From: Nereocystis luetkeana
Taxonomy: Eukaryota > Sar > Phaeophyceae > Laminariales > Laminariaceae
DNA length: 64,000 bases
NCBI GenBank assembly: GCA_031213475.1
Contig: JARUPZ010000005.1
Location: forward strand, 12,285,260-12,349,259
Reading direction: 5' to 3'
Position numbers and translations under genes: made by a program. Each line of letters opens with the position of its first letter. Position 1 is the first letter of the stretch. This document shows, in pieces, positions 1 through 64,000 of the stretch. The notes under the pieces are model-generated. The model saw nothing but the letters and a program-made list of their open reading frames with translations. It did no database searches and was not told the DNA's origin.

Positions 1-165
1 TTGTGTACGTTAGTTTCTTGTCTACTGTCCTATCTTGAGCCTTCGCTTGCAAAACATACGATCGATCCGCACCCGCGCTCGGATTAACACGTTTTTTTTG
101 TTGTTGCCCTGTGCCTTGGCTGGCAAACTGCTGGTACAGTGGGGGGTGCGTCATGCCTATACCAG

Positions 166-560
166 GTAGTAATCAGAACCACATACGGTGTGTAAACATA
201 GTAATCAGTACCAAATATGGTGCTTAACCCTTTTAGAACCCCAGTCCCGTTTTGGGGACAAATCACTTTGAATTAGAGTGGTTTGTCCCCGAATCGGGAC
301 TGCGGTACTAAAGGGGTTAAGCATAGTAATCAGCACCAAATATGGTGTTTTTTAACCATAGCATTCAGCTCCAAATATGGTGTTTAAGCATAGTAATCAG
401 AACCAAATATGGTGTTTGAGCATAGCAATCAGAACCAAATACCCTGGTATGCTGTTTAAGCATACAGTAGTAATCAGCACCAAATATGCTGTTTAAGCAT
501 AGTAATCAGAACCAAATATGGTGTTTAAGCATAGTTTCAAGAACCAACTATGGTGTGTAA
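166..560. repeat. ~32-bp minisatellite, about nine units
   Basis: Degenerate tandem units contain the core AATCAGAACCAAATATGGTG followed by TTTAAGCATAGT. Spacing between cores is about 30-35 bp. One unit is split by the TTAA-flanked inverted-repeat element at 224-320, so the array existed before that insertion. No coding frame is evident. Confidence 0.8.
224..320. mobile_element. piggyBac-like miniature inverted-repeat element (97 bp with TTAA)
   Basis: The element is almost a perfect hairpin bounded by TTAA on both sides. It begins TTAACCCTTTTAG and ends CTAAAGGGGTTAA. Internal arms contain CCAGTCCCGTTTTGGGGAC on the left and GTCCCCGAATCGGGACTG on the right. TTAA target duplication with a CCC-starting terminus is the signature of piggyBac-type elements; the family assignment is inferred from those ends only. 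A relative lies at 62814-62911, and a derived copy forms the core of the palindrome at 19748-19964. Confidence 0.7.
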
Positions 561-735
561 ACAGGGGGGGAAACGCGGTGGTTGAGTCCATCGTGGGCCC
601 TGACTACAACATTAGCCCCCCCGGTAATAGTAGACGTCTCCTGTTGAACCGACACTTCTCTTGAACCGCGATGGGTACTACAGTATATACCTGGTAGTTT
701 TTATTAATGGCATGCCCGTCCGTGCCAAGCCATTT

Positions 736-985
736 GACTACTGTCGCAAGTATACCAAGCATCCAAAGATGCTACGAGTACCGGTCGGAAGACCGCGGTT
801 TGACCGCTCGACTGACCTCACCCCTACACTGTAGCAAGTGTAACGAGTATACAAAGATGCTGCGGGTCAGAAGACCGCGGTTTGACCGCTTGACTGACCT
901 CACCCCAGCACTAAAACTAGTATACAAAGGCGCTACATGTCAGAAGACCGCGGTTGGCCGCTTGATTGACCCCCCCACATACTAA
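736..985. repeat. ~75-bp tandem repeat, three units
   Basis: Three units share CAGAAGACCGCGGTTTGACC followed by GCTTGACTGACC and a stretch ending near AGTATACAAAG. A related diverged array lies at 4250-4440, and a fragment at about 63250-63310 shares GATCGCGGTTTGACC. The tail of the third unit runs into the target site of the hAT-like element starting at 1034. Confidence 0.7.
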
Positions 986-1033
986 AAAATGCTATATTAA
1001 GGCCTCAATAAACCGTAACGTGCCCAAAAATAT

Positions 1034-3089
1034 CAGGGCTGTTCGCGGGTCAGGTCAAACCTCACCGGTCGGGCCAGGCCGGGTCGGGTCAGGTCGAGTC
1101 TGCTGACCCGACCCGACCGACGAGATTTTGGAAGCGTCCTGACCCCACCCGATCCTACCCGTGAGACCTCTGGGCCCGACCCTACCCGACCCGCCTGATT
1201 CCGATTGAACCGTGATACACGGGTAATGTAGCGGGTCGAGTCGCCTTAACCCGCGGGAAGAGTTGTCTCGACGCACGTGTCCCACCCGCGGATCCAGCCC
1301 GTCGGTCGACGCTTCAAAAGCAAAATAATCTTCATTTCTGTACCCCAAAGTAATGTGTAGCCTGGCTGTAGTGGGTATGGATGGATGCGAACGTGCGGAT
1401 CTAGATTTTCGGTGGTGTTTAGTAATTGAATATGATACCTAAGGGACTATTAGTAGTAGGGAGTTCAATGAGGCAAGGCCGCCTCGTACTTGCGGCAGGC
1501 CGTGTGCGCTCGAAGAAAAACAAACAAAACGAAAAAAATGAAATCCCGCGCACACGAAACATACCATTAAAATCACAACAGCCCAGCGACTGCGACCATC
1601 TCGAGACAGCGTGTCACGAAGCAACTCCCACGCGCCAGCCCCAGCTCGCCTGTTTCTACAGAGATCGGGTTTGTGGAGGTCGGATGCATACCTATATCTC
1701 TCGCAATCATTGAAAACCGCGAATGCTACAGGAGAAAACAGTACACAGCAGACAAGCAGATTACAGTGAATTAAAAAATGGAAGCCTGTACGCACCGCGG
1801 TAGGAAGCGCATTTTTTTGTTGTCTATGGGCAAAACCCGGTGTCATCATTTTCCGGTGTTGGTAAGAGTGAAGCCTTTGAGCAGAAACCGCGATTTTTCT
1901 CAAGTGTCGGATACGCGGGCCGGAGGCGCGGGTCCGACCCACGGGTCAACAGAAAACAACTCGCGAGTAATGCAGGCCCGACCCGAGAGCGACCCGATCC
2001 CGTGAGTTTTTCATCAATTCTTGACCCGACCCGACCCGACCTAGTGAGCTTCGAAAATTCTTGACCGACCTGGCCCGACTCTCGAAATTCGAAAACCAGT
2101 GACCCGAGCCGATCCAACTAGACCCGACCCGTGAGAGTTTCTACGCTTCCCGACCCGACCCTCTGGTTGTGTCATAATCCGCAAACAGTCCTGAAAACTA
2201 CCAGAGCTTTGCGCGGGTTATGACCCGACCCTCGGGTCGCGTCACTGAGTGTTGAGAATGTCACGAGTCGGGTCGGATCGAGCCAGAAATATTTCAAAAT
2301 CTCTCGGGTCGGGTCGGCTTGGGTCAAGAGGTTTTCAAATCTCGTGGATTGGGTCGAGTCGGGTCAATAGTTTTACAAATCTCACCGGTCGGGTCGGGTC
2401 TGGTCAAGAATTTTTCAAATCTCACGGGTCGAGTCAGGGCAGGACACGCAAGAAACGGGTCACTCGAGGGTCGGGCAACATGAACCGCGAGCAGTTGTCT
2501 GCTGACCCCCCGGGTCGGACCCGCGCATCCGGCTCGCGGATCCGGCACTTGAAACACTTCCCGTTATCTTACCCAAAGGCTTCTCTTGTACCGATCCCCA
2601 ATAAAAATCCTTCGGTATTATTTTCAAACAATAAAACACCGCGGAATCCATATGAGACGCATGTCCGCATCCATCCATACCCACTACAGCCAGGCCACAT
2701 ATCGCTGCGGGACGCAAAAGTGAACGTTGAATTGATTTTAAAATGCCGACCAACGGGCCGGATAGGCGGGTCGAATTCGCGGGTCGAGATCAATAGTCTC
2801 GCGAGTCAAGGTGACCCGACCCGCATGAAACCCATGCCTGACGTGTCAGTGGGAAAGTGGCGGATCGGGTCGGGTCGGGTCGGGTCGAGTCAGGAGGCTC
2901 TGAAATCTCGCAGGCCGGGTAGGGTCGGGTCGGGTCAAAGGACTTTCAAAATTTCGCAGGTTGGGTCGGGTCAAATCAACACACCTCAAAATTTTCGCGG
3001 GTCGGGTTTGATCAGCTGACCCGACCCGACCCGACCCGACCCGACCCGACCCGACCCGTGAGGTTTGACCTGACCCGCGAGAAGCCCTG
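1034..3089. mobile_element. hAT-like non-autonomous element rich in GGGTC repeats
   Basis: Both ends form a long terminal inverted repeat. The left end reads CAGGGCTGTTCGCGGGTCAG, and the right end is the reverse complement with few changes, finishing in CCCTG at 3089. It is flanked by a near-perfect 8-bp target duplication, AAAAATAT (1026-1033) and AAAAATAC (3090-3097). CAGGG termini with 8-bp duplications are typical of the hAT superfamily. The interior is mostly degenerate GGGTC/GACCC pentamers in both orientations, with a middle section of ordinary composition (about 1310-1900 and 2550-2830). No transposase frame is recognisable, so mobilisation in trans is inferred. Additional internal termini near 2199 suggest nested copies. 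A 132-bp relative is at 26587-26718. Confidence 0.65.
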
Positions 3090-3110
3090 AAAAATACGGG
3101 TCTCCTGTGT

Positions 3111-3192
3111 GCCACTCTGACCGGAAATACAAACGATGTTCGGACTCTGATAAGAACATCAAACGGTGATTATTATTTCGGGGCAGAGTGGT
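3111..3192. mobile_element. Mariner-like short inverted-repeat element
   Basis: This ~82-bp hairpin-type element has ends CCACTCTGACCGGAAATAC and GGCAGAGTGG. The interior shares GGACTCTGATAAGAAC with the diverged copy at about 3459-3550. Other members or relatives are at about 4548-4624 (inverted, degenerate), 36938-37018 and 50474-50553. No open frame is present. The mariner affinity rests on the CACTCTGTCCGG-type terminus only. Confidence 0.55.
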
Positions 3193-5000
3193 ATAACTTG
3201 TAACATGTTTGTTCGTTAGCCCTCGGTAGGGGAGCCGTCGGTCCCCGAGAGGGCCGACCACAAAAACGAATACTTACGTATGTACAGCGTGCCAGGTAAA
3301 AATAAATGGTATCTCGAACTAGGTAGAAAGTAGTGCTGGTGCATTAGTTGTAGGCATTTAATGTGTATCGCTCAGACGACGCTGCGCTCCTGTATGTGTT
3401 TCGGAGGCCGAAATTATTGTACCTGGTGGCATGTTTTATGTGCGTACGCACGATATACACCACTCTGGCCGGGAATGTATTTCCTCGTTTGGACTGTGAT
3501 AAGAACGTTTTGACGGTGATTATATTCACGACTACAGTCATGCGTGATCGTGTTTCGTTTTTTGTTTTTTGTTGTTTGGCCTGTAACCGCTGCAGTCTCG
3601 CGTGTGCCGCTCTGACCTAAACACCTTGATGCAAATATCCCCCCCCCCCCCGCCAGCGCGTGAAAATAGTCGACACCTCTCCCTCTCCGTTGCCGACGTG
3701 CCGTAAACTCCTCCCCCGCCCCCCTCCCTTCTCTTCCCCTCCCCCCCCCTCCCCGTCCCCTCCCCTTCCTTCCCCTTCCCTCCTCTCTCCTTCCCTCCCC
3801 TCCCGCCCCACCCCCCTCCCTCTTTCCCCCCCGTTCGTCTCTCCACCCCCTCGTCCTCGCCTCTTTATTGAACTTGATTGGCCTTCGCCGACGGTGGTTG
3901 ATCTTGGTTGATTTTCTTCTGTTGTTCTGCGCTGGTCATCGCCGATCTCCATTGTGTTCTTATCTGATCGTGACATGATTTTCACTGATATTCTCTGACT
4001 CCTGGATTTTCATTGATCTTCACTGATCTTTTCATCGAATCTCCACGGATCTTCCTCACGGGTCTTCATTGCGGATCTTCATGACCGATCTTCGTCTCTG
4101 ATTTCGATTTATCTTGTTGCATGTATATGGTAGATGGAAGTTCTGGACACCCCGCCGCTAGAGTACCCCGACCAGAAATGTAGCTATATCTACGTCCTCA
4201 CCAAAGCGGACACCGCTTCCCTCCCGTCACCGTTATAGCCAAAGACAAAAGAGGCTATTATTGGGAGACCGAGATTTGACGGCTTGGCTGACCGCCTCCC
4301 CTACACTATAACCAGTACATTAGGAGGCCAGATATGCCAGGAGACAGCGGTTTGCGGGTTGACTGGCCGCCCTACCTGGTACACTACAACCAGTATATTA
4401 AGGCTAAAAGAGGCCTTGACCCGCACAAGCAAACGACCTCCTACCATTATGTCCGGGGGTAGGGGCGTGAGGGGTGGGGGGGGGGGGAAAGGAGGTTGGG
4501 AAGTTGAACGGCAAGAAGTAACTGCTATGTACCAGTATTGTTTACCTTCTGGCCGGGAATACAATCCCCATTTAGACTCTAATATCACCTTCAAACGGTT
4601 ATGATATTCTCCGCCAGGGTGGTGTACGATATATGCCTCTCGCCTCGCTTGCAGACCATGTATTGCCCGTCTTAGCGTAGCACGGGTGGCGGGAGCGCCT
4701 ACTCGCAATCCGAAGTTGAAGAAAAAATAACAAGCCACTCATAATTGCTGAAATAGCCGAGAGACGAAAGAAGGCGCCTATCCCTCATCCTAACCGGAAA
4801 TAGGCGCTCCCTGGGGTAGGGGGGTTGGGGTTGATCGTCTAAGCTCCTAGTTCATTTTGACGTGGAACTAATCGTCAACAGGATGCCGGCAAATGTTGTG
4901 GGCCTCGTCTATATGAAGCGAAGAATCCGGTCGGTCGGTCGGTCGGTCGATCAGTTGGTCAGTCAATCGATCGGTCAGCCTGCTGTTGCCTCTGTCTTAC
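3193..5000. other. Gene-free stretch with small repeats
   Basis: Contents: a diverged inverted-repeat element (3459-3550); a C/T-only tract (about 3690-3860); a loose GATCTTCA minisatellite (about 3890-4105); diverged copies of the 75-bp repeat (4250-4440); and a (GGTC)n microsatellite (4930-4978). Reading frames across the C/T tract are proline- and arginine-rich artefacts. No splice-compatible coding frame was found. Confidence 0.6.
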
Positions 5001-5439
5001 GATCCACACCATGAACACTTTTATTTCGTTATTACTCGTGTACCTTTATTGGGGCTGTGTACCTTATACAGGGAGTATTCGTTGGTTGAATTTTGAACAA
5101 AACTCGTGCATAATATCAAAAGTTGTATTTTCTCGCTACAGCGGGAATGCAGTGCCCGCGCGGAGAGTTGTAGGGGGCAGGTGTCTGTCATGGTGGTTGG
5201 GCGTTTGCCGGAGGCTTGAAGCCGATCGCCAGAGCGCTCATAGCAGTGACAGTGGTAGTAGCAGTAATAGTAGCAGTAGCAGGAGAGTATGGGGTATATC
5301 CAGTAGTATTGTATCGTACGAGCGGCGCTTTCTGGCTGTTGGCTTATTGAACTTTCGCTATGTTGAACTGGTTGTGGGCACGATATGCTGCAGATGATGA
5401 TCTATCTATCGGATGTGTGGAGGAAGTGTTTTTTATTCC

Positions 5440-5890
5440 GGTGGGCTACTGTTGAGGCGATGAAGTGTTGGCCGTGCTGACGTACTGCTGCCGCCATGTC
5501 GGCAAACCGAAAAGCTGTCGCCATGTTGAAGTGCTGAGTTTCCACCACCATGTTGAAGGGTTGAAGTACAGTCATCAAGCCATGTCGGCATGTTGAAGTG
5601 TTGATTTACTGTCATCAAGCCATGTCAACGTACTGAAGTACAGTTACCGTGATGAAATACTGTCCAATGTTGGGGTGTTGACACACTTCCCCCGTGTGTT
5701 GGTGTATTGAAATGCTGTCGTCATGGTAAATTGTTAAGTTACTTTCGAAATGCCGTCGTGTCGAATGATGTACAACCACCATCTTGAAGTGTTGATGTAC
5801 TGTCGCCAGGTTGAAGTGTTGACGTACCGTCACCATGTTGAAGTGTCGAAAGACTGTCACCAAGTTGAAGTGGTGGATTTTATGATGTAG
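5440..5890. repeat. ~30-bp minisatellite (GTTGAAGTGTTGA core)
   Basis: Repeated motifs such as CATGTTGAAGTGTTGACGTA and ACTGTCACCA alternate across the interval, with about a dozen degenerate units. Apparent frames on either strand (His- and Asn-rich on the minus strand) simply translate the repeat. Confidence 0.7.
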
Positions 5891-6655
5891 CCCCTGCTCT
5901 TCTAGGCGCCGTGGAGATAGCTCTCCCGCGAGGCATCGCATTCTACACTCAAAACTTGGGTTATAAAAACCGTTTAAGGACTCGGTTGGCGGTCTGTATG
6001 TACTGCTGTAGGACGTAGTGTTTCTCACGGTATCTCCACGTTGATGAGGTGGGCGAGAGGTCGGATGGTCTGGGGGATAGGTGGGGGAACGGAAGGTCGA
6101 GAGAGGCACCCCAGTGATATAACTGGCGGGGTGGACTTGATGAGAGACGGGGTGGTTAAGAGAAGAGGAGCAGACAGGTGGTCGAGAGATAGACGGGGCG
6201 GTCGAGACATGGTATGGCCGAGAGAGGAACCCCATCGGTTGTCATCAGTAGCCATCACCACCGCCGGCTGGTGTGAGAGACGTACCCACCCGAAGCGACA
6301 ATCACTATTAATAGTGGGACTTGATTGCCGTAATTTTGCTAGGAATCGCCCCCCCGGGGCGTTGCGTCTGCGCACGCGTGAAAAAGTACCCCGGGGCGAT
6401 TACTGTGTGGCCGGGGCGTTTTCTGGAAACAGATCTGGGGCATTTTAGCCCCCTGGCGCGATGCCAACAATGAAAAAAAAAGGACACGCCTCATACACGT
6501 TGGGGGGGGCAATATTTAGATTTTGCGCATGAAATACCGCAGTGGTGGGAGTTGCGGCTGCAGGTAGTTTGCGCGCCAAATACGATGTGGGCGTTTGACC
6601 CAGGAGCAGTGGCGGGGGGGTGGACCTGACACTGGAGCGCATACTTTGGAAATAA

Positions 6656-6804
6656 TGACTGAACGTTTGCCGCATGGAGATAACGCAACCTGAACTGCGT
6701 CTGATCTGGCCATCAATAATAAGCGGGCCCATCAACGTTTGCCGCATGGAGATAACGCAACCTGAACTGTGCCTGGTCTGGCCATCAATAAGCGGGCCCA
6801 TCAG
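6656..6804. repeat. ~75-bp tandem duplication
   Basis: Two adjacent copies each contain CGTTTGCCGCATGGAGATAA and end in AGCGGGCCCATCA. They differ by a few substitutions and a 3-bp indel (AATAATAAGC against AATAAGC). No coding potential is evident. Confidence 0.75.
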
Positions 6805-6849
6805 CATCGCTTGAACCTCAACATGAGCTGAAAGGTATATATATTATAT

Positions 6850-6905
6850 TATACAAGGCGCTTCGCTCCGCGGGCGGCCTACGCCGCCCGCTACGCTCGC
6901 TCTGG
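6850..6905. repeat. GC-rich hairpin repeat, copy 1
   Basis: The segment contains GCGGGCGGCCTACGCCGCCC, a strong hairpin, followed by GCTACGCTCGCTC. The reverse complement of a close relative occurs at 40440-40488 in SDHB intron 1. Two copies 33 kb apart in opposite orientation indicate a dispersed mobile or structural repeat of unknown type. Confidence 0.6.
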
Positions 6906-7280
6906 AAGGAAAAAAGTACATCAATTTATGCGAAGTGACAGAGGTCCACGATTGAGTTTAGGTCGTAATTGCAAACCGGCGACTTGATAATGCCAAGAGT
7001 CCCGCCGCCATGCTTCAGGAAAAAACAGCTCCGACGCCAGCTCGAATGCCACATATATATGCGCTTCGCGTCGCGGATGTCGTACGTACGTACATACCCC
7101 AGGTAGGATACTGCTGTCTGTACTTATTTTCTTCTTTCGATATACTCTTATGTCTGTACTCGTATGTAGGAAGAAGGCGAAAGCACAGCACGGCACAGCA
7201 GCAAAAAAAATGAAAATGAAACCGAAAACTCGGAAAGGAAAAAAAATCCCCGTCCCCTCTCGTGTAATAATTTTCTGCCT

Positions 7281-8525
7281 GATTGGAACACCTTGCACCC
7301 GGTCGAAAAGAAGAAAAAAAAAAAAACGCACAGAAGGTCTTCTCTCTCAGCCTCGTACGCCGTCTGCCCCTCTCGCGACCACCTCGCTACCGATTCGGTC
7401 CGGGTAAAGTTTTTATCACTCTCTGCCACAATCAGCCCCGTCGCCCGCCTCGCGTGAAGCCCGGTGCTCACCGTGGCCGTCGTTCGCCAGCTCGATGACG
7501 TTGGTGTTCAAACTGCACACCTACTTCTTCTTTCAAAATCAGCGTGGTCGCAAAACTAAGCACCGCTTGAATAGTATCTTGCCATCCTGAACGACCTTTA
7601 TAAGCTCGTACATACTCTATCAACAATCATAAATCGAAGCCAGACAAAGCCCGTTCATGCATCCCTCGTGTCTCGAGGCACACGCAACGCCTAGGCACGA
7701 AAGCGGCGACCGCGCTCCTTGCAACCTCCCCTCTACCCGCCAGCACCCGCTAACACCCGCGACGGCGCCGGGCTCTCCAGCCGTGCCGTGCTCGGAGTAC
7801 ACGCACGCACACGAAACAAAAGACGGAAAAAGGAAGAAAGAACGTGCCAAGAGAAATGGAGAAAACCAAGAACTGCTGGAAAGGTCCGGCAAGTAGTAAT
7901 GAAAAGCTGCCTGATTGGAGCACCTTGCACCCGGTCGAAAAGAAGAAAAAAAAAAAAACGCACAGAAGAGCTTCTCTCTCAGCCTCGTACGCCGCCCGCC
8001 CCTCTCGCGACCACCTCGCTACCGATTCGGTCCGGGTAAAAAAGCTTTTATCACTCTCTGCCACAATCAGCCCCATCGTCCGCCCCGCGTGAAGCCCGGT
8101 GCTCACCGTGGCCGTCGTTCGCCAGCTCGATAACGTTGGTGTTCAAACTGCACACCTTCTTCTTTCAACTTCAGTGTGGTCGCAAAACTACTAAGCACCG
8201 CTTGAATAGTATCTTGCCCTCCTGAACGACCTTTATAAACTCGTACATACTCTATCAATAATCATAAATCGAAGCCAGACAAAGCCTGTTCATGCATCCC
8301 TCGTGTCTCGAGGCACACGCGACGCCTAGGCACGAAAGCGGCGACCGCGCTCCTTGCAACCCCCCCTCTACCCGCCAGCACCCGCTGACACCCGCGACGG
8401 TGCCGGGTCCTCCCGCGATGCCGTGCTCGGAGAACACGCACGCACACGAAACGAAAGAAGAAAAAAGGAAGAAAGGACCGAGAAAACAAAGAACTGCTGG
8501 AAGGGTCCGGCAAGTAATGAAAGGA
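7281..8525. repeat. Tandem duplication of a ~630-bp unit
   Basis: Copy 1 (7281-7912) and copy 2 (7913-8525) are highly similar along their whole length. Each begins GATTGGAACACC or GATTGGAGCACC and ends near GGTCCGGCAAGTA. Each carries a poly-A tract, a TTTATAA motif (about 7598 and 8232), and a short open frame starting MHPSCLEAHATPRHES that diverges at its C-terminus between copies. The paired TATA-like motif and frame make a promoter-bearing unit conceivable, but the frames are not recognisable and differ by indels, so I do not call genes. Confidence 0.75.
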
Positions 8526-10010
8526 GGCGGTTTGGAAGTGGGAGCTCTGAGAGGCCAGGGATGCGCCAACCGAGCACGCTCAGGGGTTGTGATTTAAGTA
8601 TGTACCTGGTAGTTATATATATATAATATATATATATATATACGCAAAACCCCGATACATGATAGCACTAACTGGTTCGTGGATGCTTGATACCAGCAAA
8701 TAAATGCGAAACGAGCACGGGTTAAACATGATGGGTCTTCTGTCCTCGGTTTGTTATGCCTGTGCTACTATTGCGCAACCCATAACCTATGTCGACATTC
8801 CTATGCCAAGCACGCCCTTGCCTGCTTCGGAAACAACTCCCCCCACTCAAAACGGCTTGCTAGATTCGCCCTCTGAGGCGTCACGCCAAACCAATGAGGG
8901 GGGGTGGGGGGGGTTACTGTGTGCCCGGAGCGTTTGTTTAGTTTTTGTTTGACGAGGGGGGGGTTATTCTTAGTTGTGCTCGTTTTCGCTAAAAACAGCG
9001 GCGCGGGGCGTTTTCTCCGGGCACGGCGTTTACTAGCATCACCAAGGCATTTGGCCACTCTCTGGCCCAGAATATAACACCCGTTCGATATGATGTTGAC
9101 ATCATACTCCAAACGTGGACTATAGTATAGTCCCAGGCGGAGTGAGACAGACCATGATGTGGCATGGGAAAGGAAAACGGAATGGTATTTGATTGTGTAC
9201 TCACTGGGTATGTAAAACAGTATGGGCCCACGAAGAAGACATGACACATCCTGATAAGAACGCCTCTCTTCGTTTTGGGTGAACGCCAACGTGTCTCCCT
9301 TGATAAAATACCGGTATTGTTCAACAGCGAGCGCTACGCTTCACTGTCAGTTATTCTTGTGGAAAAAACTGCGCTTGAAGTTGCTCAGAAGGATACATGG
9401 TGGCCTAAGAAGGTTTGGAGGCTTGCCCAGATTGTACTCAAATTGCGAAGGCGTGTCGGGTTGGCGGGTCCGTACTATTTTGCTATCAATAGTGTAGTGG
9501 ATAACTCTAGTTGACGACGTATCCCACGTTATTTGCGTCATACTCCAGCCTGCAGAGGATCTCTACACTCTAACCTACCCGCATGGAACTAACAAAACGA
9601 GCACTGAGAAAGTTAGGCTGAGATTTACAAAGGCCTAAGAAACTCGGGGAGTCGTCACGGTGAAGTGACAGAGCATAGAACTCACTTGACCTCAGATGGA
9701 AAAACCCGAGCCTGGAGACCAATTTTCCCTTTTCTTCTTGCGCGTAGGCGTCTCGCGCCGTATGCTTTTATGCGCTACGTGACATAAGAAAAGGCGAGCT
9801 TAAGAACCAGCTTGAATCGCCACTCAGGCTGGTTAGTACAGTAGGTTACGAACGAAACATATTTTCACATGTATGTCGGTACGTGGGAATACACAACAAC
9901 TCCTGAGGGTCTATGAAAGTATGGTTGTCTATATATGTATGTATGCTATGTGGGCGCCAGCGGTTTCAAAATCCGCTGTTGTTCGGCTCGGCGTTTAGCA
10001 TAAAAGCAAT
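8526..10010. other. No recognised gene; (TA)n and anonymous frames
   Basis: A TA-rich microsatellite occupies about 8611-8641. Between 8800 and 9515 base composition is balanced. Frames of natural-looking amino-acid composition exist on both strands (plus 9275-9514; minus 8801-9289), but none matches a family I know and no splice context supports them. They could be remnants of a transposon or exons of an unrecognised gene. Confidence 0.3.
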
Positions 10011-10019
10011 CATGTAGCG

Positions 10020-10830
10020 AGGGGAAGGTAGATAAAGCATTCTGCGCAACTCGGGTATCGGTTTCTTGTGAACAGGCAAAGCAACGTGTTGGAGGCTATG
10101 AAAAACGGGCAAAGCAAGATTTTTTTACGCGACGTGTGTGTCGGTCTTTTGCGGACAAGAAGGGGTTTTATGGTGGTTAGATACAGTGGCCACTAGTGGT
10201 CGTTGTTTTCGAAGTTTATGATTCCTATTTTCCCCCGTTTTCTTGAAATAGAAACAGGAACAACTCGAAAAATAGGATTGTTTTCCCCTGAATCAAGAAA
10301 TTGAAAAGAGGGCAAAATTCCAGAATGCTTACCAGGTATTCCTCCTTGAGGAAAGAAACAGGAAATTACAGTCGGACGAAACGTTCGTCGAAAATAACGC
10401 CACTAGCTAATCGTGTGCCGTTAATTCAGGGACGAGCAGGGCGTTGGCAGCTACACAGATATTGAGTACTATATTTTTTTCCGCGTGGCTCGTGGGTCGG
10501 TCTCTCGCAGACAGGCAGGTGTGTCGGCTACATAGATTGGTTGACTATTAGTAGGCTGCCTTCCGCGCGACTGGTGTATCGGTTTTTCGCGGACAAGCAA
10601 GATGTTAGCGGCTACAATACATAAAATTTGATAACTTCCTCCTGCGAGACTCGTGTCACTGTTGTTTACGAACAGGCGAGCTGCTAGCAGCTAGATATAA
10701 GCTGGAAACTGCCTCCCGCGCGACTCGTGCGTCGGTCGTTCGCGGACAAGCAAGGTGCTGGCGGCTATAACGGGATTGCTGCCTTCTGCGCGACTCGTGT
10801 GTCGGGTTTTCGCTCAGGCAGTCGGAACGC
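10020..10830. repeat. Degenerate ~85-110-bp tandem repeat
   Basis: About eight units share CGCGACTCGTGTGTCGGT followed by TTTCGCGGACAAGCA and GGCGGCTA. Units differ strongly and one stretch (10190-10430) is intervening unique sequence. No coding frame persists through the units. Confidence 0.6.
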
Positions 10831-12825
10831 AGAAATACTTAGCACACAACATATTGGCCAGGCATTGCTCGTCGTCGTTCAAGGCTCCGCCACGATAACG
10901 GGGGCATTCGATAAAAAGAACAGATACACGATAGATCAACGGCAGCATTTTTTATCAGGTTTTCCCTTCAATGGGCAATAATATCATTAACATTTTCTCA
11001 CGCGCACACACTTTTGTTGATGGTCCCTATGTCGCGTCCGACATAGTAAGTGCCAAGCAAACAGCACGAGACGAGACGATCGTTCTACTCCCACCCCACT
11101 TTCCCCCCAGGCCACACACACATGTACACTACACCCACACCCTTCCTTCGCCCGATTTCCCCAAAACCGGACACGATCGCTGTTTCAGCCCCGACGTATA
11201 TAATTTGAATCCACCCTCGAATGATGTTTGCTTGAGTGAGCTTCACGTTCTAAACAATCGGCGACTTGCACGTAACAGTTCTTAAAAACACGTGCGCAAC
11301 GGAAGCCACTAACACTAACGCGAATCACCCAACATAGCACACCAAGAAGCACAGCACAGACAGGAACTCAAACGACCGAGAAAAAACTAGTAGAGAGAGC
11401 AAATGTTTCCCACGGTGTTCGTCCCTCCTAAGCCTTCTCATCCAGGCTACAAAACACGGCAAAACGCACAACAAGCTATCACAGGGCATGGCTCTGACTA
11501 AACCTTGTTCCTAGTAACTCGCACAACACCAGAGCGCCAACCAAACACGGAAAAAAAACGAAACGAAGCAAACCGTATACGATACTGGAACGGGGGCATT
11601 ACCGAAACCTCAACCCGCCTTTAACAACCGACCCGTTCCCCTGTCCAACACGTTTACTACCTACTAGACTCACAATAATTATCCGTTTTTTATATGTGCC
11701 ATATGTCAAAGAGGATACATACGTACCCGTTTGGGCTGAATCCGGTTGACACAAGGTCATAGAGCAGACCTCCTTCTCCCCCGGACCCCTCTCCCCTCCC
11801 CTGGTTCCGGCCTGGCCTGTATGTTTATGAGCCGGGTCTTGATTGAGCGCGACGCACATCGACTGTTTTCGTGTCGAGTTGCGTGTGCCCAAGCTGTAGA
11901 AAGCGAGCACGATGCGACAACAACGTATCAGAGAGTACTCAAGAGAGTACAATACGCAATATCAGTAGCATAAACAGACCTTCACTGAGCTATTCCCCTA
12001 AGCATAACAAAGCACCAATATGATAGTGACGTAGAAGGAGGGTACATCCCACAGTTGTATTGACAGTAAAAACAGACAAATCGGAAAAATGGGAACGAAG
12101 CCTAAAATGAGAACCAAGCCGTATCTCCAGAACCATGTGGTGTATCAGAGAACCAAAATGATCCTGCGAAACCCCTTGGCCAGCCCTGTGAGAGGAGCTC
12201 GCCAGAACGGTCATGCTCCATCTCGTGCCTTCGGGTGGGCGCAAAAAGCGATATACGCTGGCTCTATTGTGATTTCTCTAGATGCTGGCTACCGCGGCGA
12301 TGCCGAGGACTTCCAGCCTGAGCGACAGCTCATTCGAAGGCTGCTGTACAGCCCCACAGGACTGTCAACTTTTTTTCTTGGAGTTGTACACAATTGGTTT
12401 GCTTTCTAAAAAAAAACGTCCGTTCCCATTTTTTGTTTCGTTCCCATTTTTCCGTTTTGTCTGTTTAAACCGGATAGACGTTAATTGTAATATCCTCCAG
12501 AACGAAAGCACAACGAGTATATCATACCTGGTATGGCATACCAAGAAGCTGAATTTTACAGAGTGTAATAAGGAGACGCCAACGGTACTATCCTCAATGA
12601 AACAGTACAACGTCATAAGGACATACCAGGAGGTTACACCCCAAATCAAACTAGCAGTGTACTTAACCGACGCTAGCCATATACACTCTACACTTTCCTC
12701 TAAACGGACACATACAATGTACTACGTGGCCTATTCGCGTAGCAGGAGGAGATACCATACAGGAGCAACACCCAGTACATAGCGACGCTCGCCACGTATA
12801 TATATTTTTTTCTTTTACTTTCCAG
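10831..12825. other. Apparently unique DNA, nothing assignable
   Basis: No satellite or inverted-repeat element is evident. Open frames exist, for example plus 12089-12409, but they match no family I recognise and have no clear splice neighbours. One palindrome TACCTGGTA lies at 12525. Confidence 0.35.
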
Positions 12826-13113
12826 CCTTACTCGTCGGGGGTTTTACCTTCAGCGACCTTCTGGACAAGCCGTGGTCACAGGTGTCGTCCCTTCTCCCCC
12901 CCGGTACGTGCCTTTGTTTTTTGTCGCGCATAGGATTCAGCATTCCCACTGCTCGTCGATTTCCATCGAATGTAGCTAACTCACGCTCTCGCGCTTTCCG
13001 TCAATCATTTTTTTATGCAAGGAAAAGTCCCTACGAGCATGCACTCGGTGAGACTTGAACCCACGAAATTGATCTTGATAGGCACACGGACCACCTACCA
13101 AGCCACCGGGGAC
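12826..13113 (-). mobile_element. tRNA-derived SINE-like repeat, copy 1
   Basis: Read on the minus strand, 13113-13041 begins GTCCCCGGTGGCTTGGTAGG (box-A-like) and contains GTGGGTTCAAGTCTCAC (box-B-like T arm). It does not fold into a good acceptor stem, so it is not a working tRNA gene. The adjoining 12826-13020 shares GACAAGCCGTGGTCACA, CAGCATTCCCACTGCTCG and CACGCTCTCGCGCTTTCCG with 26390-26580, so the element is about 290 bp. The copy at 26390-26818 is interrupted by a younger insertion. Confidence 0.55.
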
Positions 13114-13189
13114 GCTCTCCATAAAAACAAGCACGTTTCGTACAAGAAGTACCTAGTACTGTTGTGCGTCGAGCAGCCTTCACTACCTA

Positions 13190-16100
13190 GATCACCGTTG
13201 TTGGAGCAGACGCTGCCATTGCCGAGGACGTTTTTCCGCTCCGAGAGCTTAGCCAGTCCGATGCCCCCGTACTCTGAGGCAAAGGTGGCCACTGTGAGCT
13301 TGCGTGATCACTGCGCAGCCTCGACGCCTTGCATCTTCGCCGAGTGCTACAGGCTGTGGTTGTCCCCGGCGTGGTGGATGTCGTGGTTGTCATGCTCGTG
13401 GTGACGGACGCCGTCGTGGTCGTCGTGGCGGTCGCCGTCGTGGTCGTGGTGGCGATACACACACAGGACATGACATGCATCGGATGCCGAGCACCTCGCT
13501 ACGCGAAGGTTTTTCTGTACCGGTACCGTCCGCAACCCTATACCCCGTACTCCGAGACAAAGGTGGCCACTGTGAGTTTTCATGGGCTCCGTGCAGCGTC
13601 GACGCCTTGGATCTCCGCCGAGTACTGCAGGCAGTCGCTGTTAACCGTGTCGGGATTATCATTCTGGTTAGCATGCTCGTGGTGACGTTCACCGTTGTAG
13701 TCATCGTGGCGGTCGCTGAGGTCGTGGTCGTGGTGACAAGATCCGCACAAGACGCGGCATACATCGTCTGCCGAAAAGCTGACCAAGCAGCTGTTGTACT
13801 CTACCAGACTCGTGTGATCGTCGTGGCGGCCGCTGTCGTGAGGAAGTGGCGAGAAACGCACAGGACGCGGCATGCATCGTCTGCCGCAAAGCTTAACACG
13901 CTGCAGGTGCGCCGTACCAAATCCGTGCGCAGCCCAATGCCCCCGTACTCCGAGACAAAGGTGGCCACTGTCAGCTTGCGTGGGCTCCGTTCATCGTCGA
14001 CGCCTTGGACCCCCGCCGACTGCTGCAGGCTGTCGTTGTCGACCGTGTGGCGAGTATCCTCCTGGTTGGCATGCTCGTGGTGACGTTCACCGTTATTGTC
14101 GTCGTGCTTGTCGCTGTCGTGGTCGTGGTAGCAAGATCTGCACAAGATGCGGCATACATCGTCTGCCGAAAAGCTGGCCAAGTTTTCGTTGCATTCTACC
14201 AAACCCGTGTGATCGTCGTGGCGGTCGCTGTCGCGGGGACGGGGCGAGATACGCAGAGGACACGGCATGCATCGTCAGCTAAAAAGCTTAACACGTTGCA
14301 GGTGTGCCCTACCAAACCCGTGCGCAGCCCAATCCCCCCGTACTCCGACACAAAGGTGGCCACTGTCAGCTTGCGTGGGCTCCATGCAGCGTCGACGCCT
14401 TGGACCTCCGCCGACCGCTGCAGGCTGTCGTGGTCGGCCATGCCGCGGGTAATATCCTGGTTGGCATGCTCGTGGTGTCGGTGCCCGTTATGGTCCTCGT
14501 GGCCATCGCTTTCGTGGTCGTGGTGGCAATGTACTCACAGAACGCGGCGAGCATCGTCTGCCGAAAAGCTGGCCAAGCTGCGGTTGTGCTCTACCAACCC
14601 CGTGCACAGCCTAATGTCCCCGCACTCCGAGACAAAGGTGGCCACTGTTAGCTTGCGTTTGCACCGCGAAGCGTCGACGCCTTGGACCTCCGCCAAGTGC
14701 TGCAGGCTGTCGTTGTCAACCGTGACTTGGGTGTCCTGGTTGGCATGTTCGTGGTGACGATCGTCGTTGTGGTCGTCGTGGCGGCCACTGTCGTGGGGAG
14801 GTGGCGAGATACGCACAGCACGCGGCATGCATCCTTTGCCGCAAAGCTGGCCAAGCTGCGGTTGTGCTCTACCAAACTCGCGCGTAGCCTATTGCCCCCG
14901 TACTCCGAGACAAGGGTGGCCACTGTGAGCTTGCGTGGGCACCCCGGAGCGTGGACGCCTTGACTCTACTCCAAATTTTGCAGGCTGTGTTTGTCGCCCA
15001 TGTTGTGGGTGTCCTGGTTGGAATGCTCGTGGTGACGGTCGCCGTCGTGGTCGTCGTGGCCGTCCCGGTCGTGGTCATCGTGGCGATACACGCACAGGAC
15101 AAGGCGTGGCTCGTCTGCCGATCAGCTGACCAGGCGGGGGTTGTGCTGTGCCGGACCCTGCGCACAGTTCAGGTACAGCAAAGCCGCAGCGGGACCAGTC
15201 TCTCGGCAGACGATGCAGGCTGCGATGCAGCGTCCTGTGCGTGTATCGCCACCACGACCACGACGGTTTCGGCCACGACGACCACAACGGTGACCGTCAC
15301 CACGAGCATGCCAACCAGGGCACCCACCACACGGTGGACAACCACAGACTACAGCACTTGGTGGAGGGCATCGACGCTGCGCCGAGCCCACGCAAGCTCA
15401 GAGAGGCAATCTTTGTCTCGGGGTACGGGGGCATTGGGCTGCGCACGGTTCCGGTACAGCTTAACCTCCGCGTGGCCACCTTCTCGGCAGACGATGCATG
15501 CCGCGGCCTGTGCGTATATCGCCACAACGACCACCACGGCGACCGCCACGACGACCACGACGGTGACCGCCACCATGAGCATGCCGACCAGGACACCCAC
15601 AACACGGGGGACAACCACGGGTTGCAGCACTCGGCGAAGGTCCAAGGCCTCGTTGCAGTGCGGTGCTCACGCCTGCTTACAGTGGCCACCTTTGTCTCGG
15701 GCAACGGGTGCATTGTGCTGCGCACGGTTTCGGTACAGCACAACTTCCGCGTGGCCAGCGTCTCGGCAGACGACGTATTAGGCGTCCTATGAGTGTATCG
15801 CCACCACGACCACCACGCCGACCGCCCCGACGACCACGACGGCGACTATCACCACAAGAATGCTAACCAGGATACCCACCACACGGTCGACAACCGCAGC
15901 CTGCAGCACTCGGCGGGGGTCCAAGGCATCGACGCTGCGCGGAGCCCACGCAAGTTGACAGTGGCCACCTGTGTCTCGGAGTACGGCGGCATCGGGCAGC
16001 GCACGTTCCCGGTACAGCACAACCGCAGCTTGGCCAGCTTCGCGGCAGACAATGCCTTGTCATGTCGGGTGCGTATCTCGCCACCACGACTACGACGGCG

Positions 16101-17960
16101 ACCGCCACGACGACTACAGCGGAGACCGTCACCACGAGCATGCCAACCAGGACACCCACCACACGGGGGACAACCGAAGCCTACAGCTTTCAGCGGGGGT
16201 CGAATGCGTCGACGCCTTGGACCCCCGCCAAATGCTGCAGGCTGTCGTTGTTAACCGTGTATTGGGTGTCCAGGATGGTATACTCTTGGTGTCGGTACCC
16301 GTTGTCGTTATCGTGCCGATTGCTGTCATGGTCGTGGTGGCAATATCCGTACAAGACGCGGCGAGTATCGTCTGCCGAAAAGCTGGCCAAGCTGCGGTTG
16401 TGCTCTACCAATCCCGTGCGCAGCCTAATGCCCCTGCAGTCCCAAGACAAAGGTGGCCACTATTAGCTTGCGTTTGCACCGCGCAGCGTCGACGCCTTGA
16501 ACCTCCTCCGATTGCTGCAGGCTGTGGTTGTCGCCCATGTCGTGGGGGGTCGTGGTTGGCATGCCCGTGGTGGGGGTACCCGTTGTCATCGTCGTGGCTG
16601 TCGCCGTCGTGGTCGTGGTGGCAATATCCGTACAAGACGCGGCGAGCATCGTCTGCCGCGAAGCTGGCCAAGCTGCGGTTGGGCTTTACCAAACCCGCGC
16701 GCAGCCTAATGCCCTCGTACTCCGAGACACAGGTGGCCATTGTTAGCTTGCGTAGGCATCCCGCACGCCTCGAGCCGTCCTCCGAGTGCTGCAGGCTGTG
16801 GGTGTCGCCCGTGTCGTGGGTGTTGTGGTTGGCATGCTCGTGGTGACGGTCGCCGTTGCGGTCGTCGTGGCAGTCGTCGTCGTGGCCGTGGCGGCAAGAC
16901 ACGCACAGGACGCGCCGTGGCTCGTCTGCCGAAAAGCTGACCAGGCAAGTTTGTGCTGTGCCGGAACCGTGCGCATAGTTCAGGTGCAGCAAAGCCGCAT
17001 CGTGGCCAGCGTATCGGCAGACGATCCATGCCGCGTCCTGTGCGTGTATCGCCACCACGACCACGACGGCGACCGCCACGACGACCACGACGGCGACCGT
17101 CACCACGAGCATGCCAACCACGACACCCACCACACGATCGACAACCACGGCTTGCAGCACTCGGCGGAGGTCCAAGGCATCGACGATGCGTTGAGCCCAC
17201 GCAAGCTCACAGTGGCCACCTTTGTCTCGGAGTACAGGGGCATTGGGCTGCGCACGGTTCCGGTACAGGTTAACCTCCGCGTGGCCACCTTCTCGGCAGA
17301 CGATGTATTCCGTGTCCTGTGCGTATCTCGCCACTACAACCACAATGGTTACCGCCACGACGCCCTGGACGGCGACCGTCACCACGAGCATGCCAACCAG
17401 GACGCCCACGACACGGAGGACAACCACGGCTTGCAGCACTTCGCGGAGGTCCAAGGCCTCAATGCTGTGCGGTGCTCACGCCAGCTTACAGTGGCCACCT
17501 TTGTCTCGGAGTACGGATGCACAATGCGGCTCACGGTTTCGGTACATTCGTGGCACCGTAACCTCCGCGCGGCCAGCGTCTCGGCAGACGACGTATTAGG
17601 CGTCCTGTGAGTGTATCGCCACCACGACCACCACGGCGACCGCCACGACGACCACGACGGCGACCGTCACCACGAGCATGTCAACCAGGACACCCACCAC
17701 ACGGTCGACAACCACAGCCTGCAGCACGCGGCGGAGGTCCAAGGCGTCGACGCTGCGCGGAGCCCACGCAAGTTGACAGTGCCCATCTGTGTCTCGGAGT
17801 ACAGGGGCTTCGGGCTGCGCACGGGTTTGGTAGAGCACAACCGCAGCTTGGCCAGCTTCGCGCCAGACGATGCATGTCATGTCCTGTGCGTATCTCGCCA
17901 TCACGACTACGACGGCGACCACCACGACGACCACAGCGGTGGCCGTCACAGACCTCGTAC
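13190..17960. repeat. 4.8-kb satellite of ~280-bp monomers in alternating orientation
   Basis: The landmark AGGTGGCCACTGTGAGCTTG occurs in plus orientation near 13281, 13562, 13960, 14354, 14634 and 14914, and again at 16449 and 16731. Its reverse complement occurs near 15392, 15670 and 15950, and again at 17203, 17485 and 17770. Spacing is about 280 bp, with two ~395-bp units early. The blocks are therefore plus (13.2-15.1 kb), minus (15.15-16.2), plus (16.2-17.0) and minus (17.0-17.95). The two minus triplets are a ~1.81-kb higher-order duplication. Units contain GTCGTGGTCGTGGTGGC stretches, so frames on both strands stay open (Val-rich one way, His/Asp-rich the other). The minus-oriented blocks read through several units on the plus strand, but no start, splice or family evidence supports a protein. 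Confidence 0.85.
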
Positions 17961-18059
17961 ACGAAAGCACTACTATGAACACTACACTACGACAACTACT
18001 GCTGTCTGTAGTACGGCAACTAATACTACAGACAGGGGAAGCGGACAACACCACAGACA

Positions 18060-18105
18060 TATTTACCAATCCGCCGGAGGATAAAAAATAAAAAAAATAA
18101 AAAAA
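18060..18105 (+). repeat. Dispersed repeat tail, copy 1
   Basis: TTTACCAATCCGCCGGAGG followed by an A-rich tail (ATAAAAAATAAAAAAAT) also occurs at 61154-61200 in the oxygenase gene intron. A conserved motif followed by an A-rich run resembles the 3' end of a retroposon. It directly abuts the end of the satellite. Confidence 0.5.
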
Positions 18106-18514
18106 CACAGATCAGGGCGAATACGGCACATCGCATCCCTATACTACTGTACTTGCTGGTTGTCATCGATACGTCTATGTAGTGTGCGAGTCTACCCAAG
18201 CTGCAAAACAGTGCAAGAGGGGCGCCTGTCGTACACTACAGTAGTAGTACGTGCACACGGGCGCTGCGCGATCCTACTCACTCCGGCGGCGATGCTACAG
18301 TAAGACACAACAAACTGATGATACTGAGTCGTATATCGTACCTGGTAGGAACTACTGTACACTTTTTCATATCGCTACGAGCACGCTGTACGTACCGCAG
18401 ATGCAGGCGTTACCTGGCTCCCGACGGGATTGTACTGGAGTACTTGTAGCAGGTACTGTAGTACGAGTAGGAGTAGCGAACGTCGGTGCTGCCGGTGGGA
18501 GGCATGCCCTTTTT
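18106..18514. other. Spacer without recognised features
   Basis: It is anonymous sequence with GTAGTAC-rich stretches and one TACCTGGTA at 18339. No coding or structural feature is supported. Confidence 0.4.
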
Positions 18515-18840
18515 CGCGACATGCCGTGGCATGCCGTGGCACCACCTGCCGCAAAACCTTCCACGGCATCTTCCACGGCATACCACGGAACCTTCCACGG
18601 ACATCCACGGCATACCATGGAACCCTAACCGTGTGCCTACCCATAAGCCTAACCCAAACCACAACCTAGGTGCCGTGGGCATTGGGGTGCCGTTGGGATT
18701 GCCAGGACATGCCGTGAGGTTGCCATGGAGTGCCGTGGCGGTTGCCGCGGGGGGTGCCATGGTACCACCCATGACATGCCACGGCGCCCCTTCCGGCGCC
18801 ATGGAATCCTATGCCACGCCATGGGATGCCATTAAGCCGG
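18515..18840. repeat. Minisatellite of CCACGGCAT / CATGCCGTGG units
   Basis: Short units built around CACGGCATACCACGGAAC and the inverse CATGCCGTGG alternate through the interval, giving local hairpins. It is related in style to the CCATGG-based arrays at 19185-19255 and 20350-21535. Confidence 0.7.
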
Positions 18841-18960
18841 TCGCCCCGGTGGTTCAAGTGGTTAGCCTCGAATTCTACTGGTGTTCGAGTCCTGGGTTCG
18901 AGCCCCCGGTGGGTCGGACATTTGACTTTATTTGCAAAAATAAAAATAAAAAGGATTCAA
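18841..18960 (+). mobile_element. tRNA-like SINE with A-rich tail
   Basis: GCCCCGGTGGTTCAAGTGG (box-A-like) is followed 37 bp on by CTGGGTTCGAGCCCCCGG (box-B-like), then a T/A-rich stretch ending in AAAAATAAAAATAAAAAG. This arrangement of Pol III boxes plus an A-rich tail fits a tRNA-derived SINE. Stem pairing is too poor for a functional tRNA, although a diverged tRNA pseudogene cannot be excluded. Confidence 0.5.
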
Positions 18961-19019
18961 TTAATTGTTGAGAGCGCCTTGCAGCGTGGGTAGGCACAAT
19001 TCGATGCGAGTCGACGAGG

Positions 19020-19180
19020 GAAGAAAAGGCTGAAATCTTCTCGCGATAAAAATGAAGGCACGTACCGTAGCGGGAAGGGGGTAGAAGAGCCTGCTATGTG
19101 ACCCCGGATCTGAGTTACGAGTTGGAAGGAGAGAGAGAAGAAGATGTGCGAAGATAATAAATGGGATGAGCAAAAAAAAA
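19020..19180 (+). repeat. Dispersed repeat family D
   Basis: It shares GAAGAGCCTGCTATGTGACC and GACCCCGGATCTGAGTTAC, then a GGAAGGAGAGAGAAG stretch and AAATGGGATG, with 22133-22250. A more diverged relative is at about 25740-25970. The type is unknown; no coding frame is shared. Confidence 0.55.
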
Positions 19181-19184
19181 TAGG

Positions 19185-19255
19185 ATGCCATGGGATGCCA
19201 TGGGATGCAATGGGATGCCATGGTATGCCATAGGTGGTACCATGACCATGCCACG
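19185..19255. repeat. GGGATGCCAT tandem repeat
   Basis: Consecutive decamers of ATGCCATGGG run through the interval with minor changes. Each unit contains the CCATGG palindrome. Confidence 0.75.
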
Positions 19256-19747
19256 AAAAAGTCAAGTAGTGTAGAACCCTGGCGCGTGGGCGCCAAACTC
19301 GACTCGGCACGATGGCCCTTTTCTGGTCGCATCATGTTTAGGTCGTGGCGCTTTGGTTTTACAAGTATAGTACGTACATGTAGCAGTTCGTAACCGTTAA
19401 ACCGCGTTTGGCGGTTATTTTACGCCGATCATTTAGTCCCTGCAATGGAGAATCTGAGCTACGCCGAAAAGAGACACGTTGACCAATCAGATCGAGTTGG
19501 CCTTTCTAAATATCCGACAGTATTGTTGGAATGTTAACGCCAGCAGGCAGATCGCGATCCTCTACGAGTACCAACTCTCGCTGCTGCTGCTGCTGCTGCT
19601 GTAGATCCTATTAATATCTATATTTGATATTACAGCAACACAGCAGGTAGGTGCATCTCGTGGGCAAGACCCGCATACCTTGTTTGCGAAGATCGTACCT
19701 GGAAGAAAAAAAGCGCGCTATGTGCAAAACGAACTCCGTCTGAAAAT
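19256..19747. other. No assignable gene
   Basis: The stretch contains a (CTG)n run near 19575-19602 and otherwise anonymous sequence. Confidence 0.4.
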
Positions 19748-19964
19748 ATGGAAGACTGAAAATTGCGCGAAAAAAATGTCGAAAAATATGGGGGAAAGCT
19801 CTCCTTTCTCTTACGACCCCAGTCCCGTTTTGGGGGCAAACTACCTATAATTAGGGTGAATTGTCCCCACATATGGGAGTGCGGTGCTGCGGTGCTCTTC
19901 ATCTTATCGGAGAGCTTTCCCCCATACTTTCGACATTTTTTTCGCGCAATTTTTCAATCTTCCA
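19748..19964. mobile_element. 217-bp nested palindrome
   Basis: Outer arms of about 55 bp are inverted repeats (left GGAAGACTGAAAATTGCGCG to GGGGGAAAGCTCTCC; right GGAGAGCTTTCCCCC to CGCGCAATTTTTCAATC). The centre (about 19815-19893) is related to the TTAA-type element at 224-320, sharing CCCCAGTCCCGTTTTGGGG. Either one element inserted into another, or a long element with a conserved core is present. Diverged A/T-rich relatives of the outer arm occur at about 22560-22850 and 22920-22990. Confidence 0.65.
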
Positions 19965-20349
19965 TATTATCGGCATTTTTTTTCCGAATGAATGTGTTAA
20001 TTTCGTGGAAGCACGTACTATCTTACTACTATTGCACGGCTGCCTTCTACGAGTAGGGGTAGGACCTGATACTTCTTCAGAAGCTCCTCACGCCAGGAGA
20101 GCTCTATACACGTTCTCGTAAGAACTTGGCCACGAGAAAAAAAACATGAACGGACGACCAAATGAATATCAGCCCCGTGGCCTACTACGTGGCGTGTGGA
20201 CACGCGTCCGACGAAGCAGATCGAAATTGAAATGGATGCTGGGTAGTTCTTGATCTGAGGAGTCCCCGTCAGTGATAAAAGGCTTGATAGCAAAAGGCTA
20301 CTGTAGTACCTCTATATCATCGTAACACGCGTAAAGGCACACACTGCTG

Positions 20350-21535
20350 TGATTTCATGCGGAATGCCATGAGGATATTCCACGAAAAGTCCTTTGAAGC
20401 CCACATGGAAGTACTCTGCAGACTGACATGTGTTTCTCCCGCTTCTTCCACGAAAGTCTCCTTGGAAGCCCTGGTGTGTTTGTATGGGTGTACCATGAAC
20501 GCCCCATGGAAGTACCGCGAACCATGGAGCCGGCAAGTCCTCATGGAAACACCTTGGAAGCACCTAGGCAGTATTTGTGGGATTTCTTGGGATTGGACCA
20601 CGAAAGCACCACAGAAGTTCCCATGCGAGCACTGTTCTATGGACGCCCCACGGAAGCACCGAGTGGAAGCATCATGACACATGGAGATACATGATGGAAA
20701 AGTTTTCTGGTACGGGAACCCGATGCCCCCACATCGCAACTTTCATGGGCCTTACGAGGATTTACAATATATCCCCACGGGTCTCTCGCAGGAAATCCAA
20801 CGTTTTTTAGCAAACAGTGCGGGCACATGGAACTCCATGGGTCTCCCGTTGTCCCCTGAAGGGACTCCCATGGGACTCTAATGGGTCCGTTGGCGTTGTA
20901 TAGCTCCCATTGGTCGTCCATGGTTTATTGTTTTCCCATGGTCCTCCCATGGGACTAGCAAAGGTATACAGTGCTGGTCCATGGGACTCGCATGGGTCTC
21001 CCATGGGGACTTTCCATGGTGGGTTTAAGGTGCTCGCACATGGTATTCTCATGGGTATCCTGTGGATTTAGGGTTCTGGCCCATGGGACTTTCATGGGAT
21101 CACAGTTTCCCCCGCAGACTCGCAGGGGACTCCCATGGGACTCCCATCATGGGATCATAGTGCTCCCGTGGGACTAGCATGGGATTCCAATATAATCCGA
21201 TATGGTGCTTCCATGGGACTCTCTCACCATGGGTTTGAAGTGCTCCCATGGGACCCCCATGGGACCCCCACTACCCTGGGAGCCTCCCATGGGATCAGTG
21301 TGCCCCCATGGGACTGGCATGGGATTCCAATGAAATGCCGTACCAGGTATGGTGTTTCCATGGGACTCTCTCTCACCATGATGGGCTGTGCTGGCCCATG
21401 GGACCGCGTGGGACTTCCACGGGACTCGTTACCCGTGGACATTCCATCGTCGGGTTTCCATGGGATTCCCATGGGACTTCCGTGCGGATTCCATGGGGGG
21501 TCTATGGCTGCATTGAGGATCTCATGTGACTCCCG
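20350..21535. repeat. CATGGGACT / CATGGAAGTACC minisatellite block
   Basis: From about 20350 to 20700 units of the CCATGGAAGTACC or CACGGAAGCACC type recur. From 20820 to 21535 units are TCCCATGGGACT spaced 15-60 bp, giving several dozen CCATGG palindromes. Frames on both strands are open because of the repeat (His/Gly/Trp/Pro-rich) and are not credible proteins. Confidence 0.75.
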
Positions 21536-21841
21536 AATGGGGCCTCCGAAAATAAAAATGATGGTGTACGGTACACAACCCAAATATCTCGACCTTTGAC
21601 TATACTCTAAACACGTCCACACAGCAGAGCTACAGTACGTACTCGTCGTGCCAGGTGCCACCGCCAAGATATGCCTAGAGCAGCAGAGCTTGTTGCCCCC
21701 CCCCATCACTGCACTGTAGGGTGAGCCTGAGAGTATCACTTATCAAAGCATGCCTCGCTCCTCAGGGACAGAGACAAGGACATACACTCGCCCCGGTGTG
21801 GGCTACAGTAAGGCAGTGGTACACCCTCGAATGCTGCTATT

Positions 21842-22103
21842 AATATTACGGGGGGGCATAGTAAATAGGACCCAATATTGTTCGGAAAAAACGTACCAAT
21901 ACATATATAGGTTGTGTGTACCGCAGGTCCTGTTTACTATGGTCCCCGGTATTTTTTTGTGTGTACCGGAGGTTCTCTGTGGTCCCCCGAATCAAATACG
22001 GGGGACCATAGAAAACAGGACCTACGGTACACATAAAAACCTATATATTTCGCTATTTTTACTAACAATATTTAGTCTTGTTTACTATGATCCCCCGTAT
22101 TAT
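21842..22103. mobile_element. Two fused copies of the TATTACGGGG element
   Basis: Two units of the ~112-bp inverted-repeat family lie back to back. Each has an outer TATTACGGGGG or CCCCCGTATTAT end, with ATAGTAAATAGGACC and GGTCCTGTTTACTATGG arms. The central junction at about 21950-22010 is rearranged. See the single copies at 26053, 27192, 31811, 35672 and 37613. Confidence 0.7.
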
Positions 22104-25100
22104 CATAAGTATTATCCCGATATAGCAATGCAAGGCACGAAGGTTCGTGGGGAGGAGAGGGAAGAGCCTACATTTTGTGACCCCGGATCTAAGTTACCAC
22201 TATTGATAGGAAGGAGAGAGAAGGAGGGTGAAGATAAATAAATGGGATGGGGGAAAAAAAACAAGAATCTAAAATCTAAAATAGCGCCGAGGACAGACGC
22301 ATTCGGCCTCGTACAGGAATAGAGTTGGGTATCGCCCTCGCCCGGTAGAGCTGTAATTTTGAGACCCTCCCTACCCCCATTTCCGCGCACCAGGTAACCC
22401 GCAAGAAAGAACAGCTCCTCCGACGAACTTCCAATCCTCGACAACGTGAAGGGCGTACGTAATATGCGCATACTATTGTAGTATGTACTGTAATAAGGGT
22501 CGGTTTTTTCGGAGTTTTTTTACAGAAATTCCAACTTTGGGAAAAAATGGAAAAATTTCATCAAGATGAGGATGAGGCTCATGCTTATCGGAGATTTTTT
22601 TTTTTTTTTTCAGAATTTCCAGAGTTTGGAAATAATTGGAGATATGTATCGAGATACGGAGGCGTTCTGTGACTATTCGCGAAATTCTCCAGAAGCAACA
22701 AAAAACAAAATTAAAGTTCACATATTTGGAAACAAGAATCAGAAAAATCTGGAAGATGAAAATATTGTGCGAAAAAACAAGCAAATTGTGGGGAAAAAGC
22801 TCCCCAATAAGAATGACCCTTACGCGTTCTGTCACGATTTGTGAAACTTAACAGAGGGTACAAGTTGACAGAAAAGTTGAGAAAAAAATCCCATATCAGG
22901 TACTCGTATTCAGGGGGGATACAAACTGAGGAAGGAAGAAACTCTGCAAGATAAAAAAACTGCGCGAAAAAAAAAAATGAAATTACGGAGGGGAAAACTT
23001 TTCAACAATGGCGGCCCTAAACCGCCTTCCATTAAAATATCTCGACCACATATTTGTTGCCGAAGCCGCCATTTTTTTTGGGAGTACCGCCCAATAATTT
23101 GGAGGGAAAATTTGGCTCCGAAATTCGTCCATCTGAAGGGAGGGTGTTATCTTGCGTAGAGATACACCTTGGTATGCGGTACCAGGTACCTGGTATGTGA
23201 TTTGCACGTGTATTTCCGAGTTAGTGATGACCGTGACGCAGCCATGATGATGGCTGTGAAACACACGCGCGGCCGCAAGTGCCTACTAATAATTGGAGGC
23301 TTTCAATGAGACCCGCACAAGAGGGGAGTTTTAGTTGCTGGAATGTGTGAGCGCGAAAAAGCCGCCGGGAGGTGACTGGCATCGGTGTGCCGTGTTCGAA
23401 ACTTGCAACTACTCTTAGGTAGTGTTATTGCTGATGTTTACAGTGCAACTTCGAAATATGCACATACCAGTACAGTGCATGCCCCCGATGTCGCCAAAAG
23501 CGAAAAAGAGTGAACAAAAATTCACGCAACGGGCACACAAGCAGCTACGGGTCTTCGATTGCCCTTCGTCCTTCTCTGGTCCGAACTCCGAAGCCCCCCC
23601 CCCCCCCCAGCCCGCCTCCCCCAAACCTCCCTCCGCACTTAACCGCACCCTTGTCACTGCGAAGCCCATCGTAAGCCCCCTGCCCCGCCAAAAAAAACGC
23701 CCCTTGCCAGTTTCCGCACCCTCGTCGTCACAAAGCCCCCCCACCCCTTCCGCGGCCACACCAGAAAGCAAAATCAATTTACTCGAAGTTGTCATTCATA
23801 AGCAAGAGAGCCCGCCTCGTAATGCGGTTCTTAGCAGGATGCAGCTCACCCTCCATGCAACTCGCCCCAACATCGCACGGTCCTTCGTGTTTGGTGGAAG
23901 CAATACCCCGCCTGATCACTGAAAACCCGACGTGGTGCGCACCGGCATTGCTTATAGGGGTGCGAGGTTCAAAGGTCAAACGATCAGGGCAAGCAACAAA
24001 TGAGTACCCCCCCCCCCCCCCCTCCTCCAATCGCTGCGCTTGCACGACTATGTACCCTCATCGCTACGAAGCCCAACGCCACATCCCATCCCTAAACTTG
24101 TCGGTGAAAATTCGACGCGCTTCGTCCCGGCATTGTACGGATGCGAGGGTCAATCGGAAGACGACGACGGCCATGCATGACACGAGTAATACCCCCCCTC
24201 CCCCCCCCCCCCATCCCCATACCGCCTCCTGCATGTGCCCGCAGCCGCCCTCGGCGCTACGAAGACCATCGCGAGCCGTCGACGTACCGCAGCTGGAGCG
24301 GAGCGAACCGAACCGAAAAGAAGAAGGGGAGAAACAAAACCGAAGCGAAAAAAAAGTAAAGGGACACGAAGCGAGCGGGACGGTGTGGAGTTTCAGCGTT
24401 GTACTGAGTAAAACCTTGCCAAAAATGGGCATTGCAGCTTTCGCTACAGAACCTGGGATTGACGGAAACATAACGTCACACAGATCATGTACAGAAAGAT
24501 CACCTGCAGATGATCTATCTGCAGATAGATCATGTGGCACATGCTACAGTAGAGGTGCACCACTTTTTTCTGCGGCTCCTCACTTGACACTCCTCACCCG
24601 GCAACTGACCTCAGCAAAAATCAAATCGCATCCCATTGCCCAAGTATACAATTACGTCATTTTTCGAAACAAGATCGGCATTCCAACGATTATGGGTCAA
24701 GAAGCCCCCGTCATTCAAAAAACATTCTAGCGGAAATGTGCTACCTCTATCGTTACACGCGTCAGCACTCTAATTTCAAGTGGTTTCGCCCCAATACGGG
24801 ACTCCAGTACTAAAACAAGACAAGTCGCGGCTCCATCTATACATGAAATTTGAAAAACAAAAACAAAGAAACAAAAAAACAACAACAACAACAGCTGTGA
24901 TGAGGTCAAGGATCGTTTTGGCCGAAGCTCGTTTTCGCAAGGTGTGTGTGATACATGAGATACTGCGATCGCGCATACTACGGGTTTTATATGGTCTCGC
25001 GCAGGAAGCACAGTCCGCATATGAGGAAGATAACATCTGAAACTGCAGAATTCAAGGAGTGGGGGTGTATATTTGGGACATAAAGAAAATATGTTTCAGG

Positions 25101-26052
25101 TTGCACGTAGCTTGTCACGAGTGGGCAGTTTCTAGGTGTGTAATTCGTGGGTGTATTTCAAACCTGGTACTACGTGCAGTATTGTACTCACCTGAATCAT
25201 GAATGATCTGTTTACAGATCCCCAACCCGGTACTGTACAAAGGTATGCTATTACCGGCGGATGATTCAGATCAGCAGCTCCAGATCATACAGTTCCCAAC
25301 CGGGAACGCGAGCTATGGGCAAAACAGATGATACGCACACCAGGACGCCTATTGGCCCTCGTGAAATATCTCTACAGGTCATTTAAAAAAAAAAACATAC
25401 GGGTCGATCGATGATATTTTTCCTATGTGTCCAACGTTATGCCTAACAGTATTACGAGGAGGGAGGAAACTAAGCGCTGACCTCTCCTGACGCGTTCTAC
25501 GATAGAGGTAACACATTCCGGCTAAACTGTTTTATGAACCACGGGGTTCCTTAGCCCAAAATCGTCACAATGTCAATATTGCTTCAAAAAATGACGTTAT
25601 TGTATGCTTGAGCCATGGGATTATTCATCGGGATGCAATTTGATATTTGCTTGATGTCAGTTTTCGGGTGAGGTAATGGACTTTTTCAAGTGAGAAGCCT
25701 CAGAAAATTTAGGGTGAACCTCTACTATAGAAAGCCTCTTCTCGCGATGAAAACAAAAGGCGTGCACCCGTAGAGAAGAGTGCCTGCTGTGTGGCTGACC
25801 CCGTATTAGAGTCACGAAAGGGACAAGAGAGCTGCCCAACTACTGTATATAGGGCGAAGAAAATAGATGGAACGGGAGAACAGATGGACATGTGGGAACC
25901 TACATCAAAGTTACGGAAGGGAGAAAGCTGGACAGGTAGAGCGAAGGTGATAGATGGGAAGCACACCAAAAAAGAAAAAGCAAAAAAACACACACACCCC
26001 CCCCCGCTGCTGACGGCAAAATGAAAATGCCTTTTTGGTGATTCAGTTTTCG
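22104..26052. other. Gene-free interval with dispersed repeats
   Basis: Contents: family D copies (22133-22250; about 25740-25970); A/T-rich relatives of the 19748 palindrome arm (22500-23000); two overlapping TACC(A/T)GGTA copies (23180-23195); a half copy of the TTAA-type element (about 24779-24815); and an AGATCATCTGCAG-type mini-array (24480-24540) resembling 39100-39235. Proline-rich frames at 23420-24730 arise from C tracts. No family motif or splice chain supports a gene. Confidence 0.45.
23815..24185 (+). repeat. Dispersed repeat family R, two tandem copies
   Basis: Shared landmarks are AGCAGGATGCAGCTCACCCT, GGTGAAAACCCGAC and GACGGCCATGCATGA. Other copies are at 29638-29880 (minus), 31655-31810 (minus) and 44165-44345 (plus). 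Several are followed or preceded by long C or G tracts. Unit length is about 180 bp and no coding frame is conserved. Confidence 0.65.
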
Positions 26053-26165
26053 ACTATTACGGGGAACCATAGTTAATACGACCTACGGTACACACAAAAA
26101 CCTATACACTTCCCTATTTATACCAACAATATTTGGTCCTATTTACTATGGTCCCCCGTAATAGT
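26053..26165. mobile_element. TATTACGGGG element, single 113-bp copy
   Basis: It starts ACTATTACGGGGAACCATAG and ends GGTCCCCCGTAATAGT, so the termini are long inverted repeats. The interior contains ACCTACGGTACACACAAAAA, as in the 37613 copy. It is non-coding. The short length and Tc1/mariner-like size suggest a miniature element, but the superfamily is undetermined. Confidence 0.75.
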
Positions 26166-26389
26166 CAAAAGCAAATTCAACGCGCTTCCCCAAAAACAAC
26201 GTTGTTTTCATTTTTTTAGTGTCGTTCCTCGATCAAACAGGCCCTTGCGATCAATCCCATCTGGTACCTGATATGCTTTCATTGTCTTGCAAGTTATATT
26301 CCTCTGCCAAACAAGCCCTCATGATCAATATCTATAGGGCCTTACTTTTTTGCTATCATCGCTTTTACTACCCAGCTCGGAACGCAGGA

Positions 26390-26818
26390 GGTCTTAGCCT
26401 CAGCGGTCGTCTTCTGGACAAGCCGTGGTCACACGTGTCATCCCTTCTAGCCCCCCGGTACGCGCCTTCCTGTTAATCGCGCATAGGGTTCAGCATTCCC
26501 ACTGCTCGCCGATTTTCCTCGAATGCCGCTACGGTAGTTCACGCTCTCGCGCTTTCCGCTCATCAATTATTACGCAGCAGTAAATCCAGGGTTGTTTACC
26601 GGTTATGACCCGACCCTCGGGTCGCAGGAGGTCTTCGAAATCTCACGGGTCGGGGCAAGTCATCCTGACCTGACCCGACCCGACCCGCGAGGTTTGACAT
26701 GATCCGTGAACCACCCTGCAAATTTTCCCCAGAAGTCGCATGTGCACTCGGTGGTGATTGCACCCATGATTTTAGTAGGCACGTGGACAACCTTCCAAGC
26801 CACCGGGGGGCGCCGGCT
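26390..26818 (-). mobile_element. SINE-like repeat copy 2, split by a GGGTC element
   Basis: The flanks match the 12826-13113 repeat, including AGCCACCGGGG and GCACTCGGTG of the tRNA-like part. At 26587-26718 a 132-bp insert with ends CAGGGTTGTTTACCGGTTA and its inverted partner ending CACCCTG interrupts it. The insert is a short relative of the element at 1034-3089. No clean target duplication is visible here. The nesting shows that the GGGTC element family moved after the SINE-like repeat had spread. Confidence 0.6.
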
Positions 26819-26831
26819 TACTTTATCGTCT

Positions 26832-29800
26832 TTAAAGATAGCCGACGTACAGCAGTATTTTAAGTAGTACCTGTGGAGCGCTGTCCGCTCCTCCGCTGTT
26901 AACAGCCTCCATCTCATCCTCGCTCATCACAGGCCGTCCGAACATCGCACCGCCCACGATCTGAGAGAAGTCCAGAGCACCTGGGCTGTGCCGATGGCGA
27001 ACGGGTTCGCCATTGTTTGCCGCGATCTGCCGCACGCCAAGCCAGCGCCAACATCCGAACAACGAAAAGACACGCCGAAAAGAAACAACACAAATTAAGA
27101 CAAAACAGAAACCAAATCACAGAAAACAGGAAGCAGAAACGGGGATATGACGATGACGGTGAAGACCCCGGCGAATCGAGAAACTACTACTACTATTACG
27201 GAGGACCATACGAAGTAAATAGGACCAAACATTGTTAGGAAAAATAGGTAAATATATAGGTTTTTGAGTGTACCGTAGGTCCTGTTAACTATGGTCCCCC
27301 GTAATATTACTCCAACCAATAGTACTATTAATAACTACTATTAATACCACTATTAATACTTTTACAACTACTGTTTAGCAAAACTACCCACTACCATTGC
27401 TACTACTGTTGCTACTAGTTCAAGTGCTACTACTGCTGACACTATTGTTATTAGTACTATTAATACTACTACTGAAAACAGGAAACAAAAATCAGACGAA
27501 GAATGCAGATGACAAGTGATGCGGGCCATGCAGGGTGTTGTGCCGTACCAGTTCGCATTATACAATGGTTGTCTGCCTTCTGCGAAAGGAGACAAGAGAG
27601 GGGAGCAGGGAAAAACGGGGGGGGGGGGTACGTAAAACAACGGGATACTTGCCAAACTGCAAATAAACGTGGTGTAAACAAACCAACAACGATGCGCGTT
27701 TGGACTGTCCCTGAGCGTTTTCGACATTTTGCGATTCCATCGACAATTTCGGACGTTCGGTACCATCCCGGGATGCCCTCCGCCCCTCCTCCCTCCTCCT
27801 CACCCTATCCCCTGCCCCTCGCCCCTCCCCCACCTGCTGGCGCTGCTGGATCTGGTGTTCGTGGTGCTGCTGCTCCCGAAGGAAGGCACGCTTTCCGACG
27901 AACTTGATCAGGGGCTCGTGGCGGTTCTTTTTGGGGGCAACGAAGTCGGCGCCGGCCATGAAGGCGCCGGCAAAAGCGTCGTCGAGGTTCGGTTTTTTCA
28001 CCTGTGTTATCGCCGTCCAGCGGAATAACACAACAATACACGAAATCGGGATCGGAATCGGTATTGGTTTCGGTAGTGGCAACGGTATCGGTATCAGTAT
28101 CGGTATCAGTATCGGTATTGGTATCGGTGTTAAAATTGGAATCGACATTGATATCGGTGTCGGCATCGTGAATCGGTAATTGTACTGATATCGGCGACGG
28201 TTTCAATATCGACCATTGTCGGCATCGAGATACATCGGCATCTGTGTCACAGCCAGAATCGGTATCATTTATCGACACTTATCAATCATCGGCATCGGCC
28301 TACATCCGCATCCGCGTCCGAATCGGTATTGATACGTATCTGCAACTATCGGCATCGACAGTGACATCGGGATCGATATCGGCATGCCGGAAGACAGGCA
28401 TCGGAATCGATTGATATAGCGATCGGTTTTCCTCGGTATCAGCCCTTTAGTTGCACCCGCATCGGTGTCGGTATCTATCAGGATCGGTATGGGGTATCGA
28501 AATCGGCATCAACATCGGCGTTGTCATCGTTATCGGCATTTATCTGGATCGGTATGGGCAACTTTATCCGTATCGGCATTGGTATCGATATCGGCATCGG
28601 TATCGACATCGGCATCGAGCTCGATATCGCATCCTATCGATATCGGCATCGGCATTGTAATCGATATCGGTACATTAGCATCGATATCGGCATCGGTACC
28701 CGTATCGGTAAGAATCGGCTTCGTTACATATCGGCATCGGCGTCGACACCGGGTTCTCCCCCGACAGAGCACAAGGTGCAGAGCCCAAAATCATAGATGG
28801 CACCGACACCAGCAAATACACAACAGTACGTACTGTACAACAAATAATTTCCCTACAGTCGTACCACCTTTCCTCTACCCCCCCCCTCTCCCTCTCCCCC
28901 GGAGGATGCGCCTTTCCTAGAGCACAGAAACCCTCGCAACCCACCTCTGGTGGTGGCGCGTTAGCGTCTTCCTCGTCTTGGGCTGCCTGAATCCTCGACT
29001 TCACCACAGAAGCTTCGTCCCCGTCGATCGAGCACAGGGGTTTCCCAACCAGTACCTGCCAGGCACGCACGAGGGGAGAGGGGAGATGCCGTTCCAATTT
29101 GAGCGGCCTCCCAACCCTTTATACCTCCACACCAACTCGTTAAAACGCCACATTGTTGTTTTCCCTGTGATCACAAGCCTACGTTCCGCTTCGAATCCCT
29201 CTTTTTTTCGGACATTTTATCAAAAAGACCCAAACGTTTCCCATCCGGACATGAATAAAAGCAACATAAAACGAAAAAACAACGCGTCTCAGCTGTGCAA
29301 GACCCCCTCCAGCCCCCTCTCAAAAATCGTCTTTGCAGATATCATAATATGAAAAACACAAAAGTCATAACGACAGCCGTCGACGTGAAGCCAACTGACT
29401 GAAGGTTTCGGTTTTTCCGCCGATCGCCCGCAACAAAAGCGACACCTACTGTATGCGTTGTACTCGTGCGTAGTCTTGTACCTGGTATACCCTTGAATTG
29501 AGCACTACTGCACCCACGCTTCGGGGGACACCGCTCGTGTTTCGCAACAGCGAAGATGGATGTCAGAGGAAGCAAAAGGGTGGGGAGGAGAGCGGGGGAG
29601 ATGGGCGGCGGGGGGCAAGGGAGTGTACATACTCACGTCACGCATGGCCGTAGCCGTACGACCATAGACCCGGGGGGGGGGGTGTACCCATTATCATGCA
29701 TGGCCGTAGTCGCATAACCATAGACCCTCGCATCCCTACAGCGCCGGGACGGAGCACGGTCGGGTTTTCACCGACCAGGCAAACATTGACCGCTTGCACC

Positions 29801-32512
29801 GAGCGCGAAGCGCCGTGGGGTGTTCGGCGATTCGCATGAAGGGTGAGCTGCATCCTGCTAAGAACCACTTGAGAGGCGGACTTGCGTATGGGTGACAGGG
29901 GGTGGCCCTCATACGCCAGCAGTGCGGGCAATGTACCTGGTACTCTATTGATAGGCGGACCGCATGTGTGCGTGTGCACCGGGACTCTCCATGCTCGGTA
30001 CGTAGACAAGAGGCCGAGCAGCAGCAAAGTGCGCACGCCCTGATAAGACACCAGCTATGCGTATACCCCCTCTCGTGCACCACCCACCTTTCGAAGGTTG
30101 GTAAGGGTCAATCAACTCTAAGGTACTCACGGGGAGCGATGGTATTCAGAACCCACCATACACCCAGAAAATACATGTCCCCAGTATGTTCATGAACCAC
30201 AGTATTAACAGGTCCTAATGACTGGGTCCCCCCCCTTACTGACTTCAACCTGGACTTTGAACCACGTTATCCTACGCTGGGGGTTGCGGTAATCGTTAAG
30301 TTGGTGTAGGCGTGTCTTGGATAGTCACGCTTACTACGTCGTATAGTCTAGTCTGGTATATTCCAGGCTAGAGGTGTTCCTCGGGGAACCCCACCATTCC
30401 CGACCAGCCCACGATCGAGACACAGCCAGTGACAACTCATACGACCAGCACGACTTACATCGCCCGCGCGACCCACACGACCTACAGGACGACCCACGAC
30501 GATTGGCACGTCTTCGTGCACGCACACGACCAGCACGACCCGCAGGACCAACATGGCGATCCGCACGACCCGCACGACCTCACACGACCCCGGCACGACC
30601 TCGCACGAGTCACACGACCCCACACAGCCTCGCACGACTCGCGCGGCCCGCACGACGACCAAAACGCTTAACCCCTCCCACCCCACACTACATCACACCA
30701 CACCACACTACGCCATACCACATACCATACCATACCCTACCATACCATACCACACCACACCACACCACACCACACCATACCATACCATACCATACCATAC
30801 CATACCATACCATACCATACCACATACCATACCATACCCTACCATACCATACCACACCACACCACACCACACCATACCATACCATACCATACCATACCAT
30901 ACCACACCCACAAGCCCCCCCCCCCCCTAGCTCCTCCTCCCTCCGCCGACGTATATATCGCGTGTGCTCACCACATCGTCCACGGCAGCGAAGAGCTTGA
31001 CCACGACCCCCACGTGGGTAGAGCGGACCTCGACGCTGACCTTGTCCGTCTCCACGACTGCAATCACCTCGTCTTCCTTGACCTCGTCCCCGACCGACTT
31101 GCACCACTGCACTACCGTGCCCTCAGAGATAGAGTCACCCAGGCTTGCCACATCAAGGAAGGAGGTGGGGGTTGGATGGTGATGTGGGTTTTTGCAGCGG
31201 GGGGGAGGGGGCGGGAGGGGGTACAGGGGAGAGGAAGGGGAACGGGGGGGGAGGGGGGGTTGAATTGATGAACTGATACCCTGTGGACGGAGTTGCAATA
31301 GGAGAGGAGGGGAGTGGAAGGGGGGAGGAGGGAGGGCGAGGGGGGGGTACGCATGGACATGCGGAAGCCCGGGGGGAGGGGGGGGTATGATGTACGAATA
31401 GCTCCATCACTGGGGACGGCGGAGCGGGGAAGAGGGGAGGATGAGGGATAAATGCGTCAAGGTGGGGGAGACGGGGGGGGGATACATCGATGGGGGGGAG
31501 GGACGAGAGCTCGGACGGGCGACTCATCCCGATCGAATCAAACGAAATTAAACGCCAGGCAGAGCAGAATGTGAGGAGGGGGGGGGAAATGTCAAGATTG
31601 GCAGAATAGGCGCGGGGGGGGGGGGGGCTGGATAGGAGATATGTACTCGATCTCATGCATGGCCGTGGTCGTATGACCATAGACCCTCGCATCCCTACAA
31701 TGCCGGGACGGAGCATGTCGGGTTTTCACCGACCAGGCAGACATTGCTTGCACCAAGCGCGAAGCGCCGTCAGGTGTCCGGCGAGTCGCATGAAGGGTAA
31801 GCTGCATCCTACTATTACGGGGACCATAGTCAATAGGACCTATGGTATACATAAAAACCTACCAGGTATATAGTTAACTATTTTTAGCAACAATATTTGG
31901 TCCTATTAACTATGGTCCCCCGTAATAACAACCGCTCGGGAGGTGGACTTGCATATGCATGGCATCTTCTGTGGGTTAATATAATTTCTGGTGTAGCCAC
32001 TCCCAGAGACAGCAATGGGAGACTAATTTAACTGCCTCTTGGGTGCCTCTTCATAAGCACTACGTGTACGTGATACGACCATTCCCACTTGTGCGGAGTA
32101 AAGGTTGTGAAGGGATGGGGGAGCGGGGGGGGGGGGGGTCGACAACAGAGAAAGGGGGTGGCTGTCCTCTTTTTCTACACCCACAAACCCTAACCGCTAT
32201 CTCCCTCCCCCCTCAATCCTCCCTCTCCCTCCCTCCCTCTATCCTTTTAAGGTCTTCACCATCACCAAAATCTCACCCTGGAAGATTCATCACGTGCTCG
32301 TCCCGGAGCGGAGAAGAAGCTCGGAAACTTCCGAGTCTCCGATCCGTCCGGAGGACGCCGACCGCTGGCGATGGAAACCCGCCCACTCCAGCCACCCCGC
32401 GTGCCGCAGCGATGATGCTGCTTGACGCCGACCGAGACTGCTGTGGGAAGGCGAGAAAAAGAAACCGGTATTGTTTTTTTCGGCGTGCGGTGGTGGTTGC
32501 AGTTGCAGCCAT
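26832..32512 (-). CDS. Mitochondrial lipoyl-domain protein fused to KGD4/MRPS36-like E3-recruiting segment
   Basis: The predicted product (293 aa) has five exons: complement of 32277-32512, 30972-31143, 28945-29055, 27834-28001 and 26832-27026. Phases match at every junction (2, 0, 0, 0). Residues 1-78 form an Arg/Ser/Ala-rich mitochondrial presequence. Residues about 80-155 are a lipoyl domain of the 2-oxoglutarate dehydrogenase E2 type, starting LGDSISEGTVVQW, with lipoyl lysine K113 in VVETDKVSVEV. After a charged linker, residues 201-211 (HEPLIKFVGKR) match the conserved N-terminal motif of KGD4. Residues 263-277 (MSEDEMEAVNSGGAD) match its C-terminal E3-binding end. No E2 catalytic domain is seen on this strand downstream. 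KGD4 is known to tether E3 (dihydrolipoamide dehydrogenase) to the E1/E2 core in mitochondria. A fusion would act like an E3-binding 'protein X'. Alternatives: exons 4-5 are a separate KGD4 gene starting at M188, or exon 5 splices on after residue 281. The weakest junctions are the exon 2 and exon 5 acceptors. Confidence 0.7.
27192..27309. mobile_element. TATTACGGGG element in intron 4 of the lipoyl-KGD4 gene
   Basis: It has ACTATTACGGAGGACCATA at the left and GGTCCCCCGTAATATTA at the right. The interior is inverted relative to the 26053 copy (GTGTACCGTAGGTCC lies on the right). It is immediately followed by a loose ACTATTAATAC microsatellite to about 27470. Confidence 0.7.
28040..28760. repeat. 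Imperfect ATCGGT/ATCGGC hexamer satellite
   Basis: Units of GGTATCGGTATCGGCATCGG type run through nearly all of the 943-bp intron 3 of the lipoyl-KGD4 gene. TATCGATATCGG stretches make local palindromes. Apparent Ile/Gly/Asp/Arg-rich frames on both strands are repeat translations. Confidence 0.8.
29638..29880 (-). repeat. Dispersed repeat family R, copy in intron 2
   Basis: On the minus strand it carries AGCAGGATGCAGCTCACCCT, GGTGAAAACCCGACCGTG and CATGCATGA, matching 23815 and 44165. It is flanked on the promoter-distal side by a G tract (about 29670-29680). Confidence 0.6.
30430..30905. repeat. CACGACC repeat followed by a (CCATA)n pentamer satellite
   Basis: From 30430 to 30660, loose CGCACGACC units recur. 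From about 30675 to 30905 the sequence is almost pure ACCATACCATACC with interspersed CACCA. The array ends 67 bp before the 5' splice site of exon 2 of the lipoyl-KGD4 gene (GT at 30971-30970 on the minus strand), so it lies just inside intron 2. Long Tyr/Trp/Gly or Pro/Tyr/His frames here are artefacts. Confidence 0.8.
31655..31928. mobile_element. Family R copy adjoining a TATTACGGGG element (intron 1)
   Basis: 31655-31810 is a minus-oriented family R copy. At 31811 it is interrupted by ACTATTACGGGGACCATAG to GGTCCCCCGTAATAAC, the ~118-bp inverted-repeat element, with one TACCAGGTA inside it at 31860. Sequence after 31929 (CGCTCGGGAGGTGGACTTGC) resumes the family R context seen at 29860-29885 (TTGAGAGGCGGACTTGCGTA), so the short element inserted into family R. 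Confidence 0.65.
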
Positions 32513-33071
32513 GCTTGAGCGCGGCGGGCACAGAGCAATTAGAGATGATACGCAGACTTACAACGCAAACTGACGAAATATCCAGCCTGCCGCCTTTTGT
32601 TGTTTTCGTTTGGACTCAACTGTCTGTAAGTGCAAGAAGGTGTGTCTACTTATAAATACGTACCATATCTGGAAGAATGGAGAGATGAGGACCACTCTGG
32701 ACGGACCTATAAGAACCGTTTAAACACTCCAGAGGCGCCTGCGGCGGGCCCTCGTCACCAGCCGGTGGGTCGCAGCCTCGCTACCTGTGTACCATGAGTA
32801 CAGCCGAAATGAATGATACCTCCACACCTCCACTCCACACCACGTCGCAAACGTACAGAAGCTTGAACGAAAAGACTCGCGTCGGCCATATGGGTGATCA
32901 ATCCCCGTTCGGCTGCTGCAGCAGCAGCTGCTGCTGCTGCTGCTGCTGCTGTTGCTGTACGGCTTACACGCGGCCATCGTACATCCGGACAGAACACACG
33001 ACTGCATGATATATTATAGCCGGTCCGTGGTACATATGCACCTGGGTGCAACAGCAAGCAGTGACCATTAC

Positions 33072-33109
<38 letters not shown>

Positions 33110-34114
33110 TCATACCAGGTACCATACTTGTAGTACTTGTGGGCGGGGGGAGGATTGAAGAAAATGGGATAGAAGTTTTCGGGTTTCGTTAGCTATTAAT
33201 AGCTGATGAGAAGAGCGCCCCGACGGCGAGATACATGTCTGCTCTGGCCGCTTCCTCCACCACGATTGGTTCTCCCAGGCTATAGACGACTCTACCTCGC
33301 CCGTAGTCGCAAGCACACCTCCACAACGCAATGTATCGCGTACTTGTAACAGGAGCATCAGGCCGGGCCAGAGTTGGGTCATAGAGTACTCGTCGTGCGA
33401 GCAACAAGAACACCGGTTAATCGTACCTGAGCGGCAACAATCGTGGAGCTTCCTCGGCCGAGGTTTCTCCCAAGCCCAGCGGAAGAGAACGCCCTACGCG
33501 CAGTCCCAGCCATCGCCGCAGGCTTCCGACACACCGCCGCCATCTCGGGAGGTGATTGGTGTTCTTGCTAAAAAGTACCTTGGGCCTTGGTTGGGTTTGA
33601 GATAGCGGGAGTTCCACCTACATGCGATGGGATTACGATAGAAAGTTCTCAATCAGATGCCGGTTTGCGGATCACTTCACGGCTGCCGCTGATCGACAAG
33701 GTGAGACCTAAGGGGTAACGAAGACCCAGATTTCCACCACACTACGGTGGACTAGGTGTGTGGGGTTAGGTTTTCGCCGTCGGTCCGAGTGTCAGACCGA
33801 ATGGAGCAGCGTAACGGCGCCTCGCTTTGCTGCTCTATTTTCCCGTCCCTGACTAAGATTGAGATACTCCTATGTATTGAACCCTGGTGTTGCACCGCCG
33901 TTTCTTTTTTGCTCATCTACGCCGATTTTTTCTGATTCAGGTTTTGCTCGTGCACGTCCTCGCCAACACAGCAGTACACTCGTTTGCCTGAGCTGCATAA
34001 TCAGCCACATCCCACCACAGCCGACGGAGATATACCCTTGAAATAGAAGGCGAGAGAGACAAGGAGGGGAGAGAAGGTGCTGAGCGGAGGAAGACGGGAG
34101 GAAAGGCCCAAGCG
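32513..34114. promoter_or_regulatory. Divergent intergenic region between the lipoyl-KGD4 gene and SDHB
   Basis: The 1602-bp spacer lies between two start codons pointing away from each other, so promoters of both genes are expected here. Visible content: a (CTG)n run (32917-32955), a (CAG)n run (33074-33108) followed by TACCAGGTA at 33113, and otherwise unique sequence. I could not identify a TATA box or initiator with confidence. Shared regulation is inference from orientation only. Confidence 0.45.
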
Positions 34115-37100
34115 ATGTTTGTAGCGACAGGTGCAGCCGTGACAAGACGGTCTTCTTCCGCGGGCTTGGCACGCTACGCGGGCGTAAGGTGCAAATCGGC
34201 GGCGGCACCGGCGGCGGCGAGCGATAACGTGAAGAACTTCAAGATCTACCGATGGGACCCTCACGAGAAGGTGAGCAGCAGAAGGAGGAGGGGGTCGGGG
34301 AGGAAGAGGAGGAGGAGGAGGAGGAGGAGGAGAAGCAGGAGGATGGTAATGATACAATGATAGAATACTTGAGGTGTTTCTTTTTGCTTTGTGAACCTGC
34401 CAAGGCGCACCATGGGTGTGTACGTCGTAGTGAACGTCAAGAGGTGGTGTTGACGTACAGCGCTAAAAATAGACTTGCAGTCGTATTAATACTCGTACAG
34501 CAGTAAGAGTACTCGTACCTGGTATTAAATACAGTCAGTACAGCAGTAAACCCGTAGGCTGCTGCAGGCAGCGGCAGCAGCATACGAGGTCAACGCACAG
34601 TAGAGCGTATAGTAGTCGTAGTTGCACCAGGTTAATAGTCTATGGTTGTTTCTCTTGTGCTGGAGGATAGCGCGGAAGTCCGCGCGCTGGTGTACCGGGT
34701 TACTTGGTACCAATACACCTCAGAGTAAGTGTACAGCAGTACGTACGGGTACACGACGTATCAATTTTAACACTGATTTCTGAGAGCACTCTGAGAGAAT
34801 TCAACCCTAAGATGCTGTACCCAGATATGGGGATTACTGGGTACCAGGTACAGCAGTACTCTTGTATATGCATGTAGTTCACAGCAGTAGTATACCAGTA
34901 CCTGGTACCTGATACTGGCACTCTGTTTGGCCCTTGCACTCACAGAGCAGTACGCCTTGCCCAAATACTGGACAAGCGCAGTATTATACGATCAGTACGT
35001 ACGCCAAGCCCAAATACTGGGTACTCGCGAGCACCTACTTCACAGTACGTCATGCCTGAAATACTGCCAGTACACAAGTAACCAATACCAGGTATATGAC
35101 ATCTGGTATATACGTACCAGGTACCTGGTACGACGCCATCAATCAGCGGCACCTTAGTTCACCAGCACCTTGGAGGGGCTATGCACTACAGTAAAAACAA
35201 ATAACCAACTACTGCTGTAGCTGTGTAGCAATAGCTAAGCAGACCGAAGGATAGAGTGAAAGGCGTGGTGTAGATGCCCTTGCTTGCCCTTCCGCAAAAC
35301 AAGCCGTTTGCCTGTCACAAGCTTTGTTGACCTGCCTCACCGCCGTACGAGTGCGAGGTACTGTAGGTACCAGGTACGATACGAGTAGCCTACAGCAATA
35401 CTACGTACCAGGTATATTAATGGCGGTGTCTGTGTTCCTTCACATGAAACCGTTACTTCTGCCCGGTCGATATCCAGCTCAACCGGTGTCCTTGCCGATT
35501 CTTCAATTCTGGAGAGATAGAAGCTCTGCGGTCACAAAACTACGCCACAGCAGCAGTAACAGCAGCATGTAGCAGAGACAGAACATCGTTTCGCAGTACT
35601 TTATAGAATAGACAATGCAGTACTTCACATCAGCACTGGTGCTACAAATTCAAGGTTGATGCTGCTACAGGCTATTACGGGGGGCCATAGTAAATAGGAC
35701 CTACTTTAAACGCAAAAACCTCTATATATCCCTATTTTTACCTACAATGTTTGGTCCTATTTACTATGGCCCCCCGTAATAGTACCTGGTACTGCCTGTT
35801 AAATACATGTGTCTCCTGCTGTATTTTCACGGGTACCTGGTGTGAACGAAGTACCGCAGTTACTTAGATTGTACTACGGAGTATCATCTTGTCTACTACC
35901 TGGTAATGTTGTGTACTATTAATATGTATATACCGATCCGCTTGTCTATACCTTGTAGTATTTACAGAGTTAAACCCGCGCTCTTGGCATGAAGCAATCC
36001 CGCACTAGATATTCCTGGTGGTTTTCTTTGTGAAGTTCAGATGCTTGTATGGCATCGGCTCAACATCACAAATACAGGCGGCTCGCTCAGCCACTATTTG
36101 TTAATGTTGTGTTTGTCCAGTTAGTACGTGTTCAGCCTGTTGCCTGGGCGTGTTCTATGATATGTGCCGTAAAAAGTCAACGAAGAGCGCTGACGTCGCA
36201 CGGGGGGGGGGGGGCAAAGATGTCAGAAGGCATGCCAAGCAAGGCAAAACGTGCGCTGTCAAGGGCGTAGGGCCGAGTGTTCCACACTAAAACCTACTCG
36301 GTACCTACCTGGTGGTAATTTGGTATCAGTCGAGGGATGTCGAGGCAAAGTTGCCGTCTGTAAAAGGGTGAACATGCTGTCTCCTGACATCTTTGCGGGG
36401 AGGGGTGCGATTGTTTTTTCAGCGCTCGATGTTTCCATAACGGGAAGGTTGCCAATACCGAACAAATACCGAACAAAAGAGGCGTTTTCGGATATATATA
36501 TATATATACATATGGTCGAGATAGCGAGCCTCCCAAAAAAAGGATGTTTCGACGGTATTAATGTATTATTGACACCCTTGCCGCCGTCGAGAAGAAAACG
36601 CGCGCTAAAACACGATCGCGCCCCCTGTGGGAACTCAACGCTCGTCCCGAATCCTGTTATTGATGCCGGTATGTCAGAGCGCGGGACTAGGACAATTTGG
36701 CTTAAGGCAACCTACACCACTTGGATGATGTTCGGTATACCACAGAGCGCGTCAATAGGGTCATTAGACTATCGGGGAACCTAGACCGCTTGGATGATGT
36801 TCGGTATACCACAGAGCGCGTCAATAGGATAATTAGGCTACCTGGGCACCTAGACCGCTTTGGACCGGCGTGTAAGGACCGTCAGATGCTGGTGTCTGTT
36901 TGTACACGACCGGTGCTTACATTTCGTATCCAAAGTACCACTCTGTCCGTAAAGTTAAGGACCGTTTGTACATTAAAAATTATATCAAAACGGTCCTCAT
37001 ATTCATGGACGGAGGGTGATTCTGGAGACGCTATATCCACACCCAGTCGTAATCTTGCCAGAGTAACTACGAACGTGCGTCCTGCGTCAGTCCATGAAGC

Positions 37101-40100
37101 TTCCCCTCTCCTGGCGCGCTGGGCGGGCACGATGGACATAGCGCGGTTCAGCACTCGTCCGTGTCCCCACTAATACATGTATCCCCAGTACCTGGTATCG
37201 CGGTAGGTGTCTGTATGGAAGGACGGAAACGCAGAGCGTACGTTTAGCTACTGCTGTCAACCCGGGCAACAACATGGCTCGAGCGCAAACAGGCACCTCA
37301 AACCGCATCGCGGCTCCCGCAAGACGCACCGAAGTTTTCTTGGGAGTTGTTCAACATTTTGTCTAGAAATACGCCAGAAAATCAGTCTGATAATTAGCAA
37401 TGTGTTTTATACATTTCTTAGTAACGGCTTCCCGAGCCTCGAAACAGTGCGTCAGGATGTGTGTAGTGTTTCGCTCTCCCGAGGGTAAATAGCGAACGAA
37501 TTCACCGATATCTACGAACAGGTACCTGATAAACAGGGTGTACGACGTACGCACGGACGGACGGACCGATCATAAAAGAAAGAACAACAAAGCCCGTATT
37601 GATCATACCTGGTATTGCGGGGGGGCATATTTAATAGGACCTACGGTACACACGAAAACCTATATATTGCCATCTTTTTACCAACAGTATTTGGTCCTAT
37701 TAACTATGGCCCCCCTCAATAGTAACAAAGTGCCCCAAGAACAAAACTTCGCCTTTGGCGAACCTGAAAACAGGGCCCTATACAGTTCTCTTCCTCTACG
37801 GGGAAGACAAACCAGGGCCCAATATATAGATATATACATATATCGCCTTCGGCGAATTAGATGCCGCAACACTGACGAAGCCTGCGGCGGCGGAAAGGTC
37901 GGGCGCCAAAACAATGCCGCACCCCCGCGTTCGACGAGTGTTGCGGGAAACAGATAGTTCAATCAGAATGTTGCGCCCGCGCAACAGCCAATTGTTGCCC
38001 TGCTGTACTCTGTACACTATTAATAGTACCACCCGAGCAGTGCACCGCGCTATCGGAGCATCACACCAAGCTTACGGAGATGGGATTCGAGGAAACACAT
38101 GATTCGATGTCATAGCTGCGGTATGTCTGTGTTGTTGTGTGTGTGCTTTTTTTTTAGATACAGGTTAGTTCAGCCTAGAGCAATATTACAGGAATTTTCT
38201 TGCGAAAATCGTTGTTTTTTCCGTCGTCAACCGAAAAGACATGCCAATATCGACGGATATATAAGGATCGTTTGGACATATTATTCCCATAAATACGGTA
38301 AATTCTGTTTCGGAACAGATTGGTCTTTTCTAATTTTCCGCGTTGTTCCTGAGTAGAAACAGCAACCGACAGTAGGTGGTCTCCTTCGAGTTTATCGTGC
38401 GAAGCGGGCGCACTTTGTGTGGGTTGTCTTCTCGTTATAAGCGTGTTTCTACCCAAGTACATCAGTACTGTCTGTGCGCCCAGTGCCCGTCGTGATTATC
38501 TGTCCTATACATGGAGAGAGATTAAATAACGTGGTCACAGACTGCCAGACTATTAATAGAGAAGAACTAAACAGAACTCTCGAATGTAATGGAGGTGAAG
38601 CGAGTGAAATGTTAACGTACCGGGTACGAAAACACGACAACACACTTTGCAGCCGACTATTAATAGGAAAAAAATGTCTCGGTAACCCCGCTAGGACTGG
38701 TCTCCCGTTTGGAGCACAAAAAAAAAACTGAAAATAGAGTCAGATTTAGGTGCATGTACCGTGCACGAGTAAAAAAAGTAAAAGGGTCGACCTCAATCAT
38801 CAGGAGAATATGAATCATGGGGCAGAGGGGGTCTTGCCCCCCCCCCCCCCCCCCTTCCTTTCCTTTCCTTCCCCCCCCCCCGTTTGTTTGTTGCTTTGTT
38901 TTTGTTCTCCTTCCTTGTTAGCCTGTTTTTGCTTCGTCAAATTATCAACAACGACAACAACATCAGGAAGTTCGCGGGTCACCGACGGGCAGAGAGACCT
39001 TGCTTCCATCTTTTTCCATGGAGCATTTTCTGCTGCCTGCACGAGCACTCCTATAATATGTGTACCAGGTTTTGGGTACAAGGTTCCACACGTCGAACAG
39101 ATAGAAGATCTACAGACAGAACATCTACAGATACATCATCTACAGAGAGATCATCTACAGATACATCATCTACAGATATATCATTTTCAGATCTAGACTA
39201 TTTCAGATAGATCATCTACAGGTAGATCCTGACTCGTTGTTATTATATACTGTTGAAGATCTGTGAGGTACAAATCCCGACCCAGGAAAGCTGTCCTAGA
39301 TCATGCAGATCAGACGGGTCCCACACGGCAACTTGCGCTGTACCTGTGGAACTACAGTATATACTCTGATAATCCGACCCTCGGCTGTCTCGCGTGGTAT
39401 ATTCTCCCACCTCACAGCCCCCTCCTCAGCCCGTCATTGCCGACGGGAAAATTAGTTGGTTTGCCCGACTTCTTAATTTTCTTTGGTTCTCTTCCTTTTT
39501 TTCGTGTGGTTTTCGTTTTTTGAAAAATCACACCCCGCGCATTTCAGCTCATACTAAATCCAATCTGAACAGCATCCCACAATAATTTCAAGATTTTTTT
39601 CATCAGTCGAGAAGAAAACTCGAAATATCTTCGAAACTCGAGAAATAATCAAAGGGCAGTCAAAACTGAGCCAGATAGCCGCTACGTGCTACCAGGTACA
39701 CGAAATGTGAGATGAAAGTCCGACTTGTTTTTGCAAAACAAAGTGAAAATGGGTTTTCGGGTCTCTTTATCTGAACCTGACAGAGTCAGAACCAATTTGT
39801 CGAAACCAAGCGAGATCCAGCGGTAGCCCCTACCACACGTACTTCAAGATGAAGGGTGTATCATATCACACCAAGTACGAAGTACAACGTATAGTATTAA
39901 TAGCACAACAAAAAAGGCACACATCACACCCAGCTCAGCTCAATTCGACTCAGCTCAGATCAGCACAGATCAGCACAGATCAGCACAGATCAGCTCGGAT
40001 CGGTAGCGGTAGCTTTCGTTCATACGAGGTATCTGGTATGTATCTGTTATGTGTGAAGAACGGAGTACCACATACCTGGTAGGTGAGTTACGCTCACAAG

Positions 40101-43100
40101 AAGAAAAGGCACGCCGAGCTCACCTCATCTCACGCAGGAGCGCAGTGCAGCGCAGCGCAGCGCAGCGCAGCGCAGCGCAGCGCAGTGCAGCGCAGTGCAG
40201 CGCAGTGCAGCGCAGTGCAGCGCAGTGCAGCGCGGTGCAGCGCGGTGCAGCGCGGTGCCCTGCCGTCCTGTGCTGTTCCTTTCGTGCATATGAAAAGGGT
40301 ATCATCTGTGCGCACAAAGCATACGTGCATACGGCGTCGTGGTTATTTTTCCGGAGCTTGAAGGTCTTGGCATTTTGCAAGTCACCTGTAGGCGCCCAAG
40401 CTTTTAGATCAGCTATCTGCTGCATTCAACTATTTCCTTGTGAGCGAGCGTAGCGGGCGGAACCGCCCGCTACGCGAAGTGCCTCGTAGATCACACAGAT
40501 CAGGAATACGTAGGTGTACCTTCTTCAGGGCCTTGGCGTGCGACAGGCGGATGATCGGCTGAGCCCACTTGCCCGAGTGACTGGGAGTTCCATCGGTGGC
40601 TGATGCTATTGGTGGCGTACTTCGTCACAACAAAGCGTTATTAAAACCAGTCCACTCTGTATTGTTCAAATTATGTTGGGATATTGAAGGGTGTTACACC
40701 CCACACACTCACACCTCGACCGCGGCGCGGAGAGAATCCCTCCGAGACTTCCAAACTAAACGTAAGCTAGACGTGAGCTAAGCTAGATGACTAGGTAGTC
40801 GTGTTTCATTCACTTGGGGGTGTCAGGAGATTGCGGCCCCCGCTCTCAAGACTCCCACTCGCACCCTCCCGCCCGCCCGAGGCCGTCTCTACTTCCGCCT
40901 TTCCTGTACTGTTGTTGCTCTTATTTCGTGATCGAAACGAACGACGAAAAAGAGCTTGGGCACAACAACCGCTCCCCCCCCTCCCCCGCCCCTCCCTCCC
41001 TCCCCCCTACCCGCTCCTCTCCCGCCCCGCTCTGTTACATTGTTAGGACCAAAAACCTTACATGAAGACATATCCGGTAGACATGAATGACTGTGGCCCC
41101 ATGGTGCTGGACGCTCTCATCAAAATCAAGAACGAACAGGTCAGTTCTTGGCGTTGGTGGTGGTGGGGGTGGTGCTGGGGATGATGGGTGTTTTTTCTGG
41201 GTGAGGTTTGGTGGTGGTGATGATATGGTCAAAATGATGATGATGATGGTGATGATTATAGTGATGATGTTGTATGGGCGACGTTTGGTGGTGGTATGGT
41301 GGTGGGGGTGGTGTAGCTGATTTTGTGCTGATTTTTGTGTTGTTGATGCTGCTGTTGTTGTCGGTGTTGCTGTTGGTGGTGGTGGTGGTGGAGCTAGTCA
41401 TTACATTGTTGTTGTTGTTGTTTGATTCGATTGATCGTTTGCTTACGTGTTTTTGTGTTCCTCCCCGTACGCCGTTCCGGGTCCCCCTCCCTCTCTCTTT
41501 CCCTCCCTCCCTCCCTCCCTCCCTCCCTCCCTCCCTCCCTCCCTCCCCCCCACCTTCCTCCCTCCATCCGCCCCCGCCGCCTCGCCCCCTCCCTCCCTCT
41601 CGCCGTTCCCCACCTACCCGTTCCAGGACCCTACATTAACCTTCCGCCGTTCCTGCCGCGAGGGTATTTGCGGGTCCTGCGCCATGAACATCAACGGGAA
41701 GAACACCCTGGCTTGCCTTTGTGCCATCGAGGAGGTGCGGCAGTAGTAGCAGTAGCAGTAGCAGTAGCAGTAGCCGTAGCCGTAGCCGTAGCCGTAGCGG
41801 TAGCAGAAGTAGTAGGTAGCAACAGTAGTAGCTGTAGTAGCAGTAGTAGTAGCAGCACGTACTGCTATTTTGCATAAATTAGTACTTGAGTCCGCCGGAA
41901 CCTGCATCGAACGGGCGGGAGGATTGTGGTTCCTTTCTACATCGTTTTGTTGCGTTAGACTCGCTTTTGTTGGTTTTTATTTCGATCGGAGTTCGTTTCT
42001 GCTCCCGCTCGCTCCAGTCCGGTGGCTCGAACGAAACCCACCTTCCACCCCTTTATGCAAGCCTCAATACGCTCTCCCTCCCTAGCTCAATTCACCCTCC
42101 CTCCCTCCCTCCTAACCCGCCCCGCGCCCCTCTCTCCCGCCCGCTCTTCCTTCTTCCTTCCCCCCCCCCCCCCCCCCCCCCGCCCCCTCACTCCCCTTCC
42201 CTCCCTGACGTCCCTCCCTACCCGACACAGGACGCTGCCCCTATGAAGGTGTACCCTCTGCCTCACATGTTCATCCAGAAGGATTTGGTGCCCGACATGA
42301 ACAACTTTTACGAGCAGTACAAGAGCATCGAGCCGTGGCTGAAGACGAAGACTGAGAAAGACCCTGACGTGGAACACTTTCAGGTGCCGCACCGTCGCGC
42401 TTTGTTGTCGTCCCCCATAGGGAGTTTGTTGGTGGGGGGGGGAAGGGGGGGGGAGGGGCGGTTGGTGGTTGATATTTTCGTGGTGGGGGGCGGGGGCGGG
42501 CGGGGAGGGGGTGGTGGTGGTGGTGGCGGTGGCGGTGGCGTTGATGAGGAGGTGGATTGTTGTGTTGTTGTTGTTGCGGTCGTTGATGTCGCCCCTTGTT
42601 GGGGTTTGTTAGAGATGTGGCGTTGGTGGTGGTGATGGGGGTGGTGGTGGTTGTGATATTGTGCTTGAAGTGAGTGTTGAGATCCTGTTCTGGTCGTTGC
42701 TGTCGCCTCCTTTCGGGGGGTCGGGGGAGCCGAGGGGGAGGGGGGGTTGGTGGTAGTCGAAGTTAGGTCGGGGCTAGAGTCGGGTTGATGTGGTTGCGTG
42801 ATGGCTGTTGAGGCTCGGCTTTAGATTTGTTGTTGTTGGTATATAGTCATGTCGGTGGTGGTGGTGGGGCTGGGTTGTGCTTGTGATTTGTTGCTGATAT
42901 TGCGCTTGTCGTCGTTGCTGTCGCTGCTATTGTTGTGGTTATTTTTGCGAATAATGACGTGTATAGCGTCCTCACCCCCAACCACACTCGACCCCGCCCA
43001 ACCCCGCCGCTCCTCATCCACCCACCCACCAACCCACCCACCCCCGTCCGGCTTTCCTCCCCTACACAATACCAGTAGTATTTTTTTGGTGGCGACCCTC

Positions 43101-44524
43101 CCACCCCCACCCAACGTCCCTCCTGACGACTCCACACCCCCCCCACACCGCCCGGCCCCCACCACCTCCTCTTTCGCGAACACACGCCCCCCCTTGCAGT
43201 CTATTCAAGACCGGAAGAAGCTGGACGGCATGTACGAGTGCATCCTTTGCGCTTGCTGTAGCACGTCCTGCCCTTCCTACTGGTGGAATGCCGACAAGTA
43301 CCTCGGGCCCGCGGTTCTCATGCAGGTTGGCAGGCGGTGCGGGAGGGGGTGGGAAGGAAAGGGAAGGGAAGGGAAGGGAGGGGAAAGGAAGGGAAGGGAA
43401 GGGCTGTGAATTGGTTGACTGTAAGTCGCCGACTGTTTGTTTTGTACTGGATCTACATATTCGGAAATTCGAAAACATTTACACTGTTTTTTGGCGCCGC
43501 CCTAAGGTTGAAGACATTTGGTTACTTTTTTTACGAAGCTGACGGCACAAGCCCGTTAGTGCGCTGATGACTATGCCGATGCCACTGCTGATGCCGCTTT
43601 CTGCTGGTGCACTCCTGATGCCACCGCCGATGCCACTGGCACTACCGCCGATGCCGATGCCTCTGCGACGTTCACAGGCGTACCGCTGGATAGACGACTC
43701 GCGAGACGACTTCACGAAGGAGCGCCTAGAGGCCTTGGACGACGCCTACAAGCTATTCCGGTGAGAAGGGCATAAAACAAACAAGCACGGATACCGTGCA
43801 ATATCAAACTAAAAAGACAACAGTGAAGACATGAAGGGGAGAAGGTTTTAGTATCTCGTTCTCTACACGGCTACACATATGCAGCCTTGCGCACTCTTGC
43901 TTAGTCACGCCCCCCCCCCCCCCCCCGCCCTCGTTCCCTCTCCCCTCCCCTCTCGGCCCCGGGCACAGCTATCCCGTGCGTACTGTCTCGTATAGTAGAG
44001 CAGACGGTGTGTGTCATCGAAGTTAACTTGCGGCATGCATGAGAGACAAGACGTTATTTAGTGGTTTACGACTACTTTTTATGGATTCACGACTTGTGGC
44101 ACCGTCAGGTTAGTTGTTGGGCAGTGGCGTTCTGCCCGCCCCCCCCCCCCCCCCCAAGTCCGCCTCACAAGCGGGTCTTCGTAGGAATCAGCTCATCCTT
44201 CATGCGATTCGCCGGACACCTCACGTTTCGCTTCGCGGTTGGTGCAAGCACTGTCTGCCCGGTCGGTGAAAACCCGACGTGCTCCGTCCCGGCAAATGGA
44301 GTGATGCGAAGGTCTCTGGTCCACGACCACGGCCATGCATGAGATCGAGTACATCTCTCCCACCGAGTACACCCCCCCCCCCCCCCTCCCCCTTTCAATG
44401 CAACTGCTCCACGCTGTTCTGTTCCAGGTGTCACACGATCATGAACTGCACGAAGACCTGCCCCAAGCACCTCAACCCCGGCAAGGCCATCGCCAACATA
44501 AAGAAGAGGGTGCACGCCCTCTAA
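34115..44524 (+). CDS. SDHB: Succinate dehydrogenase [ubiquinone] iron-sulfur subunit, mitochondrial
   Basis: SDHB carries electrons from FAD in SDHA to ubiquinone in respiratory complex II. Seven exons (34115-34270, 41047-41139, 41627-41734, 42231-42383, 43200-43325, 43678-43760, 44428-44524) join in phase with GT-AG introns to give 271 aa, a normal family length. Residues 1-35 form a basic, Ala/Ser-rich mitochondrial presequence. The mature protein starts near [11 protein letters not shown]. The plant-type ferredoxin domain holds the [2Fe-2S] ligands C93, C98, C101 and C113 (CREGICGSC, then C113). The C-terminal domain has [11 protein letters not shown] (C184, C187, C190, C194) and [11 protein letters not shown] (C241, C247, C251) for the [4Fe-4S] and [3Fe-4S] clusters. 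SYWWN next to the quinone site is intact. Intron 1 is 6776 bp and full of repeats; the others are 491, 496, 816, 352 and 667 bp with long C/T tracts. There is no sign of decay. Confidence 0.97.
35672..35782. mobile_element. TATTACGGGG element in SDHB intron 1 (copy a)
   Basis: The ends CTATTACGGGGGGCCATAG and GGCCCCCCGTAATAG are inverted repeats. The 3' end runs directly into a TACCTGGTA palindrome at 35783. Confidence 0.75.
36714..36855 (+). repeat. ~70-bp direct duplication in SDHB intron 1
   Basis: Two consecutive copies contain TTGGATGATGTTCGGTATAC and ACAGAGCGCGTCAATAGG and end CCTAGACCGCTT. One plus-strand frame reads through both ([12 protein letters not shown] twice) because 69 or 72 bp is a multiple of three. 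No start, splice or family evidence makes it a protein. Confidence 0.65.
36938..37018. mobile_element. Mariner-like short element in SDHB intron 1
   Basis: Ends ACCACTCTGTCCGTAAAG and ATGGACGGAGGGTG are imperfect inverted repeats. AAGGACCGTTT and AAACGGTCCT form the inner arms. It is related by its terminus to 3111-3192 and 50474-50553. Confidence 0.55.
37613..37722. mobile_element. TATTACGGGG element in SDHB intron 1 (copy b)
   Basis: TATTGCGGGGGGGCATA at the left and GGCCCCCCTCAATAGTA at the right enclose ACCTACGGTACACACGAAAA. It overlaps a TACCTGGTA palindrome at 37606-37614. Confidence 0.7.
39100..40258. repeat. Three short satellites in SDHB intron 1
   Basis: 39100-39235 has ATCATCTACAGATAC units, similar to a short array at 24480-24540. 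39935-40010 has CAGATCAGCA units. 40139-40258 is (GCAGC)-type pentamers, GCGCAGCGCAGTGCAG. They are unrelated in sequence, and 39236-39934 between them is unique sequence without a recognised gene. Confidence 0.75.
40440..40488. repeat. GC-rich hairpin repeat, copy 2
   Basis: GAGCGTAGCGGGCGGAACCG followed by CCCGCTACGC forms a strong stem. It is the inverse-complement relative of 6850-6905. Confidence 0.6.
40521..40590 (-). pseudogene. Coding-like fragment antisense inside SDHB intron 1
   Basis: On the minus strand one frame reads [20 protein letters not shown], ending at AAG followed by GTACAC, a usable 5' splice site. An acceptor-like CTCCCAG lies just before it. Codon composition looks protein-coding, unlike the surroundings. 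I do not recognise the protein and cannot find convincing partner exons; a weak candidate ([10 protein letters not shown], about 40384-40416, minus) lies beyond the hairpin repeat. It may be a captured exon, a nested gene, or chance. Confidence 0.25.
41140..44427. repeat. Microsatellites and homopolymer tracts in SDHB introns 2-6
   Basis: Intron 2 has TGGTGG/ATGATG runs and a (CCCT)n tract before its acceptor (41480-41560). Intron 3 begins with a GTAGCA array (41739-41860). Introns 4 and 5 hold G-rich GGTGGT and GGGAAGGGAAGG runs. Every acceptor is preceded by dense C/T. Intron 6 carries a plus-oriented family R copy at 44165-44345 between C tracts. Confidence 0.7.
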
Positions 44525-46611
44525 GCCTAGGCGAAAAGCTGCTGCTAGTCTTGGCTTCGTTGCGTCATTTTGGTGGGCAGGCCCAACGCGCTGTCGTGGA
44601 GCTATGCTACAGCTAGAAGCCGTAGAGGGTGCACTGCAGCTGTTGTTACGCTTTTTGTTGGACCTACCCACCCACCCATCCGCCCCCCGCCCCCCCCCCC
44701 CCCAGCTGACGCGATGCCCAAGTGGGGTCTGCGGTGGGGCAAGGTAGGAGGATGCTGCTATCACGTAGAAGAAGGGGAGGGCGGGGCGGGCGGCAGGGGA
44801 GAGGTCGTAGCGTCCCGCTAAGTTGCAGACCATCACTACGATTTTCACAGGCAGTAAAAGAAGGGAGGACGAATGCCCTCGTGCGTATTTCTCCCACAAC
44901 AGTAGGAGGCAGCGAGGGAAGAAGAGGACGGAGGGAAGACACACTTCCTAGCTGGGGAAGGAAAAGAAGGGGGGAGGGAGTTCCTAGCGGCGGGGGGGGG
45001 GGGGGGGGAGGGGGAGATTTCTAGCAGAGGCGTGGGGGGGGGGGGGCACATGTGTAGTACAGACGAGCAGATTATTTTTGGGTGCTTCTTTCGCGTCAAG
45101 AGGGTGGAATGGCCGGGTACCCCCTGACGGGGTCTGGCGTTGGTGCCGGCCAAATGAAAGTATTTTCAGGGGGGGGTCTAACCCCCCCCCCCTCCCCGCG
45201 CGCTCTCCCCCTACCCCGCCCCAAACTTCGCGCTCGCGTGTGTCTTTGCGCGACGGTGCTTGTTTGGAGAAGGGGGGAGAGGGGTCTCGGCACAAGGGCG
45301 ATATGTCAAAAACACAATTATCACATGTACAAGACGCAGAACATTGTTTTCGATTTTTCGCTGTTCTGTCGCAGTTTGGTTCGATGGTGGTTTGCTTTTT
45401 CGGCGTAGGTGGGGAAGGGGGGGGTCACTCTCTCTCTTTGTCTCTCTTTCGGTGTCTTTGTCTCTACATCTCGAGCGAGCCGCTTGCGTCCCTTGCCTGC
45501 TGATATTTTACCTTTTCTTTTTTCGCACCGAAGCGCTCCGACCTTGGTTCGATCGGCCAGAGTAGGCTTGAACAATCATGGGTTTCTACCTATAGTGGGC
45601 GCGTTTGTAGCCTTTTTGACGGGGCGGAATCATGGAAGGGCGGCGCGACTCGGCTTGGCGCCGCGTCTTGGTTGGACCTGACTTTGAAGAATATGTACTT
45701 GACCTTTTTCTGGACTTAACGTCCACTTGACTCTGGTCTGGTCTGATACCAAATCTATTTGACTCCTACCGCCTTTACCTGAAGACTGTTTACGTAGGGT
45801 GCGGGTGCGATACCCTGGCGATGTGGTGGGGTTGGAGAAGTGTGCCAGTGGTGGCGCAGAGTCGGTGGCGTCTCCGGGGGGGAAATGTGATGAAAGATGC
45901 TACAAGGAGGAGGCGTGTGGGTAAAAGCAGGGGTGGGGGGGTTGAAGGTGGACCGGGTGGGGGTGATTTATAGCCCTGCGCGGGAGTTTTTTTTTTGTTT
46001 TGGGACGGAGCCCTAGAAGAACGGAGGAAGTGATGGGAATGGCACGGAGAAAAGAGTGAAGGGCACCAAGATAGGGAGCAAGGCAGAGAAGAAAAGAGAA
46101 AAAGAGAAGATGCAATGAGAGGCGAAAAGAGAGAGAGGGTGTACTCATGTCGTCCACGGCCGCCGTGAGGGCGAGCAGGGACGCAGCAACAAGCGGAGAA
46201 TGAGAGCGGGGAGCGGGGCACGGGAGAAAGCGATTACCGGGTAGAGAGGAAGAAGTTGTCTGAAGTCGGAGAAGGGCATGATGGTGCCGATGGTGCTTGC
46301 CTCACAACGCCGTCCGTGGCTCGGCTCGATCGGGTGGACGGCCAGCGGACTCTCGATCGAGGCCGCCGAGTGGAGTCGAGTCGTTTTAAAAACACTTTTT
46401 TAAGGGTTGAAATGAGACCAAGAAGAGGAAACCACGGTGGTCGTGGTGGCGAGCGATGTACACAGTTATTTGGAGAAGAAGGATTTTGTTGCAGGACAAA
46501 AATCCGTCGCGGTTCGCGCTCCGCGGGCGTCTTGCTCCTCATGAGTAAAAGGGTGGGAAGGAGGAGACTGAACAAGAAAAATAAATTAACTTGAGTTCCC
46601 AATCAATGGTG
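44525..46611. other. SDHB 3' flank, no recognised gene
   Basis: Poly-C and poly-G tracts (44690-44705, 44990-45050, 45180-45195) dominate. No polyadenylation signal could be assigned confidently. A minus-strand stretch at about 46150-46330 contains hydrophobic frames with plausible splice signals, but nothing recognisable. Confidence 0.35.
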
Positions 46612-46800
46612 TCAATGAGGTACTGTTACAGTACGTGCTCTGGTGTGGCAATCAAAACTTGCCTGGCTGGCCCCCATCTTTTCACTAGCGCAGGACCTTG
46701 AACGTAATTTGTTGATCAACTTGTCCAACGATTCATACCGCAACGCGGTTGGCACAACCATGCCGACGGAAGTCGACACCTTTAGCTGACACGCAGACAC
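46612..46800 (-). CDS. Small open frame of unknown function, possible exon
   Basis: The 62-residue frame has ordinary amino-acid composition (KVSTSVGMVVPTALRYESLD, then a basic stretch) and ends at a stop codon. No homologue is recognised. Upstream sequence on the same strand offers no convincing neighbouring exon. It may be a relic. Confidence 0.2.
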   Translation of the reverse strand: MSACQLKVSTSVGMVVPTALRYESLDKLINKLRSRSCASEKMGASQASFDCHTRARTVTVPH

Positions 46801-47490
46801 AAGCTGCCTACGCGGGCTCTCAGTTTGTCGCGTTCCTCCTCAGCTCGTCGGGTGCCCTGTGCTCTGCGGGCGCCTTGATTTCACTTCTCGGGTGGCTTTG
46901 GGTTGATCAATCATCTCTATGCACCGAAGTTTGTTACCTGGTAGACCCGAACGATTTTATAACCGCCATGAGATATCTCATATCCCAACGATTGTCCCAA
47001 CGATTGACCACCCGCCGCCGCGATTAAAACCGATAGGTCACACACACGCGCGGCATGCGCGAACTCTCAGTTTCTTGGGCACCTCTCGGCTTTACCGGGT
47101 GCGCCCTATGCACAGCGAGCACCTTGCCTGTGCTCGTCGGGTTCCCGACACTCACATGTACGTGAACATCCCATGAGCCGCCCAGACATGGTTTTACCAT
47201 GAATGTGCGTAGCGAAATCCGTACGTACCTGGTACACAATATATAAACGCTGGCAGGTGCCAGGTATGTAGATGTTTGAGCGTACACCTTCAACATTGCA
47301 AAATACGAGACACCTTGTCTTTCGATGCCGCAGCATTTTCGCTCGAAACTCTTCTGCATGCATTGAACGCGCACGAACCTACGCGATCTCTGGGCTTCTC
47401 GGATTCCCTCTCGGCCTACCGCCTATCGGACGCCCTATGCACAGCGAGCGCACTGTGGTACGCTTCTCGGATGTCCTCACCAGCGAGCTG
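46801..47490 (+). repeat. Degenerate direct repeats sharing GCCCTATGCACAGCGAGC
   Basis: Three segments (about 46810-46910, 47040-47150, 47370-47480) share a string of landmarks: CTCTCAGTTTCTTGGGC or its variants, then GTGCGCCCTATGCACAGCGA and TCTCGG. Two TACCTGGTA palindromes (46935, 47226) lie between them. Confidence 0.45.
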
Positions 47491-48519
47491 CCGATACCAA
47501 ACGCATAATACCACGAGGTATTGTAAATAGAGATTCGCGGAAGAAAACGATTGTGGAGCTGAGGTGTACGACTTTCCGATATAGATGACCCTAGGGAAAC
47601 TTAGGGAATGCCTCCGCTGCGGTTTCGACCATTATGTATGTCCTCCGTATGCGCCGCGCGGTGCGCTGGCGGCCCTCGATGCGGCCCAATACATTCCGGT
47701 CGACACGAACTAACGAAGCGGCCAGTAATAAAGCAATAAGGCAAGCCCCATCAGGACTCGAGACCAAAGATCCTACGAGACAGGGCACGCGTGGAGACAG
47801 GGCACGCGTTTTTTCTGGGCGCATCAAGGCCTCGTTGGCCTTAGTATACTTAGTTTAGTGTGGGGCGCGGTCAGTCAAGGGTTCAAATCGCGGTCTCCTA
47901 CGTATGAAGAGCGTCTTTGACCAGGACGCCAACAAAGATGCGCGCATAGCCCTTCCGAGATGCCGGTATTGAGCCTTTCCATCCTTGAAAATATATATAA
48001 TAACAACAACACCAAGGAATTCCTCCGCGACGAATTCGTGTAAAATATGTATAGAACACGCGCGGGCAGCGTGCGTACGACGAAGCTCAGAGCATCGAGC
48101 AGGGAACAGCTACCGTATATAACCAATCGGTTCGACTCCAAGCTGATGCGTTTGCAATCCAATTATCGAACGCAAGAAAAAAAAAAACAAGCCAACTCAT
48201 AAATAATCGGTTCGCGCCGCTGGCAAGCTGAAAACGGCCAGGTCCCCGCCCCCCCCCTCTCCCTGTACGATGCTCTGTCTAAGAGTGTGTAGTAGTTGGT
48301 CAAATGACTGAGGCAAGCAACAAATGAGTACGCCCCCCCCCTCCTCCCTGTCCCCTTCCTTCCCCCTCCCCCTCCGCTACTAGTGCGAGGCGTGGATCAT
48401 CCTCAACACCTCCATACCCCCCTCTCCCCTCTCTCTGTGTCTCTCTGTGTACACTTAACTAGTATTTTCCCTCTCTCCCCCCCCCTGGTCACTCTCTCTT
48501 TCGAGGGCTTCAACCTACG
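47491..48519. other. No gene recognised
   Basis: A box-B-like GGGTTCAAATC lies at about 47878-47888 without a tRNA fold. At about 48300-48350 a copy of the dispersed string CAAATGACTGAGGCAAGCAA precedes a C tract, also seen near 61936 and 63790 and partly at 23990. Confidence 0.4.
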
Positions 48520-49361
48520 TCATCGGTGGTGAGGATGCGGGCCGGCCATAGCGTCGCCGAAAGCTACCCCTTGGGGCCCGGGGGCCTGCAAGGGAAGGTG
48601 GGAGGGTACCAACACTTGTACCAGGTTACCGTTCTGCTGTTGCTGCATTTGCTGCTGCTGCAGTTGCTGTGGCTGCAGCTGCTGTTGCTGCAGCTGCTGT
48701 TGCCGCAACTGCTGTTGCTCCAGTTGCTGTTGTTGCTGTTGCTGCAGTTGCTGCGGCTGCGGCGGCTGCTGCGGCTGCTGCGGCTGCTGCGGCTGCTGCA
48801 AAAGCAGCTGTGGTTGAAGCTGTTGCTGCTGTGGTGGTTGTGGATGAATCATAAATTGATGTTGCTGCTCCAGCAGACGTGGTTGTTGCTGCACCAGAAG
48901 AAGCGGTGGCTGCTGCTGCTGCTGTTGCTGCTGGATCTGCTGAATCTGCTGAATCTGCTCCGGCTGCCGAATCCGCTCAAGTTGGAAAGGATGCTTGTGG
49001 TTGTGGTCGAACTGCGGCGGTTGGTTTAGCTGTTGCTGTTGCTGTTGCTGTTGCTGCAGCTGCTGCTGCTCTTCTTCCATCTGCCACGGTTCCGGGCCCC
49101 ACTGTTGCTGTTGCTGTTGCTGTTGTTGCACCTGCTGCTGCTGCTGCTGCTGCGGAATAAACTCCTGCGCAGGGCCCCCATTCCCCCACTGCCCTCTCCC
49201 GTCACCTCCTCCAACAGCGCCAACGGCAACACCATCCAGAACGCCACCGTTGGGCAACGCAGTAGGTTTGGGAGTCCAACCTTGCGCCTCGAGGTGTAGA
49301 TCGGCTGAGGTCTTTGCGGCATAACCCACGGTTTCAACCTGTCGCCAGTCGTCACATATCA
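48520..49361 (-). CDS. Polyglutamine-rich protein or last exon, function unknown
   Basis: From M(49361) the frame encodes about 280 residues. An ordered-looking start (MICDDWRQVETVG, then LHLEAQGWTPKP) is followed by long Gln runs with Leu and Pro, and a C-terminus NGNLVQVLVPSHLPLQAPG ending in HHR and a stop. The Gln runs mix CAG and CAA codons and the tail is non-repetitive, which argues for a translated frame rather than a bare CTG satellite. The frame stays open upstream to 49527, and several AG acceptors (for example before 49450) could make it a 3' exon of the SR-rich gene. However, the available donor at 50352 is phase 0 and these acceptors are phase 2, so the link is unproven. PolyQ tracts are common in transcription and RNA-processing factors; no specific family is recognised. 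Confidence 0.5.
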
Positions 49362-49396
49362 TGCCGCTGCCGCCGCCGTCGTCGCTGCCATGGCGT

Positions 49397-51686
49397 TTAA
49401 AATTTGGCCCGCCGCTGTCGCGTGGAGAAGAGCTGGGGGTTCTGCCGGACCTGGAGAAAAATACGCGAACGAAAGGGTTCAGGCCAAGGAGGCAACGCAG
49501 CGGGGGAGGGGGGGGGGGGGTGGACAACAGGAAATAACGTTGGAAAAAAGCGTGTCGGATGGTTTAGCGGTATGTTGGTGGGCATCAACACCAGAACGTG
49601 GCAGACACAACGTTACAGCGGCATGCACGTGGGCTTTCCAAGCGTCGAGGGTGGTCACACGGTGCGCCAAGCTTTTTTTCTCCCCATCTCTGACTCTCCC
49701 TTTCTCTCTTTCTCTCTGTCCCTCCCATATCTCTCCATCTCTATGGGTATCTCTCCCCGCCTCCGCACCCCCTTTTCCTCCCACTGGTAACCCAGCCCCG
49801 TTCGCCGAGGCTAAACCACACTCTGAAAAACCTACACAGTGCGGGGTGAGAGCTGATTCGTCTTCCACGTGGAATTCTGCACGAGTATGTCCCTGGTCGT
49901 TATGGCTATGAAAACTCTTCAAAACATGAACCAACCAGCGACAGGGAAATCCAAACGACGTAACGCAGTAGCAAATACGCATACCACGTCACTAAGAAAA
50001 AGTCAGCCTTGCTTCTCTTGCACGAGGCGTGCTGCTGCACAGCACCACCAAGCCCAGAGCGTAGAGCAGCAGCGCGGACACGGACGCGCGAGTAGCGAAT
50101 CGCACGTTTCTGGTGGCCCCTTGGGGTTGGCGGCCGACGGCACGTTAATGCTGCCCCCCCTGTGAAATACGAATATGCCATGTACCAGTAGACATCAAGT
50201 CGCAGGCTATGGCCCTGCGTTGCTCTGCTCAACGAGTGTAAACAACAAGCAGATACCCACACACAGCCATCGACATCGCCTGCGTGTTACAGTGCTGCAC
50301 GTCGCCAGGGCCGAGTTTTCTGCGGCGCTGTCCGTACCTCCGTGCGCCCCACCTTTAGCTCACGGGCAAGTCGTTGCTGTGCGAGCAGCTGGGCTTGAGC
50401 CTTGCGGTCAAGGGGGCATTCCCTGCGCGCCTCAAGTGCTGCATGGCGCTGCTGTATGTACTCATCGTACATACTACTCTGTCCGGAAAAGTAAGAAACC
50501 TTTTATTTTCAGGTTTATAGTTAAATCGTCTCTATACTCCCGCACAGAGTGGTGAGATAGAGTGTTGTTTACTCGATAAATTTCCGACGTGAGACAGCAG
50601 TGATGCGTTCACATCTGAAAGCTAGAGGCGATGGGCTTCCCGCTTCATCAAGGCCCGACCACACATAGATGGTCTTCGCTGCGGCGATGGCACGGGCTTG
50701 ATGGCAAGCACTCGACGTGCGCCCGTGTGCATGCCTGGCACTCTTCAACCCATATGACGAAGGCAAGCTGTTTCGTTGGACTCGGAGTCATCCTTTTTGT
50801 TTGTTTCTTTTTCATCTCCGGATATTTTTTCTCGAATTCCCCATGAAGAATTGAGTAAAGAGCCCTATTTTTTGTTTGGGTTTTCTCGTCGGCTACTAGA
50901 TGGATTCAAACGCGGGTTGCTTTGCTGTGTGCGCAAAGTACTAGCGGAGGGGATAGCACGTATTCTTTTTTTATTAATGTCAACTGGTTCTTCGCTAGAG
51001 AGAAAAGCTACGAATATAACCTGAAAAATCGAGTTTTCCCGCATATTTCCAACAGGATAGACGTGAAGAACAACTGCAAAAAGGTCAATTGTATGCCATC
51101 CCCTCTGTCTCCATTGAATAAATGTGTCTCTTGAACGCCATCATCCAGTCCGTTTCCCGTGTCGAATAATATGTAATTTACAAAAAGTTTCACTGTGGTC
51201 TAAAACCAAGTAAATGGGGTGGTGGCAAGACTATTTTCCAAAAAACTAAAACAGTTTTTTTCAACGGTTTGTCGAATAGACCGGACATTGTTTCACGTCT
51301 AAAACGAATCCATTCACAACCCCAACAGTGCACACGTCGGGCCACACGGAACAGAACAAATCCTAGCTCGCGAGACTCACCCCATCCTCTCTGCCTCGCG
51401 CGCTCGCGTTTTTCGGCTAGCCTCGGGCTCCTCGTGTCTCCTCCTCGAGGCTCTTTCTCGCGCGGCATGCCGATGACCGTGAGATCGACTCCGGCTATCA
51501 CTTCGAGAAGGCCGTCGTCGTCGCCGCCTCCCAACTCGCGTCAGGCTACCGCTGCCGCTACGGCTGCCGCCACCGCTTCCGCTTCTGCTACTGCCGCCGC
51601 CGCTGCTGCTCGAGCTCCTCCCCCTTTTTCTACTCGTCCTTTTCCTCCCCCGTCCCCTCCTCCGCTTGTTGCTTTTCCTCGCCTCT

Positions 51687-51722
<36 letters not shown>

Positions 51723-54040
51723 GCCGCCCTGGGCTCTTCCCGCCGGACAGTCACCTCCCCGGGGTCGTAAGCGTTAGGGTCGAACTGGTCGGGGTCGTAC
51801 GAGTCCCTCCGATCGAGTACTGCTCCGTCGACGGCTCCGCCGGCGGTGCCGCCGGCTTTCCCTGCAGCGCCACCAGTGCCACCAGCGCCCCCGCCTCCGC
51901 CACCATCCGTACTACCGACGTCGCCGCTACCGACGTCGCCACCTCCACCACGCTTGCCGTCTCCCGCTCCGTCCTCGCCAACCTGATCACCATCCCCGCC
52001 GCCCTTTCCGGCCTTAGCGCCTTCACCTCTTCGAGGTTTTCTCTTGGCGTCATCGACGTCCACGTCCGCATCCGCCTTGGCCTCAGAGTCGGCGTCGGCG
52101 TTACTGTTAGCGTCCCCGGTCCCGAGCCTGCGGCGGCTGCTGCTGCTACTACTGCTGCTGGTACTGCCGCTACAGCGGCCGCGGCGGCGGTAGTAGCGGC
52201 GGTTGCGGCGGCCGCGGTGATATCTGCGGCTACTGATGCTTGCACTCCTGCTCTTACTTATGCTGCTGCTACTGCTGCCGCTGTCGAAGCCCCTCCCGCC
52301 CCCGCCATCGCCAACGCCGCCACTACTACCTCCTGTCCGCCGCACCTCCCCGTGCCGCTGCCGCCGTCGATCGCGCGAACTCTCTCCGTCGCCTCTCTCC
52401 CCCTCCACCGTTCGCGGGCCGTCTTCTGGTGGGCCGCGGACAGACCCATCGGCTCTACGACCACTCCGGGGGGGACTCCGACTATCGTCCCCGGATTTCC
52501 AAGGCCTCCAAGAATCTTCGCTGAGGACCCGGCGCCTTCCGTGCTGCTCACCACCACCACCGCTACCGCCGCCAATGCTACCGCGACCATCGTTCCGCGA
52601 GGGACCGCGCCGACGCCTGTGGAGGTACCCGCCAGGCGCCCCAGCGTCCCCGCCGTCAGACCCTACCCGCTCCCCGTTACCGCCATGCGGAGGCGAAATC
52701 ACCGTTTCGGATACGACCGCGACGAGGGGACCATCATGCGAGACGGCGGACGCAGAAAACGGCCACGAGCCCGTCCTTCCGACGCCGCCAGGGTGTTGGT
52801 GCTCGCTAACATCTCCGCCACCGCTGCCGCCACTCCCACCACCCCTACCTCCGGCTCCGGCTCCGCCGGCGCCCCCCCTCATCCCGCCGCCGACGTCCAT
52901 GCCGACGCCACCGCCGCTGCCGCTAATGCCAATGACAAAACCGCCGTGAGCTTCACTCGGCGTCACCCTCCGCCCTGGGTTTCCAATCCCTCTGGCGTTG
53001 TTCATCGACGGGATTTCTGCCGCGACGGCCCCCGTCCAAGCCCCCGGAACGCCTCCGGCGGCGACATCCACACTCGATGAGGCGGCGCCCGGTGCGGCGC
53101 CGCCGCCGCTCGCCGTCCGCATGATTCGTTCGATTACCTGGGGAGGGACGCCTTCCTGGAGAGCTACCGCCGCCCAGGAGGGCGCCAACGGATCGGTGAC
53201 GCCTCCTCCTCCGCGAAGAGTAGAAGAAGAATGGGCAGGGGGAGGAGGAGGTGAGCGAAAATCTTGGGGGAAGGGCGACAACGAGGTAGCAGCTCTCGCT
53301 CCGCCTCCCATTCCGCCCCCTATCCCGCCCAGACTACCCCTTCCTACCCCCCCGATTCCACCTCCGAACCCGCCTCCATCCCCGCTTCTGACTCCGACCC
53401 CGCCCCCGAATCCGTCTACAACTCCAATTCTGCGTCCGACGCCACTTTCGATCCCTCTTCCACCTCCGATTCCAATTCCCACTCCTACCCCAGACGAAAC
53501 TTCGCCGTGGAAGCGGTACCCATTGCCACCATGGCTACCGTTACCGCCTCCGCCGCCGCCGCCTCGTCCTCGGCCCTCGCGTCCGCCTCGGCCCCGGCCG
53601 CGGCCGCGGCCGCCGTCACCAAAGCGACGGGGTGCTTGCTCGTCACGGTTCATCATCCCACCTTCCCTGCCCGCCTGCGCTTGTCCTTGCGCCATCACCC
53701 CCCCCCGGGGGAAAGAATCTTCCTGCTGCTGTTGCTGCTGCTGCCCCTCCGGTCGGTTGGCCTCCGCGTACAGCGTGGGGAGGCGGCGCTGCTTCTGGTC
53801 CAGCTCAGCACTTGTCTCCCCAACCCGTCGCTCTCCTATTGTAGGCTCTGCCCCAACCTCCACTCCGGGCTCCACCCGAGGCTGCTGCCGCTGCGAATAC
53901 TGCCGCTGTTGCTGCTGCTGCGGCCGAGGCTGCTGCCGCTGAGGTTCCGGGGGTTTGTCCCTGGGCAAGAATATCTTGGTCGGCAGCCGCTTCAGTCTGG
54001 TGTTCGTGTACGGCCAGTCACGGTTAGGAAACAGCGACAT
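49397..54040 (-). CDS. SR/glycine-rich nuclear-type protein, probable RNA-processing factor
   Basis: The large exon (complement 51381-54040) starts MSLFPNRDWPYTNTRLKRLP and runs for 886 codons. Segments in order: a Gln/Arg-rich stretch; a long Gly/Arg region; a short ordered stretch (DPLAPSWAAVALQEGVPPQ, about residues 285-305); more Gly/Ser sequence; SRSxS and RRxRR runs; SYDPDQFDPNAYDPGEV with a Gln run; and a C-terminal RS-type basic domain. The donor GG|GTGAGT is phase 2 and fits exon 2 (complement 50353-50473, starting after TAG), which encodes MYDEYIQQRHAALEARRECP and a helical, Gln/Arg-rich end. A phase-0 exon (complement 49397-49450) would add 17 residues and a stop, for about 944 aa. 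RS domains typify splicing and mRNA-processing proteins in the nucleus; no RRM or other domain is visible. An in-frame extension upstream to 54241 exists. Exon 3 is uncertain. Confidence 0.6.
50474..50553. mobile_element. Mariner-like short element abutting an exon
   Basis: The left end CTACTCTGTCCGGAAAAGTA and right end CGCACAGAGTGGTGAG are inverted repeats. On the minus strand the left terminus reads CCGGACAGAGTAG and ends exactly where exon 2 of the SR-rich gene would start, so the element's end would supply the 3' splice site. Confidence 0.5.
50554..51380. other. Intron 1 of the SR-rich gene, no other feature
   Basis: The stretch has ordinary composition with short T-rich runs. Open frames at 50776-51134 are not supported by motifs. 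Confidence 0.4.
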
Positions 54041-54743
54041 GTTCCTATCATTGCCGGCAGCAGCAGCAGCAGCAGCGCGATGTTGCGACAGGTAAAAACG
54101 AGGCGCAGGGTTAGAGGCGCTGCAGAAAAAGTGGCGGCGGGGGCGGTGATTAAAGAAGGGTAGGCGCAGCGAGCGGTGGAGTGCGCGTTGGCTGTGGTTC
54201 GATGTGGGATTTAATGTCCAAGGCGTAGGAGCATAAATCAAAGTGAGGGGGGTGAACGAACGCGATTCTTCTACACGTTATCGGAGACGGTAGGGGCGGT
54301 GATTAGCTCATAGTTTCGTTCCGAGTAGGGTGGGGGGCGGGGGAGGGGGGGGTCGAGCGCGCGACTACAGCCTGCTCACCGAACAGGAGACAACAGTCGA
54401 TTGTCCTCAGCAAGTACTTTGGCAACAAACGTCAGCATGAAACTTCTATAAGAACCTTCCATAGGAACCTTCCGCAAGAAAAATCTGGTGTATGACTTCC
54501 ATAAGAACCTTCCGCAACAAAGTTTCAGAAGCGAAATCCGCACGAAAAATCCGCACGAAAAATCTGATGCATCCCGATACCGAACGAAACAAAACGAATT
54601 ACAATGAGACCAAGCACGGACCACTGCAGACCGCACGAAAACAAACATTCCGCCAAAACACGCGTGGTTCTTCGCACACGCTCTCGCCTGGCTGATGGTA
54701 ACCCCAATATCAAGGTCAACTTGCGGAAGCGATTTTTTCTGAC

Positions 54744-55785
54744 TCACATGTCCTCCGAGTAGGTCTGCTTGTAGCCGCTCGGGTGTTCGATGTGCCAGCC
54801 GCTTTTGCTTTTGTTGGCCTTGCCCGTGCCCGTTGCACTCGGCCCTTTCTCGCTTTCGGTGATCTGCACGGACACCGAACCGAACAGAAGCGATTCGAGC
54901 CTATTTGAAGCGATTTGAACAGAACCGAGCCGAACCGATTCGAACCAAACAATACCAACCCGAACAGAATCAAACAGAACCAAACCAAAACCAAGCCAAA
55001 CCCAAACCCGAACCTAACCCGGCCGAACCAAACCCGATCAGTGCAGACAGGAGAGCAACAAATAATCATCGGAGAAGTGGCAACACGGCGACAAGGCAGC
55101 GCACACAACCAAGGCTGTCAGAGGGAGAGCACCGCCGCACAAGCCACGCCTCCGAAGCCCCTTCGCTGGTGGCATGGCTAGCGCCAGACCGCCCGGGGTC
55201 GGTCGGTACTCTTACGGACAGTCGCGCGCGCGGACTCGATATATCAGCGGGGTAGAGCTACGTAAAGGGGAGCACGCACTGCCGGCGTTGCGCTGGCCGA
55301 GCTGCGAACGGTGTGTCCCTCCCGAACCTCTTCTGCACACATCGCCTGGGGTCTATTTTAAAAGTATGGCATGAGCTATCGGCTGGGCGGTATGCGCAGG
55401 GAAAAGTGATGACGCTGCGAAAAAGGAGCTTCTCGAAGGAGGGAAAGGAAAACATTCTACCCCCAAACATAAGGAAAGGCTTGTTATTACTGATAGCGTG
55501 AATACCCCCAGCGAATCTTGTCTTTTCGGACGTAGTGGTAGGTAGGAAGGTACGCATATACCAGGTATGGTATACATACCAGGTATAGAATACCTGGTAG
55601 ATAATAGGCATCGATACGCAGGGTATATTTTGCTGATTAAATATTTAATAGAATTGTCCTTCACCTCAAGCTTAAAGACTCTGAGCACGATGTTGAGGAT
55701 GATCTTCGTCGCCAGCGTCTCACCCGCCCCGCCCGAGTTGATCGTCACGTCCCCGTTGGACCACACCTGCATAGCCGACCAGAAT

Positions 55786-55825
<40 letters not shown>

Positions 55826-58295
55826 GGACGGACAGGTAGAGAGGGTGTCCCCAGGGAGTTTGTCATGTAAGGAGGCAAGGGGGGCGCCAGCGGCAGCCAA
55901 AACTATATACACATCAGAAGACGCGGAAAAAAGAAGGCGCGCGGTTGAATGGCGCATGCCTGGGGTAAGCTGTGATACACACCTGGTGCATGGTAAGCCG
56001 TAGGGTGTCCCGTAAGCTGCAGGTTGTAACATGCATATATGTATACCTGTAAACAAGTTGTAACCTGGCATATACGTATGAACAAGCTGCAAGGTGCAAG
56101 TACGCTACAGTAGAGTCAAGGGGTACATTCCCCACATCGAACAGAACAGACAACACTAAAAAACTGTGAAAATATTACAACAGACGTCAGCTGTGAGTTC
56201 CACCAAATTGAGTGGTTGGTACTAAACTTTTAACTTTCGAGCTGTGTGATACATTGCGCGCCGCTATAACGTGCTGTAGATCATCGACATTCTACACACC
56301 CATTCGTATTTGCAAGAGTCGTAACATGCAGCTCCCATTCCGTAGGCATGGGCGCAAGAGCCGGGTCATACAGATCATACAGATTTACAGATCACACAGA
56401 TCATACAGATCATACAGATCACACAGATCATACAGATCATACATATCACACAGATCATACAGATTATACAAACCCCACCCGGCGAACCTGATCGAGACCT
56501 TGCGAATCATCATACACTCGAACAAAAAAACAGGAATCCACCTGGATCGCAACGTCTAGATCAAGAAAAGGGGGGACCTCCTATGTCCGACAGATGAGTG
56601 TCCTACATTCAAGCCAACCAAACGAAAAGCAAATCCCTTCTCCGCACCTTGGCCATGTCCGCATCGTCCACGGTAGCCGTGAATTTCTCCCGCGGAGCGC
56701 CCTTCCGCGTCTCTATCCCCCACGAGTACGTCGCGGTCGCAAAGTTCGAACTACGTCCGTCCTTGGGCTTAGCGGCGGAGACGACTCGTCGCGCAGTCCC
56801 CTCCACGAGCTCCCCACTGCCCGCGCCCCCGCCCCTGCCCCCACCCCTCCCGCTCTCCCAGCCCCCACGGCTGACGCCGTCGCTTGCCCTGTTCTGTGCG
56901 TGAGCCAGGTCTCCCCTGCCGCCCCTTCCCACCCCGCTGCCCCTTCCTCTCCCGCGCCCCCCCCCCCCGATGTCAAGCGGGGTTCCTGCGCGTCCCGTTA
57001 GCATGCTTCCTTCGGGATCAGATGCAAACCCCCTGCGAGCGTCGTTGTCGTCAACCGTGGCTGTATGTCGTTGTTGGTGTTGTTGCCGCGGCTGGTGGTG
57101 GTGGTGCTGCTGCTGGTGTTGGTCTTCATGTTGCTGCTGATGTTGGTGTTGCTGCTGCTGCTGCTGCTGTTGCTGCTGCTGCCGTTGGCGGTGGTGCTTC
57201 TGTGGCTGTTGCCGTCGTCGGCGCGAGGTGCTCTGGTCGTCGCTACTGTCGCGCTCGGCGGCGGGCTCGCCACCAACAATGCGAGGACTGTTGTTGTTGT
57301 TGTTGTTGTTGTTGCTGTTGTCATTGTTACTGTTGTTGTCGTTGTTGTTGTCGTCATTACTGTTGTTGTAATTGTCATTGTTGTTGCTGTTGTTGTTGCT
57401 GCTGCTGGCGTTGTTGTCGTGATTGACGTCGTTGATGTTGCCGCTGCCGCTCCTGGAGCTACTGACACTGCCGCTGCGAATGTTGTCGTCGCCCACCGCC
57501 GGTTGAGTCGTCGCTCCGCCATCCGTCTCCTCCTCCGCGTGGTCTGGTAGAACTTCTTCCTCGTTATCGTCCGCGAGGGGGAGGCTTGCATCTGGTAGGG
57601 GCACACATAAGGACGGGAGCGGGGAGGAAGGGGACGACACTTGAATGACACAATGAAACGGATAAATGAAAACGCAAGTTGGCCGACTGTACTACATTGG
57701 CTCATGTCATGCTGTAGGTACCTGGTATTACATACCAGGTGGGTATTCGACGTCGCAGAGGCAGCGATCCTCGATCGAAACGTCAGTAGATACCTTACTA
57801 TCAGCCCTTTCCTCCCTCCCTCCCTCCCCCCCTCCCCCCTCCCTCCTCCAGCATATATCCACCACAAGGCCAACACGCTAAACGTGCCTGTGTGACCAAA
57901 AGCTTGGGATCCCGTGGCCCGTGGCACTCATGGACTGCTTTCTTGCGGGTTTTCTCACCAAGAACGCCTTCACTTCTGTGCCCTCCGCCGTCGCGACCAC
58001 CGCGGTCATCGAGCTGTTCTGACGCCCCGCCGAGCCGCTGCTCCTCGTCCTTCCCCTCCATCTCCTCCCCCCCCACCTCCTCCACCCCTTCCTCCAACAC
58101 CTCCTCCTGCACCTCTGTCTCCTCCTCCACCACCACCTCCTCCTCTTCCATTACTTCCTCCTCTTCCTGCACAACTTCCTCCGTCCCCTGCCCCCCTCCC
58201 CCCTCTTCCTCCTCCTCCTCCCCCCTCCCCTCCTTCACCGCCTCCTCCAATATCTCCCCCTGCCCCCCCTCCGCCACCTTGTCCTGCTCGTCCTC
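54744..58295 (-). CDS. Acidic, Asn/Gln/His-rich protein with an unrecognised ordered C-terminus (5' end missing)
   Basis: Four exons chain in phase: complement 57959-58295 (112 codons; begins EDEQDKVAEGGQG, then Glu-rich), 56648-57591 (Asp/Asn/Gln/His-rich low complexity ending in NFATATYSWGIETRKGAP and FTATVDDADMAK), 55665-55766 (VWSNGDVTINSGGAGETLAT, then IVLRVFKLE) and 54744-54863 (ending GWHIEHPSGYKQTYSEDM and TGA). Junction phases are 1, 0 and 0, and donors include GTGAGA and GTGAAG. The last ~110 residues have normal composition and look like a compact domain split over three exons. I do not recognise the family. The final codons overlap a strong donor (AT|GTGAGT), so translation may continue into a further exon. 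The first exon(s) lie above 58295 and were not found. The ordered end probably carries the conserved function; the rest is probably disordered. Confidence 0.6.
54864..55040. repeat. CCGAACC/GAACCAAAC-type repeat
   Basis: GAACCGAGCCGAACCGATTC and AACCAAACCAAAACCAAGCC degenerate units run through the intron directly upstream (minus strand) of the last exon, giving a pyrimidine-rich (TTCGGTT) acceptor tract on the coding strand. Confidence 0.6.
55795..55835. repeat. (GACA)n microsatellite
   Basis: About nine GACA units with two changes lie in the intron just 5' (minus strand) of exon complement(55665-55766). Confidence 0.85.
56355..56475. repeat. CATACAGAT / CACACAGAT minisatellite
   Basis: About eleven 9-10-bp units lie in the intron between the second and third known exons of the acidic gene. 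Part of the run reads as a Ser/Tyr/Arg/His repeat on the plus strand, a translation artefact. Confidence 0.8.
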
Positions 58296-59688
58296 CTGGT
58301 TGTTAATGGGGGAAGGGAGGGGGGGGGGGGGGGACGCACAGAGGTGACGCGAGGTGGGGTGGGGTGGGATGAGAGAAGCGTAGACACGAGCCTGTGGGAA
58401 AAACGCACAGGACGGGGAGCTACAGCAGTACTCATCGTAAAAGTATACCGACTCGATTTTGTGTTGTTTTGACGTTTGAGGGTGGGAGGTAGAGTTGAGC
58501 GTTTTATATAGGGTATACCCCCCCCAGAACACGAACGGGCAGACACTGAAACCAGAACGATACAAGCACCTGAAACCTAACCGAATGAAAGAGTGTACTT
58601 CGGGGGCGTTCGCGGTTCTCTGAGATGCGGTGCGCCAACCTCGATGTTCGTCATGCATCGCGCACCACGCACCATCGAAAAATCTTCCTCGTGTGATGGA
58701 AGCAACAAATGCACCTGCTGTGGTCGTACCAGTAGTAGCCTGGTACCGGTATTGATTCTGCAGCAGTTGCGACGATGCGATATGAGGGCGTGACGATACA
58801 GGTCGCTCGACACTGCTGACACCTGGTCGACCCTCGACAATCAAATGACAGGGACCCGAAAGCGCGCTCTCTCTGGGTACTGCCCCAGGTCTGTACTGGC
58901 CACTGCTACTGTAGGAAGAAATCTCTTTCGAAGGCCTGGTGATAGACAGAGGCGACAGACACAAATTCACTACAAGCGAGCGAGCGAGCGAGCAAGCAAG
59001 CAAGCAGTCAAGCAAGCAAGCAGTCAAGTAGTCAAGCAAGCGAACAAGGCAAGGCAAGGCAATGAAAGGCAAGGCGAGGCGATGCAAGAGTCGCCTGTAC
59101 GACCGATGCTGTTGCTGTGTTGGTCTAAACACAAACCAGGTAGGAAACAGAACGACAAGGCCCGGCTATCCAAAGCAGTGCCCGAGGAGCTCATATACAC
59201 GTTGGGAATAAAGACTAGACTACCGTAGACTACGAAACCCCAACTGCATCATGCATTGGGGGCAAGCTACGTGGAAATAGAGGAGGTTCGTCGAATATGG
59301 ATGGATCCAGAGCCGGCAGCGGTTGCGAACAGAGTACAAAAAAGAGTTGAAACGACGGAGAGCTCGAAACGTGTTTATGGAGACTGAATGCTATTCAACA
59401 CGCGCACAATATTCAACCTGAAGAGTATCTTGAACAGAATCCTCGCTTCCAGGCATTGTGGTCCTCGAGGATGGTGTGAAGCTTCCTGGCAGGGTCTGGG
59501 ACAGGGAAGTTGGGCTGAATGTGGCTTCACTACACGGTGAAACTTGGCAGGGGACCCCTTTATGTGAACGCTAATAAATAACTGTGGAAACCCTGCGATG
59601 TTTCAGAGATATTCTATTAATACATAGCAGCAGAGCAGCACGCAGCACAGCTCACAGCAGTACATTGCCATCGCACCAGCGCTCAACG
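58296..59688. other. Intergenic or 5' part of the acidic gene; (GCAA)n repeat
   Basis: A poly-G tract (58319-58334) reads as the pyrimidine tract of the first known acidic-gene exon on the minus strand. (GCGA)/(GCAA)/(GTCAA) repeats occupy 58977-59075. No upstream exon of the minus gene could be assigned with phase support. Confidence 0.4.
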
Positions 59689-59777
59689 ATGGCCGTCCTT
59701 CGGCTCATCGCTACGCGACGCTTCGCTGTGTACGGGAATATCGGAGAAAACGGGTCAGACGATACACCAGGCCTGGA

Positions 59778-59812
<35 letters not shown>

Positions 59813-62602
59813 CAAAAAATAGGTCTGCTGGTCGCTCGTATGGCACTGCTGCAGCCATGACGTTTGAAAAGGATGGGGCGGAGATCGAGGTCCCGACTAT
59901 GCGGCTACGAGAGTTGAACAAGTCCAACGCTTCCAGGTGCGTGCATGTCGACCGCCGCTGCTCTGGCTCTGCCGTGCATCCTTTTGCATGCGATCTTCTG
60001 CCTCTTGCGACGGACTGCCGCTCGATCGATGAAATGGTGAGCGTCGTCAATGGCCAAGAGAAAGCGCAATCTCGGTCACTCAACGCAGCACCTGGTTCGG
60101 CGATACGTAGATCTGTCATGCTTCATACCTGGTGCCTGGCTGCATACGTACCAGGTACTTCGAGTGTAAACGTACCTGTTGCGTACGGCTGCTGTAGTAT
60201 TTAGAGTCTGGAACATGCTGGTACTGCTTCTGCTGCTGCTCCTGCTGCTGCTGCTGATATTGCTGTAGCATCATCCCAGACTGCTATACATCGTTCCATC
60301 GCGGCGTGAGGTATGACGGGCGTTGTGGGAGGTACCGGTACGTATGCCGCTTCTGCTGTGGCTCAGTGTTGACATTGCACAGTTGGACGCAACATTGACA
60401 GCTCGTGGAATCGGCGTCTATCTACCTACTGCGAGCGGATGCGAGTTTCTATTGTTGACGGCGCCTAAAGTCGGGACCCCTTTCGAGATGGCCAAGGTGT
60501 GTTTTGCTATTTTGTTGTTTTTGACACGCGGCGCAACATCACATTTTTCCCGCAATAAATTTCCCGAAACGCAACCTCCAACAGATACAGATTACAGTAG
60601 CGTGCTGCGGGGTGCGGGCTGTGGTGGATCTGCGGAGTGACCACAAAGCACAGGCAAAAAAAAACTGAATAAGCAGGCAGCAGTACAGCCTGCGCGCATA
60701 GCGCGTCAGTAGTGAGTGGCCCGCAGCAGAAGTAGCACGCCGCGGTAGCAGCAACGCAGGCTCCAGGAGCCCGCGACCGAAAGAGGGGCGTCAAACGGCC
60801 TGACGATGTTATACCTGGGTGCTCAAAGCAACGCTACTGCTACTACGAGTACTGCTGTTGCTGTGTACGTACATACGTAGCGGAGGAGGTTCTTGGGGGT
60901 GTAGCGAGCCTAACACAGCACAGCTGTACGCCGGAAAACGCAGGACTGATACCTACATAGAGGCGACCGCTCACCGACTACGGGCGAAACAACGGTGGCC
61001 AGTGGGGTCGGGTGTGACCGTCGGCGGGCAGTTGAACAGCAGTGCCGGGTGTGGGGGGGGGGGGACGATCGGCGTACCCGGACTTGGGTTCTCGGACAGG
61101 TTAAATTGACACACGACACGAGAACGTGGAAGTGTGGTGAGTTTAAGTTCTATGTTTACCAATCCGCCGGAGGGTAAAACAAAAACAAATAAAGGAAACA
61201 GCAGCAGTACATAGCAAAACAGCAGTGTCAACCGCTGTACTTTGTCCACGCTCGTAGTGGTCGCAGAGCAACGCTACGTACGGCGGTAGCGGACAAGGTT
61301 CTTGGGGGTGTACCGGGTCGAAAACGGCGCAGCTGTACGCAGGAAGGCTAGGGGCGACCGCTCGCCGGCTGCGGGCAGTTCACCGTGTGACCAGTACGAC
61401 GGTGTGTGATCGGCCACGGGCAGGTGGGGTTGTGCGATTGCCGGACTCCGGCCTTTGGTACTCTTCGACAAGAAAAGCAGCAGCAATCGATTACCAGGTT
61501 TACCAGGTACCCCTGACTTGTTGTTACGTGTTCTGCCTTTCGTACCCGGTACGCTCGATACGTTTGTGCACTTTGATTTTCGTGTTTCGTCCTCGGTGTG
61601 TTCGACATATCGTTATCATTGTTGTATGTATCTGTATACCAGGTAGGTATTAATAGTAGTCTCTGACGACGTCACGACATAAACTGTCTGAGGTCTATTA
61701 AAAACCCGCAGCGCTGGCAGGCGGGGGGTGCTTGTGCACCCTCCTGCGCCACGGTGCCGTCAACCCCAATATCGCGCCCGAAAAAAACAAAAGGTGTGCG
61801 TGCTCTGCATGGGCTGTTGGCGTCTCGCCAGCGCGTCATACTTTAATTTGAGGCTGGTTGGGACACTCACCGCCACCTCTCGTCCAACCCCCCCCCCCCA
61901 CCCTCCTGATCCGTATCGAGAGGGGTGCATGCGTGGTCAATGGGCAAATGACTAAGGCAAGCAACGAATAAGCACGCCCCCCCCCCCCTCCCCCTCATTT
62001 GGCTTGAATTGCAAGGGTATGACATACCTCCGTTTGGCCATTTCCCTTCATGTGTGTTTTATGCATATGTCTCGATTGTCTATCTACGTAACATACATAC
62101 CAGGTACGTATTACACTAGACCATGGGCAATGAACGGAAGGCAAAACGGACAAATAGTGCGCACGGGCACTGGTTGCGGGTGGTGTGCTGGAAGCAGTAA
62201 CTCGATGGGCAAACACTTCAGACAACACACATCGACGCACACAAGTTACGGCAGTTATAAAAATCCCGCTGCGCTAGGTCATAACAACAGCTAAACTATG
62301 TTACACACACGACTGATATACCGGAACGACTATCTGTACGTCTGAATAATTTACACTGCTAAAGTCTTGGGCTTCGTCGTCCCTTGGCTCATTTGCGCTT
62401 TTTTCTGTGAACCAATAGGTTCGTCGGTCTAATGGAGAAGCACGGTTTCGTCGTGCTCACGGAGGTTGGGGCCGTGCGAAAAGCCTACCTGGAGTTCATG
62501 CAGCACTTGAAGGCTTTCTTCGAGGGTGATTCGGACTGGAAGGAGACGAAGAAGGGAGGGGTGCACTTCAACGAGCGCGGTATTCCCATGGTGAAACAGT
62601 AA
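59689..62602 (+). CDS. Putative Fe(II)/2-oxoglutarate oxygenase-like protein (N-terminal region), mitochondrial presequence likely
   Basis: Two exons (59689-59936, 62419-62602) join in phase 2 and give 143 aa. The start MAVLRLIATRRFAVYG resembles an organelle presequence, and residues 33-42 are a polyserine run from an AGC repeat. From about residue 58, EIEVPTMRLRELNKSNASR runs across the splice into FVGLMEKHGFVVLTEVG and an AYLEFMQHLKAFFE helix, then GVHFNERGIPMVKQ and a stop. This is the layout of the DIOX_N region of isopenicillin-N-synthase-type dioxygenases ('xFV..L...GF.V', a helix of residues before the catalytic core). The HxD...H iron ligands are absent. Either the gene is a short paralogue, or a donor at ATG|GTGAAA leads to further exons beyond 64000. 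Exon joining is good; the family call is moderate. The 2482-bp intron holds several repeats. Confidence 0.55.
60885..61445 (+). repeat. Duplicated ~180-bp segment in the oxygenase-like gene intron
   Basis: 60885-61085 and 61275-61445 share GGTTCTTGGGGGTGTA, GCACAGCTGTACGC and GGCGACCGCTC, then CGGGCAGTT. Between them, 61154-61200 carries the TTTACCAATCCGCCGGAGG plus A-rich tail also found at 18060. Confidence 0.6.
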
Positions 62603-64000
62603 TACAATGGGAATGGGCTTGCAGCGGCGTGTGGCGTTACGATAACGGCTTGTTTATTTTTGCGATCCCAACTTGTTCCCTAGCGCGGCGTTGCCTGGTG
62701 GGGAGGAGCTTCGCTCGTTTTTCGTTAACCCCCTCCTGATACGTGGAGTTTTCACGAAGGACCTATCCCATTTTCCACGCTTGCAGTCAGCCTAGCACTG
62801 ACATGATTCGGTGGAAACCCCTTTTTGGATTGCAGTCCCGTTTCGAGGACGAACTACTTGAAATTTGAGTGGTTTGTCCCCAAAACGGGACTGCGGTTCT
62901 AAAAGGGTTAAAGGTGTCTTTCCCACGGACGCATGCTTCGCTTTGGGGTAAACATTGTTTTGCCAAAACATTTCTGCCTGACTGGTCATTCTTAGCAATA
63001 CCCGATGTCGCGAATCTGTGGTCGGATACAACCTTTTTCGAGCAATACGTACGGTGGGCCGAGAGGTTATCAAGCATCCATTTTTTGTTTGTCAGAGAAT
63101 CGGTCGGGGAAGTGAGGAGCGTCAGAAATAGTTCCTGGTAGGTGCTACTTGTTGTTTACCACCCATACATACATAGCGTAGCACACGTCCCGCACTATAT
63201 TGCTGACATCATAACCAGATTACACCTCTGTGCTGTTTTTTGTCACATACAAGAAGATGCTGCTTAATATTACGAGATCGCGGTTTGACCCCCTGCCCCC
63301 CCCCCCCCCCTCCCCCCCTGGAAGGGCCTATGATTTGCAAAACATTTGTATGCAAGGTGAAGTTATTACCTACTGGGCTGTAGGGGCAAAATATCGACCG
63401 ATGTCCCAACCCAGGGTATTCCTTGTAACACTTTCCTCCCCTCCCTCTGACCGGCGGGATATTCGAGGCGTCAGTACCGTATACGGCCGTACACTGACCT
63501 ACCCGCTTCGTTTCAATACCTGGGGAACGGGATGTATGTGTTCAGGGACGCACGCGCAAGCGCTTCTGTGAAAGAAACGTTCGGAGTAAGATTCGATTCC
63601 GTGTCCTAAAACGTCGTCAAATGTGAAGAAGTTACCTACTCATCTACAGGGGTAAAAGATCGATCGGTTTCCCAGCCCAGGGTAATGATTATTATCAGCA
63701 ATATGTGGAGACAACGTTGTGACAACGCCCAAGGGTTGCAGGTGTCTCCACTAGGAGTAGGGGCGGTCCTCAGTCTTGAGAGGGGTATGTGGTCAATGGC
63801 CAAATGACTACAGTCAGGCAACGAATGAGTACGCCCTCCCCCCACACACTAAAGCTAGTGTGTCAAGGCCAACGTAGGCCTTGATGCGCCCAAAAATGAC
63901 GAGGCTTGCTGTTTTTCACAGGGGCGAACACTTTTTCGGCCAAAATATGGTTCTGATCGACGGGGGGGCTCCTCTGAAACCGAGGAACTTCCCAGTACCC
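62603..64000. other. 3' flank with a TTAA-type element and dispersed repeats
   Basis: 62814-62911 is a 98-bp relative of the 224-320 element (AACCCCTTTTTGG to CTAAAAGGGTTAA; the left TTAA is mutated). Fragments of the CAAATGACTA...GCAACGAATGAGTACGCCC string occur at 63800-63840. A relative of the 736 repeat is at about 63250-63310. No further oxygenase exon was found before the window ends. Confidence 0.5.

Follow-up and report, generated by a model that had tools for sequence, protein, structure and literature searches.

A predicted fusion of an E2o-type lipoyl domain to the KGD4/MRPS36 adaptor in Nereocystis luetkeana and other ochrophytes

The gene described here, located on the minus strand of contig C5 of Nereocystis luetkeana, is predicted to encode one polypeptide in which a lipoyl domain (LD) of the E2o type precedes KGD4/MRPS36, the adaptor of the 2-oxoglutarate dehydrogenase complex (OGDHC). 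Most likely, with a probability of roughly 0.8, the product would act as a non-catalytic, E3BP-like fourth subunit of the mitochondrial OGDHC, which anchors on E2o, holds E3 and carries a lipoyl arm of its own. The way in which the eukaryotic OGDHC holds E3 has been worked out only recently, in animals and fungi. An adaptor that naturally bears a lipoyl arm represents a ready-made test of the adaptor's part in catalysis, and if this arm is lipoylated and reoxidised via the tethered E3, the adaptor belongs to the reaction path. The protein would then, if the proposal is true, be a convergent counterpart to E3BP.

The window, i.e. the whole stretch of 64 kb that was analysed (C5:12285260-12349259), contains the gene at 24257-32512 in six exons. 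Its features are listed below; the protein ends that contact E3 and E2o are assigned from published cross-links (PMC9974300, excerpts).

32277..32512, minus strand: exon 1, with the ATG start at 32512 and the donor GG/gtgaga in phase 2; Arg-rich presequence-like N-terminus and first residues of the lipoyl domain
30972..31143, minus strand: exon 2, body of the lipoyl domain (LGDSISEGTVV...AAVDDV)
31041..31043, minus strand: codon of the predicted lipoyl lysine K113 in ETDK (ETDK at 31041-31052)
28945..29055, minus strand: exon 3, final strand of the LD (VLVGKPLCSID), followed by a charged linker
27834..28001, minus strand: exon 4, linker and KGD4 N-terminal motif
27888..27920, minus strand: HEPLIKFVGKR, KGD4 N-motif, the E3-contacting end of KGD4/MRPS36
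26871..27026, minus strand: exon 5, C-terminal half of KGD4, donor CAG/gtacta (end corrected)
26886..26924, minus strand: SEDEMEAVNSGGA, KGD4 C-motif, the E2o-contacting end
24257..24292, minus strand: exon 6, LRYVDGSRWSS and stop TAG, acceptor ctccag

All introns are of the GT..AG type, the phases match at all five junctions and the frame is open; introns 2 to 5 measure 1916, 943, 807 and 2578 nt. A preliminary description of this DNA had given a five-exon gene with a 293-aa product, and its start at 32512, the exons 28945-29055 and 27834-28001 and the length of that translation were all reproduced from the letters. The presequence-like N-terminus, the lipoyl domain, ETDK, HEPLIKFVGKR and EMEAVNSGGA that it named are likewise present in the product. 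While these exons and their phases stand, the sixth exon at 24257-24292, which lies beyond the coordinates then considered, had been overlooked. Moreover, exon 5 ends at 26871 with the CAG/gtacta donor instead of at 26832, and the last 12 residues of the earlier C-terminus are intron read-through past this donor. The corrected product has 292 aa. Its ending LRYVDGSRWSS is also found in P0001 and, nearly identical, in Ectocarpus (P0002), P0005, Scytosiphon (P0006) and Pylaiella (P0007).

Over the aligned parts, the product is 68-92% identical to the continuous proteins of five relatives, the nearest named ones being brown algae. P0001 (218 aa, 92% identity) was read from a contig of 969 nt, which is too short for introns 2 to 5 (intron 2 and intron 5 each exceed this length) and is therefore probably a transcript. 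The first 60 residues of the product contain 10 K/R and 1 D/E, together with a short hydrophobic stretch (FLFLAF); this presequence-like part of exon 1 is matched in P0002 and P0005, and P0001 as well as the models P0006 and P0007 begin at an internal Met ahead of the LD. Furthermore, the predicted exons of several distant relatives begin, judged by eye, at the exon 2/3 boundary of the window gene (e.g. Q-VEVGANLL in P0128 and Q-VVVGQPLY in P0176), which suggests a shared intron position.

Both halves of the product are recognised by profiles, as the preliminary description had anticipated. PF00364 matches residues 74-146 (E=6e-18), and the best NCBIfam profile is sucB/E2o (residues 76-225), with 76.6 bits against a full-length cut-off of 378.65, a shortfall that is expected because the catalytic domain is absent. 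The ETDK lysine does not vary among the 17 rows of alignment A2 (product included), which contain PF00364 in 17/17 and PF10937 in 15/17 cases (E<=0.01). Structural information comes from an AlphaFold2 model of the Ectocarpus relative P0002, calculated with 39 relatives, and not of the window product itself; its overall pTM is only 0.38. The LD of this model reaches a pLDDT of approximately 95 and places the ETDK lysine (K131) between the strands 123-128 and 133-137. The hallmarks of an E2-type lipoyl domain are thus present, i.e. the PF00364 match, the lysine on a beta-turn and, in the fold of P0002, the flattened barrel. A helix (167-185) follows the LD, and the KGD4 part consists of blocks with pLDDT of approximately 50-80 and short helices. 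The Foldseek matches of the model, including the top ones, are mostly lipoyl and biotinyl domains; for the KGD4 part there was no credible match among solved structures (best E 0.073, a ParM hybrid). By its profile matches, the fused domain is classified as a predicted LD of the E2o type.

The KGD4 part carries both motifs of this family, the N-terminal HxPLI[KR]Fxx[KR] (HEPLIKFVGKR) and the C-terminal E[MI]xxxxSGG (EMEAVNSGGA). PF10937 (Kgd4-YMR31) scores 24.1 bits with the exon 4-5 piece and 21.2 bits with the whole product at a cut-off of 22. To avoid circularity, we also built a KGD4 HMM from ten stand-alone, LD-free proteins, namely the fungal P0201, P0202, P0208, P0209, P0216 and P0219 and the similar P0211, P0212, P0214 and P0218. 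It matches the window product with E=1.3e-7 in a set of 210 sequences (209 database proteins and the product), and gave 0 matches at E<0.01 in the shuffled set. The linker from the LD to the KGD4 N-motif measures approximately 54 residues, with the LD N-terminal to the E3-contacting motif. Since the protein comprises 292 aa with a lipoyl domain and is not a small stand-alone protein, it should be regarded as a variant of KGD4/MRPS36 and not as an ordinary member.

The preliminary description had also stated that an acyltransferase domain is lacking, and this agrees with our searches: no PF00198 match (catalytic or E2-like core) was reported in the product, and no DHRxxDG acyltransferase motif occurs in the six frames of the 64 kb, a search in which an intron-split copy would be missed. 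PSBD (PF02817) was found neither in the product (E up to 10) nor in the 17 rows of A2 (E up to 0.01). We also considered a triple fusion of LD, KGD4 and E2, with KGD4 as an inserted PSBD substitute, but rejected it, since the window has no unsplit DHRxxDG and the C-terminus is conserved. The E2 proteins with strong matches contradict it as well, because 90 of these 91 DHRxxDG proteins have two LDs and none (0/91) matches the KGD4 HMM; the excess of two LDs has to be read with the ranking of the protein list by lipoyl-domain score, which favours such proteins. Many of the DHRxxDG proteins are named as oomycete, and they are labelled succinyltransferase or, in some cases, acetyltransferase.

The host possesses a separate DLST gene, as the preliminary description had proposed to check. 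Profile searches of the host genome (465 Mb, 1987 contigs) gave PF00198 matches on five contigs (C2, C8, C16, C23 and C39) and PSBD matches on C2, C8 (two), C23 and C39. The C16 locus is E2o-like, with an LD starting VPSMGDSISEGTIVNW, an Ala/Pro linker, YDHRLIDGREAV and the motif DHRLIDG; only one LD was seen there and no PSBD was found, although an intron-interrupted copy may have escaped detection. With its own LD, the catalytic motif and no detected PSBD, C16 looks like an ordinary eukaryotic E2o. The location of the host's E2o catalytic domain on another contig speaks against the refuting case named earlier, in which exons 1-3 are spliced to such a domain. Eukaryotic E2o lacks the PSBD, and Hevler et al. 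proposed that KGD4/MRPS36 replaces it (both PMC9974300, excerpts). A search of the host genome with PF10937 yielded 0 candidates and missed the window gene itself, so that absence of a further copy is not shown thereby. A separate observation concerns the 21-Mb contig C2, where an intronless 468-aa E2p-like frame (G000:C2:16826451-16827854) contains LD, PSBD and catalytic domain, in contrast to the remaining four E2 loci, where the matches are split. The frame may be a retrocopy, a transfer or a contamination.

The fusion is not particular to this organism, as had been supposed, but lineage-wide and found in several ochrophyte groups. A full LD together with a KGD4 match (E<0.01) and without DHRxxDG was found in 38 of the 210 sequences (window product included), a proportion that gives no estimate of natural frequency, because the set was collected by searches with fusion sequences and near-copies (P0105/P0106, P0109/P0118, P0173/P0174) were counted separately. 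These searches comprised a six-fusion profile search (best 120 of 1353 matches, 7991 candidates scored) and a KGD4-part profile search (107 matches among 7993 candidates). The same domain order, LD then KGD4 in a single polypeptide, occurs in continuous proteins and transcripts of related genomes, with fusions in Ectocarpus sp., Scytosiphon, Pylaiella, Tribonema minus, Chrysoparadoxa australica and, by name, a chrysophyte (EukProt P0206). Fusions were also found in MMETSP P0175 and P0205, which are labelled as transcripts of type complete, and in many Logan, JGI and ENA contigs. Incomplete relatives are E. fasciculatus (shortened model), Laminaria digitata (LD tail only) and Discosporangium (C-motif missing). 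Both Pfam domains are already precomputed in nine database proteins (P0106, P0115, P0118, P0129, P0141, P0146, P0147, P0155, P0213), yet the Tribonema entry is named "single hybrid motif-containing protein" and P0106 is named E2 component by JGI. Hence, the LD-KGD4 architecture is apparently present in databases but unrecognised, and gene annotations should be corrected because some fusion proteins are named "E2" or left nameless. In studies of ochrophyte evolution, the fusion could possibly serve as a marker character.

A full LD is missing from 69 KGD4-positive proteins, of which 28 have an LD tail directly upstream and 41 have none by pattern. Among the latter, P0157 and P0183 have LD tails by eye and others look like exon fragments, while P0152, P0164, P0179, P0182, P0189, P0194 and P0199 have a true stand-alone appearance. 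LD-less KGD4 thus probably exists among the similar sequences. A different arrangement is seen in P0068 (329 aa), in which two lipoyl domains are followed by a KGD4-like tail (VPSIHFRHGKR ... DEDEMMLIEMGGAL); it was left out of the 38, since its E=0.058 with the stand-alone-KGD4 HMM is above the threshold of 0.01. Similar tails occur in P0186, P0210 and P0217.

Regarding the origin of the fused LD, a full LD tree was calculated from 90 rows, among them 32 fusion LDs and 28 of the 91 DHRxxDG proteins. In it, a group of 40 rows unites DLST LDs, the host's included, with one P0068 row. The labels cluster, yet the fusion LDs need 5 changes and do not form one group, and several very long branches meet. 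For a reduced tree 25 rows were dropped, i.e. 11 long or odd ones (5 fusion, 1 E2p outgroup) and 14 divergent DLST. Here a branch with support 96/92 splits 27 fusion LDs from 38 DLST LDs, the host's included. This split favours one origin of the fused LD, on approximately 73 usable columns and with rows picked after the first tree was seen. The idea that the fused LD is a recent copy of the host DLST LD is not supported by these trees.

The proposed function follows the published cross-links of MRPS36, with the N-terminus to E3 and the C-terminus to E2o, in mammals and, as cited there, in yeast (PMC9974300, excerpts). The C-terminal KGD4 motif would anchor the protein on the E2o (DLST) core, and the N-motif (HxPLIKFxGKR) would hold E3. 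The N-terminal E2o-type LD on its linker would form an extra swinging arm tethered beside the bound E3. Situated approximately 54 residues N-terminal of the E3-contacting motif, it is placed to visit the E3 of the same chain, and a flexible linker would allow visits to E1o too. Generally, acyl groups and electrons pass between lipoyl arms. The additional arm could receive its charge from E1o or through exchange with the lipoyl arms of E2o, and be reoxidised by E3 on the same polypeptide. An adaptor function of the product is likely, and for an active relay arm we see close to even odds. The preliminary description had combined lipoyl arm and E3 docking in one chain: the domains do lie in a single polypeptide, whereas lipoylation of the lysine and docking of E3 are predicted from homology, and docking to E2o, the mitochondrial location and the arm chemistry are likewise predictions. 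However, addition of MRPS36 to human cell lysates gave no activity gain in a study cited in PMC8146983 (excerpts), hence even the role as adaptor is open to some dispute. More tentative still, at slightly less than an even chance, is the wider picture that the ochrophyte OGDHC has two classes of arms, those of the E2o core and adaptor arms relaying to the tethered E3, and that the E3BP solution was reinvented from the KGD4 peptide once, in the ancestor of brown algae, Tribonema, Chrysoparadoxa and chrysophytes.

Several known systems resemble the product in part. KGD4/Ymr31/MRPS36 ("E3BPo", a name used in PMC10203282, excerpts) shares PF10937, both terminal motifs in the same order and the presumed binding of E3 and E2o, but its described members are small and without LD, as are the ten stand-alone rows from which the HMM was built (six from named fungi). 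E3BP/protein X of the pyruvate complex is likewise a non-catalytic chain with a lipoyl domain and an E3-binding element; however, it is a paralogue of E2 that is inactive and contains a PSBD (PMC9974300, excerpts), and the product has neither a detected PSBD nor an E2-like core. With E2o (DLST/SucB) it shares the LD type, but lacks the acyltransferase, and its LD stands apart from DLST LDs in the reduced tree. Neisseria P64K, found among the structure matches (1gjx, 5u25), also bears an LD on a non-E2 subunit, in that case on the E3 enzyme itself and not on a presumed E3 adaptor. Chaetomium thermophilum KGD4 is fused to holocytochrome c synthase, a different fusion (PMC10203282, excerpts). The preliminary description knew of no described protein with the LD-KGD4 arrangement, and none was found in the excerpts from the open-licence literature searched (PMC9974300, PMC10203282, PMC8146983, PMC7050145, PMC13311838).

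Three other explanations have to be weighed against the E3BP-like subunit. The protein could be an adaptor as in other eukaryotes, in which the LD either provides a further contact for docking or anchoring to E1o, E2o or E3, or stores lipoate. The host DLST has an LD of its own, which makes an extra one unneeded for basic turnover, and a structural role of "unloaded" LDs has been discussed (PMC10203282, excerpts). A purely structural LD would, however, be expected to lose the ETDK lysine somewhere, but it is kept in every row of A2, and we regard this explanation as unlikely, though it is the most probable of the three. Considerably less probable is a role in another complex, be it the 2-oxoadipate, the branched-chain or a hybrid one. 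It is true that E3 is common to several complexes and that a hybrid OGDH-DHTKD1 complex was reported in human cells (reference in PMC8146983, excerpts), but the LD is E2o-like with sucB as best NCBIfam match, the DLST exon scored best of the LDs at the five E2 loci, and a PSBD is present at each of the other loci.

It is very improbable that two genes, one with the LD exons and the other a stand-alone KGD4, were wrongly joined. The window evidence is genomic, and the models of Hapterophycus (P0123) and Ascophyllum (P0124) start inside exon 4, without LD. Against this, the phases match at every junction, P0002, P0005, P0014 and P0039 run from presequence to KGD4 without interruption, and both halves are joined in short contigs and MMETSP transcripts and occur together in the 38 sequences. 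Separate transcripts for LD and KGD4, named earlier as a refuting case, therefore disagree with the proteins and transcripts of the relatives.

Elsewhere in the window, nine neighbouring ORFs were scanned and gave no functional link; the single match, to TFIIA, stayed below its cut-off. On both strands at 13298-17916 there are long, overlapping open frames in which His/Asp-rich peptides (HHDHDGDRHDDHDGDRHHEHA) recur; the one frame that was scanned had no Pfam match. The introns of the gene contain a 93-nt inverted pair (26055-26147 and 27214-27306, 88% complementary) and direct repeats that are 84-90% alike (26103-26163/31867-31927 and 29683-29860/31642-31814); these dispersed repeats are possibly remnants of small mobile elements. 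Intron 2 also carries a tandem array in 10-nt steps (tggtatggta type, 30663-30916), and an imperfect gccgata-like array extends over much of intron 3 (approximately 28050-28760).
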